Shown here piece by piece: positions 1-64,000 of a stretch of DNA of 64,000 nucleotides; position 1 is the stretch's first letter; each line of letters begins with the position of its first letter. The DNA lies in NCBI RefSeq assembly GCF_014075995.1, contig NZ_CP055153.1:4650001-4714000 (forward strand). The letters run 5' to 3'. This DNA is from Adhaeribacter radiodurans. GTDB lineage: Bacteria > Bacteroidota > Bacteroidia > Cytophagales > Hymenobacteraceae. Position numbers and translations under genes: made by a program. The notes under the pieces are model-generated. The model searched no databases. It had not been told where the DNA came from and saw nothing but the letters and a program-made list of their open reading frames with translations.

Positions 1-2
1 CT

Positions 3-455
3 AGTCACGGGGTAGCTCAGGGTTATTTTGATTTGTACAATAACAATACCCTGGTAAATGTAAGCAGTTATAATACCGGCACTGGCAATGGTTTAAATGG
101 CTTATACAGCACCGTGTACGATTTACAAAAATTTATTGATGCCTTGCTGCGGAACAAGACCCTACTCAGCCAAAGCTCAATTAACACCATGCTAACTTTC
201 GATGATTTAATTGAAAACCGGAAGTACCTGGGCTTAGGCTTGTTTAAAGATTACATAGACGGCAATTTTAAAGAAAATGAATTTGGGTATGGCCACCGGG
301 GCCGCGACTTAGGCTACAGCGCCGATATGTTTTATTTCCCAAATCAGGATATAACGGTTACGCTGCTGGTCAACTACGGCACCAATGCTAAAAGTAATTT
401 ACAATATACTTTCACCAATTTCAGGTACGACATCGCTGATGTAGCCATTCATTAA
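3..455 (+). CDS. Serine hydrolase (class C beta-lactamase-like), C-terminal part
   Basis: The reading frame is open to the window edge, so this is the 3' end of a longer gene and its start lies outside. The visible ~150 residues open with SHGVAQGYFD and contain GLYSTVYDLQKFIDALL and YGHRGRDLGYSADMFYFP. This matches the C-terminal part of the beta-lactamase/penicillin-binding-protein-like serine hydrolase family, where a small-residue HGG/HRG box precedes a G-Y-x-S strand. The SxxK and YxN active-site motifs would lie upstream and cannot be seen. Such proteins are usually exported esterases or peptidases rather than true beta-lactamases; the substrate here is unknown. A TTG at 33 is in frame but is unlikely to be a real start because homology-like sequence continues upstream of it. 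Confidence 0.8.
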   Translation, partial: SHGVAQGYFDLYNNNTLVNVSSYNTGTGNGLNGLYSTVYDLQKFIDALLRNKTLLSQSSINTMLTFDDLIENRKYLGLGLFKDYIDGNFKENEFGYGHRGRDLGYSADMFYFPNQDITVTLLVNYGTNAKSNLQYTFTNFRYDIADVAIH

Positions 456-579
456 AATTTATATTTCTCATTTAAAGCTTATCTACTTACTAGTTACCGG
501 ATTGAAGCCAGAAAAAAGTAAATACCAGATAAAAATTTGATAAAATAATTTATTGTTAAACTGCCTACCAGAGCCTAAA

Positions 580-1224
580 ATGAGGAAACATCTTTATCTA
601 CTCGCACAATTACTTATTGCTTTTTTATTTGCAGGATGTGCCTCTAAAGAAATATTCTATTTCTCTAAAAACACCGGCAGCTTTGGCCCATACCAGAAAG
701 TACAAAAAACAACCAATCTCCAGGATAGCGTTGCTGTTCAATCTCAACCATCCGAGGCAGGGCTAAGCCCAGATGATTCACCTGTTCTTACTGCATCGGC
801 CACTAGTCCGGAGCCAGCAACTTTACCTAAACCCAAATCCGTTGCTTTTAGCTCCGGCTTAAAGGAACAGAAAAGCGCCGCGCAGCCGAATAAGTACGTA
901 TTAAAAAATAAAAATTTACTAAAATTTAAAAATAAGAAGCAATTACTGAAACCTGAAACTAACAAGAAGGTTCAAGCCTCTGCGATGATTGGTTTTATTT
1001 TAGGCCTAATGGCTGTGATTACAATTTTTGCTGGCTCTCTTCTAGCTTTTGCATTTGGTTTGGTGGGGGCCATATTTGGTATTATTGGCCTGAGTACCAT
1101 TAAGAAGAACTCAGAAAAATTTCGAGGCAGAGGATTTGCGTGGGTGGGTATAGGCGTAGGTATATTAATTCCACTATTTATAATTGGTTATATATTAGCC
1201 TTTGCGGGAGCTTTTAGCAGTTGA
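580..1224 (+). CDS. Lipoprotein with C-terminal DUF4190-like membrane domain
   Basis: The start is set at the ATG at 580 because it is followed at once by a signal peptide ending in a lipobox (LLIAFLFAGC, Cys20). The in-frame TTG at 553 would put nine extra residues before it. The middle (about residues 35-130) is low-complexity and rich in Ser, Pro and Lys. The C-terminal 80 residues hold two hydrophobic segments around a short basic loop (IKKNSEKFRGRGFAW), the arrangement seen in DUF4190-type proteins of Bacteroidota. Function is unknown. The combination of a lipidated N-terminus and two further transmembrane segments suggests an inner-membrane protein. It stands alone, with 124 bp from the preceding hydrolase stop. 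Confidence 0.7.
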   Translation: MRKHLYLLAQLLIAFLFAGCASKEIFYFSKNTGSFGPYQKVQKTTNLQDSVAVQSQPSEAGLSPDDSPVLTASATSPEPATLPKPKSVAFSSGLKEQKSAAQPNKYVLKNKNLLKFKNKKQLLKPETNKKVQASAMIGFILGLMAVITIFAGSLLAFAFGLVGAIFGIIGLSTIKKNSEKFRGRGFAWVGIGVGILIPLFIIGYILAFAGAFSS

Positions 1225-1621
1225 GATCAACCTAAAGAAAATTACCCAAATAATTAAAACTAGCTAATATAAATGCTGCTTTCTTAGTTATCTAATCAGT
1301 TTTTATTTCAAAATCCTTTTGTCTGGTAACAAAAAGTACAGAAGACCTTTCTTCCTTTCTTCAGGAGCGTAAATGATAGGCTAGACTGTAAGGGGCCATT
1401 CCGTAGTGTATGGCAATAGTAATTCCGAAAAATGAAACATCTTTGGGGGATGAAGAACAATGGCAACCACTTAAAATCTTTTTGGATCAAAATTTTGAAT
1501 ATTCATCTCCTTTTTCCTGAATCATTATAAAGTTCAATTTAGGGCAGATAGGTAAACCTCCTATATTCACTTATACTAAATAGTATAAACCCCATGCTTT
1601 AAAAGTTGAGTAAAAGGTTTT
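1225..1621. other. Intergenic region without a supported gene
   Basis: About 400 bp between the lipoprotein and repeat copy A. A short plus-strand frame near 1410-1520 reads MAIVIPKNETSLGDEEQW and so on for about 36 residues before a stop. The sequence around it has several in-frame stops, so it may be a decayed gene, but I cannot assign a family. No terminator or operator was recognised. Confidence 0.4.
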
Positions 1622-2199
1622 TCAGTGGAGCCTTTTCAAGTCTCCAGATGGTGGTGCTATCTAGTTTGACATGGCTGAGTTTGCCTCGTGGCCGGCGGGC
1701 CTCGTTTAGCTGTTTCGGGCGGTTTAGCGAACCTTGGCTCGTTGCACTGCGCCATGCTGCTTTGCAGCACCGGAACGCTAAAAGGCCCTCAACAGCCAAA
1801 CTGGTATTTCTTGCGAGTGGCAGCTGATATTACTACTTATTAACTCCTCCAATTACTTTAAAAATATTGCAAGCTCCCCTCCTATTTTAAGAGGGGCAGG
1901 GGTGGTAAAAAATAGCAACTTAATTTAACTCATCAGCTTACAGAGAATTAGTAATCTGTACATTGTAAATATAAAAAGTAAGTAAAGACAAGAAAGACTT
2001 TGGCTATTGGCAACTGACACCAGTTTGGCTGTGGAGCACCTGCTAGGGTTCCGGTGCTGAAAGCATTCCGCCGACGGAGTCGAGGAAAGGAAGGCTAGCG
2101 AGTGCGGAAGAGCCAAACGAGGCCCGCCGGCCACGAGGCAAACTTAGGCTGTTCAAATAAGATGGAACCTGTACATGGAGGCTGGAACAGGCTCCAAAG
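1622..2199 (+). repeat. Intergenic inverted-repeat element, copy A
   Basis: A ~578-bp non-coding element. It has two long arms in inverted orientation. Each arm carries the GC-rich core TTTGCCTCGTGGCCGGCGGG, and each ends internally in a CAGCCAAACTGG box. They flank an AT-rich centre containing the small hairpin GCTCCCCTCC/GAGGGG. Read end to end it is the reverse complement of copy B at 6934-7513, with scattered substitutions; its left end is the more diverged. Short open frames in the arms (for example those encoding RGRRASF) recur in every copy and look like by-products of the repeat rather than genes. No transposase is present, so if mobile it would need a helper. Confidence 0.85.
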
Positions 2200-2451
2200 A
2201 AAAAGCAAACGCCGTTAAGTATTTCAAAGAATTTAAGCCCATACTTTACCTTAACTCTTTGTGGAATAATGTTTTTACGGTTAGGTATTATCTGACTGGT
2301 ATAATTTCTTAAGCTTTAGCTAAAACGTTTTAGCTAACCCAGGCGCTAAATTAATTATAACCAAAATCATTGTTTTAAAATTGTTATAGTGTTAAATTAA
2401 AGTTACTAACTCTTGCCTTTCAGTATTTTATTTCCCTTAACAACAAACGCG

Positions 2452-5244
2452 ATGTCGAAAAACTTACTAAAAGTATGGTTGTTGCTGGCCTTTTTTACGC
2501 AAGCGAACATGGATGGCCTGGCACAATCAGGAATAACGGTTGCAGGCATGGTCACGGATGCTAAAAATCAGGAACCATTATCGGGTGTGAGCATATTTGT
2601 GAAAGGTAAAGTGATTGGCACTGTAACAGATAAGGAGGGCCGCTTTTCGCTTACTACCACTACCAATCCGCCCTTTATCCTAGGAATCTCTTATATAGGT
2701 TACCAAGCGCAGGAACTTACTATTAACGGCAGTCGCTCGGATATTACTATGGCCCTGGTAGAACAAGCTATTCTGGGCCAGGAAGTTGTAGTAACGGCTT
2801 CGAGGGTAGAAGAAAGTATTCTTAAATCGCCGGTAAGTATCGAGAAAATGGATTTACTGGCTATACGGGAAACTCCGGCGGCTAATTTTTATGATGGATT
2901 GCAAAATTTAAAAACCGTGGATATGGCAACCGGCAGCCTGGGCTTTAAAATTATTAATACGCGTGGTTTTATGAGTACCAATAATCCGCGCTTTGTACAA
3001 TATATTGACGGAATGGATAACCAGGCGCCTGGCCTGAATATACCGATTGGCAATATGGTGGGCCTCTCTGACCTGGATGTGCAGGGTGTTGAAATTGTGC
3101 CAGGGGCTGCTTCGGCACTCTATGGCCCTAATGCATTTAACGGGGTTCTTTCTATGACCAGCAAAAGCCCTTTTGAATTTCAAGGCCTCAGCGCTATGGG
3201 ACGAATAGGGATAAACCACGTTAATGACCCAACCGTTTCGGCGCACCCATTATACGAGGGAATGGTACGTTACGCGAAAGCCTTTAATAACCGCTTTGCC
3301 TTTAAAGTAAATATGGCTTATTCTAAAGCCCTGGATTGGTACGCCAATAGTACCGAAAACGTTGATTTGTTTACCCGCGCTTCTTTGGGCAACAACCGGG
3401 AAGATAATCCGGCCTATAATGCTTTAAACGTATACGGCGACGAGGCAGTAACCAGTTTGCCTATTGGATTTGGCGGAGCCCCCGTACGGGTAGCCCGGAC
3501 CGGCTACGACGAAAAAGACATGGTTGATTACGATACCTATAGTATAAAAGGCGATTTGGCCTTAAATTATCGCTTAACCGAAGGAATTGAGGCCATCTAT
3601 CAATATAAGTTTGGGCAAGGAACCGCTGTTTACCAAGGAGGCAACCGTTATTCCATTAATGATTTTACCCTACAGCAGCACAAAGTAGAGTTAAAAGGGG
3701 CCAACTTTTTCTTACGGACTTATGCTACCCTCGAAGATGCCGGTAATACGTACGACTCCCGTTTTCTGGCCTTAAATTTAAACCGTACCTGGAAAAGCGA
3801 TCAGCAATGGTTTCAGGAATACGCAGGTGCTTACCAGGGTGCTGCGGCTTCCTTGGGTTTTGCTCCTGGTAGCCACTCCGAAGCGCGCCGCTTTGCCGAT
3901 CAGGGCCGCCTGTTACCCGGGAACCCTGAATTTGACCGAGAAAAAGATCGGATTGCTACTACTTCTGATTTTCGGAAAGGTGCCCTTTTTATCGACCATA
4001 CCAAATTGTATCACACCGAAGGCCAGTACGATCTGAGTAAATGGACGCATAAAATTGTTGATGTACAAATTGGGGGTAATTACCGGCTCTACGACCTGGA
4101 TTCAGAAGGAACTGTATTTAGTGATACCACCGGCAATGATATAACCATCTACGAATTTGGCGGCTATCTGCAAGCTATTAAAGGTTTATTCGGCGATAGG
4201 TTAAGAATTACTGGCTCCCTGCGCTACGATAAAAATGAAAATTTTAAAGGTAGAGTAACTCCTCGTGCAGCGGCGGTATTAACTTTAGCCGAGAATCATA
4301 ACCTCCGAGCTTCTTACCAAACCGGCTTTCGGAACCCAACTACGCAGGATCAGTTTATATTCCTGAACGCGGGCCAGGCCATTCTGGTAGGGGGCGTGCC
4401 TAATGCCAGCCAGGGATTAAATTTGTATGGCCCGGAATCGAATGCGTTTACTTTGGCTTCGGTGCAGGCTTTTGGAGCAAAAGTTTCGGCGGATGTAGCG
4501 GGTGGCACCTCTTCTTCCCGGGCGGTGCTACAAAATGCCGGATTGTTGCAACCAGCTAACGTGGGTTACGTGAAACCAGAGCAGATTCGGGCTTACGAAA
4601 TTGGTTATAAAGGCTTAACCGCCAATAAGTCGTTGCTGTTTGATGTAAACTATTATTACAGTAATTATCAGAATTTCATTTTAACTTCTACCATTATTCA
4701 GCCTCAGAATGATGTTAGAACCAATGTACAAGCAGCTGCTTTTGATATCGCAACCAGTCGGTTCCAACCCTACCAGTTATACACCAATGCCCGCCACCAA
4801 GTATCTGCCCAGGGGGCTAGTCTGGGTTTAACATACTCTTTTCCAAAAGGCTATACGCTAAGTGGTAATACCAGCTGGAACAAGCTGGATTTAGGTGATA
4901 CCCGCGAATCCGACGAAACGCCGGGTTTTAATACCCCCGAATGGAAATTTAATGTATCAGTTGCTAACCGTAATTTTTATAAAAATGCCGGCTTCAGTAT
5001 AGCCTATCGCTGGTCAGATGCTTACGTGTGGCAATCCACTTTTATTGCCGGAATTAACGATGCCCGTATTCCTTCCTTCGGCACCCTGGATGCCCAGATA
5101 AATTACAAGATGACCCGCATTAAATCGATCCTAAAAATTGGCGGTTCTAACATCTTAAATAACTATTACCGCCAGGTATATGGCGGACCGGAAGTAGGGG
5201 CAGTTTACTACGTATCTCTCACCTTCGACGAATTACTGAAGTAA
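2452..5244 (+). CDS. TonB-dependent outer-membrane receptor (SusC/Oar-like)
   Basis: Predicted outer-membrane beta-barrel importer of 930 residues. The ATG at 2452 is chosen over the upstream TTG at 2413 because it is followed directly by a signal peptide (MSKNLLKVWLLLAFF...GLAQ). In order: signal peptide (1-25), a carboxypeptidase-regulatory-like beta domain (about 28-115, with GVSIFVKGKVIGTVTDKEG), a plug domain (about 120-230, with GLNIPIGNMVG and GAASALYGPNAFNGVLSM), then the barrel to the end with a C-terminal aromatic strand (YYVSLTFDELLK). Transport needs TonB-ExbBD, which are not in the window. It is followed after 61 bp by an SGNH hydrolase lipoprotein, and the pair probably forms one transcription unit. 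The substrate cannot be inferred. The pair is bracketed by inverted repeat copies A and B. Confidence 0.93.
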   Translation: MSKNLLKVWLLLAFFTQANMDGLAQSGITVAGMVTDAKNQEPLSGVSIFVKGKVIGTVTDKEGRFSLTTTTNPPFILGISYIGYQAQELTINGSRSDITMALVEQAILGQEVVVTASRVEESILKSPVSIEKMDLLAIRETPAANFYDGLQNLKTVDMATGSLGFKIINTRGFMSTNNPRFVQYIDGMDNQAPGLNIPIGNMVGLSDLDVQGVEIVPGAASALYGPNAFNGVLSMTSKSPFEFQGLSAMGRIGINHVNDPTVSAHPLYEGMVRYAKAFNNRFAFKVNMAYSKALDWYANSTENVDLFTRASLGNNREDNPAYNALNVYGDEAVTSLPIGFGGAPVRVARTGYDEKDMVDYDTYSIKGDLALNYRLTEGIEAIYQYKFGQGTAVYQGGNRYSINDFTLQQHKVELKGANFFLRTYATLEDAGNTYDSRFLALNLNRTWKSDQQWFQEYAGAYQGAAASLGFAPGSHSEARRFADQGRLLPGNPEFDREKDRIATTSDFRKGALFIDHTKLYHTEGQYDLSKWTHKIVDVQIGGNYRLYDLDSEGTVFSDTTGNDITIYEFGGYLQAIKGLFGDRLRITGSLRYDKNENFKGRVTPRAAAVLTLAENHNLRASYQTGFRNPTTQDQFIFLNAGQAILVGGVPNASQGLNLYGPESNAFTLASVQAFGAKVSADVAGGTSSSRAVLQNAGLLQPANVGYVKPEQIRAYEIGYKGLTANKSLLFDVNYYYSNYQNFILTSTIIQPQNDVRTNVQAAAFDIATSRFQPYQLYTNARHQVSAQGASLGLTYSFPKGYTLSGNTSWNKLDLGDTRESDETPGFNTPEWKFNVSVANRNFYKNAGFSIAYRWSDAYVWQSTFIAGINDARIPSFGTLDAQINYKMTRIKSILKIGGSNILNNYYRQVYGGPEVGAVYYVSLTFDELLK

Positions 5245-5305
5245 TTAAGGCCTGGAAAATATCTCCTTGATAATAAGTTTATTCTTAATAAAAGCGAATA
5301 ATCAA

Positions 5306-6784
5306 ATGAAATTTATAAAGTTACTTTTGCCCGCTCTAGTTCTAATCAGTAGCTTTTACTCTTGTACTTACACGCCACCCGAACCCGCTGAAGACCCGAC
5401 TAATCCACGTACTCCACCCACAGCAGGCAGCGCCGATTTTAGTAAATACGTGGCAGTTGGAAACTCTCTTACGGCTGGTTTTATGGATAATGCCCTTTAC
5501 CAGGAAGGGCAACAAAATGCTTACCCGGTTTTATTGGCCGACCGGATGAAACTGGTTAATAACAATGCCGCCTTTAACTTTCCGGCTTATGGTGCTGCAG
5601 GTGGCGCCGGTTTTGGCGGTAGTTTTGTGCCCGGCACAGCTACTCCGGTAGGTCGTTTACAGTTTTTACTACCAGATTGTGCCTCTAATTCTGCCTTAAC
5701 CAAAACGTTAGGACTTACTCCTGCTCCTACCATTCCCGGCGAAAGTTTAGCTCCTTATCCGGGTAATAAAGCTGAAATAAACAATTTTGGAGTACCAGGT
5801 GCTAAAAGTTTTCATGCCTTAGTAAATGGGTACGGAGCCAATCCAACGCAGGGTAATCCTTTTTACTGGCGTTTTGCCTCCTCCGAAACAGCCAGTTTAA
5901 TTGGAGATGCTACGGCGGCTAAAGGCACCTTTTTTACCTATTGGCTCGGCAGCAACGATGTACTTTCCTATGCTACTTCCGGCGGCAGCGGCAATCCTGA
6001 TCCAGGAATAAATCCCCTTACTTACAGCAGTAACGACTTAACGGACTCGCGGGTGTTTGCCTATGTCTTGAAAACCTCTTTGGATGCTTTACTTGGCACG
6101 GGTGATAACACCAAAGGAGCAATTGCTACTATTCCGGATGTGGTAAAAATTCCTTATTTTGGATTAGTTAAAGCCGGACTTATTTCGGCCGGAGCAATTC
6201 CCTTTAATTTGTCGGCCGCACAAGCCGCCGCCTTAAATGCTGGTTATGCTCGCTTAGGCTCGGCCGCAGCCGGAGTAAACTTTAAGGTAGGAAAAGTAAA
6301 TTACCCAGTTATTACAACTGCCAGCGGCTTAAGGCACTTAGATCCGGCGAAAGACTTTTTAACCTTGGTAATTCCGCAGGATTCTTTACTGGTAGGTCCC
6401 ATTAATGCCTGCAATACCGCACAACGCGGTGGTTGGGGAATTCTGGAACCGATACCCGCCCAATTTGTTCTGGACCAATCAGAAGCTGAAATAGTAACCA
6501 ACCGGGTGAAAGAATTTAATGATGTAATCCGCCAGGAAGTGGCTGGGCGCAATAATCGTTTAGCCTTAGTAGATATGAATGCATTTTTAGCAAATTTAGA
6601 TGCTTCGCAAAATACGCTGGCTCCACCCGCCGGTTATTTCTCTCTGGATGGCGTACATCCCAACCCTCGGGGGCAGGCCGTAATTGCCAATGAATTTATT
6701 AAATCAATTAATGCAACCTTTAACTCTACTCTACCCTTAGTAAACGTCAAAAACTACCGGCTAAATACCTTACCAACTCAATAG
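5306..6784 (+). CDS. SGNH/GDSL-family hydrolase lipoprotein
   Basis: 492 residues. The ATG at 5306 gives a clean lipoprotein signal (MKFIKLLLPALVLISSFYSC, lipid Cys20); the frame extends 13 codons upstream to 5267 but without a better start. The SGNH blocks are visible: nucleophile Ser54 in VAVGNSLTAGF, the block III Asn in WLGSNDVLSY, and the C-terminal Asp/His pair in LDGVHPNPRG. The family hydrolyses esters of lipids or carbohydrates. The protein is longer than a minimal GDSL domain because of inserts between the blocks, as is usual for Bacteroidota members. Lipidation plus co-orientation with the TonB receptor suggests surface or periplasmic de-esterification of the substrate taken up by that receptor; this is inference. 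Confidence 0.9.
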   Translation: MKFIKLLLPALVLISSFYSCTYTPPEPAEDPTNPRTPPTAGSADFSKYVAVGNSLTAGFMDNALYQEGQQNAYPVLLADRMKLVNNNAAFNFPAYGAAGGAGFGGSFVPGTATPVGRLQFLLPDCASNSALTKTLGLTPAPTIPGESLAPYPGNKAEINNFGVPGAKSFHALVNGYGANPTQGNPFYWRFASSETASLIGDATAAKGTFFTYWLGSNDVLSYATSGGSGNPDPGINPLTYSSNDLTDSRVFAYVLKTSLDALLGTGDNTKGAIATIPDVVKIPYFGLVKAGLISAGAIPFNLSAAQAAALNAGYARLGSAAAGVNFKVGKVNYPVITTASGLRHLDPAKDFLTLVIPQDSLLVGPINACNTAQRGGWGILEPIPAQFVLDQSEAEIVTNRVKEFNDVIRQEVAGRNNRLALVDMNAFLANLDASQNTLAPPAGYFSLDGVHPNPRGQAVIANEFIKSINATFNSTLPLVNVKNYRLNTLPTQ

Positions 6785-6933
6785 AGAAAACGCATACCTG
6801 GGTTGGATGAATTAAAATCCGGCCCTATCTTTTTAGTATAATCTTGAATGCATAAAGAAGTGGGCATTTGCTGGTACTTATATCAAATTGTATCAAAAAG
6901 CTATGATAGATTTTGCTTGCTAATAAGCGTTTT

Positions 6934-7513
6934 CTTTGGAGCCTGTTCCAGCCTCCAGGCTGCGGTGCTAACTTGTTTGAACCGGCTAAGTTTGCCTCGT
7001 GGCCGGCGGGCCTCGTTTGGCTCTTCCGCACTCGCTAGCCTTCCTTTCCTCGACTCCGTCGGCGGAATGCCTCCGGCACCGGAAGCCTAGCAGGTGCTCC
7101 ACAGCCAAACTGGTGTTAGTCGCAAGTAGCCAAAGTCTTTCTTGTTTTTACTGACTTTTTCAATTAACAATGTAGTGATTACTAATTTTCTGTAAGCTGA
7201 TGAGTTAAATTAAGTTACTATTTATACCACCCCTACCCCTCCTAAAATCGGAGGGGAGCTTGCAGAACTTTATAAAATAACTGGAGGAGTTAATAAGTAG
7301 TAGTAATATCAGCAGCTACTCGCAACTGACACCAGTTTGGCTGTGGAGGGCCTTTTAGCGTTCCGGTGCTGCAAAGCAGCATGGCGCAACGCAGTGAGCC
7401 AAGGTTCGCTAAACCGCCCGAAACAGCCAAACGAGGCCCGCCGGCCATGAGGCAAACTTAGGCTTCTCAAATAAGTTAGCACCGCAGCATGGAGGCTGAA
7501 ACAGGCTCCAAAG
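6934..7513 (-). repeat. Intergenic inverted-repeat element, copy B (inverted relative to copy A)
   Basis: A 580-bp element whose ends are inverted repeats: CTTTGGAGCCTGTTCCAGCC at 6934 and its near-perfect complement ending at 7513 (23 of 24 bases match when extended). Left arm 6934 to about 7115, AT-rich centre with the CCCCTCC/GGAGGGG hairpin near 7240-7258, right arm about 7322-7513. The whole is the reverse complement of copy A. The two arms share outer and inner blocks but differ in the middle block: one carries a GACTCCGTCGGCGGAATGCC-type block, the other a CGGGCGGTTTAGCGAACC-type block. No coding capacity is supported and no clear target-site duplication was seen. Confidence 0.87.
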
Positions 7514-7620
7514 AACAACATCAAAGTCTACTATAGCAATTACTTCTTACTATACAGTATTATTTTATTAAAAATGAAATTTTAAAAAATTACTACTGAA
7601 TTGCTTCAAATACCGGTTAC

Positions 7621-9348
7621 TTACAAATTACCTTTCTTCATTTCTTCTGCGGCGTGGTTCACGGCCCGGGCGGTAAGGGCCATATACAAAATAGACGGAC
7701 TCTGGTTACCAGTGCTCGTCATACAGGCACCATCCGTCACGAAAACATTCTGGCAATGGTGTAGTTGGTTGTGTTTATTCAGTAACGATGTTTTGGGATC
7801 GTGGCCCATGCGGATGCCGCCCATTTCGTGAATGTCCAGGCCGGGCGCTTGTTTGCTGTCGTGTTGTTGAATATTAATGCAACCGGCTTTTTCCATCATA
7901 GCCGTACTTTGCGCCAGAAAATCTTTAATCATTTTCTCGTCGTTATCGTCGTAGGCTACCGAGGTAACCAGTAATGGAATGCCCCATTGGTCTTTTTCGG
8001 TTTTGCTTAAGCGCACGTGGTTACTTTCTTTCGGAATGGTTTCGCCTTGCATGTACATGTACACGCGCCACCCGCCGGGTATTGATAAAGCTTCTTTGTA
8101 ATCGGCCCCAATTTCATCGGTTAAGCCAACTGTATTGCCGCGGGTACGATGCGCGCCCATAAAAGTGGTAAAACCACCCACGTAATCGGTATCTTGTTTA
8201 TGCAAGTTGCGGTAATTGGCAATAATAGGCTCCGTAGGATTACGACCGAAATAGTATTTATCTTCGAAACCCGGAATTTCGGCGTGAACATTGGCGCGGT
8301 AATTATGAAAAGCCACGAATTTGCCCATTAAGCCGTTATCGTTGCCTAAACCGTTCGGGAAACGCTTGGAGGTAGAGTTTAACAAAATCAAATTGCTGTT
8401 CAGCGCCGAGGCATTCACGAAAATAATGCGGGCAAAATAATCGGTGGTAGCTTTGGTTTGCGCATCTATCACTCTTACCCCAATGGCTTTGCTTTTCTGC
8501 TCGTCGTACAAAACAGAATGCACCACCGAAAACGGGCGTACTGTTAAATTACCGGTACGGGCAGCCCAGGGCAAGGTAGCCGAAACGGAGCTGAAATACG
8601 CGCCGTACGGACAGCCGCGCATGCATAAATTGCGGGCCTGGCATTTTCCCCGTCCTAATTTTAAATGCGTTTCGGTGGGTTTGGTTATATGGGCCCAACG
8701 AGCTTGCACCAAATGGCGGTCGGGGAAATAATTTTTAATAGTTTTTTGCACGTGCGCTTCCACGCAGTTCAAATCAAAAGGCGGTAGAAACTCCCCGTCG
8801 GGCATGGCTTCAATCCCATCCTTATTACCGCACACGCCGGCAAATTTCTCGACGTGCGAGTACCAGGTAGCTACGTCTTCGTAGCGGATAGGCCAATCCA
8901 GGCCGTAGCCGTAGCGGGACGGGGCGGTAAATTCAAAATTACTCCAGCGTTGGCAGGCCCGCCCCCAGGTTAAGGATTTACCACCCACCTGGTAACCTCT
9001 AATCCAATCGAACGGCTTTTCCTGCACATACGGGTGGTCTTTGTCTTTAATAAAAAAATGGGCGGTATCTTCGCCGTAGCCGGCAGCTTTACTAATAAGT
9101 GGGTTATCTTTCAGAAATTGCCGGGTCATGTTGCCCCGGTGCGGAAACTCCCACAAGTCTTTCGTAGCAGTAGGGTAATCTTTGTTATGTTCTACGTTAC
9201 GGCCGCGTTCCAGCACCAACGTTTTTAAGCCTTTATCGCACAATTCCTTCGCGGCCCAACCGCCGCTAATACCCGACCCAATAACAATAGCATCGTACGT
9301 ATTCTGCGCGACTCCTTTCGTATTAATATTTGCTGCCTGAACTGCCAT
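7621..9348 (-). CDS. GMC-family FAD-dependent oxidoreductase (gluconate 2-dehydrogenase large-subunit type)
   Basis: 575 residues starting MAVQAANINTKG. The N-terminal Rossmann FAD site is clear (YDAIVIGSGISGGWAAKEL, residues 19-36, followed by the acidic LVLERG). A QVGGKSLTWGRACQRW segment and a Cys-rich stretch (KCQARNLCMRGCPYGAY) are typical of the gluconate/fructose/sorbitol dehydrogenase branch of GMC enzymes. The C-terminus (GGIRMGHDPKTS ... VFVTDGACMTSTGNQSPSILYMALTARA) is the GMC C-terminal domain. It should oxidise a sugar or polyol and pass electrons to a membrane partner. No twin-arginine signal is visible on this subunit; in relatives a Tat-exported gluconate dehydrogenase subunit 3 is usually encoded next door, but none is present here. 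Confidence 0.9.
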   Translation of the reverse strand: MAVQAANINTKGVAQNTYDAIVIGSGISGGWAAKELCDKGLKTLVLERGRNVEHNKDYPTATKDLWEFPHRGNMTRQFLKDNPLISKAAGYGEDTAHFFIKDKDHPYVQEKPFDWIRGYQVGGKSLTWGRACQRWSNFEFTAPSRYGYGLDWPIRYEDVATWYSHVEKFAGVCGNKDGIEAMPDGEFLPPFDLNCVEAHVQKTIKNYFPDRHLVQARWAHITKPTETHLKLGRGKCQARNLCMRGCPYGAYFSSVSATLPWAARTGNLTVRPFSVVHSVLYDEQKSKAIGVRVIDAQTKATTDYFARIIFVNASALNSNLILLNSTSKRFPNGLGNDNGLMGKFVAFHNYRANVHAEIPGFEDKYYFGRNPTEPIIANYRNLHKQDTDYVGGFTTFMGAHRTRGNTVGLTDEIGADYKEALSIPGGWRVYMYMQGETIPKESNHVRLSKTEKDQWGIPLLVTSVAYDDNDEKMIKDFLAQSTAMMEKAGCINIQQHDSKQAPGLDIHEMGGIRMGHDPKTSLLNKHNQLHHCQNVFVTDGACMTSTGNQSPSILYMALTARAVNHAAEEMKKGNL

Positions 9349-9860
9349 GTTAATTTAAATGGTAAAAATTATAAAAGTTTTGTTTAACTGCCCCCTCCAA
9401 AACTCTCCCGAAAACCCTTAGAAAAAGTACAGTTAAAGTAGATGCAGCAGGTAATTTAAGTTATTTTCAGCAATCCTGGTAAATAGAAGCCGGTAAAATA
9501 ATTTTTAATTTACTAAATGCGTGGCGTAGGCTTAAACAATATATTTCTAATAAAATGTCAGCGAATACCTACTGTAGCTCGCTTAACTTTTACTAAATTG
9601 AAGAAGCAAGAAATGCTTTGCTGGTGAAATAGTATTTATAGCAGGTAAACATTCTAAATATAGCTAATAATAGCTACTCCGTTCATAGTGCCAATAGCTG
9701 GATTGAGTTCCGGTTGTCGGTTGTATTTGGGTGGATATATGGAATAAGGATGTAAAATAGAATGCAGATAAGCATAGTTACTCCGATTGGCTGGTAGTTG
9801 TGCGTCATTAGGTAAAGTAGACTCACTAAATATAAATTAGAAGATTTAAGAACAAAATTA
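9349..9860. other. Divergent intergenic region, nothing recognised
   Basis: Roughly 510 bp between the divergent GMC oxidoreductase and VOC genes. It is AT-rich, and I saw no open frame, hairpin with a T-run, or convincing Bacteroidota promoter match. It must hold the promoters of both flanking genes. Confidence 0.4.
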
Positions 9861-10295
9861 ATGGCAACAGTTAATACCTATTTATATTTTAATGGGAATT
9901 GTGAAAAAGCATTTGATTTTTATAAATCTGTTTTTAACAAAGAATTCAAATTCATTGGACGTTACAAAGATGTACCTGAAGTTGCAAGACAGAATTTTCC
10001 GCATTGCAAAGATGAACATATTATGCATATAGGACTACCTATTAGTAATGAGACAATTTTAATGGGAGCCGACATTATTGATGTCAAAGAACAAGAAAAT
10101 AGTGCAGCTAGATACTTCTCGCTCTATGTTAATACTGAAAGTAAAGAAGAAGCTGATAGGTTGTTTCATTCGTTCTCAAAAGAAGGCAAAGTAAAACTTC
10201 CTATTTCTGAGCAATTTTGGGGTTCCTATTATGGAATTTGTTTGGATAAATTTGGCATTAACTGGAAAATTAGTTTCAGTTTACAAACTACTTAA
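9861..10295 (+). CDS. VOC-fold protein, PhnB-like
   Basis: 144 residues with the paired beta-alpha-beta-beta-beta layout of the vicinal oxygen chelate superfamily. MATVNTYLYFNGNCEKAFDFYKSVF is the usual first strand and helix of the PhnB-like branch, and FWGSYYGICLDKFGINWKISF is the usual ending. The family includes glyoxalases, dioxygenases and many uncharacterised members; the reaction is unknown. Its codons are more AT-rich than those of the flanking GMC gene. A hairpin resembling an integron attC site follows the stop by about 17 bp, which raises the possibility that the gene arrived as a cassette. Confidence 0.85.
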   Translation: MATVNTYLYFNGNCEKAFDFYKSVFNKEFKFIGRYKDVPEVARQNFPHCKDEHIMHIGLPISNETILMGADIIDVKEQENSAARYFSLYVNTESKEEADRLFHSFSKEGKVKLPISEQFWGSYYGICLDKFGINWKISFSLQTT

Positions 10296-10311
10296 ATAAA
10301 ATCGAACGCAC

Positions 10312-10360
10312 AACAACGCCTATAAGGCAGCTTCGCCACCTCATAGCCACGTCCCGTTAA
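10312..10360 (+). other. attC-like imperfect hairpin downstream of the VOC gene
   Basis: The segment opens with AACAACGCCTATAAGGC, has a CTTCG tip, and closes with CCTCATAGCC and CCCGTTA. AACG near 10315 pairs with CGTT near 10355, and the TATAAGG/CCTCATA region pairs imperfectly, as in attC recombination sites. The core boxes do not match the consensus RYYYAAC and GTTRRRY fully, so this is a resemblance only. It may equally be a different small repeat. Confidence 0.3.
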
Positions 10361-10449
10361 CAGCCAATAATCACGAGCACTTAAAATAAAGGTAATTGGA
10401 GCAGTTTTATTAAGCGATCATAACTTTTTATTCATCACGAGATAGAACT

Positions 10450-10479
10450 ATGACGAAAAGTAAATTACTGCGGATGGAC
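10450..10479 (+). pseudogene. 5' fragment of the VOC gene interrupted by the IS
   Basis: ATG at 10450 reads MTKSKLLRMD and runs straight into the IS left end at 10480. The remainder of the gene continues in frame after the IS at 11755 (DNVGMVVESLD...). Joined across the element with one copy of GGAC removed, the sequence restores the start MTKSKLLRMDNVGMVVESLD, a typical VOC N-terminus. This shows both that the fragment is real and where the insertion happened. Confidence 0.85.
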
Positions 10480-10546
10480 TGTAAGTACCCCAAAAAATCG
10501 GACAGTTTGAAAGGAGACAGAAAATGGATACTTTAAAACTGAAAAG

Positions 10547-10837
10547 ATGAAAAAGACAAGGATTACCGAGAGTCAGATTATCAAAGCACTGCAGGAAAAT
10601 GAGTCGGGTCGGAAGACAGAAGACATTTGCCGGGAATTAGAAGTTAGCCGGTCTACCTTTTACCGGTGGAAGAGCCAATACGGCGGCATGGAAGCTTCGG
10701 ATGTAAAGCGGCTCAAAGAGTTAGAAGAGGAGAATGCCCGATTAAAGAAAATGTATGCTGATTTAAGCTTGGATCACTCTATCCTGAAGGAGGTCATCAC
10801 AAAAAAAGGTTGGGGCTCTGGCAGCAAAAGCAGTTGA
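10547..10837 (+). CDS. IS3-family transposase OrfA (DNA-binding subunit)
   Basis: 96 residues. MKKTRITESQIIKALQENES and DICRELEVSRSTFYRWKSQYGG form the helix-turn-helix that recognises the IS ends. KRLKELEEENARLKKMYADL is the leucine-zipper-like helix used for multimerisation. The pattern is that of the IS407/IS51 branch. Produced alone, OrfA usually represses or modulates transposition; joined to OrfB by -1 frameshifting it gives the full transposase. The last 13 codons overlap the orfB frame. Confidence 0.95.
   Translation: MKKTRITESQIIKALQENESGRKTEDICRELEVSRSTFYRWKSQYGGMEASDVKRLKELEEENARLKKMYADLSLDHSILKEVITKKGWGSGSKSS
10801..10808 (+). promoter_or_regulatory. Probable -1 programmed frameshift site (A7G)
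   Basis: In the orfA frame the codons read ACA AAA AAA GGT, giving a slippery A-AAA-AAA heptamer followed by G. OrfB lies in the -1 frame relative to orfA, and the -1 frame is open through this site. This is the standard IS3-family arrangement for making the OrfAB fusion transposase. No stimulatory downstream hairpin was confirmed. Confidence 0.8.
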
Positions 10838-11649
10838 CTGCAGAAATCATCTCGGACTACGACTTACCCGTTGTCAGGGCCTGCCACTTAACTGGTCTGA
10901 CCCGTTCTCAATTTTATTACAAGAGCTGTAAAGATGATTCCGAAGTGATTACCGCCTTGCAGGAGTTAGCTGCTGCTCATCCAGCTTATGGTTTTCGGAA
11001 GCTGTTAGCTTATCTGAAAAGAGCCGGTCAGCCGTGGAATCACAAACGGGTATACCGGATCTATAAACTGTTAAAGTTCAACAAAAAGAGAAAAGGAAAA
11101 CGTAGGCTACCAACCCGAGTAAAGCAACCATTGCTGCAGCCGGTAGAGATTAACAGTAGCTGGAGCATGGATTTTATGAGTGATAGCTTAGCATCAGGTA
11201 ATAAGTTTCGGACCTTGAATGTGCTAGATGATTGTAACCGGGAAGCACTGGTCATTGAGATAGCAACTTCAATTGCCGCCAAAAGAGTGATTCGCACTCT
11301 GGAGCAGCTGATTGACTGGCGCGGTAAGCCAACGGCCATCCGGGTAGATAATGGCCCGGAGTTTACTAGTGTTGATTTTACGAACTGGTGTAAAGAAAAA
11401 GAAATTAACATCCATTATATTCAGCCGGGTAAACCCATGCAGAATGGCTTTATCGAACGCTTTAACGGCAGTTATCGCCGGGAAATATTAGATGCTTATC
11501 TGTTTTTTGAACTGGCGGAAGTCCGGCAACTGACAGAAAATTGGCTAGAAGAATATAATACCCGTAGGCCGCATGAAGCTTTAGGAAATCTGACCCCAAG
11601 GGAATGGCTCTTGAAAAAAGAAGTGGAAATATGGAAAACTTATCCCTGA
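10810..11649 (+). CDS. IS3-family transposase OrfB (DDE integrase-fold catalytic subunit)
   Basis: 279 residues from a TTG start at 10810, though it is probably made mostly as an OrfAB frameshift fusion. An HTH_21-like segment (HPAYGFRKLLAYLKRAG) precedes the rve integrase core. The catalytic triad is visible as Asp121 (WSMDFMSD), Asp180 (IRVDNGPEF) and Glu216 (QNGFIERFNG); the D-to-E spacing fits DD35E. The ending NTRRPHEALGNLTPREW is typical of the family. It cuts and joins the IS ends. No truncation is seen. Confidence 0.95.
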   Translation: MGLWQQKQLTAEIISDYDLPVVRACHLTGLTRSQFYYKSCKDDSEVITALQELAAAHPAYGFRKLLAYLKRAGQPWNHKRVYRIYKLLKFNKKRKGKRRLPTRVKQPLLQPVEINSSWSMDFMSDSLASGNKFRTLNVLDDCNREALVIEIATSIAAKRVIRTLEQLIDWRGKPTAIRVDNGPEFTSVDFTNWCKEKEINIHYIQPGKPMQNGFIERFNGSYRREILDAYLFFELAEVRQLTENWLEEYNTRRPHEALGNLTPREWLLKKEVEIWKTYP

Positions 11650-11739
11650 ACTCAAAATCAGCCCACCAAGTTTACCACATTACCACTTCCTAGTAATAGT
11701 AATAATAATGAGAATGGTCTCATTCAAACTGTCCCAAAA

Positions 11740-12180
11740 ATGGGGTACTTACAGGACAACGTCGGCATGGTGGTGGAATCCTTGGATGAGGTTATTTCTT
11801 TCTTCACCGAAATAGGCCTGAAACTCGAAGGAAAAGCTATAATCGAAGGAGAATGGGCCGGACGCGTTACTGGCTTGGGTTCACAGCAGGTTGAGATCGC
11901 GATGATGGTTACGCCCGATGGCCACAGCCGGCTCGAGATCTCGCGATTTCTCACCCCGCCCGTTGTTGCCGATCACCGGATGGCCCCGGTAAATGCTCTC
12001 GGCTACCTACGCGTCATGTTCGCCGTTGACAACCTGGACGAGTTGCTCCCTCGTCTCTACCAGCAGGGCGCTAAGCTCGTGGGCGAAGTGGTTCAGTACG
12101 AGGACTCCTACCGACTTTGCTACATCCGCGGCCCCGAAGGACTGCTCATTGGGCTTGCAGAACCACTTGGCCCTAAATGA
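11740..12180 (+). CDS. VOC-family protein, IS-interrupted, with start codon supplied by the IS end
   Basis: 146 residues as now read. The first five residues (MGYLQ) are encoded by the IS right inverted repeat; native sequence resumes at DNVGMVVESLDEVISFFTEI. The original first ten codons are stranded at 10450-10479. The rest is a complete VOC fold (bleomycin-resistance/glyoxalase-like), ending LRGPEG-like with IRGPEGLLIGLAEPLG. Only about nine native residues are lost and an in-frame ATG has been gained, so the protein may still fold. Expression would need a promoter inside the IS or read-through from it. The gene is distinctly more GC-rich than its neighbours, suggesting transfer before the IS arrived. 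Activity is unknown. Confidence 0.75.
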   Translation: MGYLQDNVGMVVESLDEVISFFTEIGLKLEGKAIIEGEWAGRVTGLGSQQVEIAMMVTPDGHSRLEISRFLTPPVVADHRMAPVNALGYLRVMFAVDNLDELLPRLYQQGAKLVGEVVQYEDSYRLCYIRGPEGLLIGLAEPLGPK

Positions 12181-12426
12181 AACGCAAATTTTTAATAAAA
12201 TCTCCTAACTAAGGAAGTTTTGCTTTTAATATCATGGGCCGTAGCTGTCGCCAACATCGTTTTTGTGCCCTAACAGCAGAACGTTCTTAATCTTACCCAT
12301 TAAAATTTACTTTATTTACCGTAAAGGTTGGCGTTTCACTGTAGCACAAATCTGTAAAATGTTACCTGCGCATTAAAACCATCCACTTTAACAGACCAAG
12401 CCATTTAAACTATAAAACCTATCCAA

Positions 12427-12894
12427 ATGACACCAGAAATTATCCTTACCACCCCCGACTGTGAAATTGTAAGTTCTAGGGTTGTAAACGCCTCCAGAGA
12501 TTTGGTTTTTACCGCCTGGACGGACTCAAACCATTTAAAAAATTGGTGGGGACCCGCCGGATTTACGAATACTTTTAACGAGTTTGACTTACGCCCCGGT
12601 GGAAAATGGAGTTTTATTATGCACGGTCCCGAAAAAGGAAATTACCCGAATGAATGTGAGTTTATAAAAATAGAAAAACCATCGCTTATAGCCTGGAACC
12701 GCTCTTCTAAACCCATTTTTCAGGTGGTAGCCACCTTTGAAGCGGTAGCGGATAACCAAACAAAAATTGTATTTAAACAAATTTTTAACTCAGCAAACGA
12801 ATGCAACAAAATAAAACCGTATGTAATAGATAAAAACGAAGAAAACTTTGACCGGCTCGAAAACGAGTTAGTACAAATGGCTTCTTCCAGCTAA
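12427..12894 (+). CDS. SRPBCC (AHSA1/START-like) domain protein
   Basis: 155 residues, one SRPBCC domain. SSRVVNASRDLVFTAWTDSNHLKNWWGPAGFTN is the classic first strand and helix pair, followed by FDLRPGGKWSFIMHGP. These proteins form a deep hydrophobic pocket; the AHSA1-like branch in bacteria is mostly uncharacterised and is often encoded with ArsR regulators. It lies 217 bp upstream of such an ArsR gene and resembles the second SRPBCC gene at 13442, so it may belong to the same regulon but has its own upstream region. Confidence 0.88.
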   Translation: MTPEIILTTPDCEIVSSRVVNASRDLVFTAWTDSNHLKNWWGPAGFTNTFNEFDLRPGGKWSFIMHGPEKGNYPNECEFIKIEKPSLIAWNRSSKPIFQVVATFEAVADNQTKIVFKQIFNSANECNKIKPYVIDKNEENFDRLENELVQMASSS

Positions 12895-13065
12895 AGTTAC
12901 CCTATTCATCCGCCCATATTCCAGCACCTTCCAGCCTCACATCTCTCAGCCAATTCATTATAAAATTGTTCTTTCCTGTTTTTAGAAAAATAACGGCTGT
13001 AATTACTTAAAACTACCCTTAACGACTCACAAAAATATTTAGTAAAAAATAGCAAAAAAAATTGC

Positions 13066-13107
13066 GTAGCTAAATAACTACACTTAAATTAGTAGCCAAA
13101 TAACTAC
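13066..13107 (+). promoter_or_regulatory. Tandem operator-like repeats upstream of the ArsR gene
   Basis: Two copies of GTAG(C)YAAATAACTAC occur at 13066-13081 (GTAGCTAAATAACTAC) and 13092-13107 (GTAGCCAAATAACTAC). They differ at one base, their starts are 26 bp apart, and each has GTAG...CTAC ends forming a small palindrome. The second ends three bases before the ATG at 13111. Position and symmetry suggest an autoregulatory site for the ArsR-type repressor encoded immediately downstream. Confidence 0.7.
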
Positions 13108-13110
13108 ATA

Positions 13111-13440
13111 ATGAATTTAAGACGAGATGTATTTCAAGCCATTGCCGACCCAACCAGAAGGGCTATCCTGCTGTTAGTGGCTTCGCAATCCATGACGGCC
13201 GGCGCTATTGCAGCGAATTTCGATACTGCCCGGCCTACCGTTTCCAAGCACCTGCAAATACTCACTGAATGCGAATTGCTGAAACAAGAGCAAACTGGTC
13301 GGGAAATTCACTACCATTTAAATCCCCTGAAAATGAAAGAAGTAGCCGACTTTATTGAACCCTTCCGCCAGATGTGGGACGACCGGTTTAATAAACTGGA
13401 AGCCATCATGAAAAATTATAAATCAAAACAACCGGAATAA
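13111..13440 (+). CDS. ArsR-family winged-helix transcriptional regulator
   Basis: 109 residues. [20 protein letters not shown] is the hallmark start of the SRPBCC-linked ArsR branch; [24 protein letters not shown] is the recognition helix-turn-helix, and [13 protein letters not shown] is the wing. No metal-binding Cys pair is visible, so it is probably not a metal sensor. The gene is the first of a tight operon: the SRPBCC gene starts 1 bp after its stop, and a DoxX gene follows. The tandem palindromes at 13066-13107 probably bind this protein. Confidence 0.92.
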
Positions 13441-13441
13441 C

Positions 13442-13909
13442 ATGGGCTTAAAAACAAAAATAAACGCCGACGACAACAAACAAGATTTACTAATAACCCG
13501 CGAATTTGATTTGCCCTTAGAATTACTTTTTAAAGCCTACGTGGAGCCCGACCTGGTGGAGCAATGGATGGGAACCAAAGTACTGAAACTGGAAAACAAA
13601 AAGCACGGCAGTTGGCAGTTCCAAACCACAGATGCCCAAGGCAATGTGGTATTTCAAGCCAATGGAGTAATTCATGAGTTTGTTCCGGACCAAAAAATCA
13701 CCCGCACCTTTGAGATGGAGAATACGCCTTTTCCCGTGCAGTTGGAGTTCTTAGAATTTGAAAAACTCACCGAGGACACTAGCAAACTGAGTATGCAGAT
13801 AGTGTATAAATCTGTGGCGCACCGCAACCAGATGCTGTCTTTACCTTTTGCACAAGGCTTAAACATGGCCCATAACCGATTACAAACTGTGGTAAGTCAA
13901 CTAAAATAA
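13442..13909 (+). CDS. SRPBCC (AHSA1-like) domain protein in ArsR operon
   Basis: 155 residues. LLITREFDLPLELLFKAYVEPDLVEQWMGTKVLKLE is the usual SRPBCC opening, and the ending LPFAQGLNMAHNRLQTVV forms the long C-terminal helix. ArsR plus AHSA1 plus DoxX is a recurring gene group in Bacteroidota; its ligand is not known. The gene starts 1 bp after the ArsR stop and ends 9 bp before the DoxX gene, so the three are almost certainly co-transcribed. Confidence 0.9.
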   Translation: MGLKTKINADDNKQDLLITREFDLPLELLFKAYVEPDLVEQWMGTKVLKLENKKHGSWQFQTTDAQGNVVFQANGVIHEFVPDQKITRTFEMENTPFPVQLEFLEFEKLTEDTSKLSMQIVYKSVAHRNQMLSLPFAQGLNMAHNRLQTVVSQLK

Positions 13910-13918
13910 CTACTCATC

Positions 13919-14302
13919 ATGACCAGGCGAAATAAAATAATCTTTTGGGTTTCTACTCTCTGGCTTGCCTTAGGAATGTTATCGACCGGCATCGTACAAT
14001 TACTAAAAGCAAAAGAAGAAGTAGCTCTTATGTTAGATTTGGGCTATCCAAACTATTTTCTAACCTTATTGGGTATCTGGAAAATTTTGGGTGTAGTTGT
14101 AGTGCTGCTTCCTAAATTTCCATTACTAAAAGAATGGGCCTATGCCGGCTTTTTCTTTGCCATGTCGGGAGCCATATTTTCTCATATTTCCAGCGGTAAT
14201 GCCCTAAACGAAATAGCTCCTTCCTTATTATTACTCCTTCTTACGGTAATATCGTGGTATTTCCGGCCTACAGATAGAAAATTTATGGCAGAGTATTCCT
14301 GA
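13919..14302 (+). CDS. DoxX-family membrane protein
   Basis: 127 residues with four hydrophobic segments (starting near residues 8, 43, 73 and 97). The pattern LGYPNYFLTLLGIWKILGVVVVLLPKFPLLKEWAYAGFFFAMSGAIFSH is characteristic of the DoxX-like family. It is an inner-membrane protein, possibly a quinone-linked or redox component; the role in this branch is not established. It is the third gene of the ArsR-SRPBCC operon. Confidence 0.88.
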   Translation: MTRRNKIIFWVSTLWLALGMLSTGIVQLLKAKEEVALMLDLGYPNYFLTLLGIWKILGVVVVLLPKFPLLKEWAYAGFFFAMSGAIFSHISSGNALNEIAPSLLLLLLTVISWYFRPTDRKFMAEYS

Positions 14303-14440
14303 TTAAAATACACAAATACTATTTAAGAATTGAAATTTAACTAATGTGCTAAAAACTACAGCGATTTACAGCTTATAAAAAATTTAGTAAATAATACGCT
14401 ACACCTCTATTTAACAGCGAGAACATAAAATATAAACAAC

Positions 14441-15007
14441 ATGAACAATTCTAAAAAAGAGTTATTACCGGAACAACAAGAAGAACTACTCCGCACCTTA
14501 AAAGCCCGTTTTGAGAAAACCCCGGATCGTCATAAAAATATAGAATGGGCCGCAGTACAAACAAAGCTAAAAACAAATCCCAAAAAATTGTGGTCGCTCC
14601 AGGAAATGGAAAGCACCGGTGGCGAACCGGATGTGATAGCTTATGATAATAATACCGGCGAATTTATTTTTTTTGATTGTTCTCCGGAAAGCCCTGCTGG
14701 TCGCCGCAGCTATTGTTACGACGGCGAAGCGCTGGAGGCCAGAAAAGAAAATAAACCCAAAAATAACGCTCTGGATGCAGCAACTGCCATGGGCATTGAG
14801 CTTTTAACCGAAGACCAATACCGGGAACTGCAAAAACTAGGAAAATACGACACGAAAACCTCTAGTTGGGTAAAAACTCCGGCGGAAATCCGAAAACTAG
14901 GCGGTGCCCTGTTTTGTGATCGTCGGTATAACACTGTTTTCTTGTACCACAACGGGGCAGAATCCTACTACGCTGCCCGAGGCTTTCGGGGCTGCTTAAA
15001 AGTCTAA
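14441..15007 (+). CDS. DUF4256-family protein
   Basis: 188 residues. LLRTLKARFEKTPDRHKNIEW at the N-terminus, MESTGGEPDVIAYD, FFDCSPESPAGRRSYCYDG and the ending GALFCDRRYNTVFLYHNGAESYYAARGFRGCLKV identify DUF4256 as I remember it. No signal peptide or membrane segment is visible, so it is cytosolic. The function of the family is unknown. It lies downstream of the ArsR-SRPBCC-DoxX operon with a 138-bp gap and probably its own promoter. Confidence 0.85.
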   Translation: MNNSKKELLPEQQEELLRTLKARFEKTPDRHKNIEWAAVQTKLKTNPKKLWSLQEMESTGGEPDVIAYDNNTGEFIFFDCSPESPAGRRSYCYDGEALEARKENKPKNNALDAATAMGIELLTEDQYRELQKLGKYDTKTSSWVKTPAEIRKLGGALFCDRRYNTVFLYHNGAESYYAARGFRGCLKV

Positions 15008-15053
15008 GTTTTGCACCTACCGCCCGGTAAAAGATTCATTTATTTACTAAAAT

Positions 15054-15143
15054 ATGAATCCTAAAATAGATTTTTACTTTACCAATGCCCGTAAGTATCA
15101 GCAACAATTAGATTTACAGGAACCCCGAACATTCAAACTATAA
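15054..15143 (+). pseudogene. Truncated YdeI/DUF1801-like N-terminus
   Basis: A 29-codon frame reads MNPKIDFYFTNARKYQQQLD and then stops shortly after. The opening closely resembles the conserved start of YdeI/DUF1801-type proteins (MNPKVDFYF.KA.KWQ), normally about 110-190 residues. No continuation is visible in any frame before the SixA gene at 15289. It is most simply read as the remnant of a deleted gene. The family call rests on about 18 residues. Confidence 0.5.
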
Positions 15144-15288
15144 TCAAAATAAAAAGCACCAGAAAACTACTTGGCAGGACAAACAGTAAAAGGGTAATAA
15201 TGCGCCGGGTAGTATTTCCGGGTAGTATATTTAAATAAGTTTTTTTAATTTAACCGGCACATTTCCTTCGATCTTTACCGCCTACTCT

Positions 15289-15783
15289 ATGAAAACTTTA
15301 TACTTATTGCGGCACGCTAAATCGAGTTGGGATTTCGACGAACTCAGCGACCACGACCGACCCTTAAATAACCGGGGCCGCGACGATGCTCCTTTAATGG
15401 GTCGGGAATTATTGTCGCGCGAGATTGCTCTGGATTTAATTGTTTCCAGTTCGGCGGTACGAGCCCTTACTACGGCTTCGCTGGTGGCCAAAGAACTAGA
15501 ATACGACACCAGCCAAATTGTAATCGACGAAAACATTTACGGTGCCGGTAAAGAAGAATTATACCGCATTATTCAAAAATTTCCGGACGACGTGGACAAC
15601 ATTCTGCTGGTAGGTCATAACCCGGAAATTTCTGATTTAGCTAATATGTTGTCGCCGGAACATATTACAGATATGCCCACCGCAGCCGTGGTAAGCCTGC
15701 GTTTTGCCTGCTTTACCTGGAAAGAAATTACCCCGGAAAATGCCACTTTACTTTTTTACGATTTCCCAAAAAACCACAAATAA
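15289..15783 (+). CDS. SixA-type histidine phosphatase
   Basis: 164 residues. The phosphohistidine motif is MKTLYLLRHAKSSWDF (catalytic His in RHA), followed by DHDRPLNNRGRDDAPLMG, IVSSSAVRALTTASLVA and the second conserved His in ILLVGHNPEIS. This is the SixA branch of the histidine phosphatase superfamily, known in E. coli to remove phosphate from histidine phosphotransfer proteins or the nitrogen PTS. It precedes polyphosphate kinase by 75 bp in the same direction. I recall this adjacency as common in Bacteroidota and in other phyla, suggesting a shared link to phosphate metabolism. Confidence 0.9.
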   Translation: MKTLYLLRHAKSSWDFDELSDHDRPLNNRGRDDAPLMGRELLSREIALDLIVSSSAVRALTTASLVAKELEYDTSQIVIDENIYGAGKEELYRIIQKFPDDVDNILLVGHNPEISDLANMLSPEHITDMPTAAVVSLRFACFTWKEITPENATLLFYDFPKNHK

Positions 15784-15858
15784 TTTACTAAACTTATTCT
15801 TTTTCTAACTTTTTAGTAGACTTTCTCCGTAACGCAAAAGGCAATCTACCTTTTTGTA

Positions 15859-17925
15859 ATGGAAAAGAATAAGAAAATTCTGAACCGCGAACTGAGCTGG
15901 CTGGCTTTTAATTACCGCGTATTGCAAGAAGCCAAAGATGCCACCGTACCTTTACTGGAGCGCATTCAGTTTATGGCTATATTCTCTTCGAACCTCGATG
16001 AGTATTTTAAAGTGCACGTTGCCACCCTAAAAAGACTGATTCAGCTTAAAAAAAGTACCCGGCAAAAACTAGCGCAAGACCCCAACGAAGAATTAGACCA
16101 CGTATTAGCCGAAGTAGCCCGCCAGCAGGAAGAATTAGGAGAAACTTTCCGGAACCGGATTTTGCCCGCCTTACGCGCCGAAAAAATTTACTTACTCGAC
16201 GAAAAAACTATCCGGCCAGAACAGGAAGCCTTTATACGCGATTATTTTACTCATAAAGTTCAGCCTTTGCTTCAACCGGTTTTGCTTACCCCTGAGCAAA
16301 ATTTCTTTTTTCTGAAAGACCAGGTTCTTTATTTACTTATTGAGCTTACTAAAGCCAATCAACCACCCGCTACTGCTATTCTGGAAGTACCGACCAAGAA
16401 ACACGGCGGCCGTTTTGTAAAATTACCTACCCAAAACAACGAGCATTACGTTTTATTCCTGGACGATGTCATCCGTTTTGATTTACCGCAATTATTTCCG
16501 GAGTACGACACCGCTACTGCTTACGCCGTTAAAATATCGCGCGATGCGGAACTGGATATTGAAGAAGAAGTTTCGGAAAATTTATTAAGCAAAATAATAC
16601 GGAGCCTGAAAAAACGCGAGACAGGTTACCCCTCGCGTTTGCTCTACGACAGCGAAACGCCCACCTCTTTGCTGAATATTATTTGCCGGCTCATTGGCAT
16701 TACCAACGAGGAATTAGTAATAGGCAGTCGTTACCATAATTTCCGCGATTTTTTTGGCTTTCCGGATTTTAATTTATCGCACTTAAAGTACCCACCACAG
16801 CCCACTTTACCACACCCGAAGCTGCACGGCCGTAAAAATTTACTCGCAGCCATTTACCACCAAGACTTTTTACTGCATTACCCATATCAGTCGTTTGACT
16901 ACGTTTTGCAGTTTTTAAACGAAGCCGCCGCTGATCCGGCAGTAACCGCCGTAAGCGCTACTTTATACCGCGTAGCCGATAAATCAGAGGTGGCCAAAGC
17001 TCTGGTAAAAGCCGCCAAGAACGGAAAAAGAGTTACCGTAGTAGTAGAGGTAAAAGCGCGCTTCGACGAAGAATCGAATATTAACTGGGCCCGCAAACTG
17101 GAAAAAGCCGGTGCCACCGTAATTGTGGGTTTACCCGGATATAAAGTGCATTGTAAACTGTGCCTGGTAACGCGACAGGAAAAGAATAGCCTCGTAAACT
17201 ACGCGTATTTAAGTACCGGTAATTTTAACGAAAAAACATCGCGCATTTACGCCGACCACGGTTTATTTACCAGCGATGTTCGCCTGACGAAAGAAGTAGA
17301 AAGCGTTTTTCAGTTTTTACTGGACCGCAACCCCAATAAGCAGTTCCGGTACTTACTGGTGGCTCCTTTTAATATGCGCCAAAAGTTTGTTCAGTTAATT
17401 AACAAAGAAATCAAAAATGCCCGAAAAGGCTTGCCGGCCTATCTTATATTGAAAATGAATTCGTTACAAGACGAAGCCATGATTTTAAAGCTTTACGAAG
17501 CTAGTGCGGCCGGTGTGCGCATTGATTTAATTGTGCGGGGTATTTGTTGCTTAAACCCCGGCATTAAAGGTTTAAGCGAGAATATCCACGTGCGGAGTAT
17601 TGTAGACCGGTACCTGGAACATTCCCGCATTTATATTTTTGGAAATTCCGGCAACGAAAAAATGTACATTGCCTCCGCCGATTGGATGACCCGTAACCTG
17701 AGCCGCCGGGTAGAAGTAGGATTTCCTTTGTTTGATGGCGCTTTACGCCAGGAAGTAAGGCACTTGATAGAATTACAATTACAAGATAATACCAAAGCCC
17801 GCACCATTCAAAATACCTACCTTCGGACTAAAAATGCTACCGAAACACGGTCCCAATTTGATACTTATTCCTATTTGCAAACGCTTTACCAAGAAGCTGA
17901 AACAGCGCAGGAAGTTACGAAATAA
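15859..17925 (+). CDS. ppk1: Polyphosphate kinase 1
   Basis: 688 residues, full length for the family. It reversibly moves the terminal phosphate of ATP onto polyphosphate. The N domain begins ILNRELSWLAFNYRVLQEA; the head domain and the two phospholipase-D-like C domains follow. The autophosphorylated His is His431 (GYKVHCKLCLVTR) and the second essential His is His588 (RYLEHSRIYIFGN), matching the positions known from E. coli PPK1. YLSTGNFNEKTSRIYADHGLFT and LIVRGICCLNPGIKGLSENI are conserved blocks. It is cytoplasmic or membrane-associated. No ppx gene is adjacent. Confidence 0.97.
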   Translation: MEKNKKILNRELSWLAFNYRVLQEAKDATVPLLERIQFMAIFSSNLDEYFKVHVATLKRLIQLKKSTRQKLAQDPNEELDHVLAEVARQQEELGETFRNRILPALRAEKIYLLDEKTIRPEQEAFIRDYFTHKVQPLLQPVLLTPEQNFFFLKDQVLYLLIELTKANQPPATAILEVPTKKHGGRFVKLPTQNNEHYVLFLDDVIRFDLPQLFPEYDTATAYAVKISRDAELDIEEEVSENLLSKIIRSLKKRETGYPSRLLYDSETPTSLLNIICRLIGITNEELVIGSRYHNFRDFFGFPDFNLSHLKYPPQPTLPHPKLHGRKNLLAAIYHQDFLLHYPYQSFDYVLQFLNEAAADPAVTAVSATLYRVADKSEVAKALVKAAKNGKRVTVVVEVKARFDEESNINWARKLEKAGATVIVGLPGYKVHCKLCLVTRQEKNSLVNYAYLSTGNFNEKTSRIYADHGLFTSDVRLTKEVESVFQFLLDRNPNKQFRYLLVAPFNMRQKFVQLINKEIKNARKGLPAYLILKMNSLQDEAMILKLYEASAAGVRIDLIVRGICCLNPGIKGLSENIHVRSIVDRYLEHSRIYIFGNSGNEKMYIASADWMTRNLSRRVEVGFPLFDGALRQEVRHLIELQLQDNTKARTIQNTYLRTKNATETRSQFDTYSYLQTLYQEAETAQEVTK

Positions 17926-18209
17926 GCCAAAAGGTGGAATTGATAGTTTTGAATTTTTCACCTGGGACAATTAAGATTAAAATGGCGATTTTAATGACAA
18001 TTTCTACTGAATTTAACATTGATTACTAATTTTAACAGACTGCGGTATTCGAATAAATTATTATTCTTATTATTTAATTTAAGTATTCACACGTGCTAAT
18101 CTTAAAACTTTACGTTTAGTTATGTAGTATTTTGCCTAGTTTTAAGGTTTAAAAACCACCTGTGTTGGGCAAGCTAACTTGTATGTCTTGCTAATATTTA
18201 TTTGAGCGA

Positions 18210-18950
18210 ATGCCATTAAGAGAAGAATTTGAGAGTTCCGGTAACTGGTTATTCCGGCGAAGAGGCTGGTTGCCCATGTTACTTTACCCGTTTGCCATTT
18301 CCTTACTTTACTTTTATCCGGAGAAAACCTACAGCTGCGTTACCAGTACCTCCTGGGGCGCATTCTGTTTAACGGTATCCCTCGCAGGTTTAATCATCCG
18401 GGCTATTACCGTAGGCCACACGCCCAAAGGTACTTCTGGCCGCAATACCGATAAACAAATTGCCGAATGTCTAAATCATACTGGTATATACTCGGTAGTG
18501 CGCCACCCTTTGTATTTAGGCAATTTTTTAATGTGGCTCGGTTTGTTTCTGTTTATTGGTATTTGGTGGTTTGTGGTAATTTGTGCCCTGGCTTATTGGC
18601 TGTATTACGAGCGCATCATGTTTGCCGAAGAAGAGTTTTTACGCCGCAGTTACCCTAATACTTACGAAAAATGGGCAAGTCAAACCCCGGCCTTTTTTCC
18701 ACGGTTAACGGGTTGGAAAGCTTCTATCCTGCCCTTTTCATTACGTAACGTACTTAAACGCGAATACAATGGCTTATTTGCTATGGTCATTTCGTTTACC
18801 ATGCTCAATATGACTAGTCATTTTTTTGTGCAGCACCGTTTTCAGATTGATGGATTCTGGCAAGTAACTTTTGGTTTGGGCACCTTGCTGTTTCTGATTC
18901 TACGTTCGCTAAAAAAGTATACCCACGTTCTGGAAATAGCCGGCAGGTAA
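18210..18950 (+). CDS. ICMT/PEMT-like membrane methyltransferase (possible lipid A 1-phosphate methyltransferase)
   Basis: 246 residues with several hydrophobic helices. The SAM-binding signature of the isoprenylcysteine carboxyl methyltransferase superfamily is visible as GIYSVVRHPLYLGNFLMWLG and YYERIMFAEEEFLRRSYPNTYEKWASQTPAFFP. The preceding VGHTPKGTSGRNTDKQIAECLNHT resembles the branch containing the lipid A 1-phosphate methyltransferase LmtA of Leptospira. A role in envelope lipid modification is therefore plausible but not shown. The gene stands alone with about 285 bp upstream and 490 bp downstream. Confidence 0.75.
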   Translation: MPLREEFESSGNWLFRRRGWLPMLLYPFAISLLYFYPEKTYSCVTSTSWGAFCLTVSLAGLIIRAITVGHTPKGTSGRNTDKQIAECLNHTGIYSVVRHPLYLGNFLMWLGLFLFIGIWWFVVICALAYWLYYERIMFAEEEFLRRSYPNTYEKWASQTPAFFPRLTGWKASILPFSLRNVLKREYNGLFAMVISFTMLNMTSHFFVQHRFQIDGFWQVTFGLGTLLFLILRSLKKYTHVLEIAGR

Positions 18951-19110
18951 GTTCATTTTAGGCTAATGGTCAAAAGTTTGTGCTAATCTGATTAATAATT
19001 TAACAATTAAACAAGGACTAAATTTTTCTGTACTTCCTGTTTTAGTAGTTGAGCTAATGTTAGTTCTGCTTCGCCTGAACTTGCTTGCCTAATTAAAAGA
19101 AAATAAATCC

Positions 19111-19320
19111 AGCAGGTTTTGACAACAAGATTGTCTGAAACAGGAGTTGGGTAGAGAAAAACTATTTTTCCACCTTTTCAATTCACCCTTGCAGAATGAC
19201 GTACTTAAAGAAAAATAACGCTGTATTCTTTTCTTATCTCGAACGCACGTTATTTAAAATTGCTCCGGCAGTCGCTCTGAACCACTTAGATACTTGCAGG
19301 ATGACGGATAATGGCGGGTA
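19111..19320 (+). repeat. Degenerate intergenic repeat, copy 1
   Basis: Matches the region 20961-21180 at several points in the same order: AGGTTTTGACAACAAGATTG against AGGTTTTGACAATATTATTG, and CGGCAGTCGCTCTGAACCAC followed by TTAGATACTTGCAGGATGAC against CGGCAGTCAATCTAAATTAG followed by TTAGATCCTTCTAAGATGGC. The two copies flank the VOC and AraC genes in direct orientation. The remainder of 18951-19439 holds only the terminator hairpin at 19371. Confidence 0.55.
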
Positions 19321-19370
19321 GGTTGGATGAACTTATTCGGAACCTAGACTTAGTTGCAGGACAATAAAAA

Positions 19371-19405
19371 GAGCTGGCGTAACTTAAAGCACGTCAGCTC
19401 TTTTT
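19371..19405 (-). terminator. Rho-independent terminator, probably bidirectional
   Basis: GAGCTGGCGT (19371-19380) pairs with ACGTCAGCTC (19391-19400) with one G-T pair, around a 10-nt loop. The stem is flanked by A and T runs on either side, so it can work on both strands. On the minus strand it lies 35 bp past the stop of the VOC gene at 19440, the gene it most plausibly serves. Confidence 0.8.
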
Positions 19406-19439
19406 CTGCAAAGCGCTATTATACCTGATTTTCTTTTAC

Positions 19440-19865
19440 TTAGGCATTTTCCAGCGTTTGAATATCAAACTTTTTCATTTTCATATAAGCTTCCACTACT
19501 TTTTGTGCTTTGTCCGGATTACTCAATAACTTAGGCAACACCGTTGGTACAATTTGCCACGAGATCCCATATTTGTCTTTCAGCCAACCGCAGTTACTTT
19601 CTTCGCCCCCATCCGCGGTTAATTTTGTCCAGTAATGATCGATTTCTTCCTGCGTTTCGCAGTTTACCACAAAAGAAATTGCTTCTGTAAATTTAAAATG
19701 AGGACCTCCATTCAACCCCATAAATTTTTTCCCGTCCAGCTCAAAGGTCACTACCATTTGATTGTCGGCGGTAATTTTAGAATTCGGGAAAATAGAGCAG
19801 TAGAATTTTGCTGCTGCCTGGGCTTGTCCGTCGAACCACAAGCAAGGATAAATTTTATTTGTCAT
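19440..19865 (-). CDS. VOC-fold protein, PhnB-like (3-demethylubiquinone methyltransferase-like domain)
   Basis: 141 residues. MTNKIYPCLWFDGQAQAAAKFYCSIFPNSKI and VVTFELDGKKFMGLNGGPHFKFTEAISFVV are characteristic of the PhnB branch, and GGEESNCGWLKDKYGISWQIVP is the conserved C-terminal motif. Despite the historical name there is no methyltransferase fold. The activity is unknown. It lies 99 bp downstream of the AraC-family gene on the same strand, so the regulator and VOC gene may form a unit. Confidence 0.9.
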   Translation of the reverse strand: MTNKIYPCLWFDGQAQAAAKFYCSIFPNSKITADNQMVVTFELDGKKFMGLNGGPHFKFTEAISFVVNCETQEEIDHYWTKLTADGGEESNCGWLKDKYGISWQIVPTVLPKLLSNPDKAQKVVEAYMKMKKFDIQTLENA

Positions 19866-19964
19866 GATTATTTAGTTTTAAAGTACACCACAAACCTAGT
19901 ACAGAGGCCAACGAAAAAATAGAACAAAACCGACAAAAGTAATTTTAACGGTAATAGCTAAACT

Positions 19965-20723
19965 TTAGAATCTTAGATATTCTTTGGGCGTCAGATTCGT
20001 AAATTCCTTAAAGGCCCTTATAAAATGACTTTGGTCGGCATAGTTGTGGGTAAAGGCAATATCGGTAATAAGTTTAAACTGCCGTTTATTTAATTGTTGA
20101 AACGCTGCATTAAATTGAGCCACCCGTCGGTATTGGTTCGGCGAAAGCCCTACTTTTTGTTCAAACATTCGCTGAAAAGTTCTTTCGGTTACGCAAAGTT
20201 CATCCCGCACTTTTGTTAAAATTTCTTTAGCCGGATTTTCAGAGATTAATTGGGTGGCATATTGTATTAGCTTCGTGTCGGTTTTCACTTTGGTAATAAG
20301 CGAAAAAATAAAATCGTCTAAGAGGTTAAGCATTTCCTTGTTCGACGATGCATTTAGTAATTGTTCCTGTAAGTTTTTAGTTGTTTGTTGTTGCAAAAGG
20401 TTTAAGCTAATAGGATTGTTGGTTAGCTCCTGAGCCGAAAAACCGAAAAGCGCAGTTAACGCAAACGGCTTAAAAAAGTAAGCAATCAGGGTAAAGTTCT
20501 CGGTAAGGGTAATTTGTTCCGGAAAAATGGTTTGCCCAAAAAGGGTTAAATAATTAGAGTTATTTTTGATTTTTCCTTTGGCAGTCTGAAAAAGTAAAGT
20601 TGGTTTACCGTTAGCAAATAGTGGAAGCACAAACGAACTTTTAACATTGTAGTTTTCAATTACCAGAATATCTTCTACAAAATCGGCAATTTTTGCTGCG
20701 GGTAACGGGTAACTTGCTTTCAT
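19965..20723 (-). CDS. AraC-family transcriptional regulator
   Basis: 252 residues. The N-terminal ~140 residues form a cupin-like sensor region of the type found in many Bacteroidota regulators (starting YPLPAAKIADFVEDILVIEN). The C-terminal ~100 residues carry the two AraC helix-turn-helix motifs: EILTKVRDELCVTERTFQRMFEQKVGLSPNQYRRVAQFN, then ITDIAFTHNYADQSHFIRAFKEFTNLTPKEYLRF. Its effector is unknown. It probably controls itself and the VOC gene downstream. Confidence 0.92.
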   Translation of the reverse strand: MKASYPLPAAKIADFVEDILVIENYNVKSSFVLPLFANGKPTLLFQTAKGKIKNNSNYLTLFGQTIFPEQITLTENFTLIAYFFKPFALTALFGFSAQELTNNPISLNLLQQQTTKNLQEQLLNASSNKEMLNLLDDFIFSLITKVKTDTKLIQYATQLISENPAKEILTKVRDELCVTERTFQRMFEQKVGLSPNQYRRVAQFNAAFQQLNKRQFKLITDIAFTHNYADQSHFIRAFKEFTNLTPKEYLRF

Positions 20724-20960
20724 TTACAGAGGGTTCAACAAAATGTAATATATAACTCTCTCCACATATTTTTTAGCTTGGATAGCCTAATTTAGTAAAG
20801 TAACTTTTAAAATACTTTTATAGTAATTAGGAATTACTTACCTGTTATGAATTTAAAGTACTACTGGATTTTAAACTACCATGGGGCACAATTAATACCC
20901 AATAGAATTTAGCGGTTGCCTATTAAAATGAAGGTTAAACAATAGGGATATAAACCCAAT

Positions 20961-21180
20961 AGGTTTTGACAATATTATTGTCCGAAACTTTCCTGAACTG
21001 GAATTAAGTAGTACATATTTCTTTCTCTTTTGTCATCCTGGAAGGAACTAACCGGCAGAAAAGAAGAACGGATTGCTGATAGTAAGGGAGATTACTTGTT
21101 AAATGTAATGAATAACTTTCTCGATTAACCTGCGGCAGTCAATCTAAATTAGTTAGATCCTTCTAAGATGGCGGGAGTAA
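20961..21180 (+). repeat. Degenerate intergenic repeat, copy 2
   Basis: The second copy of the repeat described at 19111-19320, in the same orientation. It also contains GTCATCCTGGAAGGAACT and GATCCTTCTAAGATGGC, which look like decayed forms of the GTCATCCTGAG...GGATC repeat that I recall from Hymenobacteraceae intergenic regions. It sits in a 926-bp stretch (20724-21649) with no supported gene. A small hairpin, TAAGGTGGT at 21567 paired with ACCACCTTA at 21582, and the terminator at 21367 are the other structures there. Confidence 0.5.
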
Positions 21181-21366
21181 TTAGAAAGGAATAATATTAA
21201 AGTTCTATTTCCGACATTCCTGTTTTTTGAAAACCTGGCGAGTTTGAACTAAGGATTTTTTTAACTACTTGGTTTTAAACAACGTTTAGTTTCTGGCAGG
21301 GAAATTGCTAATGTTAATTGTAAATTTTACTTCCTGTTTTTTTTACATCTACCAATTAATGCGAAA

Positions 21367-21395
21367 GGCGACCTTAAGGTCGCCTTTTTGTTTTT
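21367..21395 (+). terminator. Strong rho-independent terminator, plus strand, with no upstream plus-strand gene
   Basis: GGCGACC (21367-21373), loop TTAA, GGTCGCC (21378-21384), followed by TTTTTGTTTTT. The T-tract is much better on the plus strand than on the minus strand. The nearest plus-strand gene upstream ends at 18950, with two minus-strand genes in between. It may therefore terminate an unrecognised small RNA. Confidence 0.8.
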
Positions 21396-21649
21396 ACTAA
21401 TATAAGTCAATAAAAGCTTATTAGTATTTTAATCAGAAGCTTCAGGCCAATAAAACAGTAAACTCAATCTTTTTAAATTAATCTTATCTGTGAAGCTATT
21501 TTGCATTTTAGAAGTTTATTTATTATCAGGTAATTTCCGCAACAATTAGTCCATAGCCAGCTCCTATAAGGTGGTAAAAGCACCACCTTAGGCGAAACTT
21601 TTACTTTTTTATAAATGCGAAACAAGTTCTATTTACAGAGTTAAGGGCA

Positions 21650-22582
21650 TTAATATCCTTTCGCTAGATTTACTTGAAAGAGAACTTCTTCGCCTTGTAA
21701 ATACCGGGGAAGGTTATTGAGCAATTGTTTTACTTTACCTTCTTCTTCTCCCAAATATCCACCGCCCGTATGTTGGGTAAGCAGTACATTTTCCATTTCC
21801 CACAAAGGGTTACTTTCCGGAATGGGTTCTTCTTCGGTAACATCTAATACGGCGCCAATTAATTTACCCGATTGTAAAGCTGAAATTAAAGCTTGCTCAT
21901 CGGTGGTACTGCCCCGCCCCACGCTGGCGTACAAGCTACCCGTTTTCATGGCTTGAATAAAAGTTTCGGAAACATATTTATCTGCCCCACCAGGTAAGGT
22001 ATTTATTACAACATCCGTCTCAGGTAGTTCTTTTAATAAATCCTCAAAAGAAAAAATATCGGCGGCCGGATTTTGGCGGGCAGTCATTTTAATCTGGCAA
22101 CCAAAGCCAGTTAGCATTTGTTTACAAGTTTGCCCGATAGTGCCGGCACCCAAAATAATTACTTTTTTATTACCCAGTAAATCTAAGTGCGGCCGCACCT
22201 GGTTACCTTGCCATTTCTTTTGCTCCTGCAATTTTACTAATTCCGGAATGCCCCGGTAAAAAGCCAGAATGCCACCTACCATGGTTTCGGCACACGGACG
22301 GGCAAAGAAATCGCCCATATTGGCCACCGTTGCCTTTACCTTAACCGATTGATATTGCTCAAAACCAGCCGAGTCTAGTTGCCAAAAAACTAAATTTAGT
22401 GATGCTTCTTCAAACCAGGCCACCGGCGGATTACCCATTACTATATCTGCCGTTTGAAAAGCGGGCAAGATATCTTCCTTTGCTAATTCGTTTCTAAAAA
22501 CAATTGTTAAATCCGATGGTACTGCTTGCCGTAAAAAATTCCGGTTGGCTTCATTAAAAGAAGTATAAATAAATAGCTTCAT
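21650..22582 (-). CDS. D-2-hydroxyacid dehydrogenase (NAD-dependent)
   Basis: 310 residues. The NAD-binding Rossmann motif is LGNKKVIILGAGTIGQTCKQML. The catalytic Arg lies in SLYASVGRGSTTDEQALI, the Glu in VLDVTEEEPIPESNPLWEMENVLLTQHTGG, and the His in QHTGG; all three are in the expected order. The enzyme interconverts a 2-keto acid and a D-2-hydroxy acid with NAD(P)H; the exact substrate (glyoxylate/hydroxypyruvate type is common for this branch) cannot be read from the sequence. Cytosolic and apparently monocistronic. Confidence 0.9.
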   Translation of the reverse strand: MKLFIYTSFNEANRNFLRQAVPSDLTIVFRNELAKEDILPAFQTADIVMGNPPVAWFEEASLNLVFWQLDSAGFEQYQSVKVKATVANMGDFFARPCAETMVGGILAFYRGIPELVKLQEQKKWQGNQVRPHLDLLGNKKVIILGAGTIGQTCKQMLTGFGCQIKMTARQNPAADIFSFEDLLKELPETDVVINTLPGGADKYVSETFIQAMKTGSLYASVGRGSTTDEQALISALQSGKLIGAVLDVTEEEPIPESNPLWEMENVLLTQHTGGGYLGEEEGKVKQLLNNLPRYLQGEEVLFQVNLAKGY

Positions 22583-22810
22583 TTCTTTCTATTAAAATAA
22601 TTTAAAATGAGATGCTTTTTTAAGGTTAATTAAATCTTTTAAATCCCTAAAAAGCTTACCCTAGTTCTACAACGCAAGTTTAAAAGATATCAGGTATTAT
22701 AATAGCAGGAGCGTTTATTTATCTCTTATAAATAAAGAAATAAACGTAACAGATTAAGGTTTTAGCGTAAATAACAGAAAAGTATATTGCCCGTTAATAA
22801 TAAAATATCT

Positions 22811-23068
22811 TTAAGCATCCAGAAAAGATTGAACCTCCATATTATCGAGGTAGGGTTCTAAAATAGACAGAGGGCTAGCTGATTTTTTAAAAGTACCGAT
22901 AATTTCTAAGCCACTTTTTTCCCAGCGCTCTACAAAATAATTATTAAGTTCGTATAAAGTAATATTCCAACCTTTATGATTTCGCTGGGCTAAGGCAGTA
23001 CCTTGCCGGGCTAACAGTTCCACCTGGCTCCTTAAAGGAAGATAGTGAAACAAGGTATATTCCAACAT
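22811..23068 (-). CDS. Small conserved hypothetical protein
   Basis: 85 residues, soluble, no signal peptide. It contains MLEYTLFHYLPLRSQVELLARQGTALAQR, then WNITLYELNNYFVERWEKSGLEIIGTFKKS and the ending LEPYLDNMEVQSFLDA. I recall similar short proteins with an LPL...LLxxGTxL start and a LEPYLDNI end from Hymenobacteraceae genomes, but no function is attached to them. The gene stands alone in AT-rich flanks. Confidence 0.65.
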   Translation of the reverse strand: MLEYTLFHYLPLRSQVELLARQGTALAQRNHKGWNITLYELNNYFVERWEKSGLEIIGTFKKSASPLSILEPYLDNMEVQSFLDA

Positions 23069-23289
23069 AATTTTAAGTTCTGATTTTATATTATTCCGTA
23101 CTAATTAAACCCGTTTAGGATACATCTAGTTCTACTAATAATTTCTGGATACTATAAAGTTTTAGATTTACTTTTTACTAAATAACTAAACCTTTAAAAT
23201 AAAAAAATAAACCCTAATAAGTGTAAATCTATTCTGTTGAGAATGAATATAAATTTTAGAACTTACTACTTTACTTATAAAGAAATAAT

Positions 23290-23757
23290 ATGAACCAATT
23301 ACTAATCGGCAATTTTGAAGATTTTCAGAAACACGAAGGGGCAGAACTAGGCGTTTCGGAGTATCATACCATTACGCAGGAACAAATTGCGAAATTTGCG
23401 GAAGCTACCTTAGACTATCAATGGATTCATTTAGATGCCGAAAGGGCCAAAACAGAATCGCCGTTTGGCAGTACCATTGCGCACGGCTACCTTACTGTAT
23501 CACTGCTACCTTATTTATGGGGACAGATTGTGACGATTCAGAATTTAAAAATGCAGGTAAATTATGAAATAGAAAACCTGCGATTTAACCAAGCGGTAAT
23601 GGTAAATAACCAGGTTCGACTAAAGGCTAAACTACTCTCTTTAAAAAATTTGCGGGGTATTGCCAAAGCTCAAATAGAAGTTACTCTGGAAATAATGGAT
23701 TCACCCAAACCGGCTTATACGGGTGTCATAACCTTTCTTTATCATTTTAATAAATAA
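23290..23757 (+). CDS. MaoC-family dehydratase
   Basis: 155 residues with the hot-dog fold signature of R-specific enoyl-CoA hydratases. The catalytic Asp42 and His47 lie in ATLDYQWIHLDAERAK, and SPFGSTIAHGYLTVSLLPYLWGQ is the conserved second block. Members hydrate trans-2-enoyl-CoA in fatty-acid or polyhydroxyalkanoate metabolism. The usual Asn-Pro between the catalytic residues is replaced by Gln-Trp, as in several stand-alone MaoC proteins of this length. No fatty-acid genes are adjacent. Confidence 0.9.
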   Translation: MNQLLIGNFEDFQKHEGAELGVSEYHTITQEQIAKFAEATLDYQWIHLDAERAKTESPFGSTIAHGYLTVSLLPYLWGQIVTIQNLKMQVNYEIENLRFNQAVMVNNQVRLKAKLLSLKNLRGIAKAQIEVTLEIMDSPKPAYTGVITFLYHFNK

Positions 23758-23900
23758 GATAATTTGCCTGGTACCTGGCCAGTATACCATTAAAAACAAA
23801 CTAAATTATTGAAGATTTTTAAGCTGTAAGTAATTTTTTTTAAACCATAGCCCCAGTAATTCGTTTTTAGGCTTGTAACTCAACTTTAAACTATAAAACT

Positions 23901-24194
23901 ATGGACACACAAGATTTAAAAAACAAAGCAGCCGATTTAAAAAATAAAGCAGATAACGTTAATCCGGAACATAAAGAAGGACCAGTAGCCTCAGCTATTG
24001 AAAATTATACTTCTAAATTACCTTCCGATCTATTTTTATGGGCAGCATTAGGCTCTATGGCGGTTTCTGCTACTTTAAAAATTATGAAAAAAGACGAGGA
24101 AGCATTATTTGTTGGTCAGTGGGCACCTTCCTTTTTACTGTTAGGTAACTACAATAAGATGATAAAATTAGCTGGCTACGAAAAAGATAAATAA
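23901..24194 (+). CDS. Small hypothetical protein with amphipathic N-terminus and hydrophobic core
   Basis: 97 residues. The first 25 residues repeat an ADLKNKA motif (DLKNKAADLKNKADNV) and should form an amphipathic helix. Residues about 42-62 (DLFLWAALGSMAVSATLKIM) and 70-85 (VGQWAPSFLLLGNYNKM) are hydrophobic and could sit in a membrane. I recall similar proteins in related Cytophagales, with no known role. A perfect 24-bp stem terminator follows the stop by 17 bp. Confidence 0.7.
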   Translation: MDTQDLKNKAADLKNKADNVNPEHKEGPVASAIENYTSKLPSDLFLWAALGSMAVSATLKIMKKDEEALFVGQWAPSFLLLGNYNKMIKLAGYEKDK

Positions 24195-24210
24195 CCCAGT
24201 AAATATGTAA

Positions 24211-24262
24211 TTCATTAAATTAAAAAGAGGAAGCAATAGCTTCCTCTTTTTAATTTAATGAA
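24211..24262. terminator. Long perfect hairpin, bidirectional terminator
   Basis: A 24-bp perfect stem: the left arm begins TTCATTAAATTAAAAAGAGG and ends GAAGC at 24234, the loop is AATA, and the right arm (24239-24262) mirrors it. The inner GC part (GAGGAAGC/GCTTCCTC) is flanked by A5/T5 runs on both sides, so it can end transcripts from both the plus-strand gene ending at 24194 and the minus-strand gene ending at 24322. Confidence 0.88.
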
Positions 24263-24321
24263 TTAGTAAATCTGAAAGCCTCACTTCCATTTAAAAGTAT
24301 TAGTAAACCTTTTGCTATTAC

Positions 24322-24687
24322 TTATATCCTTTCATCCGGAGTAAAATTCACTTCCATTTCTGCTTTAAATAGTACGTAAGCTCTTTTCCAGGGCTGCTCC
24401 CCTATTAGCCGCCATTTATGGCCGGAACCTGTGGTGTCCATGGCAAGCAAAACCTCACCGGGCTTTACAATAAAAGTTTCGCCGGAATAGGTTTCGAACT
24501 CCAGGGTACCCGTTAAAGTAAGTACGTATTGAGTAGTAGGAGCCGGATGCCAGTCGTAGGTAGCCGGAGCAGGTGTTTCCTTAAAACGAATGGCTACTGC
24601 CTCGTTTAAGTGATGCTCTGATACTATCCCGGTTTCTACGTGCGTATGGCCATCCGGGCCTGTAAATATTCTATAAGCTTTTATCAT
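24322..24687 (-). CDS. Cupin-domain protein
   Basis: 121 residues from the ATG at 24687; an in-frame TTG at 24702 is a less likely start. It is a single small beta-barrel: VAIRFKETPAPATYDWHPAPTTQYVLTLTGTLEFETYSGETFIVKPGEVLLAMDTTGSGHKWRLIG follows the two cupin motifs, with the second motif ending GSGHKW. The first motif has a single His (DWHPAP) instead of the usual HxH, so metal binding may be weakened. Function is unknown. Confidence 0.82.
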   Translation of the reverse strand: MIKAYRIFTGPDGHTHVETGIVSEHHLNEAVAIRFKETPAPATYDWHPAPTTQYVLTLTGTLEFETYSGETFIVKPGEVLLAMDTTGSGHKWRLIGEQPWKRAYVLFKAEMEVNFTPDERI

Positions 24688-24995
24688 AAGTATTTTCGGC
24701 AATACTGTTGTATACTTATCCTGAAGAAGAAAGGCTGCTTTACTTTCTTTCTTATTCCGTCCGTATTTTAGTAGACTTCTAAATAAGTAATAATCTTTTT
24801 AGTACCAGGTTCCTGGCCATCTGGTTAACGGATTAAGTTAAAAACAAACCTAATTTCTTAAATGGCTGGTAATAAAAAATTTACAATCCGTATCTGGTAA
24901 AGCTGTTTGTTAACTCATTATTTATCCTCATTAATTAACTTAAAATTTTGTATATAGCGGCTGGTTGTCTTAGCTTATTTGCGTCCGGATTTTAC
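24688..24995. other. Divergent intergenic region, nothing recognised
   Basis: About 308 bp between the divergent cupin and mini binding-protein genes. It is AT-rich. I saw no open frame, hairpin or operator-like repeat that I can support. Confidence 0.4.
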
Positions 24996-25475
24996 ATGCG
25001 TTTACTTCTCTTACTCCTGTTAATGGTTTTATTTACGTCGGCCTGCGATAACTATCCAAGGGATGCTGATAAAACTTTGGAAAAAATCAAGAAGGGTACT
25101 TTACTCGTTGGATACACCGAAAATCCGCCCTGGGTTGTAAAAACAAAGGCTGAACCAACTGGCTTGGAGGCAGAATTAATAAAAAAATTTGCTAAAACGC
25201 AGGATGCCAAAATTGTTTGGGTGAATGATACCGAGCAGGACTTATTTGAACAATTAGAAAAAAGAAAATTACACCTGGTAATTGGTGGATTTACCGATAA
25301 AAACACCTGGAAAACAAAAATCAGCTTTACCCGCCCTTATGTAAAACAACAAAAAGAAAAGCACGTAATGGCCGTGCTTAAAGGAGAAAATGCTTTAATC
25401 GTAGCTCTGGAATCTTTTTTACATCAGCAGAAATCATCTCTTAACGCTCTTCCTGCCTCGTATGAAGCCAATTGA
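24996..25475 (+). CDS. Miniature SBP_bac_3-like solute-binding lipoprotein
   Basis: 159 residues from the ATG at 24996, which opens a lipoprotein signal (MRLLLLLLLMVLFTSAC, lipid Cys17). LEKIKKGTLLVGYTENPPWVVKTKAEPTGLEAELIKKFAK is the standard first lobe of family 3 (amino-acid type) binding proteins, and KLHLVIGGFT with ISFTRPYV follows. A normal member then has about 100 residues of second lobe; here the chain jumps to KHVMAVLKGENALIVALESFL, which resembles the usual C-terminal return helix. The protein is thus about half size. It overlaps the downstream CDF-like gene by 14 bp, so the two are translationally coupled and probably work together. Confidence 0.75.
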   Translation: MRLLLLLLLMVLFTSACDNYPRDADKTLEKIKKGTLLVGYTENPPWVVKTKAEPTGLEAELIKKFAKTQDAKIVWVNDTEQDLFEQLEKRKLHLVIGGFTDKNTWKTKISFTRPYVKQQKEKHVMAVLKGENALIVALESFLHQQKSSLNALPASYEAN

Positions 25476-26421
25476 AAAATTTGAATTTCCGGCTGAATTG
25501 GTGCCTTTGTTTCAAAAAGCCAAACGCCTGGAATGGCTGACCTTAGTATATCTGGCTATTACAATTGTGGTAATGGTTGCTACAATGGGTAACTCACAAG
25601 CCATGAAAACCGCCTGGTTCGAGGATATGCTTAGCATGACTCCTTCCATAGCTTTTTTAATATCGGCCCGTATTATTGCCAAACCAGCTAATAAAGAATT
25701 TCCGTACGGCTATCATAAAGCTGTATCTATTGCCTATTTGTGCAGTTCGCTGGCGCTTTTTACGGTAGGCAGCTTTCTGGTGATAGATTCTTCCTTAACT
25801 CTTATTGAAGGCGATCGGCCAACGATTGGTACTGTGGTAATTTTTGGTCATCAAATTTGGCTGGGTTACCTGATGATGATAGCCTTGGTGTGGGGTTCGG
25901 TGCCCGCCGTTTTTTTAGGTAAAGCCAAATTGCCACTGGCTAAAAAATTACACTCCAAAAATCTTTATACCGATGCAGAAATGCAAAAAGCCGACTGGAT
26001 GACTGGCTTTGCGGCTATTTTAGGAATTACCGGTATTGGAATGGGCTGGTGGTGGGCCGATGCCGCTGCGGCAGCCATTATTTCATTAGATATAATCCAC
26101 GATGGCTACAAGAATTTAAAACAATCACTTTTTGATCTTATCGACCAGGTTCCCAAAACAGTAGATAATCAAAAAACCGATCCTATTATTAATCATATTG
26201 AAGATTTTTTAAAACAAAAACCCTGGGTGAAAGAAGCCGAAATACGATTGCGCGAAGACGGCCATATTTATTTCGGCGAAGCATTTGTGGTACCCGTCTC
26301 GCCGGATAACTTAACAGCTTACGTAGAGGCCACCAGCAAAGAAATTGAAAACATGCACTGGCATCTCCACGAATTTATTATTACTTTGGTAAGCAATCTG
26401 CCGCAGCCAGAAGAGAAATAA
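25462..26421 (+). CDS. Cation diffusion facilitator-like transporter
   Basis: 319 residues with about six transmembrane helices followed by a cytoplasmic ~85-residue domain (QKTDPIINHIEDFLKQKPWVKEAEIRLREDGHIYFGEAFV), the layout of CDF (YiiP-like) transporters. FPYGYHKAVSIAYL is a conserved CDF segment. By eye, two of the four usual TM2/TM5 metal ligands are changed: the TM2 site reads Glu54 and Ser58 (WFEDMLSMTPS), and TM5 reads Met174 and Asp178 (DAEMQKADWM) where His and Asp are usual. It may therefore carry a different ion or ligand. It overlaps the mini binding protein upstream. Confidence 0.82.
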   Translation: MKPIEKFEFPAELVPLFQKAKRLEWLTLVYLAITIVVMVATMGNSQAMKTAWFEDMLSMTPSIAFLISARIIAKPANKEFPYGYHKAVSIAYLCSSLALFTVGSFLVIDSSLTLIEGDRPTIGTVVIFGHQIWLGYLMMIALVWGSVPAVFLGKAKLPLAKKLHSKNLYTDAEMQKADWMTGFAAILGITGIGMGWWWADAAAAAIISLDIIHDGYKNLKQSLFDLIDQVPKTVDNQKTDPIINHIEDFLKQKPWVKEAEIRLREDGHIYFGEAFVVPVSPDNLTAYVEATSKEIENMHWHLHEFIITLVSNLPQPEEK

Positions 26422-26563
26422 ATTAGAATGGTTTATTTTCTTAAACTTACTTTTTCTTTATAGCAATAGTAAAAATTGTGCTTTCAAATATATCTTTTAC
26501 CTAAATTAACGCTTACTAAGCCTTGAAACTTCCCAAAAACAATAACCATTATAATCAAAAAAC

Positions 26564-27208
26564 ATGAAGAAATTTTTAAACCTATGGGTGTTAGCTTTTT
26601 TTATCGTTAGCTGTACTACCGCCAACAAAGGAAGTAAAGATGATAAAAAGGGCTGGATAAGTCTGTTCGATGGCTCTACTCTTAATGGTTGGCGGGCCGC
26701 CGAAAACCCCAGTACTTTTAGCGTAGAGAATGGTAGTATAGTGGTACACGGACCGCGGGCCCACTTATTCTACGAAGGGCCGGTGCAAAATCACGAATTC
26801 AAAAACTTTATTTTTAAGGCTCAGGTAATGACCACTCCCGGCTCTAACTCGGGTATGTTTATTCATACGGCTTACCAGGAAAACGGCTGGCCCTCTAAAG
26901 GCTACGAAATACAGGTAAATAACTCCCACACCGATTGGCGCCGGACCGGAAGTTTGTACGCCGTGCAGGACGTGAAAGAACAAATTGTAAAAGACAATGA
27001 GTGGTACACCGAACAAATTGAGGTGCAAGGCAAACGCATTACCATAAAAATAAACGACCGGACTGTAGTAGATTATACCGAACCAGACAGTGTAGCCGTA
27101 AAAAATGCCGGGGGTAAAATGCTTTCCAGTGGTACGGTAGCCTTGCAAGGCCACGACCCAGACAGTAAGGTTTATTTTAAAGATGTAATGATTAAGCCTT
27201 TACCCTAG
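26564..27208 (+). CDS. DUF1080 (3-keto-disaccharide hydrolase-like) lipoprotein
   Basis: 214 residues. The signal peptide ends in a lipobox (LWVLAFFIVSC). KGWISLFDGSTLNGWRAAENPSTFSVENGSIVVHGP is the standard DUF1080 opening; GSNSGMFIHTAYQENGWPSKGYEIQVNN and VALQGHDPDSKVYFKDVMIKPL complete the concanavalin-like beta sandwich. DUF1080 proteins are widespread in Bacteroidota and Planctomycetes; some have 3-keto-glycoside hydrolase activity. It is monocistronic, with a long hairpin terminator downstream. A link to the ThuA/isomerase genes at 53-57 kb is possible but not shown. Confidence 0.9.
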   Translation: MKKFLNLWVLAFFIVSCTTANKGSKDDKKGWISLFDGSTLNGWRAAENPSTFSVENGSIVVHGPRAHLFYEGPVQNHEFKNFIFKAQVMTTPGSNSGMFIHTAYQENGWPSKGYEIQVNNSHTDWRRTGSLYAVQDVKEQIVKDNEWYTEQIEVQGKRITIKINDRTVVDYTEPDSVAVKNAGGKMLSSGTVALQGHDPDSKVYFKDVMIKPLP

Positions 27209-27261
27209 CAAATAAATTTTTACTTTATTAACCAATAAGTGTTCTTTCGCTTTTAATTGGT

Positions 27262-27318
27262 AAACGATTGTAAATAAGAAAAGCGGCAAATGGCCGCTTT
27301 TCTTATTTACAATCGTTT
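27262..27318. terminator. Long perfect hairpin terminator
   Basis: A 26-bp perfect stem: left arm 27262-27287 (starting AAACGATTGTAAATAAGAAA and ending GCGGC), loop AAATG, right arm 27293-27318. The inner AAAAGCGGC/GCCGCTTTT gives a GC core with a T-run on each strand. It follows the DUF1080 gene by 53 bp. Confidence 0.88.
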
Positions 27319-27409
27319 ATTTAACTTAAATTAAAAAATTAACACTTCAATTAAAACAACTTACTTTTACTTTCTTAAACATTCAATTTAAATAAGCATT
27401 TTGCTTTTT

Positions 27410-27937
27410 ATGTTTCCTAATCTTTACACCAAACGGCTGGTACTCCGGCAAATAACCCAAGACGATATTGAACAAGTATTTAAAGGTTTATCCGACGAAA
27501 GAGTGGTGCAGTACTACGGTGTTTCTTATGATTCTTTGGCAGCTACCCAGGCGCAAATTAATTGGTATTATGCCTTGTATATACAGCAAACGGGTATTTG
27601 GTGGGGACTTTGTACCGCTAATAACCCCGAATTAATTGGGGCTTGTGGCATTAACAATATTTCGCGCCAGCACGGTAAGGCGCAGCTAGGTTTCTGGCTT
27701 TTGCCGGCTTATTGGAATCAAGGCTTAATGTACGAAGCCGTTGATGCCTGCCTCGATTTTGGGTTTAACGAACTACGCGTTCATCGTCTGGAAGCTTACG
27801 TAGAAACTTTAAATCACGCTTCGGTGGCTTTACTCCAAAAACTTCGCTTTCAGCACGAAGGTACCTTCCGGGAGTATGAGTACAAAAACGGAAGATATAT
27901 TAACGTTGGCATCTACTCGCGACTTTGTACGGAGTAA
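27410..27937 (+). CDS. GNAT-family N-acetyltransferase
   Basis: 175 residues from the ATG at 27410 (a TTG three codons earlier is also in frame). It is of the RimJ/RimL type: LYTKRLVLRQITQDDIEQVFKGLSD at the N-terminus, GKAQLGFWLLPAYWNQGLMYEAVDACLDFGF as the acetyl-CoA-binding block, and NHASVALLQKLRFQHEGTFREYEYKNGRYINVGIYSRL at the end. It should transfer acetyl from acetyl-CoA to an amine, possibly a protein N-terminus; the substrate is unknown. Cytosolic and monocistronic. Confidence 0.92.
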   Translation: MFPNLYTKRLVLRQITQDDIEQVFKGLSDERVVQYYGVSYDSLAATQAQINWYYALYIQQTGIWWGLCTANNPELIGACGINNISRQHGKAQLGFWLLPAYWNQGLMYEAVDACLDFGFNELRVHRLEAYVETLNHASVALLQKLRFQHEGTFREYEYKNGRYINVGIYSRLCTE

Positions 27938-28011
27938 TTTGGCACAGATAGTAAGGCAAATAAATAGCTTCTTTCTCTCCATTTTTGAGCCTGATGCGTT
28001 AATTTAGGTGT

Positions 28012-30987
28012 ATGATTAAAAAATTAATTTGGTTGTTCTTTCTGCTGTTTCCAGCAAAAATTTTCGCGCAAGCTTATTGGCAGCAAGAAGTAAACTATAA
28101 AATAAACGTAACCCTCAACGATCAAAAACATACTTTAACCGCCACCGAAGAATTAGAATATAGTAACCATTCGCCGGATCAGTTAACCTTTATTTACTTT
28201 CATTTATGGCCGAACGCTTACCAAAACAACCAAACAGCCCTGGGCAAGCAATTGCTTCGTTTAAAAAAATCAGATTTTTACTTTGCCGCGCCGGAAGAAA
28301 GAGGATACATTACTAATTTAGATTTTAAAGTTAATGGCCAGTCGGCTAAACTGGAATACGACGAACAAAATCCGGATATTGGCAAGCTTATTTTAAATGA
28401 GCCTTTGCTTTCCGGTCAGCGGGTTGTTATTACTACTCCGTTTACTGTAAAAATTCCGGGCTCTTTTTCGCGGTTCGGGCACTTAGGCCAATCCTACCAA
28501 ATAACACAGTGGTTTCCGAAACCAGCGGTTTACGATAAAAAAGGCTGGCACCCCATGCCCTACTTAGACCAGGGCGAGTTTTACAGTGAGTTTGGCAAAT
28601 TTGAGGTAGCGATTACCTTACCCGCTAATTACATTGTGGGGGCTACGGGTGTATTGCAAAATTCCGAAGAACGGGCTCGGATGGATGCCCTAGCGGCAGA
28701 AACAGCCGCTAAAACTACTTTTACCGAGGACTTATTTTTTCCTGCTTCGGCTACCGAAACCAAAACCTTACGGTATGTTCAAGCTAATATTCATGATTTT
28801 GCCTGGTTTGCCGACAAGCGTTTTAACGTTTTAAAAAGTGAGGTAATTTTACCAAATTCAAATCGCACGGTTACTACCTGGCTGCTCTTTTTAAATAAAA
28901 ATGCTACGGCCTGGGTAAACAGTTTAAAGGATATTAACCGGGCGGTAAAAAATTACTCTGAGTGGGTGGGCGAATACCCGTATGAGCAAGCTACGGCTGT
29001 AGATGGTGCCTTAAGTGCTGGTTCAGGCATGGAATATCCCATGGTAACCGTTACCGACCCCGAAGCAATTGTGCACGAAGTAGGTCATAACTGGTTTTAC
29101 GGCATACTAGCCACGAATGAACGGGATTATGCCTGGATGGACGAAGGAATAAATTCTTATTATGAGTTTCGCGTAAGCGAGCAAGAAGATCCTAACTATA
29201 GTCAGTTATCCTTTCTGGTAACGAATAAAAATCTCCGGAGTCTGTTCGGGCTGGAAAATGTGCATGCCAACACCTTAAATTTACTATTATATCAAATGGC
29301 AGCGAGCCGGGGTTTAGATCAGCCGGTACAGTTACCCTCGGCTAATTTTACTTCTACCAACTACGGAGCCATTGTGTATTTAAAAATGGGAATCCTGTTT
29401 AAATACTTGGCGGGCTATTTAGGCCAGGAACGCTTTGATAAAGCCATGCAAGCGTATTTTCAGAAGTGGCAGTTCCGACATCCTTACCCCGAAGATTTAC
29501 AGGCGGTACTGGAACAGGAAAGCGGGGAAAAACTGGACTGGTTTTTTCATAACTTAATTAAAACCACTTCTCCGGTTGATGCGGCAGTAACGAATGTTAC
29601 TACCTCCGGCTCTACTTTACAGGTTACCATCCAAAACCGGTCGGCCTTTCCTGTTGCTGTACCCGTTGCGGCGGTAGATGCGGACAACAAAATTCTGGAA
29701 CTGCATTGGACCGGCCCAATGGTGCACGACCAAAAGTTAATTTTTAAGAATGCCGCCGATGCCCGTAAAATTTTAATTGACCCGGAAAATATTGTACCCG
29801 AAATAAACCGCACCAATAACCAATATAAATTAACAGGTTCATTTCCTTTACAGGAAAAACTCAAATTGCAGTTTCTGGCCGGAATAGAACAACCCGACCG
29901 CAAACAGCTGTATTACCTGCCTGTAGTTGGGGCCAATACCTACGATAAATTTATGTTGGGTTTAGCAGTTTATAACAGTTCGCTCATTCAAAAAAAAGTA
30001 AATTATGCGGTTATACCACTGTACAGTTTCGGGCAAAACAAGGTAAACGGCATGGGCGCATTCAACTTAAATATCTTACCCAGAAAAAATATGGGAAGTA
30101 CTACGTTGGGCTTTCAGGTTTCCCGATTCGAGCGTTTTATTAAATATGAGCCTTTTCTTACTATAAATTGGCCCAAAAGCAGCGGGTATGCGCCGGATAA
30201 TCAGTTACGCTTCAGCTCCACTCACGTGAGTTCGCTTCAACAGGTAGAATTAGATAGGCCGGAAACTAATTTTGAGTATACTTTTGCTTATACCATTCCT
30301 TCGGTGCAATACCGTATATCGAGCAACAACGCCGTAACCCGGCTGGCCGCGAAAGCAGAAGCTACTATTTTTATTGTGAATCAGAACATTACTACCCAAA
30401 ACAAACCCCTATTAGGTAAGCTAACTTTAGAGTACGACCACGAGTATCAAAAAGGTAAAAAGTGGCAAATCCGATTTTTTGCGGGCAAGTTTTTCGGCAA
30501 TAAGCCACAAGGTTTGGGTTATGAGCAGTTCTGGTTAGGTTTGAGCGGCAGCCAGGATTATAAAAAAGAAAGTATTTTCCTGGATCGGTCGCAGCAGAGC
30601 CGCGCGCTTACGGCATTTGTGCACCAAACCGACAACCGGGAAGGAGCATTTAAAAACTACCTGCCCGTTTATGCCGACCGGTGGTTAACTACCCTAAACG
30701 TAGCGGCTGATTTACCAGTTACTCCCTTTAGCACTTACGCCGATTTGGGCTTGGCTTCTTTTAGTACCGATCCGATTTTTACCAATAAACAAACTAAATT
30801 TTATTATGGTAGCGGGCTTAGTTTGCGCGGCAGTAAACTTTTACAATTGTATTTTCCGGTAGTAGGTAGTAATTACAAAAATAATATTCCATCTAGCTTC
30901 AAAGATTTTACCCGAAACATCCGGTTTGCTTTAAATTTAGCGGCTTATAATCCTTTTCAATTTATTAGTAATACTTTAAAACAATGA
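28012..30987 (+). CDS. M1-family zinc metallopeptidase, exported
   Basis: 991 residues with an N-terminal signal peptide (MIKKLIWLFFLLFPAKIFAQ). Residues about 25-250 form the beta-rich N-terminal domain. The catalytic HEXXH is His355-His359 (IVHEVGHNWF) with the third zinc ligand Glu378 (AWMDEGINSYYEF), an exact M1 spacing of 18 residues. The exopeptidase GAMEN motif is replaced by GSGMEYPM just upstream. The C-terminal ~400 residues (from about 620) are beta-rich and may form an outer-membrane-like or accessory domain. It probably degrades peptides in the periplasm or at the surface. Its stop overlaps the diphosphatase start by 4 bp (ATGA). Confidence 0.92.
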   Translation: MIKKLIWLFFLLFPAKIFAQAYWQQEVNYKINVTLNDQKHTLTATEELEYSNHSPDQLTFIYFHLWPNAYQNNQTALGKQLLRLKKSDFYFAAPEERGYITNLDFKVNGQSAKLEYDEQNPDIGKLILNEPLLSGQRVVITTPFTVKIPGSFSRFGHLGQSYQITQWFPKPAVYDKKGWHPMPYLDQGEFYSEFGKFEVAITLPANYIVGATGVLQNSEERARMDALAAETAAKTTFTEDLFFPASATETKTLRYVQANIHDFAWFADKRFNVLKSEVILPNSNRTVTTWLLFLNKNATAWVNSLKDINRAVKNYSEWVGEYPYEQATAVDGALSAGSGMEYPMVTVTDPEAIVHEVGHNWFYGILATNERDYAWMDEGINSYYEFRVSEQEDPNYSQLSFLVTNKNLRSLFGLENVHANTLNLLLYQMAASRGLDQPVQLPSANFTSTNYGAIVYLKMGILFKYLAGYLGQERFDKAMQAYFQKWQFRHPYPEDLQAVLEQESGEKLDWFFHNLIKTTSPVDAAVTNVTTSGSTLQVTIQNRSAFPVAVPVAAVDADNKILELHWTGPMVHDQKLIFKNAADARKILIDPENIVPEINRTNNQYKLTGSFPLQEKLKLQFLAGIEQPDRKQLYYLPVVGANTYDKFMLGLAVYNSSLIQKKVNYAVIPLYSFGQNKVNGMGAFNLNILPRKNMGSTTLGFQVSRFERFIKYEPFLTINWPKSSGYAPDNQLRFSSTHVSSLQQVELDRPETNFEYTFAYTIPSVQYRISSNNAVTRLAAKAEATIFIVNQNITTQNKPLLGKLTLEYDHEYQKGKKWQIRFFAGKFFGNKPQGLGYEQFWLGLSGSQDYKKESIFLDRSQQSRALTAFVHQTDNREGAFKNYLPVYADRWLTTLNVAADLPVTPFSTYADLGLASFSTDPIFTNKQTKFYYGSGLSLRGSKLLQLYFPVVGSNYKNNIPSSFKDFTRNIRFALNLAAYNPFQFISNTLKQ

Positions 30988-31571
30988 GTCAGTTTAGGTC
31001 TGGTTATGGCTGGTGGGTGGTACTTGCCTTGGGAGTAATAGCTTGTAAAACAGATTATGAGAATTTGCCCGCCTTTACCGAAAAAAAGTACTTACAAGCT
31101 GTAGTTGAAATACCTGCCGGTACCAATCAGGTACTAAAATATGACTCTAAAACGCAAGAGTTTCGCAATACTACTGGCCAATCCATTCAATTTTTACCTT
31201 ATCCTGGCAATTTTGGGTTTATTCCGTCTACTAAAACACCCGGCGAAAAAGCCGGCGATGAACAAGCCATGGATATTTTAGTATTATCTGAAAGTCAGCC
31301 GAGTGGTACGGTAATAGAAGTTTTACCCATTGGTATGTTATTGCTGGAGCGCGACGGCTTGCCCGACCCCAAAGTAATTGCTGTACCAGCTAAACCCACC
31401 CAGCAAATTATGGAGGCCACCGACTACGCTACTCTTAACCGGAAATACCCCGCAATTAAGGAAATAATTACCCAATGGTTCGCGCATGCCAACCCAAGCC
31501 AGAAGGTACGTATTTTAGGCTGGAAAAATGAACGCTACACCGAAGATGAGATCAGACGACGACTGCGGTAG
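30984..31571 (+). CDS. Inorganic-diphosphatase-like lipoprotein
   Basis: 195 residues. Unlike the usual cytosolic enzyme it begins with a lipoprotein signal (WWVVLALGVIAC, lipid Cys21). The family I pyrophosphatase core is clear: YPGNFGFIPSTKTP, then GDEQAMDILVLSESQPSG and GMLLLERDGLPDPKVIAVPA. Aligned by eye to E. coli PPase, Asp65, Asp70 and Asp102 are kept (here 92, 97 and 128). The catalytic-base Asp67 becomes Gln94, Tyr55 becomes Phe77, and Arg43 has no clear match, so normal diphosphatase activity is doubtful. It is translationally coupled to the M1 peptidase. Predicted location is the periplasm or an envelope membrane. Confidence 0.82.
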   Translation: MSQFRSGYGWWVVLALGVIACKTDYENLPAFTEKKYLQAVVEIPAGTNQVLKYDSKTQEFRNTTGQSIQFLPYPGNFGFIPSTKTPGEKAGDEQAMDILVLSESQPSGTVIEVLPIGMLLLERDGLPDPKVIAVPAKPTQQIMEATDYATLNRKYPAIKEIITQWFAHANPSQKVRILGWKNERYTEDEIRRRLR

Positions 31572-31631
31572 AAGGATGAAGAAATAAGGTGTTCAAAAGT
31601 GAGTATTATTTTCAACAACCAGTCTACAGGT

Positions 31632-34600
31632 CTATTTACCAATTAAAATAAAAGGCGCCCAGTAATACGGCTGGCTATACCGGTCCTGCTTAAGCATTTT
31701 ACGTTTGGCTGCATGCAAAGCCCTTGCTTTACTTTTTCCAGAAAGTAGTTGCCGATAAAAGTCTTCCATTAAATCAGCCGTAGACTCATCCGATACCTTC
31801 CAGACAGACACCATTATATTTTTTGCTCCGGCATACAATAAGGCTCTGGTTAAGCCAATAACCCCTTCGCTCGGAACAATTTTTCCTAAACCGGTTTCAC
31901 AAGCGGAGAGCGTAACCAAATCGGCTTTTAAATGCAAGTTGTATATTTCTCCGGTATACAAAATTCCATCCTCCTGGTCAGTTTTGTCCGGGGCAAGTAC
32001 CAAACCAGAAAGCTCCGGGTACTTTTCGTTCACAAAACCATGAGTAGCTAAATGAATGAAATTATATTGAGCCGTTTCCAGGCTTTTTATTTGATTCTCA
32101 CTGGCTTGTTGATGTAGGAAAACCTTGGCCGGCACTCCCTTGGCCTGGAACAGTTGAGCAATATTTTTAACTTCTCTTTCCGAAGCAGGTAAAGGTCGGG
32201 GGTACTTCCCTTCCAGCAGCAAAGTTTCTGGTATTATATTATTGCGGACATCCGAATAATATTTTTTATTTCTTTCAATATCTACATTGTCTAATTGCTG
32301 ATTTATAATCTGAGAGGTAATATTATTTCTATTATTTACTCTTTCTAATTCACTTTCTTCGTAATTCTCCTGGTGAAAAAGTTTGGTTTGGATATTGGCG
32401 CGCTGATTACTCCGGGCAGGGGATTCAAATACAGGAGCCATCGCCAATAATTGTTTATTTTCTGTTTCCTGGGTTTGAATTAATCGCTCGTATAACAGCC
32501 CGGCCGAATAGGCATAACTAACGTTATATTTTTTTAATAAATACGCTTTTCGTTTATCTTCCTTAACTTCTCTCGGTTTGGTGAGCAATGCCTCAAAAGG
32601 AAAAGTGGTTAACTCCCCTGCCGGAATAATAATTAATGATTTAATAGATTTAGGAAGAGAAGCAGGAATAAATAATTGGTATAAGGCGTAGGCAACTTGC
32701 TGGTGCAAATCATGATCCTTATAAAGTATACTTTCACGGAAAGCAGTTAACCGCCGCTGAAAAAGGCTATCTAAAACAACAGATTCTACCTTGTAAAATT
32801 TACGGCCCATAATAAATACCTGCAGGAGAGTATCTGTTAGTACGTAGTCTAACAAAGCTGTTTTTTCATCTAACACCCCTTGCAATTGCTTTGGTGTTAC
32901 TGCTTGCAGTTGGTATTTGAGGCTATAAAATTTAGGGTATTTCTTTTCGAGTTGATTTACCAGTTTTTCCTGTTGCAGATGCGCCCGAAACAAGTTATTC
33001 TGATAGAACACTAATTTACTACTATCTGCCTCTTTTCCTTTAGCAAGTTCCTTCACCAAACGCTGCGAGAACTGAGCCATTTGGCTACGAAATAGTTGAT
33101 CTTGTTGTAACAGGGAATCAGGAATTTCGGCAAACGTTTTAGCTTTTGATTCGGCCAGCGAAGCAGTAAGCACACTGGCTTTTCCCCGTTCTGCAAAGTA
33201 GAAAGCCTTATCTAAATAGCGTTGATCTTTGGTTAATTGATACACTTTTAAACACAAAGGCAATGCCTGTTGATATAGCTTCATGGCACTGGCCGTAAAA
33301 GCTACTTTATCGTTTTCGCCGGTATAATTTTGCTGAATTTTATAAGCTACAGAATCTGCGGAGCAGGAAGTTTGCAGCGCCAGAATTAAATCTTTAATGG
33401 CGTGCGATTGGTTAAATAAATGTTCCAATACTTCTGCCTTCGACTGCAGCGATAAAAGTAAAGTTACGGGAGTGAGATAAGGTTTAGTATGCCCGGCAAG
33501 AATAGGATTGTGCGAAATTAAAGAATCCTGAAAGGAAGGCACATTGGCCATTATAGCCTTCTGAAATAATTGTAAAGATTTTCTGGGCTCGTCTTTAAGG
33601 CGGTAAACATTACCTAGGTAATTATAGGTATCGGCCACGCCCGGATGGGCATTTCCAAATGTTTTCCGGTAACCTTGCAAGGCTTTCTGATGATACTCTA
33701 AAGCTAATTTATAGTCGCCTTGTGCCTGGTAAATATTGCCCAGATTGTTATAGGCTTCCGCCACCCCGGGATGTGATTCGCCTAGAGACTTAAGATAAGT
33801 GTTTACTGCCTTCTGATGGTATTCTAAAGCCTTTCCGTAATCCTTTTTAGCATAATATAACTTACCTAAATTATTATAAGAATCTGCTACTTTCGGGTGC
33901 GATTCATTTAAAACTTTGAGCCGGATGAGCAACGCTTTCTGATGATATTCCAAAGCCAGTGTATAATCGCCTTTTGCCTGGTAAATATTGCCCAGGTTGT
34001 TGTAAGAATCTGCTACATTATGGTGCATTTCACCGTGAACAGCCACCCGGATTTGTAATGCTTTATGGAAATACTCTAAAGCCTTATCATACTCTCCTTT
34101 CGCGGCGTAAACGTTGCCGATTACGTAGTACGAATTACCTACGCTGGTATGTGCTTCGCCGGACACCACCCGCCGAATTTCTAAGGTTTGCTGGTAATTT
34201 TCCAGGGCTTTATCGTACTCGCCTTTATCGAAATAAGTATTTCCCAATTCCTTATAAGAATCTGCAACTGCCGGATGAACTTTTCCGAATGTAGCCAGAA
34301 AACCCTGCAACGCTTTTTGATGATATTCTAAAGCCTTTTCATATTCCCCCGTAACTTGGTACAGGCTGCCCAATCGAATATAAGATTCTGAAACAGAATG
34401 ATGGCTCTCCTTTAAAGTGGCTCTCCGAATCTGTAAACCCTTTTGCAGATATTCTAAAGCTTTAGTGTACTCCCCTCTAACCCGGTACAAACTACCCAGG
34501 TTGTTGTAGGAATCTGCTGTTCTAAGATGCTTTTCGCCATAAATAGTACGCCGCATCTGTAATGCCTTTAAATGGTATTCTAATGCTGTATCGTACTCGC

Positions 34601-35360
34601 CTTTGTGCTGATATACACTACCCAAGCTATTATAGGAATTTGCTACTTCCGGATGAATTTTACCGAAGTGGGCCAGCCGGCTTTTTAAAGCTTTCTGATG
34701 GTTATCCAGAGCTTTATCAAACTCCCTTTTATAAAAATAAATATTACCGATAAGAAAATAAGAATAAGCTAAATCCGGATGGGTGTTACCCAGAAAAGAA
34801 CGGCGAATTTGTACTGATTTCTGGAAGTAGGCTAAGGCCTTATCGTACTCTGCTTTACTGGTATAAACATTACCTAAGTTAATATACGAGTCTACTAATT
34901 TAAGATGATCATCGCCGAATAAGGTACGCTGAATCTGCAATACTTTATTATAATAAGTTAAAGCTTTATCGTACTCGCCCTTTTCAAAATAAATAGTACC
35001 CAGGTTGGTGTAGGGTACTACCACCAGAGTGGTATCTTTTAGGTTCGTTAAACTTTCCTGTAACGTCTGGCCGGCCTTTTTTAAAGCTTCATTGTACCGG
35101 CCCAGTAAGATTAAACTATGAGTAAATTCGTTATCGCAATCTATATGTTTGCGCCAGAGCCGCTGCTTTTTAAATTGCTGAGATGCTTTCTCGAACAACA
35201 CTAAAGAACTAGTATAATTACCTTTTTGCTGCAACCGTAATGCTTGCTGGTACCATTTTTTAGCGGATCGGCTTTGATTTTCAAATGGCTGTTGTTGAGC
35301 AGAGACTAACCTGGTAAAAATTAGTAAAAAGAGAGCAGTTAGAAGTAAAGATTTCATCAT
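31632..35360 (-). CDS. Exported TPR-CHAT caspase-like protein
   Basis: 1242 residues. A signal peptide (MMKSLLLTALFLLIFTRLVSAQ) leads to about twelve consecutive 42-residue TPRs of kinesin-light-chain type (about 116-615, consensus SYNNLGNIYQAKGEYDKALEYHQKAL). A helical linker follows, then a C-terminal CHAT domain (about 920-1242). The caspase-like dyad is visible as His1107 (FIHLATHGF) and Cys1154 (LVTLSACETGLG), so the protease should be active. CHAT proteases cut specific protein targets; TPR-CHAT in type III-E CRISPR (Craspase) cuts Csx30, which controls a sigma factor. Here the gene diverges from an M48-like protease, a sigma factor and an anti-sigma-like gene. The signal peptide implies action outside the cytoplasm. 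Confidence 0.93.
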   Translation of the reverse strand: MMKSLLLTALFLLIFTRLVSAQQQPFENQSRSAKKWYQQALRLQQKGNYTSSLVLFEKASQQFKKQRLWRKHIDCDNEFTHSLILLGRYNEALKKAGQTLQESLTNLKDTTLVVVPYTNLGTIYFEKGEYDKALTYYNKVLQIQRTLFGDDHLKLVDSYINLGNVYTSKAEYDKALAYFQKSVQIRRSFLGNTHPDLAYSYFLIGNIYFYKREFDKALDNHQKALKSRLAHFGKIHPEVANSYNSLGSVYQHKGEYDTALEYHLKALQMRRTIYGEKHLRTADSYNNLGSLYRVRGEYTKALEYLQKGLQIRRATLKESHHSVSESYIRLGSLYQVTGEYEKALEYHQKALQGFLATFGKVHPAVADSYKELGNTYFDKGEYDKALENYQQTLEIRRVVSGEAHTSVGNSYYVIGNVYAAKGEYDKALEYFHKALQIRVAVHGEMHHNVADSYNNLGNIYQAKGDYTLALEYHQKALLIRLKVLNESHPKVADSYNNLGKLYYAKKDYGKALEYHQKAVNTYLKSLGESHPGVAEAYNNLGNIYQAQGDYKLALEYHQKALQGYRKTFGNAHPGVADTYNYLGNVYRLKDEPRKSLQLFQKAIMANVPSFQDSLISHNPILAGHTKPYLTPVTLLLSLQSKAEVLEHLFNQSHAIKDLILALQTSCSADSVAYKIQQNYTGENDKVAFTASAMKLYQQALPLCLKVYQLTKDQRYLDKAFYFAERGKASVLTASLAESKAKTFAEIPDSLLQQDQLFRSQMAQFSQRLVKELAKGKEADSSKLVFYQNNLFRAHLQQEKLVNQLEKKYPKFYSLKYQLQAVTPKQLQGVLDEKTALLDYVLTDTLLQVFIMGRKFYKVESVVLDSLFQRRLTAFRESILYKDHDLHQQVAYALYQLFIPASLPKSIKSLIIIPAGELTTFPFEALLTKPREVKEDKRKAYLLKKYNVSYAYSAGLLYERLIQTQETENKQLLAMAPVFESPARSNQRANIQTKLFHQENYEESELERVNNRNNITSQIINQQLDNVDIERNKKYYSDVRNNIIPETLLLEGKYPRPLPASEREVKNIAQLFQAKGVPAKVFLHQQASENQIKSLETAQYNFIHLATHGFVNEKYPELSGLVLAPDKTDQEDGILYTGEIYNLHLKADLVTLSACETGLGKIVPSEGVIGLTRALLYAGAKNIMVSVWKVSDESTADLMEDFYRQLLSGKSKARALHAAKRKMLKQDRYSQPYYWAPFILIGK
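33515..35015 (-). repeat. Array of about twelve 126-bp coding repeats (TPR units)
   Basis: The TPR part of the CHAT gene is built from 42-codon units in perfect register, each containing a KALEYHQKAL-like helix and a HPxVADSYNNLG-like junction. Several units (for example those near 33700, 33960 and 34210) are very similar in DNA as well as protein. The array could change unit number by unequal recombination. Confidence 0.8.
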
Positions 35361-35605
35361 AAAATCAGGAATGAAAGGAAAAGAAATCTTTAAGTTAAAT
35401 CAACACTCACATTAAAACATTGCTACAGTAGCTTTTACAAAAATTTACTTGTAATTTAACTCTAGCTCAATGAAATATAATATAAAAAACATTAAAAATA
35501 CTAGTAATAACTTTTAATTTTAAAGCATTTCCTGCTCTGGTAACCTTAAAAAATCAGGAGTACTTGTAAAGTAAAATCATACAAAAAGATAAGGTTGAAG
35601 TACGG

Positions 35606-37291
35606 ATGAAAACTTGGACAAGCGCTTTTTTGATAAATAATAAAGGCTTTACAAGCTTCAGGAGAGTTTGTAAATTTACTATTAGTATTATATTACTTAC
35701 AATTGGCTTTTCATTCGAAGCAAATTGCCAGGTAGTGCTACCACAAAGTTCTTCTAAATACCAGGTTGCTTTCCAGGTTTTTGATCGCTTAACTTATGCT
35801 TTTGCCAATAACCGCCCTAAACCCGAATTAGAAATTATTGCTCGTAGCCTTAATAAAGACAAAGTAATTGCTTTGTACAAACCCGGTAACCAACCCATTA
35901 TCCAGTTAGACGAAGAGGCGTATGATTTATGCACGAAGCTAGGCAAAGATTCGCTCAATGCCTTGGCTGTTTTATTAAGTCATGAATTGGCCCACCATTA
36001 CGAAAAACACGATTGGTTTTACACATTTGGAATTGGTCCGAACAATACCAAAGTTTCTAAAGAATTAATAAACCGCTTTGAATCGGAAGCCGATTTTTAC
36101 GGGTGTTTCTACGGCGAACTATCTGGTTATGCTACCGGACGAGTGTTTCCCCGCGTTTTAGATTTGCTGTATGAACATTTTAATCTTTCTGATCGCTTGG
36201 AAGGTTACCCAACGAAAGAAGCCCGAAAAGCTGTTTATAACAAAATGCAAAAAGAGGCTTTACAAATGGTTGCCGTTTTTAAAGCCGGGTTATTTCTGTA
36301 CCTGGTTCAGGAATACGGATCGGCCGCTACTTGTTTTGATTATTTAGTAAATCGTTTTCCTAGCCGGGAAATTTTAAACAACCTGGCTGCTGCTAAGCTC
36401 CAGCAAGCATTATTATATTTCTCTGACTCTGAACATTCTAACTTTGTGTATCCGGTTGAATTGGATCCGCAAAGCAGGATTGCCTCCCCGCAACGTGAAT
36501 TTTTAGATGAAAATAGCGAAAAGCAGTATCTGGAATTATTGAGTGATGCACGCAAGTACGCCGAGAAAGCAAAAAGCATTGACCCTCAGTATTTCCCGTC
36601 GTATATTAACTTAGCCTGCATTTATTCTTTACAAGGAAACCAGGCAGCTGCCATAGGTATAATTAATGAAATAAATCCCGCTCGCCTCCCAGCAGATGCT
36701 TATACTATTCGGGCTATTGCTTATTACAAAGACAATCAATTAAACAAAGCAGAAAAAGATTTTGAAGCGGCCCAAGCCAAAAATGCTTATATGGCTAAAT
36801 ATAATTTAGACTTATATAACAAATTAGATGAGTCTTTAACTGCAAGTTTAACTGTTTGGATCAGAGATTGGTTCAAGGATGAAGAAGTGGCAAATAATTC
36901 GGCAAACTTCACGCGGAATCAGCCGGAACAAATAGACGGAGAACGGGCTATTGTTGCCTTGCCCGCTCAAGCCCCACAGATAAAAATTAGTAGAAACCCT
37001 AACCTTACCCTACAGTGGAACGAACACCTCGACCATTTTGAATTAGCTATCCAGTCAACCACCCGAAACTACCTGGTTCGTTTTACCCAGGATAACTACT
37101 TTAAACAAACCGTCCGAAAAATAAAGCGGGGCACTCCTGCTTCTACGGTAGTAGACAAATACGGAGAACCTGGCTATACCTTTCCGGGTGCTACTGGTGC
37201 GTATTGGGTTTATCCGAAAGATAAAATAGCATTTATGTTCGATAAAAACAGCCGGATAACTAATTGGGTTATTTATACCCGCAGTTTATGA
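35606..37291 (+). CDS. Exported M48-like metalloprotease with TPRs and C-terminal SmpA/BamE-like segment
   Basis: 561 residues. A membrane-spanning signal (about 21-40, KFTISIILLTIGFSFEANC) precedes the protease domain. Zinc-binding His126-His130 (LLSHELAHHYEKH) and the downstream Glu159/Asp163 (RFESEADFYG) match the M48 pattern HEXXH...ExxxD. TPR-like helices follow (SYINLACIYSLQGNQAAAIGI, AYTIRAIAYYKDNQLNKAEKDFEAAQAK). The last ~60 residues (VRKIKRGTPASTVVDKYGEPGYTF...) resemble SmpA/BamE-like envelope modules. It diverges from the TPR-CHAT gene across 245 bp and is co-oriented with the sigma/anti-sigma pair. Target unknown. Confidence 0.85.
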   Translation: MKTWTSAFLINNKGFTSFRRVCKFTISIILLTIGFSFEANCQVVLPQSSSKYQVAFQVFDRLTYAFANNRPKPELEIIARSLNKDKVIALYKPGNQPIIQLDEEAYDLCTKLGKDSLNALAVLLSHELAHHYEKHDWFYTFGIGPNNTKVSKELINRFESEADFYGCFYGELSGYATGRVFPRVLDLLYEHFNLSDRLEGYPTKEARKAVYNKMQKEALQMVAVFKAGLFLYLVQEYGSAATCFDYLVNRFPSREILNNLAAAKLQQALLYFSDSEHSNFVYPVELDPQSRIASPQREFLDENSEKQYLELLSDARKYAEKAKSIDPQYFPSYINLACIYSLQGNQAAAIGIINEINPARLPADAYTIRAIAYYKDNQLNKAEKDFEAAQAKNAYMAKYNLDLYNKLDESLTASLTVWIRDWFKDEEVANNSANFTRNQPEQIDGERAIVALPAQAPQIKISRNPNLTLQWNEHLDHFELAIQSTTRNYLVRFTQDNYFKQTVRKIKRGTPASTVVDKYGEPGYTFPGATGAYWVYPKDKIAFMFDKNSRITNWVIYTRSL

Positions 37292-37746
37292 AATAAATTA
37301 ATGATTCATCAAATTGTTTAAAAATCAAATTGCCTGAAAAAGAAGAAGAAGTACAATTTTAAGTTCATAGATTATTCTGTCTTAAACCAACTCTTACTGT
37401 CTTAAACTACTAGCATTTAAAATTTACTTTTTCTGTAAAGTACTGGGTAACAAACGCTAAACACTCCGGATTTATAATTAAATATAGTTAATTCACGCTC
37501 TTTAATGCATTTTATATAAAGGCTTAATATAAAAGCTTACTAAAATTTATCAGAATAAAATGCGAACAAGTAAACAAGATAACACAATCCGAAAGAGCGC
37601 TGATTAAGCACTATAAAAAGAAGGACTAAATGCTTTTACCCGGCAGAAAATAGAATAATTCTAAATTAAATGAATAACCCAGGATACAGTAGAAGTGAAT
37701 AACAATATACTTTTTTAAAGATAAAACTTTACTTATTTTGGTCAGA
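37292..37746. other. Upstream region of the sigma-factor gene, nothing recognised
   Basis: About 455 bp between the M48-like gene and the sigma factor gene. It is AT-rich, and I saw no terminator, open frame or clear palindrome. It probably holds the promoter of the sigma/anti-sigma pair. Confidence 0.4.
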
Positions 37747-38322
37747 ATGAAACATCCTGATCAGAAATATATTGAAGCTTTATTAAAGAACGACAGAATC
37801 TTGCTGGATGAGTTATATAGTAAGTTTTCGGGTAAAATTAAAAGAATGATTCTACGTAATAGTGGAACGGAGGCAGATGCAGCCGATGTCTTTAATGATG
37901 CTTTATTATCTTTATACTATAAAGCCAGCAATCAAAACTTTGAATTAACGTGTCCCTTAGATGCTTTTCTATATCTTATTTGTAAAAACAAGTGGATTAA
38001 TGAATTAAATAAGAAAAAAAATAAACATTTAGTTGTTATAATAGATGATGGCGAGATTGACTTAGGAGAAGATAGTTTTAAGCTTGCGGAAGACTATATT
38101 TTACAAGAGCAGCGGCATATTTTACTATTAGAAAAGGTGGCTGAATTAGGCGATGCTTGTAAGCAGTTACTGCATTTGAGCTGGAGTGGTAAATCGATGG
38201 AAGAAGTAGCACAAATTCTACGGGTTAGTTATGGCTTTGCGCGTAAAAAGAAGTCAGGGTGCATCGCCAAATTAATTGCATTAATGAAACAATCTTCACA
38301 GTTTAACTCCTTAAAATGGTAA
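37747..38322 (+). CDS. Sigma-70 family (ECF-like) RNA polymerase sigma factor
   Basis: 191 residues from the ATG at 37747; a TTG three codons upstream is also in frame. Region 2 is KFSGKIKRMILRNSGTEADAADVFNDALLSLYYKASN with the promoter-melting segment AFLYLICKNKWINELNKKK. Region 4 is LGDACKQLLHLSWSGKSMEEVAQILRVSYGFARKKKSGCIAKLIALM, the -35-binding helix-turn-helix. It redirects RNA polymerase to a dedicated regulon. The membrane anti-sigma-like gene starts 4 bp after its stop, so the two are made together, the usual arrangement for a sequestered sigma factor. Confidence 0.92.
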   Translation: MKHPDQKYIEALLKNDRILLDELYSKFSGKIKRMILRNSGTEADAADVFNDALLSLYYKASNQNFELTCPLDAFLYLICKNKWINELNKKKNKHLVVIIDDGEIDLGEDSFKLAEDYILQEQRHILLLEKVAELGDACKQLLHLSWSGKSMEEVAQILRVSYGFARKKKSGCIAKLIALMKQSSQFNSLKW

Positions 38323-38326
38323 AATA

Positions 38327-39154
38327 ATGGATGATTACTATGAGAAAATAGCAGATTACCTCGATGGAGAAATGAGTGAGGAAGAAAAAGTGCGTTTTAT
38401 AGAGGCTTTAGCTTCTGATAAAGAACTCGCGCTTGCTTTTAAGGTGTACCGTACCATTGAGGAAGAGATGCCGTTATTGGAAAAAAGTAAAGTTCAGAAC
38501 GAAGCTTTAAAAAGTACCTTGCAATCGTTAAACAAGCAGTATTTTGAATTAGAAACACCTCAACCGGCTAAAGTAATTCCTCTTTACGCAGGCAAAGTTT
38601 TTAAAATACTAGCTACAATAGCAGCTAGTATTGCTCTAGTATTAATTACTTATTTCGGCTTTTTCCAACCTAAAAATAATATTCAAGTTTTGGCAAATTC
38701 TTACTTTAAAGAGAATTTGCAGCACCTGAATCAAACTAAAAGTGATCCCGCGGATACTCTTCAGTTTGGCATAGCCGGTAAAATAAAGAAAAGAAACACC
38801 GCTCAGGACAGTCTGCAGTTAGGGATCAGTGCCTACAACAATCAAGATTATAACAAAGCTTTAAAGTTTTTTCAGAAAATCTACAAAAATCACCCTGAGT
38901 TAAGTGAGGCTGAAAAATATAGCGGCTTTATTTTCCTGGCAACTAAAGAATATGATAAAGCTTTGCAGGCATTTGAGAATCTGGCTAATATTAAAAATAC
39001 CCCTAACAATCCCGGCCTTTTCTTACAAGCTCTAACTTACATGCAACGAAATCAGGTAAGTGATAAACAAAAGGCAAAGCAGCTATTAGAACAAGTAGTA
39101 AATAATCAAGCAGAAGGATACAAAGAAGCAGAGCAATGGTTGAAAAAGTTTTAA
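38327..39154 (+). CDS. Membrane anti-sigma-like protein with extracytoplasmic TPRs
   Basis: 275 residues. The N-terminal ~85 residues are acidic and helical (IADYLDGEMSEEEKVRFIEALASDKELALAFKVYRTIEEEM), like the cytoplasmic sigma-binding part of Bacteroidota anti-sigma proteins. One transmembrane helix follows (about 93-115, ILATIAASIALVLITYFGFF), then a periplasmic region with TPR-like helices (QLGISAYNNQDYNKALKFFQKIYKNHP, GFIFLATKEYDKALQAFENLANI). No zinc-binding anti-sigma motif is visible. It probably holds the adjacent sigma factor at the membrane until a periplasmic signal, possibly cleavage by the neighbouring CHAT or M48-like protein, releases it; that last step is inference. Confidence 0.8.
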   Translation: MDDYYEKIADYLDGEMSEEEKVRFIEALASDKELALAFKVYRTIEEEMPLLEKSKVQNEALKSTLQSLNKQYFELETPQPAKVIPLYAGKVFKILATIAASIALVLITYFGFFQPKNNIQVLANSYFKENLQHLNQTKSDPADTLQFGIAGKIKKRNTAQDSLQLGISAYNNQDYNKALKFFQKIYKNHPELSEAEKYSGFIFLATKEYDKALQAFENLANIKNTPNNPGLFLQALTYMQRNQVSDKQKAKQLLEQVVNNQAEGYKEAEQWLKKF

Positions 39155-40029
39155 AGACTGCCACAAAACAAACTCTAAACGCTGCTTACCAGATAAAAGA
39201 TAAACGAAGCTAAAAAACTCGGCTATCCTTTTTGCTTACTGAATTGTTATGAAAAGTGAATGAATTAAATAAACCCATTTAAAAATTACTTTTTTGGGGT
39301 TCATTTAGAAAATTTAAGAAAAAGAACGTCTTGAAGCTACCTTTTTCTTAGGTCTGCAAGATAATTATCTAGGTTATGTGGCTGATAATGGTAATGGAGG
39401 AACCATTTAGTAAACACCCGCCATCTTTAGAAGCTACAATAGTTGTAAATGTATCATCTAAATTACCCCAAATGTTCTACCTCAAACTTTATTCTGAACC
39501 TAGACGAAAAAAGTAAGTGACAGCTAAAAAAGAAACCAAACAACCCGCCACCACGCAGGTCTTAAAGGAGTAAAGATTTTAAAAGTAATTAGCGAAAGTA
39601 GAATTGTTTTTATAAGCGTAAGGGTAAAAATGAAATCGATAGTAATTAGCATCCAGATCAGAACCCAACCTGACACGAATACCATTAAGCCGGGCCGCCG
39701 TAAAAAGAATTTACAATAAGCTGTCAGACAAATTACTTTTCTCAGAAACAAAGCAGCTAAATAACCAAAGAATATTCTACGAAATATAAGATTAAGCTAA
39801 TTTTACTTTAAATATTTAGTAAACCATTTAAGGAAAAAATAATTTTTTTAATCGCATTCTAATCTTTTAATTTATTGAATAATAGTAAATTACTGCGCAA
39901 TACTATTGAGATACAAGAATTACTAAGAAATAGTAAATACAGCTTCTACAAACATTAACATAAATTGGCTTTTTATTTGCCATAACAAATATTAGCTTAA
40001 TTTAATATTTACTAAGAAAAATTACTTTT
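39155..40029. other. Long AT-rich intergenic region
   Basis: About 875 bp without a supported gene. A minus-strand frame at 39524-39751 encodes a hydrophobic 75-residue stretch, but its composition looks accidental and it has no family resemblance. A weak hairpin (AAGAAAAAG with CTTTTTCTT, about 39317-39349) lies 160 bp after the anti-sigma stop and could act as its terminator. Nothing else was recognised. Confidence 0.4.
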
Positions 40030-40296
40030 ATGAAGCAACTTTTTCTCCTTTTTACCATTTCAGCTCAAAGGACAACTCCGCTTACTTCGATAGAAAACCA
40101 TTCTATTTCGATAAAACCAATTGTTAAAAAACAGCACGCCTCTACTAGCTACACCTGGGAAGAAGGAAGTGCGTTTACCTGCCAATATCTGGAGAGTAGC
40201 ACAGAACAACAGCCGTATTTGCATACGATTTCGGCGGTTAGTAAAACGGTGGCAGAGAATAGCTACGATCGTAGATTTTATAAGAACTCTAATTAA
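40030..40296 (+). CDS. Possible small exported protein, unrecognised
   Basis: 88 residues from an ATG, beginning MKQLFLLFTISAQ, a short signal-peptide-like stretch, followed by a polar region (TSYTWEEGSAFTCQYLESSTEQQPYLH). It ends 10 bp before the next small gene, which suggests a pair. No family was recognised and the composition gives no strong coding signal, so it may be spurious. Confidence 0.35.
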   Translation: MKQLFLLFTISAQRTTPLTSIENHSISIKPIVKKQHASTSYTWEEGSAFTCQYLESSTEQQPYLHTISAVSKTVAENSYDRRFYKNSN

Positions 40297-40306
40297 GGAA
40301 TTAAGG

Positions 40307-40552
40307 ATGCCTATTATTATTTCTCTTCCCCAGATTCCTTTAGTTGTTTCGGCTTTGCTGGTCTTATTCTTGATTGTCCGGCAAGTAATATCCAGTTGGC
40401 AAATTGTTCATTCTACTTTCCAGGAAGCGGGAAATCTGACTCAGGAACTTCGGCAAATTAATCGTAAATCTTCCCAGGAACTCCAGGAAATTAACTTGTC
40501 CTTGCACAATTTAAACGTTAAACCTATAATAGTAAATTTAGAATACGATTAA
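40307..40552 (+). CDS. Possible small single-span membrane protein with a coiled-coil tail
   Basis: 81 residues from the ATG at 40307, preceded by GGAATTAAGG, an acceptable ribosome-binding region. Residues 8-26 (PQIPLVVSALLVLFLIVRQVI) form one transmembrane helix. About 30-70 (IVHSTFQEAGNLTQELRQINRKSSQELQEINLSLHNL) has a heptad-like pattern that may form a coiled coil. I do not recognise the family. It follows the possible exported protein at 40030 and converges on the radical SAM gene. Confidence 0.5.
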   Translation: MPIIISLPQIPLVVSALLVLFLIVRQVISSWQIVHSTFQEAGNLTQELRQINRKSSQELQEINLSLHNLNVKPIIVNLEYD

Positions 40553-40655
40553 GTCTTTTCTTTCGGAATTACGCGCACCCAATCTTTCAAGAGTTATAGT
40601 TGAGGTCTATAAGGCACGGTTGAAAAAGAATAACAGGAAAGGTGTTACTAAATGC

Positions 40656-41600
40656 TTACTGGTGACAACTGGTGCAAACGCGATTTACTTGTTCTCCTTG
40701 ATAATGTTTTTCAAAGAACTCATCGCACCAGAGGCAAATATTCTTTAGTTCAGCTGTCCGAGCTTTGGCATGTGCTTCCGTAATACCGATACTTTCTCCC
40801 ATACCCAGCGGATTTCCCTCGTTTATTTTCTGCCAGATTTCGGATTTAGAAACCCGCTGCAAAACATCCGCTACTTTCTCGGTGCGGGCATCCCCTAGAG
40901 GAATTTTAGTACCGGGGCAGCAAGGATTAATTTTCCAAAGCTGAATGGATATTTCCTGCGGAATATCCGGGGCACCGGTTAAAAAGCCTTTGCCGCCGGA
41001 GAGAATAGCACAAAAATTATGATCCGGATCTTCTTTCCAAAGGCCTTTTTGGAAGGCCCGCCCGCGCGCCCAGTTTCCTCCCAGCCACATATCAATAGTC
41101 GCTCCCCAATAACCCCAACTAGCTTTATGTTGCGTGAGGTAGGTATCCTTGCTAACCAAGGGGTCGTGGTCATCACCATTTACTCCCCGACTGGCAAAAA
41201 TATCGGCCAGCTCCATCAAACGACCACCCGCGTGTTTATGATAACGGTCAATACTGGCTATATCGAAGCGGGTAACCCCTTTTTCCAGTAAAGTATCCAA
41301 AATTTGTTCATTAAGCAGATCTCCGTTGGTTTGCAGCATAATTTGGACACGGCCCTGATAACGCTCTTGCAGGCGATCTAAAATTTGGTAGAGCAGTTTT
41401 TTATCAGCCAGGGGTTCGCCTCCGGAAAGAATCAAGCGGTCCATGTGGTTCGGCAAATTTTGAATGATCGCCATGCATTCCGCTTCCGAAATGCGTTCGC
41501 CTCTAGGTCCGGAATTATTATAACAATGGTCACATTCGTCGTTACACAATTGGGTGAAAACCCAGTACACAGATTCGATATGGTTAAAATCTTTCGTCAT
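40656..41600 (-). CDS. Radical SAM protein with C-terminal Cys cluster, last gene of the transport cluster
   Basis: 314 residues from the ATG at 41600, chosen because it starts just 5 bp after the ATPase stop. The SAM-binding [4Fe-4S] motif is Cys19-x3-Cys23-x2-Cys26 (QLCNDECDHCYNNSG), followed by LILSGGEPLADKKLLY and the usual barrel. Towards the C-terminus, NPCCPGTK and then CLWCDEFF...VCTSCHQ could bind one or two auxiliary clusters in SPASM fashion. Such enzymes often modify peptides or build cofactors. It sits at the 3' end of the TonB receptor/ABC importer cluster, so it may act on the imported compound or its carrier. The substrate is unknown. Confidence 0.88.
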   Translation of the reverse strand: MTKDFNHIESVYWVFTQLCNDECDHCYNNSGPRGERISEAECMAIIQNLPNHMDRLILSGGEPLADKKLLYQILDRLQERYQGRVQIMLQTNGDLLNEQILDTLLEKGVTRFDIASIDRYHKHAGGRLMELADIFASRGVNGDDHDPLVSKDTYLTQHKASWGYWGATIDMWLGGNWARGRAFQKGLWKEDPDHNFCAILSGGKGFLTGAPDIPQEISIQLWKINPCCPGTKIPLGDARTEKVADVLQRVSKSEIWQKINEGNPLGMGESIGITEAHAKARTAELKNICLWCDEFFEKHYQGEQVNRVCTSCHQ

Positions 41601-41605
41601 GATTA

Positions 41606-42334
41606 CTAAATATTGTTTTGTTCCAGAGCCTGCCAAAAGGCTAGTTCCTCCCGAACACCCGTTGCCGGATCATCCATAAAAGAGGCTTTGGAAGCATACA
41701 TTTGAAACTTACCGGCCGCCATATACGCCCATCTATCACCAACCAGTAAAGCTTCTTTTACATCATGCGTTACAAACAAAGCCGTGATGTTAAATTTTTT
41801 AGCTAGTCGTAAAAACAAAGTTTGCATGGTAGCACGGGTCTGGGCGTCGAGGTTACCAAAGGGCTCATCCAACAACAAAACCCGGGGTAAAAATATAATG
41901 GCTCGTCCAAAAGAAACCCGTTGGCGCTGACCACCGGAAAGCTGATGCGGCATTTTCGGAGCGTGTTCCTGTAGTTCCAATTCCTCCAACATACGCGACA
42001 CCTTTTGCTGCACAGCAACTTCAGTTTCTTTACGAACACGCAAACCGTAGGCAAGGTTCTCAAAAACCGAGAGGTGCGGAAACAAAAGCGGTTCCTGAAA
42101 TAGGTACACCATTTCCCGGTTCTGAACGGGTACGGCGTCCATGTTTTGTTCGGCCCAACTTATGGTACCTGCTTCGGCCGGGAGCAAACCCGCCATAACT
42201 TTAAGCAAAGTGGTTTTGCCGCAACCGGAGCGTCCCAGTACCGCTAGAATTTGTCCTGGGGCTAGCTCCAGCGAAACCTGGTCCAACACCGGATGATTAG
42301 CATACGTTTTAAATAGATTGTTTACTTGCAGCAT
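41606..42334 (-). CDS. ABC importer ATP-binding protein (YnjD-like)
   Basis: 242 residues. Walker A is GRSGCGKTTLLK, the Q-loop FQEPLLFP, the signature motif LSGGQRQRVSFGRAI, Walker B RVLLLDEPFGNLD, and the H-loop FVTHD. All are intact. It powers import through the two permeases encoded just upstream. Its ATG overlaps the stop of the second permease (TAATG), so translation is coupled. The gene order (binding protein, permeases, ATPase) and the binding-protein type match E. coli ynjBCD. Confidence 0.93.
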   Translation of the reverse strand: MLQVNNLFKTYANHPVLDQVSLELAPGQILAVLGRSGCGKTTLLKVMAGLLPAEAGTISWAEQNMDAVPVQNREMVYLFQEPLLFPHLSVFENLAYGLRVRKETEVAVQQKVSRMLEELELQEHAPKMPHQLSGGQRQRVSFGRAIIFLPRVLLLDEPFGNLDAQTRATMQTLFLRLAKKFNITALFVTHDVKEALLVGDRWAYMAAGKFQMYASKASFMDDPATGVREELAFWQALEQNNI

Positions 42335-43095
42335 TACATTCCTTTAAAAACAAATTTTTTATTAAACCATAATAAAATGGCGGGTGGCACCATAATGAGC
42401 AAGGAAGCCAAAGCGGCATAAAAAATATTGGCTTCGTTCACGTATTTAAATACCAATATGGTAAGGGTTTTAATTTTACCTAAACCAATAAATTGGGTCA
42501 GACCATATTCAAACCAGGAAATCAGGAAAGTCTGGAAAAAGCACATGAGCAGCAGCGGTTTGGCCAATGGCAGCAGGATATGCCGTAAAGTATAGCCCGC
42601 TGAAGCGCCTAAGGTAAGAGATTGTTGTTCGAGTTGCAGCACCTGGTTGTTCCAGAAGCTTTGGAACAAAATAACTGCGTACGGAAAAGCCAGCATGAGC
42701 TGCCCTAATAATACGCCAATGACTTTGCCGCTCAAGTTAGTGAATAGAAAGAAGCGTTGTACCAGTATGGCCAGCACCACAGGCGCCAACACAAATGGCC
42801 AGTAAGCCAATAGCAACCAACGGTTTTTATGTTTGGCCCACGCAATTTCTTTACTAACCACAAAGCCCATGAGGGTTGATAGTAAGGCAACTCCCACACC
42901 CAATACCAGCGAGAGCAACAACCCAACCTGGAGTTCTCCTTGCCTAACCAGTAGTTGCTGCCAGTTATCCAGGGTAAAACGTTGCGGCAAAATATCCGGG
43001 TAAAACCATTTTTGACCCAGCGATAAGATTCCGAAGAACACGTAAGGCAGCAGGACAGCTGAAAGGAGAGTTGACAGCAATATTTTTCTAAACAT
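42334..43095 (-). CDS. ABC transporter permease, C-terminal half of a YnjC-type pair
   Basis: 253 residues with about six transmembrane helices. The EAA loop that docks on the ATPase reads LEQQSLTLGASAGYTLRHILLPLAKPLLL. In E. coli, YnjC is one ~510-residue protein with two permease halves; here the halves are separate genes overlapping by 8 bp. It overlaps the ATPase start by one base. An inner-membrane channel for an unknown substrate. Confidence 0.9.
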   Translation of the reverse strand: MFRKILLSTLLSAVLLPYVFFGILSLGQKWFYPDILPQRFTLDNWQQLLVRQGELQVGLLLSLVLGVGVALLSTLMGFVVSKEIAWAKHKNRWLLLAYWPFVLAPVVLAILVQRFFLFTNLSGKVIGVLLGQLMLAFPYAVILFQSFWNNQVLQLEQQSLTLGASAGYTLRHILLPLAKPLLLMCFFQTFLISWFEYGLTQFIGLGKIKTLTILVFKYVNEANIFYAALASLLIMVPPAILLWFNKKFVFKGM

Positions 43096-43966
43096 GGCGG
43101 CTCACATTTTTAAAAAATAGTAAAAGCAAGAGCAGCACCAAGCCAGTAAAAGCTACACTAATGGCATACCCCTGCGGAATATCGAGCAGGTTAAAACGCT
43201 GAAATTTTTGTACGGCCAACACGGCTACCATTTGGTGCTGCTGACTGCCGATGAGCAAGGGTATTTCGTAAGAGCCCAGAATAAAAATAAAATAAAGCAT
43301 TAGGTTTGGGGCGGCGGTTTTTAAAAGGATGGGGAACGCCACATGCCGGAGAAAGTAAAATTTTTCTGCTCCCAGGTTTTCGGAAACCGCTTTTAGTAAA
43401 TGGAGTTCCTGCTCCTGGTAAATAGCATGAAATAACAGCGTTAAAAAAGGCACTTCCATGCATACATGCGCCAGAATAATTCCAAAACCCCAGGAGTCAT
43501 GAACCAGGCTAGGGAAATTCTGTAAGTCTATTAACCATCCTGCTTGATAAACTATCCGGGACAGCAATCCGGATTTAGTAAGTAGTTCAAAGATTAAGAA
43601 ACCCATGATCATGGCCGGAATGGTTAAGGGCAGGAACAATAAATAGCTGAGTGCGCCCCGATGCAGACTTTTTTTAAAATATAAAGCTAAAAACAAGGCC
43701 AAAACAGTTGCCAAACTACTAGCTACCAATGCAATGTAAATACTGTAAGCCAAAGAATCCAACAAAGCACTGCTGCTCAATACCTGGTGCCAATGTTCAA
43801 GGGTAAAACCAGTAGACAGCACACCGGTTAAGCCGAAGCTATTGGCTAAGCCATAAACTAAACCTCCAGCAACGGGTAGCACGGCCAGCAACAAAAACAA
43901 GAAGCGCCAATACAAACCAGTGGTTTTCTTAGTTCTGCTCAATAACCTTAGTTCTGAAATCATCAT
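43088..43966 (-). CDS. ABC transporter permease, N-terminal half of a YnjC-type pair
   Basis: 292 residues, about six transmembrane helices. The EAA loop is LLKAVSENLGAEKFYFLRHVAFPILLKTAAPNL. The start at 43966 (MMISELRLLSRTKKTTG) overlaps the binding-protein gene by 38 bp, a long overlap; a TTG eight codons in (43942) is an alternative start with a shorter overlap. It should pair with the downstream permease as a heterodimer, where E. coli has a fused single chain. Confidence 0.9.
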   Translation of the reverse strand: MMISELRLLSRTKKTTGLYWRFLFLLLAVLPVAGGLVYGLANSFGLTGVLSTGFTLEHWHQVLSSSALLDSLAYSIYIALVASSLATVLALFLALYFKKSLHRGALSYLLFLPLTIPAMIMGFLIFELLTKSGLLSRIVYQAGWLIDLQNFPSLVHDSWGFGIILAHVCMEVPFLTLLFHAIYQEQELHLLKAVSENLGAEKFYFLRHVAFPILLKTAAPNLMLYFIFILGSYEIPLLIGSQQHQMVAVLAVQKFQRFNLLDIPQGYAISVAFTGLVLLLLLLFFKNVSRHV

Positions 43967-45155
43967 ACAAACGGATCATGTATTCGGGAGCCAATTCTTC
44001 GAAAGCCCGGTGTTGTATTTTGGAACGATCCGGGGCTTGCCGGCGGGCGGAGATATTTTTAAATTTTTGTTGCCATTCATCGGGTAGTTTGGAGAATGCG
44101 AGGATAGTACCATCGCCCCAAACGGCTGGACTGGCCTTCTGGTACTGCGCCTCCGGCGACTGCAGAAAGTTAATCACCACGAGCGCACCAGGTACATTAG
44201 CCGCTTTTTTCATAATACCCAGATAGTGGGAGTTTTGAATAGTGCCCGGCTCGGGAACGTAGGCCCGGGATTCCGGCGGAAAAACACCTTGTAAAATTTT
44301 GTTGTCTACCTCAGCATCATTATTACTAAAAGTAAAATTTACTTCTCCGTTGGCGTAAAGCTGGTGCAGTTGCGCGAGCGTAGCAGGAAAAGTCTGCCCT
44401 TGTTTCCAGAAATACGGTTTGAGGCGGTTCAGCTTTTGCCATAGCTGTTGGCTGTACTTAGTATACTTGGCGGCACTAAATGATCCGGCTAGTTCTTCTT
44501 TACCGGCTAAGGCTATCATCCAGGATTTTAATAACGTCATGCCGGTAAACTCATTGGGAATAGTAAAGGTGCCGGGATTATTTTGAATGTAAGTTTCCAA
44601 AGCGTTAAACGAAGCGGGCGGCTGCGTTACTTTACCGGAATGGTAAATAAAAGCTAGTTGTACATTTCCCCAAGGCGCTTCCATGCCCTTAACAGGCTGT
44701 TGAAAATCGCGGGCAATAAATGAACTTTGCCAGTTCACCAATTGGTTGTTGGGTAACCGTTCGGTAAACGGACCATAAAGTGCATCCAGCTGACGCAGTT
44801 GGTAAAAGGTTTCGCCATTAATCCAGATCACGTCGATCTCACTCGTTTTTTTTCCGGTTTCTTTTTCGGCTAAGGCAAAACCCACAATGTCTTTTCCTTG
44901 GCCAGAAGAAATGTCGAGCGTGATGTTGTACAGAGCCCGTAATTTTGGCTTAACATAATCCTCCATGTACTTATTAATGAGCGGATCCCCTTGCCACATC
45001 ATCATTTGTACGGTAGTACCCTTAGCAGCTTGCTCTAGGTTGGGCCAACTTTCCTCCGCAATATTCAATTGTTTTTGCTGCCTGTTTTCGCTGTTGCAAC
45101 TGCTCAAAAATAAGGAAAGAAATAAGGCAGTAGTAGTAAAGTATTTAAATTTCAT
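43929..45155 (-). CDS. YnjB-like ABC transporter substrate-binding lipoprotein
   Basis: 408 residues from the ATG at 45155; a TTG three codons earlier is also in frame. The lipobox is LFLSLFLSSC (Cys20). QAAKGTTVQMMMWQGDPLINKYMEDYVKPKL and SEIDVIWINGETFYQLRQLDALYGPFTERLPN are close to conserved blocks of the E. coli YnjB family (for example WINGENF and GPF..xLPN). It should deliver a ligand from the periplasm to the two permeases. YnjB ligands are not established, to my knowledge. Lipid anchoring and the TonB receptor gene just upstream suggest a continuous import route. Confidence 0.9.
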   Translation of the reverse strand: MKFKYFTTTALFLSLFLSSCNSENRQQKQLNIAEESWPNLEQAAKGTTVQMMMWQGDPLINKYMEDYVKPKLRALYNITLDISSGQGKDIVGFALAEKETGKKTSEIDVIWINGETFYQLRQLDALYGPFTERLPNNQLVNWQSSFIARDFQQPVKGMEAPWGNVQLAFIYHSGKVTQPPASFNALETYIQNNPGTFTIPNEFTGMTLLKSWMIALAGKEELAGSFSAAKYTKYSQQLWQKLNRLKPYFWKQGQTFPATLAQLHQLYANGEVNFTFSNNDAEVDNKILQGVFPPESRAYVPEPGTIQNSHYLGIMKKAANVPGALVVINFLQSPEAQYQKASPAVWGDGTILAFSKLPDEWQQKFKNISARRQAPDRSKIQHRAFEELAPEYMIRLYDDFRTKVIEQN

Positions 45156-45212
45156 GCGCTTCAAGTAAGGTATTCGTTACCTTTCCCTCCAAAAGAGAAA
45201 AATAACCGAATA

Positions 45213-48200
45213 TTAAAAAATGTACCGGAGACCAAATTGTACCTGGCGGGGAGGAGCCGCATTCCGGCGCACCAGCAAACCACTGCTCGCAGGTCCTACC
45301 TGAATCTGGTTGCTTTGCGTGGCATTATTGCTGTAGCCGCTCAGGTTTTCGGCGTTGAACAAATTAAACACATCCGCCCGAATTTCCAGTCCGTTTTTGC
45401 CAGTGGTACCAAAAGGCACAAAATATTGCACGCTGGCATCGAAAGTGTTGGACCATGGCAACCGATCAGAATTGCGTTCTTCGCCTGGGTAACGATCGGA
45501 GTTACCAACGTAGGCATCCCCAAAGGCGGAGCCATCCCCGTTTAAATCATTTGTAAATGTTGGGTTGCCGGCAGCATTCATAAGAGAATTGCCCCGGCTA
45601 TCTACCACTCTGTACTGGGTAGCATCCGGAATACGATTAATAGGCTGGCCACTTTGCAGTAAGGCCGCCAAGGTTAGTGTTAAGTTGGAAATTGGATAGT
45701 AATTATAAATAGCATTAATCACATGGCGCCGGTCGTTAATGCTCGGTCCCCATTCCGCCTGAAAGTTGTTGGCATCCATGGCCCGGAAATTAATATCCTC
45801 GGTATTGTTTTCCAGGAATGACAAAGTGTAGATTAAACGGTAGGAGAACTTATCATCTGCTTTATCTTTCTGCAAGTTAAAACTGGCGGCGTAGTAGTTG
45901 CTTTTACCTTCTGATTCCGTCATTACCAAACTGCGCGCCACACCTTCTACCCGGTTGCCATTAATTAATGCATAGTTACCGTAGATCGGAAGAGCCCGGG
46001 TAGAATCGGCCCAGGCACTGCTGCGGGCAATACCGTTTTGCTGGCTGCGGTTGTAGTCCCAGGCTGCCGGGGCGTTCAAATTAACAGTCCGGAACAGGCT
46101 ACGTCCCTGATTATATACCAGATCCACGTAAAAGAGCTTATTAGGTGCTACCTGCAATTGGTAACCTAAGGAAAATTGCCGTGTAAAGGGGTTATCATAA
46201 CCATTCGGATTTAAGATTCGCCGTTCGTTGCTGAACAGATTACGTTGATCGGAAAAATTTTCAGCCGGTGGACCTTGCAGGTAAGCAAAAGGTAAACCGG
46301 CATTATTGCTTTGCCCTACCGTAAGATTACCGTTAAAGGTAACCCGGTCTACGTCCGTATCGGCGGGTAACAGTCCTTGCGCTACATAGTAGGCAATCTG
46401 TTGTTTAAAATCAGGTGAATTGTTGTTTTGTTGCAAGGCATCACTGTAGATAGTGTACAGGATTTTATCGTAGAATAAGCCAAAACCACCCCGAATGGTG
46501 CTGTTGGGCGTAAGTTGGTAATTAAAACTCAAGCGGGGAGCCAGGTTATTAAAGTCCCCTTTGGCGTTACCGCCCCGGGAAAGATTATCATAGTCGTAGC
46601 GAAGGCCCAGGTTCAGATTCAGCCGCTCGGTTGCCTGCACCTGGTCTTCCAGGTAAGCACTAAAGATATTCTGCCGTTTACCGAAAGAAGCGGGGCGTAA
46701 TTCAACGGAGTAGTTGGTTACCAAAGCATCCGCGGGTATATCCGTCACGCTTAATGCAGAGCCCCGGTTCGCCGTCCGCAAATTATCTAATTGGGGTTGG
46801 GTGAGTTGCACCCGGTAGCTGCCGTTTGGATTACCCCCGCCATAAAGCGCTTGATCCGTGCTCAATATTTCGGCTCCGGCTTTAAAACTATGGCTGCCCA
46901 CAGACCAGGATGCTTTCTGCTGAGCTTGTAATGTATGCTGGATACTCTCAAAAGCATAACCCGGATGCCCCAGCACGGCCACTGTTTCGCCGGTTGGTCC
47001 GGTTATGGTTACATCTGGACTGGTAGGATTATCTGGTGCGGCATAATCCCAACGAAAACGGGCGTACTGCACATTCGTAGTTAAAGTAAGATTGCCGGAG
47101 GTATACACATTCGTGCTGGCTAAATTCAGCGTATTACGCACCTGGTCGCTCGCCGAAGATGGAAAATTCAACCCACCTGTTAAACCACCGGCCTGGCGAC
47201 CAATGCCCACAATACCCGTATTTACGCGGAACGTGGAGTGAAAACGGTCGTTCCAGTAATGATCTAATTTACCGGAAACATAATTGAAGTAATTTTTACC
47301 CCGGATGGTTTCATTCACACCTAAAGCCGGGCTGCTCAAAATATTATCTTTTAAATCGGTGGTGTGCTCATAATTGAGGTAATAAAAAGTTTTTCCTTTT
47401 ACAATAGCGCCACCTACACCAAAGCCCCCCTGATACCGCTGAAAACCATCTTTCACTTGATTTCCCGAAAGGTCGCGCTGCGCGTATGGCGAGGAAGCAT
47501 CCAGAAAGCCAGGCCGGGTTAGGAAAAAGGCCTCGCCTTGTAGTTCGTTGCTGCCCGATTTAGATGTTACGTTGATGATGCCATTGCCCGTATTTCCAAA
47601 TTCCGCTGAGTAGTTGTTGGTAAGCACCGATACGTTTTGAACGAACCCAATTGGAACACTAAAGCGGGAGCCACCCAAAAATTGCTCGTTATTATCCAGC
47701 CCGTCAATCAAATAATTATTAAAAAGGGGATTAGCCCCGTTAATACTCACATTGGGCGCTTCCGGGAAAAAACCCGTGGCTTGCGTAACATTGGGCAACC
47801 GAAATAGCATCCGGGAAAGATCCCGGCCTTCTACCGGCAACTCGCGAATTTCGGCAATGCGCATTTCCGAAGATACCTCGGCATTGTACCGGTTAATGCG
47901 GGTAGTATTATCCGGATACACCGTAACACCCGCTAAAACCCGTTCTTGCTTTAATGGGAGTACTAGGGTTACGGTGCGGTTAAAGTTAGAGCGCAGACTT
48001 ACTGGTTCGGAAGAAACAGCACTATACGTCTCGTTTTCGGTAAAAAGTATAATATAGGTACCGGCGGTGCTGAGGCCCGAGAAGGTAACAGAGCCTTTGC
48101 TGTTGGTGCTTTTGGTTGCGCTGAAGCTAATAGCCTCGCTGGTTATGGTTAAGGATACCCCCGGTACGGGTTCCAGTTTAGGATTTAGGACAGTAACTTC

Positions 48201-48269
48201 AATAGCGCCCTGCGCCCAAGCAGCGGCCATGGGTATAAAATACCCGAACAAGAGTAAAAGTTTTCTCAC
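45213..48269 (-). CDS. TonB-dependent receptor, Oar-like
   Basis: 1018 residues from a GTG start at 48269, which gives a clean signal peptide (MRKLLLLFGYFIPMAAAWAQG); the frame extends 32 codons upstream without a good start. A carboxypeptidase-regulatory domain (about 22-110, GVSLTITSEAISFSATKSTNSKGSVTFSGL) precedes the plug (IRELPVEGRDLSRMLFRLPNVTQ ... FNNYLIDGLDNNEQFLGG) and an Oar-type barrel ending PPRQVQFGLRYIF. It is predicted to import a bulky ligand through the outer membrane with TonB energy. Its gene lies between a DUF2064 gene 43 bp upstream and the YnjB-like gene 57 bp downstream, so it is probably the outer-membrane gate of this importer. Confidence 0.92.
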   Translation of the reverse strand: MRKLLLLFGYFIPMAAAWAQGAIEVTVLNPKLEPVPGVSLTITSEAISFSATKSTNSKGSVTFSGLSTAGTYIILFTENETYSAVSSEPVSLRSNFNRTVTLVLPLKQERVLAGVTVYPDNTTRINRYNAEVSSEMRIAEIRELPVEGRDLSRMLFRLPNVTQATGFFPEAPNVSINGANPLFNNYLIDGLDNNEQFLGGSRFSVPIGFVQNVSVLTNNYSAEFGNTGNGIINVTSKSGSNELQGEAFFLTRPGFLDASSPYAQRDLSGNQVKDGFQRYQGGFGVGGAIVKGKTFYYLNYEHTTDLKDNILSSPALGVNETIRGKNYFNYVSGKLDHYWNDRFHSTFRVNTGIVGIGRQAGGLTGGLNFPSSASDQVRNTLNLASTNVYTSGNLTLTTNVQYARFRWDYAAPDNPTSPDVTITGPTGETVAVLGHPGYAFESIQHTLQAQQKASWSVGSHSFKAGAEILSTDQALYGGGNPNGSYRVQLTQPQLDNLRTANRGSALSVTDIPADALVTNYSVELRPASFGKRQNIFSAYLEDQVQATERLNLNLGLRYDYDNLSRGGNAKGDFNNLAPRLSFNYQLTPNSTIRGGFGLFYDKILYTIYSDALQQNNNSPDFKQQIAYYVAQGLLPADTDVDRVTFNGNLTVGQSNNAGLPFAYLQGPPAENFSDQRNLFSNERRILNPNGYDNPFTRQFSLGYQLQVAPNKLFYVDLVYNQGRSLFRTVNLNAPAAWDYNRSQQNGIARSSAWADSTRALPIYGNYALINGNRVEGVARSLVMTESEGKSNYYAASFNLQKDKADDKFSYRLIYTLSFLENNTEDINFRAMDANNFQAEWGPSINDRRHVINAIYNYYPISNLTLTLAALLQSGQPINRIPDATQYRVVDSRGNSLMNAAGNPTFTNDLNGDGSAFGDAYVGNSDRYPGEERNSDRLPWSNTFDASVQYFVPFGTTGKNGLEIRADVFNLFNAENLSGYSNNATQSNQIQVGPASSGLLVRRNAAPPRQVQFGLRYIF

Positions 48270-48312
48270 GTTGATAGAATAAATTAGTTGAACAAAGGAA
48301 TAAAGCCAGAAG

Positions 48313-49002
48313 CTACATTCCCCTGGGTGGCGCCCGTAAGCCTGGGGTTGATATTCGGGCGGCAACTAACAACGGAGTAAAACTTACAGCAGTTGCTTTG
48401 CATAATTGAAGCAACGACCGCAAAATTATTAAAAAACGACTTGTGGTACAGGTGTTACTAATAGCAAGAATTGCAGCGGTATTGTCGGCATCGGCCAGGA
48501 TGGGCTCTAGTATTGTTACCCGGAATAAGGTGGTTTGCCGGCATAACTCTTGAAATACCTGAGCGGTTTGCCAAGGTATGGTAGTAAAATTAAGTTTAAA
48601 TTGGGTTGGCTGCCGCAGACCAATGAGGTAGACTCCGCCATCCGCCGCCTCACCAAAAACAAAATCCTGGTGCTGCAATTTAGCGGCCGCTAGGCGTAGA
48701 AGTCCGGGTGTTAGGCCGGGCGAATCGTTGCCTAAACAAATAACTTGCTCGTAACCAGCATTAACTACTTGCTGAATAGCATGCTGCAGACGTTCGCCAA
48801 AGGTTTCTCCTTTTTGTTTGGTTGAATCTATAACGATTAAGGGGAGCCCGGCCTGCTGTACGAGAAGCTTTGTTCGATTAATAAGCTGGCGGATGATGGC
48901 TTTGTTTCGGCGGGTACTAGGGGTAAATTTTTTTGCCCGTGCTTCTTCGGTAGAAGTGCGGGTAAAAAGCAAAACAGCCGTATGCGCCCTGGCAGCTTTC
49001 AA
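48313..49002 (-). CDS. DUF2064/TIGR04282-like glycosyltransferase-fold protein
   Basis: 229 residues from a TTG at 49002; no in-frame ATG or GTG precedes it before a stop. AVLLFTRTSTEEARAKKFTPS, KGETFGERLQHAIQQVVNAGYEQVICLGNDSPGLTPGLL and VFGEAADGGVYLIGLRQP are the hallmark blocks of DUF2064, a GT-A nucleotidyl/glycosyltransferase-like fold. Family relatives are associated with arsenosugar and other small-molecule pathways, but the reaction is unproven. The last ~45 residues after ADADNTAAILAIS look unlike the family and rather basic. It is the first gene of the seven-gene cluster. Confidence 0.82.
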   Translation of the reverse strand: MKAARAHTAVLLFTRTSTEEARAKKFTPSTRRNKAIIRQLINRTKLLVQQAGLPLIVIDSTKQKGETFGERLQHAIQQVVNAGYEQVICLGNDSPGLTPGLLRLAAAKLQHQDFVFGEAADGGVYLIGLRQPTQFKLNFTTIPWQTAQVFQELCRQTTLFRVTILEPILADADNTAAILAISNTCTTSRFLIILRSLLQLCKATAVSFTPLLVAARISTPGLRAPPRGM

Positions 49003-49558
49003 TAGATGTTTTTTAATTTTTTATTATATACCCCAAGTTTAACGTTTTGTTTGCAATTAATAATAAACAGAGCGTTTTAGTTAAATCGTAAAAATCATTA
49101 AGGATTCATTTAAATAGATTTAAAAGGTTTCATCTCGAATAACAATAAAAAAGAAATGGCGAAAAACCGGATAGCATTAAGTCTTTCTTGCTTTACCGGT
49201 ATCTTTAAAAGGCAGCTCAAGAAAGAGTTGCTTTTAAATTAAAAGCTGGGTATGGATATAATTAACATTCGACAAATTAGGTAAACTTCTTCCTGGATAA
49301 TCATTTTTTAAGTTTTCCGATTCTGCTTATTGGTTTAATTACCTGATTTTTAGATTAGATATAAACTTTATCGCTCTCCTGTTTTCGCTCCAATTAGCTT
49401 CACAATTATAATTATTTAATCACCTAAGAAGATACTAAATGAAAGGGCAACTCAAAATACCTGTAAAGTTTTTTAACTTGCCTTCAAAAAGAAGGGGGCA
49501 AATACGAAAAGCCCAATAACTAATTTATTAGTACCTGTTATTTGGGTTATATTAAAGT
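49003..49558. other. Divergent intergenic region, only a weak hairpin seen
   Basis: About 555 bp between the divergent DUF2064 and AgcS-type genes; both promoters must lie here. An imperfect inverted repeat (AAGTCTTTCTTG near 49180 with CAAGAAAGAGTT near 49218) could form a loose hairpin. No gene or clear operator was found. Confidence 0.4.
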
Positions 49559-51007
49559 ATGGAAAAATTAATTACTGACATTAATAATATTGTTTGGAGT
49601 AACGCTTTAATTCTACTTTGTCTGGGTACCGGCATTTATTTCTCCGTTATCACCCGGTTTTTGCAGGTGCGTTATTTACGCGACATGATTCGTTTGCTTT
49701 TCAATAATCAATCCTCGCAGAAGGGCGTTAGTTCTTTTCAAGCATTTTCCATTGCCATTGCTGGCCGGGTGGGTACTGGTAATATTGCCGGCGTAGCTAC
49801 CGCTATTGCCATGGGTGGACCGGGAGCTATTTTTTGGATGTGGGTTATTGCTTTTTTAGGGAGTGCCTCCGCTTTTATAGAAGCAACCCTGGGCCAGATC
49901 TATAAAGAGGTTAAAGACGGCCAATACCGGGGGGGACCGGCTTTTTATATCGAAAAAGGTTTGGGGATGAAGTGGTACGCGGTGGTTTTTGCTTTGGCCA
50001 CCATCGTAAGCATGGTTTTCTTGTTACCTGGGGTGCAAAGCAACAGCATTGCTCTGGGAATAAGAAATGCTTTTGAGGTTCCTCCGGCTATTACAGGCGG
50101 GGCAATAACGCTGGTTCTTGCCCTGATTATTTTTGGCGGCGTAAAAAGAATTGGGAAAGTAGCCGAATGGATTGTTCCGTTTATGGCGGGCGCTTATATC
50201 TTAATGGCTATTATTATCATCGGGATGAACATCACCCAAATACCTGCCGTTTTAATTTTGATTATACGCTCGGCTTTTGATCTGGAACCGGCTTTTGCCG
50301 GAGTATTTGGCATGGCCATCTCGTGGGGAGTAAAAAGGGGTATTTATTCAAATGAAGCTGGCCAGGGAACGGCTCCGCACGCGGCGGCAGCCGCCGAAGT
50401 AAGTCACCCGGTAGAACAAGGGCTGGTTCAGGCTTTTTCGGTGTACGTCGATACGTTGTTTGTCTGTACGGCTACAGCTTTTATGATCTTGTTTACTGGG
50501 CAATATAACGTGCTTAATCCGGCCGGTGGTTTCCTGGTAGAGCAGGTTCCTGGTATACCCATTGGGTCGGAATATACCCAGCAAGCCGTTAATACCCACT
50601 TTCCAGCTTTGGGGGGCGGGTTTGTGGCTATAGCTTTGTTATTGTTTGCTTTTACTACCATTATGGCCTATTACTATATTGCCGAAACAAACTTAAGTTA
50701 CTTAATGGCGAAAGGCACTCCTAAAGTACTACTGGGGTTATTGCGGGCATTTATTCTGGGGGCTACCTTTTTTGGTTCGATCAAAACCGCTGAATCGGCT
50801 TGGGCTTTAGGTGATATTGGAGTAGGCGTTATGGCCTGGCTAAACATCATTGCCATTCTTTTGTTGCAGAAACCAGCATTACGGGCACTCAAAGATTACC
50901 AAACCCAGAAAAATGCTGGTTTAAATCCGGAGTTTGATTCCCGGCAATTAAAAATTAAAAATGCCGAAGCGTGGAAAAAGCCAGAGCAACAGCCCGTAGC
51001 GAGGTAG
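49559..51007 (+). CDS. AgcS-type sodium:alanine/glycine symporter
   Basis: 482 residues with about ten transmembrane helices. FSIAIAGRVGTGNIAGVATAIAMGGPGAIFWMWVIAFLGSASAFIEATLGQIYK is the diagnostic conserved block of the alanine/glycine:cation symporter family, and ISWGVKRGIYSNEAGQGTAPHAAAAAEVSHPVEQGL is the second. It takes up alanine, glycine or a similar small amino acid with sodium (or H+). It stands alone, with its own upstream region. Confidence 0.95.
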   Translation: MEKLITDINNIVWSNALILLCLGTGIYFSVITRFLQVRYLRDMIRLLFNNQSSQKGVSSFQAFSIAIAGRVGTGNIAGVATAIAMGGPGAIFWMWVIAFLGSASAFIEATLGQIYKEVKDGQYRGGPAFYIEKGLGMKWYAVVFALATIVSMVFLLPGVQSNSIALGIRNAFEVPPAITGGAITLVLALIIFGGVKRIGKVAEWIVPFMAGAYILMAIIIIGMNITQIPAVLILIIRSAFDLEPAFAGVFGMAISWGVKRGIYSNEAGQGTAPHAAAAAEVSHPVEQGLVQAFSVYVDTLFVCTATAFMILFTGQYNVLNPAGGFLVEQVPGIPIGSEYTQQAVNTHFPALGGGFVAIALLLFAFTTIMAYYYIAETNLSYLMAKGTPKVLLGLLRAFILGATFFGSIKTAESAWALGDIGVGVMAWLNIIAILLLQKPALRALKDYQTQKNAGLNPEFDSRQLKIKNAEAWKKPEQQPVAR

Positions 51008-51485
51008 CCGTTATAATCAAATTATAACTTCAAAATCCTGTTCTAAGTTAAATTATTCTCTTCTAGAGTTAGTACTATTTCGGGGAAGCTTACACTTATG
51101 GAGTCGGTAAATTTGCGGAATGGTAAAGTATATCTTCCGGTTTAATATTTCTGGCAACCGTGATTTAGGCCCAATAAATGGCTCCAATTCTTTGTTATTT
51201 CAGCCTTTTACTTCCATAATTTGCTTGATGGCATCAATGGGATCCAGAAGTTCAATGGGATAATGGATTTTCTTTCGTCAAGTTTATGAGTTCAAAAACG
51301 GTAAAATAATTCGGCAACGGAATTACTATTGTTTGGATCCGTTAATTACCGCCTGTTAAAAAACTGCTAGTGGTAAATACCCTGAAATTTACGGCTTTAA
51401 TATAATAAAATTGTTTACTCAAAATTGGAAACCAGCCATTCGGATATTACTTTAAAGCTTACATTAAAAAGCAGAAATTAATTAA
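51008..51485. other. Intergenic region, nothing recognised
   Basis: About 480 bp after the symporter. There is no open frame with family resemblance, no strong hairpin and no repeat shared with the rest of the window that I could see. Confidence 0.4.
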
Positions 51486-51923
51486 ATGGCTCTATACAAA
51501 TACTCGCAAGCTGATTGGAAATTTCCTACCCTCTCTTTTGTCGTTTGCTTTCTTACGTACCAGCTTTTGCTAAAACTTGTAGGTTTTGGCGTGGCCCTGT
51601 TTCTAAGCCTGGCTATAGAAGTTATTATCCTGGTATTTTTTACAAAGTACTTTAAATCGGTGGCTGAGTTCCATGACTCTTATTTATTGGTAAAGAAAGG
51701 ATTTTCGAATAAAACAGAGAAAATTCCATACTCCGAATTTCAGAAAATATCCTATTCTAATGCTACCCGGTTTTTAAAACTAAACCTCTATACAAACGGC
51801 AACAAGTTAGAATTGCCTCCCCCCGCAAGGCTTGCGCAAGCGAAAGAACTTTTTGCCTGGTTACAAATTAAAAATCCGGCAATAGCGTTCGAAATTACTC
51901 AGCCGGAACCAGCCTTAGATTAG
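51486..51923 (+). CDS. Small membrane protein with PH-like C-terminal domain, unassigned
   Basis: 145 residues. Two adjacent hydrophobic segments (about 13-30 and 33-55, FPTLSFVVCFLTYQLLLKL and VGFGVALFLSLAIEVIILVFF) are followed by ~85 residues with alternating beta-like strands: DSYLLVKKGFSNKTEKIPYSEFQKISYSNATRFLKLNLYTNGNKLELPPP. That pattern resembles bacterial pleckstrin-homology-like domains behind a two-helix anchor, but I do not recognise a named family. It converges on the Nudix regulator gene. Confidence 0.65.
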   Translation: MALYKYSQADWKFPTLSFVVCFLTYQLLLKLVGFGVALFLSLAIEVIILVFFTKYFKSVAEFHDSYLLVKKGFSNKTEKIPYSEFQKISYSNATRFLKLNLYTNGNKLELPPPARLAQAKELFAWLQIKNPAIAFEITQPEPALD

Positions 51924-52133
51924 TTTATCTTGTAGTTAGATTCTGGCGCGTTTCTCTTCGTACTTATTTGTAAATCAACCCTAACTTTTTAATATACTAG
52001 AACTTACACAAAAAATTTCAGTAAGCACATTGCTAATGCCCAAAGTAAGCAAATAATTTACGCCTGAACATGGACAATGGCTGGTGCCGCCGTTTGTATC
52101 TTCACAAAAAGCCCCTCATAACAATTAAAAAAT

Positions 52134-52907
52134 TTAAAACCCAAACCCGGCATCAGTCTCTAAAAGCTCCTGGTATTTAACCGTATTAAATTTGTACAAG
52201 AAAGGTGCCTTATAGGTAACATTGCTTTTTACTTCGTCCAGCCGGTCCAATATTCCTAATTTCAGTATTTTCTTTTCGAAGTTTCCCCGGTCAATCGTTC
52301 GGCCTAGAATAGTTTCGTAGAGCCGCCGCAACTCGGTCATGGTAAATTTTTCGGGTAGTAGGTTAAAACCGATGGGTTTATTGGCTAAATGCTGCCGTAA
52401 AGCTTTTAAAGCATCTTTTACAATTTCGGAGTGGTCAAAAAGCAAGGGCGGTAAAGTAGTTAAATCCCACCAGCGGCATTCTTCCGAAAGCGTATCCGGC
52501 GTAGGTGTAACTTTTGCAATATCCACCAGGGCGTAATATCCCATCGATACCATCCGCTGCAATAACCAATTATCGTCAGTAATATTATTATCTACCGATT
52601 TTACTATTTTTTTGGTGTCGGGGGTATTATTGCGGTCCGCCGACCCAAACACTTTAAATTGTTCCAGATAAATATTATCGAGTCCCGTTCTTTCCCGCAA
52701 AATGCGTTGGGCAGCCATATCCACCGATTCCTCGCGCCGAATAAAACCACCCGGTAAACTCCACTGGTTAATGCGTATTACTTTGGTTAACAGCAACCTG
52801 AGTTGATTTTCGTGAAACCCAAAAACGGCACAATCAATGGATAAATGCGGAAGATGCTGCTCGTAGCCTTTATGAATAAAATCTAAAAAGTCGGAATCGG
52901 TACTCAT
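52134..52907 (-). CDS. Nudix-fold transcriptional regulator (NrtR/AraR-like)
   Basis: 257 residues. The N-terminal half is a Nudix domain whose box is degenerate: from Gly54 it reads GFIRREESVDMAAQRILRER, so the usual REUXEE motif is altered (Ile69 and Arg73 at normally acidic positions). Catalysis is therefore unlikely. The C-terminal ~85 residues form a winged helix (KFTMTELRRLYETILGRTIDRGNFEKKILKLGILDRLDE). This layout is that of the Nudix-related regulators NrtR and, in Bacteroidetes, AraR, which sense nucleotides or sugars. It is divergent from the ThuA/PQQ gene with two matching palindromes between, so it probably controls that gene and itself. Confidence 0.88.
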   Translation of the reverse strand: MSTDSDFLDFIHKGYEQHLPHLSIDCAVFGFHENQLRLLLTKVIRINQWSLPGGFIRREESVDMAAQRILRERTGLDNIYLEQFKVFGSADRNNTPDTKKIVKSVDNNITDDNWLLQRMVSMGYYALVDIAKVTPTPDTLSEECRWWDLTTLPPLLFDHSEIVKDALKALRQHLANKPIGFNLLPEKFTMTELRRLYETILGRTIDRGNFEKKILKLGILDRLDEVKSNVTYKAPFLYKFNTVKYQELLETDAGFGF

Positions 52908-52931
52908 GAAATAAACTTATGAAAAAATAAT

Positions 52932-52946
52932 GTGTAAAAATTACGC
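52932..52946. promoter_or_regulatory. Operator-like palindrome 1 (regulator side)
   Basis: GTGTAA-AAA-TTACGC, matching the second site at 52970 in 11 of 12 arm positions. It lies 25 bp upstream of the Nudix regulator start. Confidence 0.65.
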
Positions 52947-52969
52947 ACTTTTAAATAATTAGGTATATT

Positions 52970-52984
52970 GCGTAATGTTTACGC
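52970..52984. promoter_or_regulatory. Operator-like palindrome 2 (target-gene side)
   Basis: GCGTAA-TGT-TTACGC, a perfect 6-bp inverted repeat with a 3-bp spacer. It is 38 bp from palindrome 1 and 74 bp upstream of the ThuA/PQQ gene. The two sites in a divergent promoter fit control of both genes by the Nudix-fold regulator. Confidence 0.7.
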
Positions 52985-53058
52985 ACATTGATATTGAATG
53001 ATTTACTTTAATTAAAGCTTTTGGTTCCCTATTTATTTGTTGCACTTACGTCACCTTC

Positions 53059-56000
53059 ATGAAAAGATACTTTTACCGTTTAAAATCCTTAGCTATTTTT
53101 CTTTTTCTAGTAGCCTTAACCGGATTAGTTTCCTTCGCTCTCTACCAGGAACCACCGCGCGTACTGGTTTTTAGTAAAACTATTGCTTTCCGGCATTCTT
53201 CTATTGGGGCAGGCAAAGCTGCTTTTATGAAAATGGGTCGGGAACACAACTTTGTAGTAGATACCACCGAGGACGCGAGTAAATTTAACGAAGAAAATTT
53301 AAAACGCTACCAAGCAGTAGTTTTCCTTAGCACAACCGGCGACGTTTTAAACGCTGAGCAACAAAACAATTTTGAGCGCTACATTCAGGCGGGGGGCGGT
53401 TATCTGGGTGTACACGCTGCCGCCGATACCGAGTACGATTGGCCCTGGTACGTGAAATTAGCCGGTGCTTGGTTCGATAATCATCCAATGCCGGATAACG
53501 TGCAGAAAGGTACTTTTGTGGTAGTAGATAAAACTAATCCGGCAACGAGTTTTTTACCCGAACACTGGGAACGCGAAGACGAATTCTACGCCTATAAAAA
53601 TATCAGCCCGGATATAAAAGTATTGCTTAAAATCGATGAGAAAACCTATCGGGGCGGTACCAACGGCGACAACCACCCGATGGCATGGTTTCAGGAATTT
53701 GACGGCGGACGAGCTTTTTATACTGCTGGTGGCCATACCGATGCTTCTTTTTCCGAACCTTTGTTTTTGCAGCACTTATTTGCGGGCCTTAACTACGCCA
53801 TGGGCGGCGAAAAACTAAAAACCTTGAACTACACGCAGGTCCGAACTCCCAAAATGCCGGAAGAAAACCGTTTTACTAAAGTAGTACTCGACGAAAAGTT
53901 AGCCGAACCCATGGAGCTTACGGTTTTAAAAGATGGCCGGGTATTATTTATTGAACGGGGGGGTAAAGTAAAAATGTATTCTCCGGGTACTAATCAAACT
54001 AAAGTAATTGCTACTATTCCGGTAAGTACCAAGTACACCGATAAAGAAGGTAAAGTAACGGAAGGCGAAGATGGCTTACTGGGCTTAACCCAAGACCCGC
54101 AATTTGAACAGAACCATTGGCTTTATCTGTATTACTCCGCGGCTGGTTCGGAAGCTAAAAATATTTTAACCCGTTACGAACTTCGGGGCGATGAGCTAAT
54201 AATGGATTCCAAAAAAGTGCTGCTGGAAGTGCCTACCCAACGGGAACAATGCTGCCATACCGGCGGCTCCCTGGCTTTTGACGCCCAAGGTAATTTGTAC
54301 ATATCTACCGGCGATAATACCAGCCCCCGGGCTACCAGCTACGCTCCTATTGACGAACGCCCGGAACGCAGCCCTTGGGATGCGCAAAAATCTTCGGCCA
54401 ATACCAACGATTTGCGGGGTAAAATTTTGCGTATTCACCCGGAATCAGATGGCAGTTATACTATTCCGGCCGGCAATTTATTCCCGAAAGGTACGCCAAA
54501 AACCCGTCCAGAAATTTACACCATGGGCCATCGGAACCCGTACCGCATTTCCGTGGATCGCAAAACCGGTTACGTATATTGGGGCGAAATTGGTCCCGAT
54601 GCCAACGATCCTTCCGACCAAGGTCCGGAAGGCAACGACGAAGTAGGGCAAGCGCGCCAAGCGGGTAACTTTGGCTGGCCGTATTTTGTAGGCAATAACA
54701 AAGCTTACAGCAAGGTTAATTTTACTAATAACCAGGCCGGAGCTAAATTTGAAGCCGCCAAGCCCCTGAATACTTCGCCCAACAACACGGGTTTAAATCA
54801 ACTCCCTCCCGCACAGAGTGCTTTTATCTGGTACCCCTACGGTGCCTCCAAAGAGTTTCCATTAGTGGGTTCCGGTGGCCGTAGTGCCATGGCCGGGCCC
54901 GTTTATTATCAGGATTTATTCCCGCAAGCCAAACGCGCTTTTCCGGCTTATTACAACGGAAAACTATTTATCTACGAATGGATGCGCGGCTGGATAATGG
55001 CCGTAACTTTGGATAAAGCCGGAAATTACGCGTCGATGGAGCGTTTTATGCCGAATTATAAATTTAGTAACCCCGTTGATTTAGAATTTGGCCCGGAAGG
55101 CGATATGTACATGCTGGAATATGGTTCCGGCTGGTTTCAGGCCAACGACGATGCGCGATTAGTCCGGATAGAATACAACGGTGGCAACCGCAAACCAGCC
55201 GTAGAAATAGCCGCCAACAAACTGGCCGGAGCTTTACCTTTAGCTGTAAACTTGTCATCGAAAGGTACCCTGGATTTTGACCAGGATGCCTTGCAATACA
55301 ATTGGAAAATTACTTCTGCTGCCGGTACTTATAAAACCTTTACCCAGGCAAACCCAACCATAAACTTTACTAAGCCGGGAGTTTATAAAGCAACTCTTAC
55401 CGTAACCGACGCCAAAGGGGAAAAGAGCAGCAAATCTTTAGAAATAAAAGCCGGTAACAACCCGCCGGTATTAGCCTTTGATATTACCCAGGGCAACAAG
55501 AGTTTCTTCATTCCGGGTAAACCGTTGGCCTACCAGGTAAAAGTTACCGATAAAGAAGACGGCAGCTTAGCAACTGGCAAAATTAATCCGGCGCAGGTGG
55601 CGGTTACCATTGATTACCTGCCGGAAGGATTTGACCAGGCGGCAATTGCTCCCGGACACCGAGATGCCGAAGGTTCCGCGCAATTTGCTACCGGGCTCCG
55701 GTTAATGGAAAGCAGCGATTGCAAAGCCTGCCATAGTATTGATAAAAAATCTATAGGGCCAGCTTATAAGCAGGTAGCCTTAAAATATCAAAACGATAAT
55801 GGTGCCACCGAGCGATTGGCGAAAAAAGTAATTTCGGGTGGTAAAGGAGTTTGGGGCGAAGTTCCCATGAGTGCCCATCCGCAGTTAGCGTTGAACGATG
55901 CTACGGAGATGGTAAAATATGTATTGAGTTTAGCTACTGAGAAAACCGCTACTAAATCTTTACCAGTTAAGGGTAACTATACACCAGTTTTACCCACTAC

Positions 56001-56571
56001 TGATAAAGGAAAAGGCGTTTATGTCTTACGCGCTTCTTACCGCGACCAGGGGGCGAATGGCATACCAGGTATTTCCGCGGAACAAACCCGGGTACTACGC
56101 AACCCGAATGTATTAGCCAGTTCTGCTAAATTCACGCACAGTATTCAGAAGTTAAAATTAGCCGATCCACCGCTTGATTTAGTAATTGTGTCGGGTTCTG
56201 GTGCGCACATTGGCTTTGAGCAATTAGACTTATCGGGTATTCAGGAGCTTACTTTTGTGGTAATGGCTCCAAAAGAACAAGTAAATGCGGCCGGTGGCAT
56301 TATCGAGGTGCATCAGGATTTGCCAACGGGAAAGTTACTGGGTACGTCCAAAGAAATTGTACCGACTACTACTCCGGTTATGTCTACTCCGCCTCAATTT
56401 ATAACTGTTCCGCTAACGACTACTACCAATTTGCAAGATTTGTATTTTGTCTTTAAAAACAGCAAAGCTCCTGCCGGCCAATCACTGTTTGTGGTGACGA
56501 ATGTTATTTTCAAAGCCAAGGAAAACGAAACGAAAGCTCCCGTAAATGCGGTAGGTCAAACGAAGAATTAA
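53059..56571 (+). CDS. Multidomain ThuA - PQQ-type sugar dehydrogenase - PKD - cytochrome c protein
   Basis: 1170 residues, with an N-terminal signal or anchor helix (about 12-30). In order: a ThuA-like glutamine-amidotransferase fold (about 33-250, PRVLVFSKTIAFRHSSI, GGYLGVHAAADTEYDW); a six-bladed propeller of the soluble PQQ-glucose-dehydrogenase type (about 275-700, AEPMELTVLKDGRVLFIERGG, GEDGLLGLTQDPQF, MGHRNPYRISVD); a PKD domain (about 715-800); a c-type cytochrome with Cys888, Cys891 and His892 (SDCKACHS); and a beta-rich carbohydrate-binding-like C-terminus (about 975-1150). It probably oxidises a sugar outside the cytoplasm and passes electrons to its own haem. It is followed by a sugar isomerase gene and preceded by the Nudix regulator. 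Confidence 0.92.
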   Translation: MKRYFYRLKSLAIFLFLVALTGLVSFALYQEPPRVLVFSKTIAFRHSSIGAGKAAFMKMGREHNFVVDTTEDASKFNEENLKRYQAVVFLSTTGDVLNAEQQNNFERYIQAGGGYLGVHAAADTEYDWPWYVKLAGAWFDNHPMPDNVQKGTFVVVDKTNPATSFLPEHWEREDEFYAYKNISPDIKVLLKIDEKTYRGGTNGDNHPMAWFQEFDGGRAFYTAGGHTDASFSEPLFLQHLFAGLNYAMGGEKLKTLNYTQVRTPKMPEENRFTKVVLDEKLAEPMELTVLKDGRVLFIERGGKVKMYSPGTNQTKVIATIPVSTKYTDKEGKVTEGEDGLLGLTQDPQFEQNHWLYLYYSAAGSEAKNILTRYELRGDELIMDSKKVLLEVPTQREQCCHTGGSLAFDAQGNLYISTGDNTSPRATSYAPIDERPERSPWDAQKSSANTNDLRGKILRIHPESDGSYTIPAGNLFPKGTPKTRPEIYTMGHRNPYRISVDRKTGYVYWGEIGPDANDPSDQGPEGNDEVGQARQAGNFGWPYFVGNNKAYSKVNFTNNQAGAKFEAAKPLNTSPNNTGLNQLPPAQSAFIWYPYGASKEFPLVGSGGRSAMAGPVYYQDLFPQAKRAFPAYYNGKLFIYEWMRGWIMAVTLDKAGNYASMERFMPNYKFSNPVDLEFGPEGDMYMLEYGSGWFQANDDARLVRIEYNGGNRKPAVEIAANKLAGALPLAVNLSSKGTLDFDQDALQYNWKITSAAGTYKTFTQANPTINFTKPGVYKATLTVTDAKGEKSSKSLEIKAGNNPPVLAFDITQGNKSFFIPGKPLAYQVKVTDKEDGSLATGKINPAQVAVTIDYLPEGFDQAAIAPGHRDAEGSAQFATGLRLMESSDCKACHSIDKKSIGPAYKQVALKYQNDNGATERLAKKVISGGKGVWGEVPMSAHPQLALNDATEMVKYVLSLATEKTATKSLPVKGNYTPVLPTTDKGKGVYVLRASYRDQGANGIPGISAEQTRVLRNPNVLASSAKFTHSIQKLKLADPPLDLVIVSGSGAHIGFEQLDLSGIQELTFVVMAPKEQVNAAGGIIEVHQDLPTGKLLGTSKEIVPTTTPVMSTPPQFITVPLTTTTNLQDLYFVFKNSKAPAGQSLFVVTNVIFKAKENETKAPVNAVGQTKN

Positions 56572-56659
56572 GGGTTTTAGTAAATTTTAATACTCTAACC
56601 GAATTTCAGAATAATAGAAGTCAATAACGAACAACTAATAACAAACAACCATCATATAA

Positions 56660-57586
56660 ATGAAGAGAAGAAATTTTTTAATGCAAACCGGAGCAATGGC
56701 CTTGAGTGGTTTGCTAACGGCTAATAAGTTATCAGCCAATTTTTTATCTGATTCAGCGGCAATGCGGCCGATTGGTTTAGGTTTATTTACTTTATTTAAC
56801 GTAATCGATCAGGATGTAACAGGTATTTTAAAGAAAGTAGCCGCCTTAGGTTATCAGGAAATTGAATCGGCTTTCAGCAAGAAAGGCGGGTATTACGGCA
56901 TGAAACCCCAGGAATTTGCCGCCTTCACCAAAGACATAGGATTAACCTGGCAATCGCACCACGTTTTAGGTGCGCCTTTTAAGTTACCGCCAGGTGCTAA
57001 AATGCCAACCGGTGCCGATGGCAAACCTATTTCTATTCCGCCTATGCGTAACTTACGCGATAACTACCAGGAACTGATCGACGAAGCAGCGGCTGGTGGC
57101 GTGAAATACCTGGTTTGCGCCAATACGCCAATTGGCACTTTAGATGAGATAAAATCTTCCATCGACGTTTTAAATAAATCGGCGGAAGCGGCTAAAAAAG
57201 CTGGTTTAATCTTTTGCTACCATAACCACGATGCCGAATTCAAAAAAGTGGAAGGCCAGGTTCCTTACGATATGCTACTGTCCCAAACCGACCCTAATAA
57301 CTTAAAAATGGAATTAGATTTAGCCTGGGCAGTAAAAGGTGGCTACGATCCGGTAGCTTTATTTAAGCAACATCCGGGGCGTTTCCCTTTGTGGCACGTA
57401 AAAGATTTAACTCAAGACCGGCAAACCATTCAGCCAGTAGGCAGCGGTACCATCGATTTTAAACCCATTTTTGATCAGGCAAAGCTAGCGGGTTTGCAGC
57501 ACTTTTTTGTGGAGCACGATATGCCTGCCGATCCGTTTGCCAGCATTTCCACCAGCATACAAAATTTAAAAAAACTTTTAAGTTAG
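56660..57586 (+). CDS. Sugar phosphate isomerase/epimerase-like TIM-barrel protein, Tat-type signal
   Basis: 308 residues. The N-terminus (MKRRNFLMQTGAMALSGLL) has the RR-x-F-L pattern of a Tat signal, so it should be exported folded. The AP-endonuclease-2/xylose-isomerase-like barrel follows (GILKKVAALGYQEIESAF, FCYHNHDAEF, LKMELDLAWAVKGGYDPVALFKQHPGRFPLWHVKDL, FFVEHDM); His and Glu/Asp residues in these blocks are the usual metal ligands. It lies 88 bp after the ThuA/PQQ gene, probably in the same operon. Secreted 3-keto-sugar or inositol metabolism is a plausible setting. Confidence 0.9.
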   Translation: MKRRNFLMQTGAMALSGLLTANKLSANFLSDSAAMRPIGLGLFTLFNVIDQDVTGILKKVAALGYQEIESAFSKKGGYYGMKPQEFAAFTKDIGLTWQSHHVLGAPFKLPPGAKMPTGADGKPISIPPMRNLRDNYQELIDEAAAGGVKYLVCANTPIGTLDEIKSSIDVLNKSAEAAKKAGLIFCYHNHDAEFKKVEGQVPYDMLLSQTDPNNLKMELDLAWAVKGGYDPVALFKQHPGRFPLWHVKDLTQDRQTIQPVGSGTIDFKPIFDQAKLAGLQHFFVEHDMPADPFASISTSIQNLKKLLS

Positions 57587-57675
57587 ATTAGTAGCAGAAA
57601 ATTTTAACCGAAAAGTTTTAGGCTAGGCACTTAAGCAGCAGCTTTTCCCAGGAAGTAGTATTAATAAGAAAATTC

Positions 57676-57740
57676 AACCTATTTAACTCAATTAGATCAA
57701 TAATTTACTAAATTTTTGGTCTGATTGAGTTAAATAGGTT
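57676..57740. other. Long imperfect hairpin between convergent genes
   Basis: AACCTATTTAACTCAATTAG at 57676 (24-nt arm to 57699) pairs with the arm at 57717-57740, 22 of 24 bases matching, around a 17-nt loop. It lies between the convergent isomerase and PaaN genes. No T-run follows on either strand, so termination is uncertain. Confidence 0.6.
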
Positions 57741-57873
57741 CCTCCTGAATAAGACAGCGAATAATCATACTCTACCAAATTTAATTCTGGCCAATTACTT
57801 AGTTCTAAAAGGCCGAATACACAATAAACTTTTTCCTGGGTTTCGTATTTTGGATTTTAGTAAAAGGCATCTA

Positions 57874-59547
57874 CTAAACAGCAGCGGGCTCCCGGAAACC
57901 TACCCAGGTGAAACGCTTAATTACAAATTCGGGGTTGGTGAAAGAAGCGTTACCCGCCGGATTACCGCCCGTTACGTGAAAATCTGAAAAACCCGCATTT
58001 TGGTTCACGTAAATATTGCCGGTAAGATTAAAGCTTACGGGTGTACCAGCCAGACTCATTTCATCTTTTATCTGCTCTTTAATTTCAGGATCGGTGGTAT
58101 AAGCGGCGCACGAAATGGCTCCCTGCGTTTCAGCTAATTCCCGGGCTAAAGCAATGGATTCAGTTGTATTTTTTGTTTTAATAATTAAAGCTATAGGGCC
58201 AAACAACTCCTGGTTATAAATATCCTTATCGGCGGAGGTAACCTCGTATAAAACAGGACTACAAATCCGGGCATCGGTAAAAGCCGGATTTTTAATATTG
58301 CAAGTAGATAACAGTACTTTTCCGTGGCCTTGCGCCGAATCCTTCACGCGCTGCTCCGTAGCAACATTCTGAATGGCTCCCAAAATTTGCGGACCGGCTT
58401 TAGGATTATTGACTAAGCCCTCTATAGCATCGCTCAATTTTTGGGTGACTACTTCGTAAGGAATGACTTCACCATTTACTTTTATTCCGGTTTCGGGAAC
58501 AAAGAAATTTTGCGGAGCGGTACACATTTGTCCGGAATACAAGGAGACTGAAAAAGCCAGATTCTGCAATACTTTATCTAAATCGGTTGTTGAATCTAAT
58601 ATAACCGAATTAACGCCTGCTTTTTCGGTAAAAACCATTTTACCGGGTAGTTTTTCCAGGTAATTGCCAAACGTGGTGCTACCGGTATAATCAATTAATT
58701 TAACTTTGGGGTGTTCGGCCAGTTCTTTGGTAATTAAATTATCTTGGGCATCTACTGCCAACTGGCAGATAGTTGGATCCAGGTTTTGTTCCTGTAATAC
58801 TTTTTGCACTTGAGCCACTATCAACGCAATAGGTAAAACGGCTTTCGGATGCGGTTTAATAATTACCGGATTACCCGTTACCAGACTGGCAAACATACCC
58901 GGTACTGTATTCCAGGTCGGGAAGGTAGAACAACCAATAACCACACTAATACCTTTCGGCACTGGTATCCAACTTTTTTGCAGCTTTATGCTATACTTCC
59001 CCATAGGCTTTTCCCACTCAGTCTGCGCCGGGAAACGGGTTTGCTCTTCTAAACCGGCCGCAATTGCTTCTAAAGCCCGATCTGCTGCATGTGGCCCGGA
59101 TGCTTGAAAAGACATTAAAAAAGATTGACCGGTGGTGTGCATGGTAGCGTAAGCAATTTGAAAAAATTGCTTTTTTACGTGTTCCAAGGCTTCTACCAGC
59201 AAAACTGCCCGTTCCGCAGGATCTACTTTTCGCCAGGTATGAAAAGCCTTTTCGGCCCGTTCTATTAATGTGTTTGCTTCAAAAAACGGATACGTAATAC
59301 CCAAAGCTTGCTGTAAATAAGGCGACTCCTCCTGCCCCACCCAATCCGACGGATTAGGTTGCAGTAACTCTGTAAACGGCTTATGTAAATAGGCTTCGTA
59401 GGCAGTCCGCCCTTCCAGATCGGCGGTTTCGCCGTATACCTCCGGAGTAGGGTTTTCGGGGTAAGCCGCAAAAAAAGTACGTTCGTGCAGGGCGCGGATG
59501 GCTTGCTGTAACAACGTTTGGTTTTTTTCTTTGTTAATAATAGCCAT
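57874..59547 (-). CDS. paaN: PaaN, phenylacetate-degradation aldehyde dehydrogenase
   Basis: 557 residues from the ATG at 59547, in place of the in-frame start 35 codons upstream, because MAIINKEKNQTLLQQAIRALHERTFFAAYPENP is the usual PaaN opening. The aldehyde-dehydrogenase core is complete: GISVVIGCSTFPTWNTVPGMFASLVTGNPVIIKPHP, IDYTGSTTFG, the catalytic Glu in MVFTEKAGVNSVI, and the catalytic Cys in SGQMCTAPQNFF. In phenylacetate catabolism the enzyme oxidises the ring-opened semialdehyde-CoA. No other paa genes are in the window, so its context here is unclear. It is divergent from the subtilase gene. Confidence 0.92.
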   Translation of the reverse strand: MAIINKEKNQTLLQQAIRALHERTFFAAYPENPTPEVYGETADLEGRTAYEAYLHKPFTELLQPNPSDWVGQEESPYLQQALGITYPFFEANTLIERAEKAFHTWRKVDPAERAVLLVEALEHVKKQFFQIAYATMHTTGQSFLMSFQASGPHAADRALEAIAAGLEEQTRFPAQTEWEKPMGKYSIKLQKSWIPVPKGISVVIGCSTFPTWNTVPGMFASLVTGNPVIIKPHPKAVLPIALIVAQVQKVLQEQNLDPTICQLAVDAQDNLITKELAEHPKVKLIDYTGSTTFGNYLEKLPGKMVFTEKAGVNSVILDSTTDLDKVLQNLAFSVSLYSGQMCTAPQNFFVPETGIKVNGEVIPYEVVTQKLSDAIEGLVNNPKAGPQILGAIQNVATEQRVKDSAQGHGKVLLSTCNIKNPAFTDARICSPVLYEVTSADKDIYNQELFGPIALIIKTKNTTESIALARELAETQGAISCAAYTTDPEIKEQIKDEMSLAGTPVSFNLTGNIYVNQNAGFSDFHVTGGNPAGNASFTNPEFVIKRFTWVGFREPAAV

Positions 59548-59692
59548 TTTTAGATACTTTTCGGTTGAAATTCGTATTGTTTCGGAGTGGCCGGTTTTCT
59601 TAAATTTACGTGAATTCAGGCTATTATCCAGTTTTAAACGATTCTTTTTCAACTTTGGCTTTTTCTTATATTCCTGATTCTTCTATGCTGAC

Positions 59693-62600
59693 ATGATTAC
59701 CCGTTTTTCTTTTTGTTTTCTCGTTTTTTTCTCTGTTTTAAGTTTAAACTGGTTTGCTTCTTCGGCGCAAAATTTACGTTCCGCTAATCAGGAAACAACT
59801 ACGGCCCGTACCCAACCCAAATACTTATTAATCAAATTAAAACCCAATTCCCGCTCCACCGGTACCCCCCAGCGGCAGGCTAGTGCGCCCTTTAATTCCT
59901 TGCAGCAGGTTTTGGCACAAATAAAAACTACTTCGTATCGCCCGAAATTTCCCGAAACCACTACTATCTCCAACTTAAAACCCGGTCAGGTTGATTTATC
60001 GTTATGGTACGAAGTTCAATTTCAGAATTTAAAATATTCTTTTCCGCAACTACGCCGCATGTTGCTCAGCACCGGCATGGTAGATCAGGTAGAACCCGTT
60101 TATGTACCCGAGGTGCTATATCAGCCCAATGACCCTTTAGCTGATTCCGTAACCGGAAACCAATATTATTTAAAACAAATTCACGCGTACAAGGGTTGGG
60201 ATACTGAAAAGGGTGATTCAACTATTGTTATCGGAATTCTGGACACGGGAACTCGTCTGGACCACGAAGATTTAATCAAAAATTTAAAGCATAATTACGC
60301 CGATCCAATTGATGGAGTAGATAATGATAACGATGGTTACATTGATAATTTTACTGGTTGGGATACAGCCGACAATGACAATGATGCGAATGCGGGCGGA
60401 CACGGTACTTTTGTAAGCGGCATTGCCGCTGGTACCCCCGATAATAATACTGGTATGGCAGGCGTTGGATTTAATTGCCGCTATTTACCAATTAAAGTTT
60501 TTTCTTCGGATGAAAATGGCTCTTTTGGTGGCTATGAGGGCATTAAATACGCCGCCGATCATGGTTGCCAGGTAATTAACTTATCGTGGGGCGGAGAAAA
60601 TCCCTATTCTCAATTTGAGCAGGATGTTATTAACTATGCCGTTATTAATAAAAATGCTATAATAGTAGCTGCTGCGGGCAATACGCCTAAAGAAACTTTT
60701 TTTTACCCCGCTTCTTACGAAAATGTATTAGCGGTTAGTAGCGTAGATCAGAATGATGTAAAAGTAGCTAGTCAAACCTTTAACTACGCCATCGACCTCA
60801 CCGCACCCGGTATAAGTATTTCAACTACCAGTAGTACCGGAACTAATACTTATGCGAGGGTAGGAGGTTCTTCCATGGCCTCCCCTCTGGTAGCCGGAGC
60901 TGCCGGCCTGCTCCGGAAAAAATTCCCGAATTATACTGCCCGGCAAGTAGCAGAACACCTGCGGGTAACGACCGATAACATTTACGCAGTTGGCAGCAAC
61001 AATACCTACCTGGAAAAACTAGGTCATGGCCGCTTAAACGTATACCAGGCTTTAACTACGGCTCAACCCAAGGCAGTCCGAAATACCGAAAACACCTACG
61101 ATTATCAGCGTATTTATGCGGGCAACGTTTTACCAATTATTGGAACATTTGAGAACGTATTAACGCCCACTCAAAGTTTAATCATTACCCTTTCTTCTTC
61201 GTCGCCTTATGTTTCTGTTATTCGGAGCACTTACAGTGCCGGGGCAATGGGTAGCTTAACTTCTAAAACAAATACCGCGCAACCATTTCAGGTTCTCATC
61301 AGCAAAGATATTCCGGCCAACCAAGAGGTAAGTTTTCGTTATGGTTTTAGCGATGGCACTTATACGGACTACCAGTATTTTACACTTCTTCTTAATTCAA
61401 ATTACGTAACATTAAAAACCGGTGATTTAGATGCAACCGTTACTAGCCTGGGGAATATTGGGTTTAACGGGGCTAACCTGAAACAAGGAGAAAGTGTGAT
61501 TTATAAGAATTTTGGCCAAATGCTGAGCGAAGGTGGCTTGCTGGTAGGTAATTCTCCCGAAAAAGTATCCGACCACCTGCGCACTACGCCTCCCGAGTCC
61601 GACGAAGATTTTACCATTACCCAAGGAATCCGGTTTGTAGAAAATAGTAAACGCGCCGACGAGGAAGCATACGGCGCGTTTAAAGATAGATACCCCAGGG
61701 TTGGTTCAGTGGGTGTAAAAGTAAAACAGCGGGCCTTCGCCTGGCAGAATACGCCGTACATCATCCTGGAATATCAACTTACTAATACTACTTCGGAGCC
61801 GTTAACCAACCTGCACGCCGGCTTATTTGCCGATTGGGATATTGGTGATTATACCAACAATGCCGCTGTTTGGGATTCGGTAACCCGAACAGGATATACT
61901 TTTACACCGGACAAGCCAGAGGTGTACGCGGGTATTACATTACTCACAGATCAACCGCCAACTACTTATGCCATCCGTAACCCAGCTAGTGGCCCGGAGG
62001 CGGTTAACCTAGCTGATGGTTTTAGTAACACCGAAAAATTTAGGGTTATAAGTAATTCCTCCCGCCAAAACCAAAATACCGAGGGTTCCAATAACGATGT
62101 ATCGCAAGTAGTAGGCGGGGTGCTCCCGAATTTACTTACCGGGGAAACCACCACCGTAGCTTTTGCTATACTGGGGGCAGAAGCTTTGATCGATTTAAAA
62201 GAAACTGCCCAAGCTGCCCGAGCTAAATACCAGCTATTAAAATCCGGCCCGGTACTGGTAAAACAAATAGATTCAGTTTGCCAAGGCGAAACTCTAATTA
62301 TTCGGCCAACCGGTGGAAAAAATTTTAAATTCTACGCCGACTCAACTGGAAAGCAATTATTAAATACAGGCCCGGGTTTTACCATCCCGCCTTTGCAACA
62401 AGCTACCACTTATTACATCAGCAACGTAGATTCTCTTTACGAAAGCCCCTTAACTGCAATGCCAATAGTTCCAGCCAATAGTCCGGCACGTTTTGCTTTT
62501 TCTCCCAATCCGGTATTTCCGGGTGCAAATGGCCGGGTTCATTTTACAGATCAGACGGTGGGTGCCAAACAATGGAACTGGAACTTTGGCAACGGCACCT

Positions 62601-62998
62601 ACAGCCAGGAACAAAATCCAACTATTCAATACACACAACCCGGAAAGTATCTGGTAACCTTACAAGTAACTAATCAATACGGCTGCCTGGATTCCCTTAC
62701 CCAAACCGTGGAGATTAAGTATTTGGACTACATCCGGCAGTGGCAGGAAAGCGATATTCTGGTCTATCCTATTCCTACTTATGATTTTTTAACAATTGCT
62801 ATCTCCGAAGGAATTGATGCTACGCAAGGGCTGACTATTAGCCTGGTGAATGTTGTTGGCCAGCAGGTATTAGATAAAGTAACGTACCAAAATGGTAAAC
62901 AGGCCTTCGACTTACGTAATCTGGCTAATGGCATTTACTATTTACGGATTCAGGGCCAAGATGGGCTTATTACCCGCCGGGTGGAGGTATTACGATAA
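59693..62998 (+). CDS. S8 subtilisin-like serine peptidase with PKD and T9SS type A sorting domain
   Basis: 1101 residues. Signal peptide (ending WFASSAQ), a pro-region (about 40-145), then the S8 domain with catalytic Asp184 (IGILDTGTRLDHEDL), His237 (NAGGHGTFVSGIAAG) and Ser394 (VGGSSMASPLVAGAAGLL). A ~350-residue beta-rich region follows, then a PKD domain (about 930-1005, VGAKQWNWNFGNGTYSQEQNPTIQYTQPGKYLVTL) and a C-terminal type A sorting domain (about 1025-1101, DILVYPIPTYDFLTIAI ... NGIYYLRIQGQ). It is therefore secreted by the type IX system and either released or attached to the cell surface. A large secreted protease, substrates unknown. Confidence 0.94.
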   Translation: MITRFSFCFLVFFSVLSLNWFASSAQNLRSANQETTTARTQPKYLLIKLKPNSRSTGTPQRQASAPFNSLQQVLAQIKTTSYRPKFPETTTISNLKPGQVDLSLWYEVQFQNLKYSFPQLRRMLLSTGMVDQVEPVYVPEVLYQPNDPLADSVTGNQYYLKQIHAYKGWDTEKGDSTIVIGILDTGTRLDHEDLIKNLKHNYADPIDGVDNDNDGYIDNFTGWDTADNDNDANAGGHGTFVSGIAAGTPDNNTGMAGVGFNCRYLPIKVFSSDENGSFGGYEGIKYAADHGCQVINLSWGGENPYSQFEQDVINYAVINKNAIIVAAAGNTPKETFFYPASYENVLAVSSVDQNDVKVASQTFNYAIDLTAPGISISTTSSTGTNTYARVGGSSMASPLVAGAAGLLRKKFPNYTARQVAEHLRVTTDNIYAVGSNNTYLEKLGHGRLNVYQALTTAQPKAVRNTENTYDYQRIYAGNVLPIIGTFENVLTPTQSLIITLSSSSPYVSVIRSTYSAGAMGSLTSKTNTAQPFQVLISKDIPANQEVSFRYGFSDGTYTDYQYFTLLLNSNYVTLKTGDLDATVTSLGNIGFNGANLKQGESVIYKNFGQMLSEGGLLVGNSPEKVSDHLRTTPPESDEDFTITQGIRFVENSKRADEEAYGAFKDRYPRVGSVGVKVKQRAFAWQNTPYIILEYQLTNTTSEPLTNLHAGLFADWDIGDYTNNAAVWDSVTRTGYTFTPDKPEVYAGITLLTDQPPTTYAIRNPASGPEAVNLADGFSNTEKFRVISNSSRQNQNTEGSNNDVSQVVGGVLPNLLTGETTTVAFAILGAEALIDLKETAQAARAKYQLLKSGPVLVKQIDSVCQGETLIIRPTGGKNFKFYADSTGKQLLNTGPGFTIPPLQQATTYYISNVDSLYESPLTAMPIVPANSPARFAFSPNPVFPGANGRVHFTDQTVGAKQWNWNFGNGTYSQEQNPTIQYTQPGKYLVTLQVTNQYGCLDSLTQTVEIKYLDYIRQWQESDILVYPIPTYDFLTIAISEGIDATQGLTISLVNVVGQQVLDKVTYQNGKQAFDLRNLANGIYYLRIQGQDGLITRRVEVLR

Positions 62999-63029
62999 AT
63001 TTTAGAAATGATTTTGAGTACTATTTATC

Positions 63030-63620
63030 ATTGGAGTTTTTGCAAGTCACCAGATTTCGGTGCTAACTAGTTTGAGATTTCAAGTTTGCCTCGTGGCCTG
63101 TGGGCCTCGTTTGGCTGTTTCGGGCAGTTTAGCGAACCTTGGCTCGTTGCACACTGCGCCATGCTGCTTTGCCGCACCGGAACGCTAAAAGGCCCTAAAC
63201 AGCAAAACTGGTATTATTGCCAGTAGCTACCTGGCTCTTGAAATTAGGGACGAAAGGGTTAGATGATAGAATTAGTAAATTTCTCTTCTATTTTAATGAA
63301 ATACTCCACCTCGCGCAAGTGTTAAGCGAAGCGTCACTTGGGCGTAAGAACCCCAGTCAGTCTCCCGACTGACGTGAAATGGCCTGGTTTCCGCCAGTCG
63401 GGAGACTGGCATTTGTCTGTAAGTTACAAGTTTCGCTCTGCTAAGACTTGCGCTAGTAAGGTTAACAAAGACAGTAAAACGAAGACAAGTTAATTAACCT
63501 GCTTCATTTTCGGCCAAAGTAAGATCAACGTTAGCTATAAGCAACAATATTCCAGTTTGGTTATCGAGCACCTGCTAGGCCTCCGATGTCGAAAGCATTC
63601 CGCAGACGGAGTCAAGGAAA
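63030..63620 (+). repeat. Intergenic inverted-repeat element, copy C (rearranged and degraded)
   Basis: The left arm (63030 to about 63230) follows copy A in the same orientation: TTTGCCTCGTGGCC, TTTAGCGAACCTTGGCTCG, CACCGGAACGCTAAAAGGCC, then CAGCAAAACTGG. The right arm survives only as 63556-63620 (GAGCACCTGCTAGG, GAAAGCATTCCGCAGACGGA). The usual AT-rich centre with the CCCCTCC hairpin is absent and the interior instead holds an unrelated nested palindrome at 63310-63456. Confidence 0.75.
63310..63456. repeat. Nested palindromic element inside repeat copy C
   Basis: Outer arms are CTCGCGCAAGTGTTAAGCGA (from 63310) and CTAAGACTTGCGCTAG (to 63456), an imperfect inverted repeat. The inner arms CAGTCTCCCGACTG (63358-63371) and CAGTCGGGAGACTG (63395-63408) are a perfect 14-bp inverted repeat, and each arm is itself nearly palindromic. 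It looks like a REP/MITE-type unit distinct from the host repeat. Confidence 0.75.
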
Positions 63621-63632
63621 ACCACTTAAAAC

Positions 63633-63661
63633 AAAAAAGGCCCTCTTTCGAGAGCCTTTTT
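63633..63661 (-). terminator. acn: Rho-independent terminator of the aconitase gene
   Basis: CTCT-TTCG-AGAG forms a tight tetraloop hairpin extended by GG/CC and A5/T5 pairs around a two-base CC bulge. On the minus strand a T-run follows. It lies 26 bp past the aconitase stop. Confidence 0.8.
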
Positions 63662-63686
63662 AAATCTAAATTTACTAAACTACTTC

Positions 63687-63998
63687 TTAACCTTGCATGG
63701 GAGCGGGAGCGCTTTGCTCTTGCAACCGGATCAAGTTAAGGGCAGAACCGGCTTTGAACCAGGCAATCTGACCTTCGTTGTAAGTATGGAGTACTTCAAA
63801 GGTATTGGTAGTTCCATCAGCGTGATGCAATGCTACCTGCAATGATTTACCCGGAGCAAACTCGGTTAAACCTATAATGTCCAAGGTATCATCTTCCTGA
63901 ACCAGGTCGTAATCTTCTTTGTTCGCAAAGGTTAAAGCCAGCATACCTTGCTTTTTCAGGTTAGTTTCGTGAATACGGGCAAACGATTTTACCAGTAC
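63687..63998 (-). CDS. acn: Aconitate hydratase, C-terminal part
   Basis: The frame is open to the window edge; about 103 C-terminal residues are visible. [55 protein letters not shown] and the ending [15 protein letters not shown] are nearly the same as the C-terminal swivel domain of mitochondrial-type aconitases, including the conserved [16 protein letters not shown] block. The enzyme isomerises citrate and isocitrate in the TCA cycle. Start and cluster-binding Cys residues lie outside the window. Confidence 0.95.
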
Positions 63999-64000
63999 GG

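Follow-up and report, generated by a model that had tools for sequence, protein, structure and literature searches.

We identified in Adhaeribacter radiodurans a seven-gene operon that may encode a trans-envelope system for scavenging and processing a ribose-containing (riboside-type) compound, a reading to which we assign a probability of about 0.47. The operon lies at 40656 to 49002 of the window, by which we mean the 64,000 nt analyzed (GCF_014075995.1, NZ_CP055153.1, positions 4,650,001 to 4,714,000), and all seven ORFs were found there on the minus strand in the ORF table. Transport would be directed inward: the TonB-dependent receptor would pass the ligand across the outer membrane, the lipoprotein YnjB would carry it, a pump made of two permeases and an ATPase would move it into the cytosol, and the radical SAM (rSAM) enzyme and the DUF2064 transferase would process it. 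In relatives that lack the rSAM enzyme, the (5-substituted) ribose would be released by a nucleoside hydrolase or by an enzyme resembling nucleoside phosphorylases and then phosphorylated by a methylthioribose (MTR)-kinase-like enzyme. Arsenosugars, arsenic compounds known from algae, are 5-deoxy-5-dimethylarsinoyl-ribosides, and on the basis of gene neighborhood an arsenosugar is the leading, speculative candidate for the ligand.

The operon begins with the gene for the DUF2064 protein (48313 to 49002; PF09837, 84.5 bits), followed by those for an Oar-like TonB-dependent outer membrane receptor (45213 to 48365; PF25183, PF00593, and PF07715 at 189, 40, and 32 bits), a YnjB-type substrate-binding lipoprotein (43929 to 45164), two YnjC-like permease subunits of 292 aa (43088 to 43966; PF00528, 38.7 bits) and 253 aa (42334 to 43095; PF00528, 34.6 bits), a YnjD-like ABC ATPase (41606 to 42334; PF00005, 120.6 bits), and finally the rSAM enzyme (40656 to 41636; PF04055, 52.2 bits). 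According to the ORF table, YnjB and permease 1 overlap by 38 bp, the two permeases by 8 bp, and permease 2 and the ATPase by 1 bp, and 48 bp separate the receptor from YnjB. With the listed TTG starts, the receptor overlaps DUF2064 by 53 bp and the rSAM gene overlaps the ATPase gene by 31 bp. Both of these starts are probably too far upstream, and judged from the sequence, GTG 48269 (MRKLLLLFG), which would leave a gap of 43 bp to DUF2064, and ATG 41600 (MTKDFNHIES), 5 bp from the ATPase, are likely the better ones. The original prediction of seven codirectional genes that overlap or lie less than 60 bp apart was thus confirmed by the ORF table and the family matches, and gene content and families support its placing of outer membrane, periplasmic, inner membrane, and enzyme parts in one codirectional unit. 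The intergenic region at 49003 to 49558, defined from the ORF table and the sequence, is common to the operon and a divergent sodium:alanine symporter gene and presumably holds the operon promoter, which a pattern scan did not identify. The scan gave no sign of an internal break in the operon, since promoter-like matches (19 versus 14.8 ± 4.9 in shuffled sequence, with a type of scan that is ill suited to Bacteroidota promoters) and terminator-like matches (11 versus 12.9 ± 3.9) were at the shuffle level.

The YnjB protein belongs to its family (NF008633, 364.2 bits, cutoff 203), and its lipobox cysteine, Cys23, is invariant in 34 sequences. Its structural model (pLDDT 92.6) has a solute-binding-protein fold that matched 1125 chains at E 0.001; the best 50 of these were solute-binding proteins for many ligands and gave no verdict on the ligand, and a sequence search of solved structures returned no relative at E 0.01. 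The receptor contains both plug and beta-barrel, with PF07715, PF00593, and PF25183 above their cutoffs and a CarboxypepD_reg match of 29 bits below its own. For the ATPase, no equivalog cutoff was reached among the best 25 of 188 NCBIfam matches, nor was one reached by the rSAM protein among its best 25 of 52. The latter is a member of the radical SAM superfamily, as indicated by PF04055 and the CxxxCxxC core, whose Cys31/35/38 are conserved in ≥90% of 47 sequences; Cys54/209/239/240/301/304 are invariant in the same set. By sequence, only remote relatives were found among solved structures. By fold, the nearest structure is the peptide epimerase EpeE (Z 18.5, 3.7 Å, 261 aligned residues), followed by BtrN (Z 16.2, 3.2 Å, 217 aligned). 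The invariant C-terminal cysteines and the EpeE/BtrN fold match occur without a SPASM Pfam match, and the protein would represent a family of its own, its C-terminal cysteines resembling those that bind auxiliary [4Fe-4S] clusters in SPASM/twitch enzymes. When a viral collection was searched with the rSAM protein, one stretch matched a pattern and no relative was found. The DUF2064 protein scored 93.8 bits against TIGR04282, under the cutoff of 134, in contrast to a true member elsewhere in the same genome (C2:2903116). It matches PDB 3cgx, a "putative nucleotide-diphospho-sugar transferase" (E 1.2e-15), and appears to be a divergent TIGR04282 relative of the sugar/nucleotidyl-transferase type.

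In a survey of loci selected by the rSAM gene, the full set of seven genes, arranged on one strand as DUF2064-TonB-YnjB-C1-C2-D-rSAM, was present in 48/80, so the arrangement is not due to chance. YnjB, both permeases, the ATPase, and the rSAM gene occurred together in 63 of the 80. Genes missed in these loci by the mechanical ORF caller were recovered by profile search. Absence of the combination from other genomes, which the original prediction had named as evidence against itself, is contradicted by this neighborhood survey. The parts are swappable, and the set spans genera and at least two phyla. SusC/SusD replaces the Oar-like receptor in L162 to L165 (by similarity) and in L096 (by Pfam), and 6/16 YnjB-less kinase loci carry the receptor, DUF2064, and ribosyl enzymes without YnjBCD; both observations fit a dedicated ligand. 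Two accessory families, c6 and c7, occurred in 26 and 23 of the 80 loci by clustering and in 30 each by profile; the three pairs tested gave no Pfam match reaching its cutoff, and a search of the window's genome for c7, run without a positive control, gave no match.

The ligand class is suggested by loci centered on YnjB, of which we sampled 20 from other genomes. Nucleoside-phosphorylase-like (methylthioadenosine phosphorylase [MTAP]-like), nucleoside-hydrolase, and/or MTR-kinase-like genes were present at 12 of them, the rSAM type of the operon at 3, and a distant rSAM at 2; one locus lay on a short contig. In two cases the ribosyl genes were located away from YnjB, on another contig (L156) or about 13 kb off (L159). 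The MTR-kinase-like family was found in 13/21 YnjB-positive versus 16/374 YnjB-negative genomes, a count that favors the former because most of the kinases in the profile were YnjB-linked and no more than five candidates were scored per genome; its p value of 1e-11 is inflated, since 9 of the 13 YnjB-positive genomes with a kinase had contributed rows to that profile. With the nine profile-building genomes removed, the comparison was 4/12 versus 16/374 (p 0.002, Fisher tests treating genomes as independent). A separate tally by genus, made by hand, gave 9/13 versus 10/158. The L163-type kinase retains HGD and DPEF and, among solved structures, is closest to 2pyw (uncharacterized) and to the MTR kinase 2olc; DWE replaces DPE in 6/10 aligned kinases, which makes those less like MTR kinase. 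The phosphorylase is nearest to methylthioadenosine phosphorylases and has GHKYS, in 8/8 sequences, where the aligned MTAP has TDYD. Among the loci examined, ribosyl enzymes and the rSAM gene were together only in L096 and L097, neither was present in L172, L173, and L177 to L179, and ribosyl enzymes were mostly in clusters without the rSAM type of the operon; the ligand class would thus extend to the window, in whose genome no kinase match was found at E 1e-20, by extrapolation. Salvage of 5'-deoxyadenosine, the rSAM by-product, was considered as a role for the kinase and set aside, because among 21 YnjB-positive genomes of the phylum kinase and rSAM were mutually exclusive (kinase in 0/4 rSAM-positive versus 13/17 rSAM-less genomes).

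The arsenosugar proposal rests on genes of the arsenosugar or arsenite-methyltransferase families, seen in 5/80 rSAM loci. In Aquimarina aggregata (L069) the order is ArsS-(seven genes)-rhodanese-TIGR04282-PNP-AsSugarArsM, with 3 bp between ArsS and DUF2064 in the ORF table. ArsS is also near L072 and L074, and arsenite-methyltransferase-family genes occur in L062 and in L081, where genes for an ArsR-family regulator and for a MIP-family channel are also present. The fetched flanks of 3/80 loci (2 if L072 and L074 are counted once) thus contained ArsS, versus about 0.07 expected if the order of the window serves as background and genomes average 4.9 Mb, a size that we estimated. Genome-level enrichment of ArsS was not clear, either with YnjB (3/14 positive genomes versus 59/241 overall in the window's order) or with the rSAM gene (15/47 rSAM-locus genomes searched). 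Single-sequence queries for ArsS, ArsM, PNP, and rhodanese gave no match in the 34 loci L147 to L180; flank counts for ArsS, ArsM, PNP, and TIGR04282, made with such queries, are lower bounds. In the window's genome no ArsS (TIGR04167) exceeded the cutoff (none listed >300 bits, best E 1.2e-7), and two arsenite methyltransferases did exceed theirs. TIGR04282 was present in 21/21 YnjB-positive versus 212/374 other genomes; it is a common family (233/395 genomes), and because match positions were listed for part of the genomes, a few of the matches may represent the DUF2064 gene of the operon itself. Phylum labels may be incorrect for several loci, which come from MAG contigs; for example, the ArsS proteins of L074 (labeled Armatimonadetes) and L072 (labeled Chlorobiota) share 94% identity.

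These data can be read in several ways. We regard as doubtful a dedicated bacterial system for arsenosugar uptake and breakdown or recycling, in which a TonB receptor or SusCD would act with YnjBCD and DUF2064 and the arsenoriboside would be opened by the rSAM enzyme or by a ribosyl-cleaving enzyme with an MTR-type kinase. It is likewise rather unlikely that the system scavenges a nucleoside, whether ordinary, modified, or 5'-deoxy (methylthioadenosine, 5'-deoxyadenosine, or some less common riboside), and that the arsenic genes are chance neighbors. The strongest recurrent extra neighbors are ribosyl-cleaving and MTR-kinase-like enzymes, ADP-ribosylglycohydrolase-family genes adjoin the kinase in L189 and L206, and arsenic-related genes are as rare, and the ArsS enrichment as unclear, as described above; against this stand the absence from the phosphorylase of the TDYD seen in the aligned MTAP, the excess of ArsS in the flanks, and the fact that common nucleosides seldom require TonB.

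The original prediction suggested a scarce or bulky ligand, for instance a metallophore, the precursor of a cofactor, or a modified peptide; in this reading the rSAM enzyme would modify the imported ligand. TonB receptors are common importers of such ligands, the nearest rSAM fold is a peptide epimerase, a ZnuA-type and an ABC-3 gene lie nearby in L161, and the receptor of a Pseudoalteromonas YnjB locus (L186) matches a siderophore-receptor model under its cutoff. Moreover, a genetic-interaction study, in the excerpt available, grouped E. coli ynjABCDEFI with the Suf Fe-S assembly genes (PMC3930520). However, no metallophore, cofactor-synthesis, or peptide-precursor gene was prominent among the family-searched neighbors, of which the recurrent ones were ribosyl-cleaving enzymes and the sugar-kinase family, with arsenic-related genes in 5/80 loci. 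The predicted unit, recurrent elsewhere, thus held up, and its proposed ligands found little support; we consider them quite improbable. Handling of arsenicals other than by riboside import, such as uptake of methylated arsenicals or supply of arsenosugar or arsenolipid building blocks, would agree with the L069 cluster inside an arsenosugar gene set, with L081 beside ArsM/ArsR genes, and with the window's genome encoding ArsM twice, but most loci had no match to the arsenic queries nearby, and we hold this to be the least probable of the readings.

Comparative data of this kind provide a testable ligand class for YnjBCD, for which excerpts of PMC3930520, PMC2731931, and PMC9207381 state no substrate, using terms such as unannotated, putative transporter, and uncharacterized. 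A 2025 review, as excerpted, describes as largely unknown how cells, mainly in a mammalian context, take up arsenosugars and further small organoarsenicals (PMC12608789). In literature searches on YnjBCD, DUF2064, ArsS, oxo-arsenosugar biosynthesis, and arsenosugar uptake, degradation, or TonB, no paper on the seven-gene cluster was conspicuous. If the ligand is an arsenosugar, the operon would supply genes for a bacterial step in arsenosugar turnover; if the system is dedicated to it, these genes would be candidates for the uptake of arsenosugars by bacteria, and YnjBCD would gain a ligand class.

Among known systems, E. coli YnjBCD (NF008633/PRK11622) has the same lipoprotein-permease-ATPase set and order as the window, which adds the TonB receptor, DUF2064, and the rSAM enzyme. 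The single two-domain YnjC of E. coli was not found in the window, where the permease is split into two genes, as in Deinococcus and Metabacillus plasmid copies and unlike the one gene of Klebsiella and E. coli plasmid copies (L183, L184). Enterobacterial ynjBCD neighbors are a carboxymuconolactone decarboxylase, TVP38/TMEM64, a CDP-alcohol phosphatidyltransferase, and a sulfurtransferase or FAD oxidoreductase. An arsenosugar-type peroxidase beside plasmid ynjBCD was considered and rejected, as the carboxymuconolactone decarboxylases of L181, L182, L183, and L184 matched other families. Compared to SusCD-type uptake in Bacteroidota, the window receptor lacks a SusD partner and is joined by an ABC pump. 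The enzymes of the rSAM-less clusters share superfamilies with those of methylthioadenosine salvage (MTAP TIGR01694, MTR kinase TIGR01767), but the four proteins tested stay below these equivalog cutoffs (96 to 105 and 89 to 120 of about 275 bits), the base-site motif of the phosphorylase is altered, and both enzymes are absent from the window operon. With the arsenosugar set (ArsS TIGR04167, ArsM NF038099, TIGR04282, PNP, rhodanese NF045521), the operon differs in that its rSAM enzyme is not ArsS and its DUF2064 protein falls under the TIGR04282 cutoff, yet the DUF2064 family is common to both, and in Aquimarina aggregata that set and the seven-gene cluster are physically merged.

The seven genes at 40656-49002 lie on the minus strand, as established from an ORF table and family searches, and encode a DUF2064 protein (48313-49002), an Oar-like TonB-dependent receptor (45213-48365), a YnjB-family lipoprotein (43929-45164), permease 1 (43088-43966), permease 2 (42334-43095), an ATPase (41606-42334) and a radical SAM enzyme (rSAM; 40656-41636). 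All junctions are overlaps or gaps below 60 bp, confirming the co-directional, tightly spaced cluster of the original prediction. On the downstream side it meets a convergent ORF (40121-40552, +), and upstream of it a gene for a sodium:alanine symporter (49559-51007, +) points the other way. The window corresponds to C2:4650001-4714000 of a 6.9-Mb genome (G000). Elsewhere in the window (53059-56571), we read from the sequence a 1170-aa protein with a ThuA-like N-terminal start, after which the sequence resembles a sugar dehydrogenase.

The cluster is a real, widespread and modular system that combines importer components with two enzymes. Scanning the genome collection once with the rSAM protein identified 93 relatives; 80 of these were retained as loci (L025-L104). 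The nearest named relatives were from Pontibacter (85-87%), and within the window's genus rSAM was found in 2 of 8 listed genomes (its own and G003). Six-frame searches with family profiles made from the 80 loci detected all seven genes, ordered and on one strand, in 48/80; the predicted combination thus recurs in other genomes. YnjB, both permeases, the ATPase and rSAM were co-present in 63/80. The other 15 of these 63 differ from the full ordered set as follows. L049 has all seven genes and failed the order test only through open-frame counting. Six stretches (L030, L038, L047, L054, L067 and L097) begin inside the cluster or within ~200 bases of the receptor, and in L044 the 800 bases available 5' of ynjB contain no receptor. 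DUF2064 is missing in L066, L068 and L073, both DUF2064 and the receptor in L082 and L086, and the Oar-like receptor in L102. The complete chromosome of Sulfidibacter corallicola (L085) carries the receptor, YnjB, both permeases, the ATPase and rSAM in a cluster broken into divergent halves, without DUF2064. Named isolates among the 80 loci include the Bacteroidota Pontibacter, Hymenobacter, Fulvivirga, Aquimarina, Phaeodactylibacter and Pedobacter, as well as Acanthopleuribacter and Sulfidibacter, which we take to be Acidobacteriota. rSAM was also matched in MAGs labelled Ignavibacteria, Kapaibacterium, Chlorobiota, Chthoniobacterales, Gammaproteobacteria and Armatimonadetes, labels that may be wrong.

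Several further genes were observed at these loci. Two adjacent accessory families of ~215 aa each, c6 and c7 (L036 7466-8816; homologues in 30/80 loci by profile), lie between permease 2 and the ATPase in Hymenobacter and 3' of rSAM elsewhere; no Pfam match reached cut-off in the three pairs tested. In L088-L091, L093 and L094, mostly Saprospiria-type contigs, rSAM is directly 3' of a gene that, judged by a sequence motif, resembles a GH32 fructan hydrolase, and these stretches yielded no YnjBCD. LytTR response regulator and His_kinase genes adjoin the cluster in two lineages (L042 3099-4980; L156 232-2081) and are a possible regulator of it.

In a survey centred on YnjB, the NF008633 family proved rare, with its cut-off exceeded in 14/241 genomes of the order and 21/395 of the phylum. 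The phylum set comprised every non-own phylum genome over cut-off (L147-L166, n=20), and the order set all 13 non-own order genomes over cut-off plus G003 (L167-L180). In the phylum set, window-type rSAM was present in 3/20 loci (L151, L152, L155), and genes for a phosphorylase like methylthioadenosine phosphorylase (MTAP), a nucleoside hydrolase and/or a methylthioribose (MTR)-kinase-like protein in 12/20 (L149, L150, L153, L154, L157, L158, L160-L165). In two more, these ribosyl genes lie away from YnjB, on another contig (L156, G294) or ~13 kb off (L159, G558); L166 is a contig of 4.9 kb. The remaining two, L147 and L148, have a distant rSAM gene immediately 5' (SPASM match shown for L147), and their YnjB proteins (536-537 bits) are nearer the E. 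coli-based model. Of the 20 loci, 10 carry DUF2064, 7 carry the Oar-like receptor and 4 carry genes of SusC/SusD type. In the order set, rSAM was present in 7/13 (L167-L171, L175, L176); the ribosyl queries matched none of the 13, and L172-L174 and L177-L179 had neither.

These neighbouring enzymes in sister clusters are the basis on which the ligand is predicted to contain ribose. The L150 MTAP-like protein matched PF01048 (79.5 bits) and, under cut-off, TIGR01694 (105 bits); the L150 and L163 kinases matched PF01636 and, under cut-off, TIGR01767 (89 and 120 bits, respectively); the L162 hydrolase matched PF01156 (109 bits). Among solved structures, the nearest relatives were MTA phosphorylases for the MTAP-like protein, 2pyw and the methylthioribose kinase 2olc for the kinase (L163 only), and ribonucleoside hydrolases for the hydrolase. 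The kinases are of two types, ~25% identical to each other, with the DPEF of MTR kinase in 4/10 and DWE in 6/10. The phosphorylase retains RH..PH.L.P..I.YRA and has GHKYS in 8/8 sequences where aligned MTAP has TDYD. Since GHKYS replaces TDYD, whose aspartates presumably bind adenine, its aglycone may be something other than adenine.

With alignment A3 at E 1e-20 and no more than 5 candidates scored per genome, the kinase family was found in 29/395 phylum genomes: 13/21 with YnjB over cut-off versus 16/374 others (p 1.3e-11, inflated because nine of the 13 gave rows to the profile). Leaving these nine out gave 4/12 versus 16/374 (p 0.002), and counting by genus 9/13 versus 10/158. Among the 21 YnjB genomes, rSAM and kinase did not overlap (0/4 versus 13/17, p 0.012); in the wider rSAM set they occur together in L096 and L097. 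Six loci of the 16 YnjB-less kinase genomes (L194, L195, L198, L200, L201, L203) hold DUF2064, the same receptor family, the MTAP-like protein or hydrolase, and the kinase; thus, the receptor can accompany the ribosyl enzymes where YnjBCD is absent. The L206 kinase gene stands in a row with genes for an ADP-ribosylglycohydrolase-family protein, rhodanese, TIGR04282, PNP, DUF547 and a GT2 protein.

The predicted rSAM structure (pLDDT 87.4, pTM 0.87) matched EpeE (Z 18.5, 3.7 A, 261 residues), whose substrates are peptides, BtrN (Z 16.2, 3.2 A, 217 residues), a viperin-like protein (Z 14.6, 3.5 A, 213 residues) and SpeY (Z 12.0, 4.0 A, 212 residues). Since BtrN is a dehydrogenase, as is SpeY by its structure title, one may reasonably guess, and no more, that rSAM oxidises or epimerises a sugar carbon. 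The YnjB model (pLDDT 92.6) has a solute-binding fold, with many different ligands among the 50 matches listed.

We hypothesize, from five loci and from chemical fit, that the ligand is an arsenosugar. The Aquimarina aggregata locus (L069) begins with ArsS (436 bits, cut-off 300) and continues with the seven genes, rhodanese NF045521 (211, cut-off 145), TIGR04282 (216, cut-off 134), PNP and AsSugarArsM (576, cut-off 400), with 3 bp between the ArsS end and the DUF2064 ORF. ArsS is downstream in L072 (422 bits) and L074, about one event since the two are 94% identical. Genes of the arsenite-methyltransferase family are present in L062, between c7 and rSAM (190 bits, under the cut-off of 263), and in L081, 3' of c7 (221 bits, under, and 368, over cut-off), where genes for an ArsR-family regulator and a channel of the MIP family accompany them. 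PNP, in L077 and L029, and a TIGR04282 fragment in L077 are not arsenic-specific. In 1.38 Mb of loci, ~0.07 ArsS were expected and 3 observed (p 6e-5), or 2 with L072/L074 counted once (p 0.002). ArsS showed no clear genome-level enrichment with YnjB (3/14 versus 59/241 in the order) or in rSAM-locus genomes (15 of 47 searched, out of 80), and ArsS, ArsM, PNP and rhodanese queries had no match in the 34 YnjB-centred loci, including that of G003. TIGR04282, a common family, was found in 21/21 YnjB genomes versus 212/374 others (p 1.2e-5). The window's genome has no ArsS over cut-off and two arsenite methyltransferases that are (365 and 364 bits), at C1:23908-24717, on a small second contig, and at C2:446730-447539. 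At C2:2902605-2903697 (L125 9606-10698), in our own reading, a rhodanese-like ORF overlaps the genome's true TIGR04282 gene, and we read nuo-like genes downstream of this pair.

YnjB relatives were also found on 92 plasmid records, 8 of which were examined. A CDP-alcohol phosphatidyltransferase gene is near ynjBCD in 6/8, and TVP38/TMEM64, FAD oxidoreductase and carboxymuconolactone decarboxylase genes in 4/8 each. On a Pseudoalteromonas plasmid (L186), ynjB has its own TonB receptor upstream (TIGR01783 match under cut-off), a second association of a receptor with YnjBCD, here involving another receptor family.
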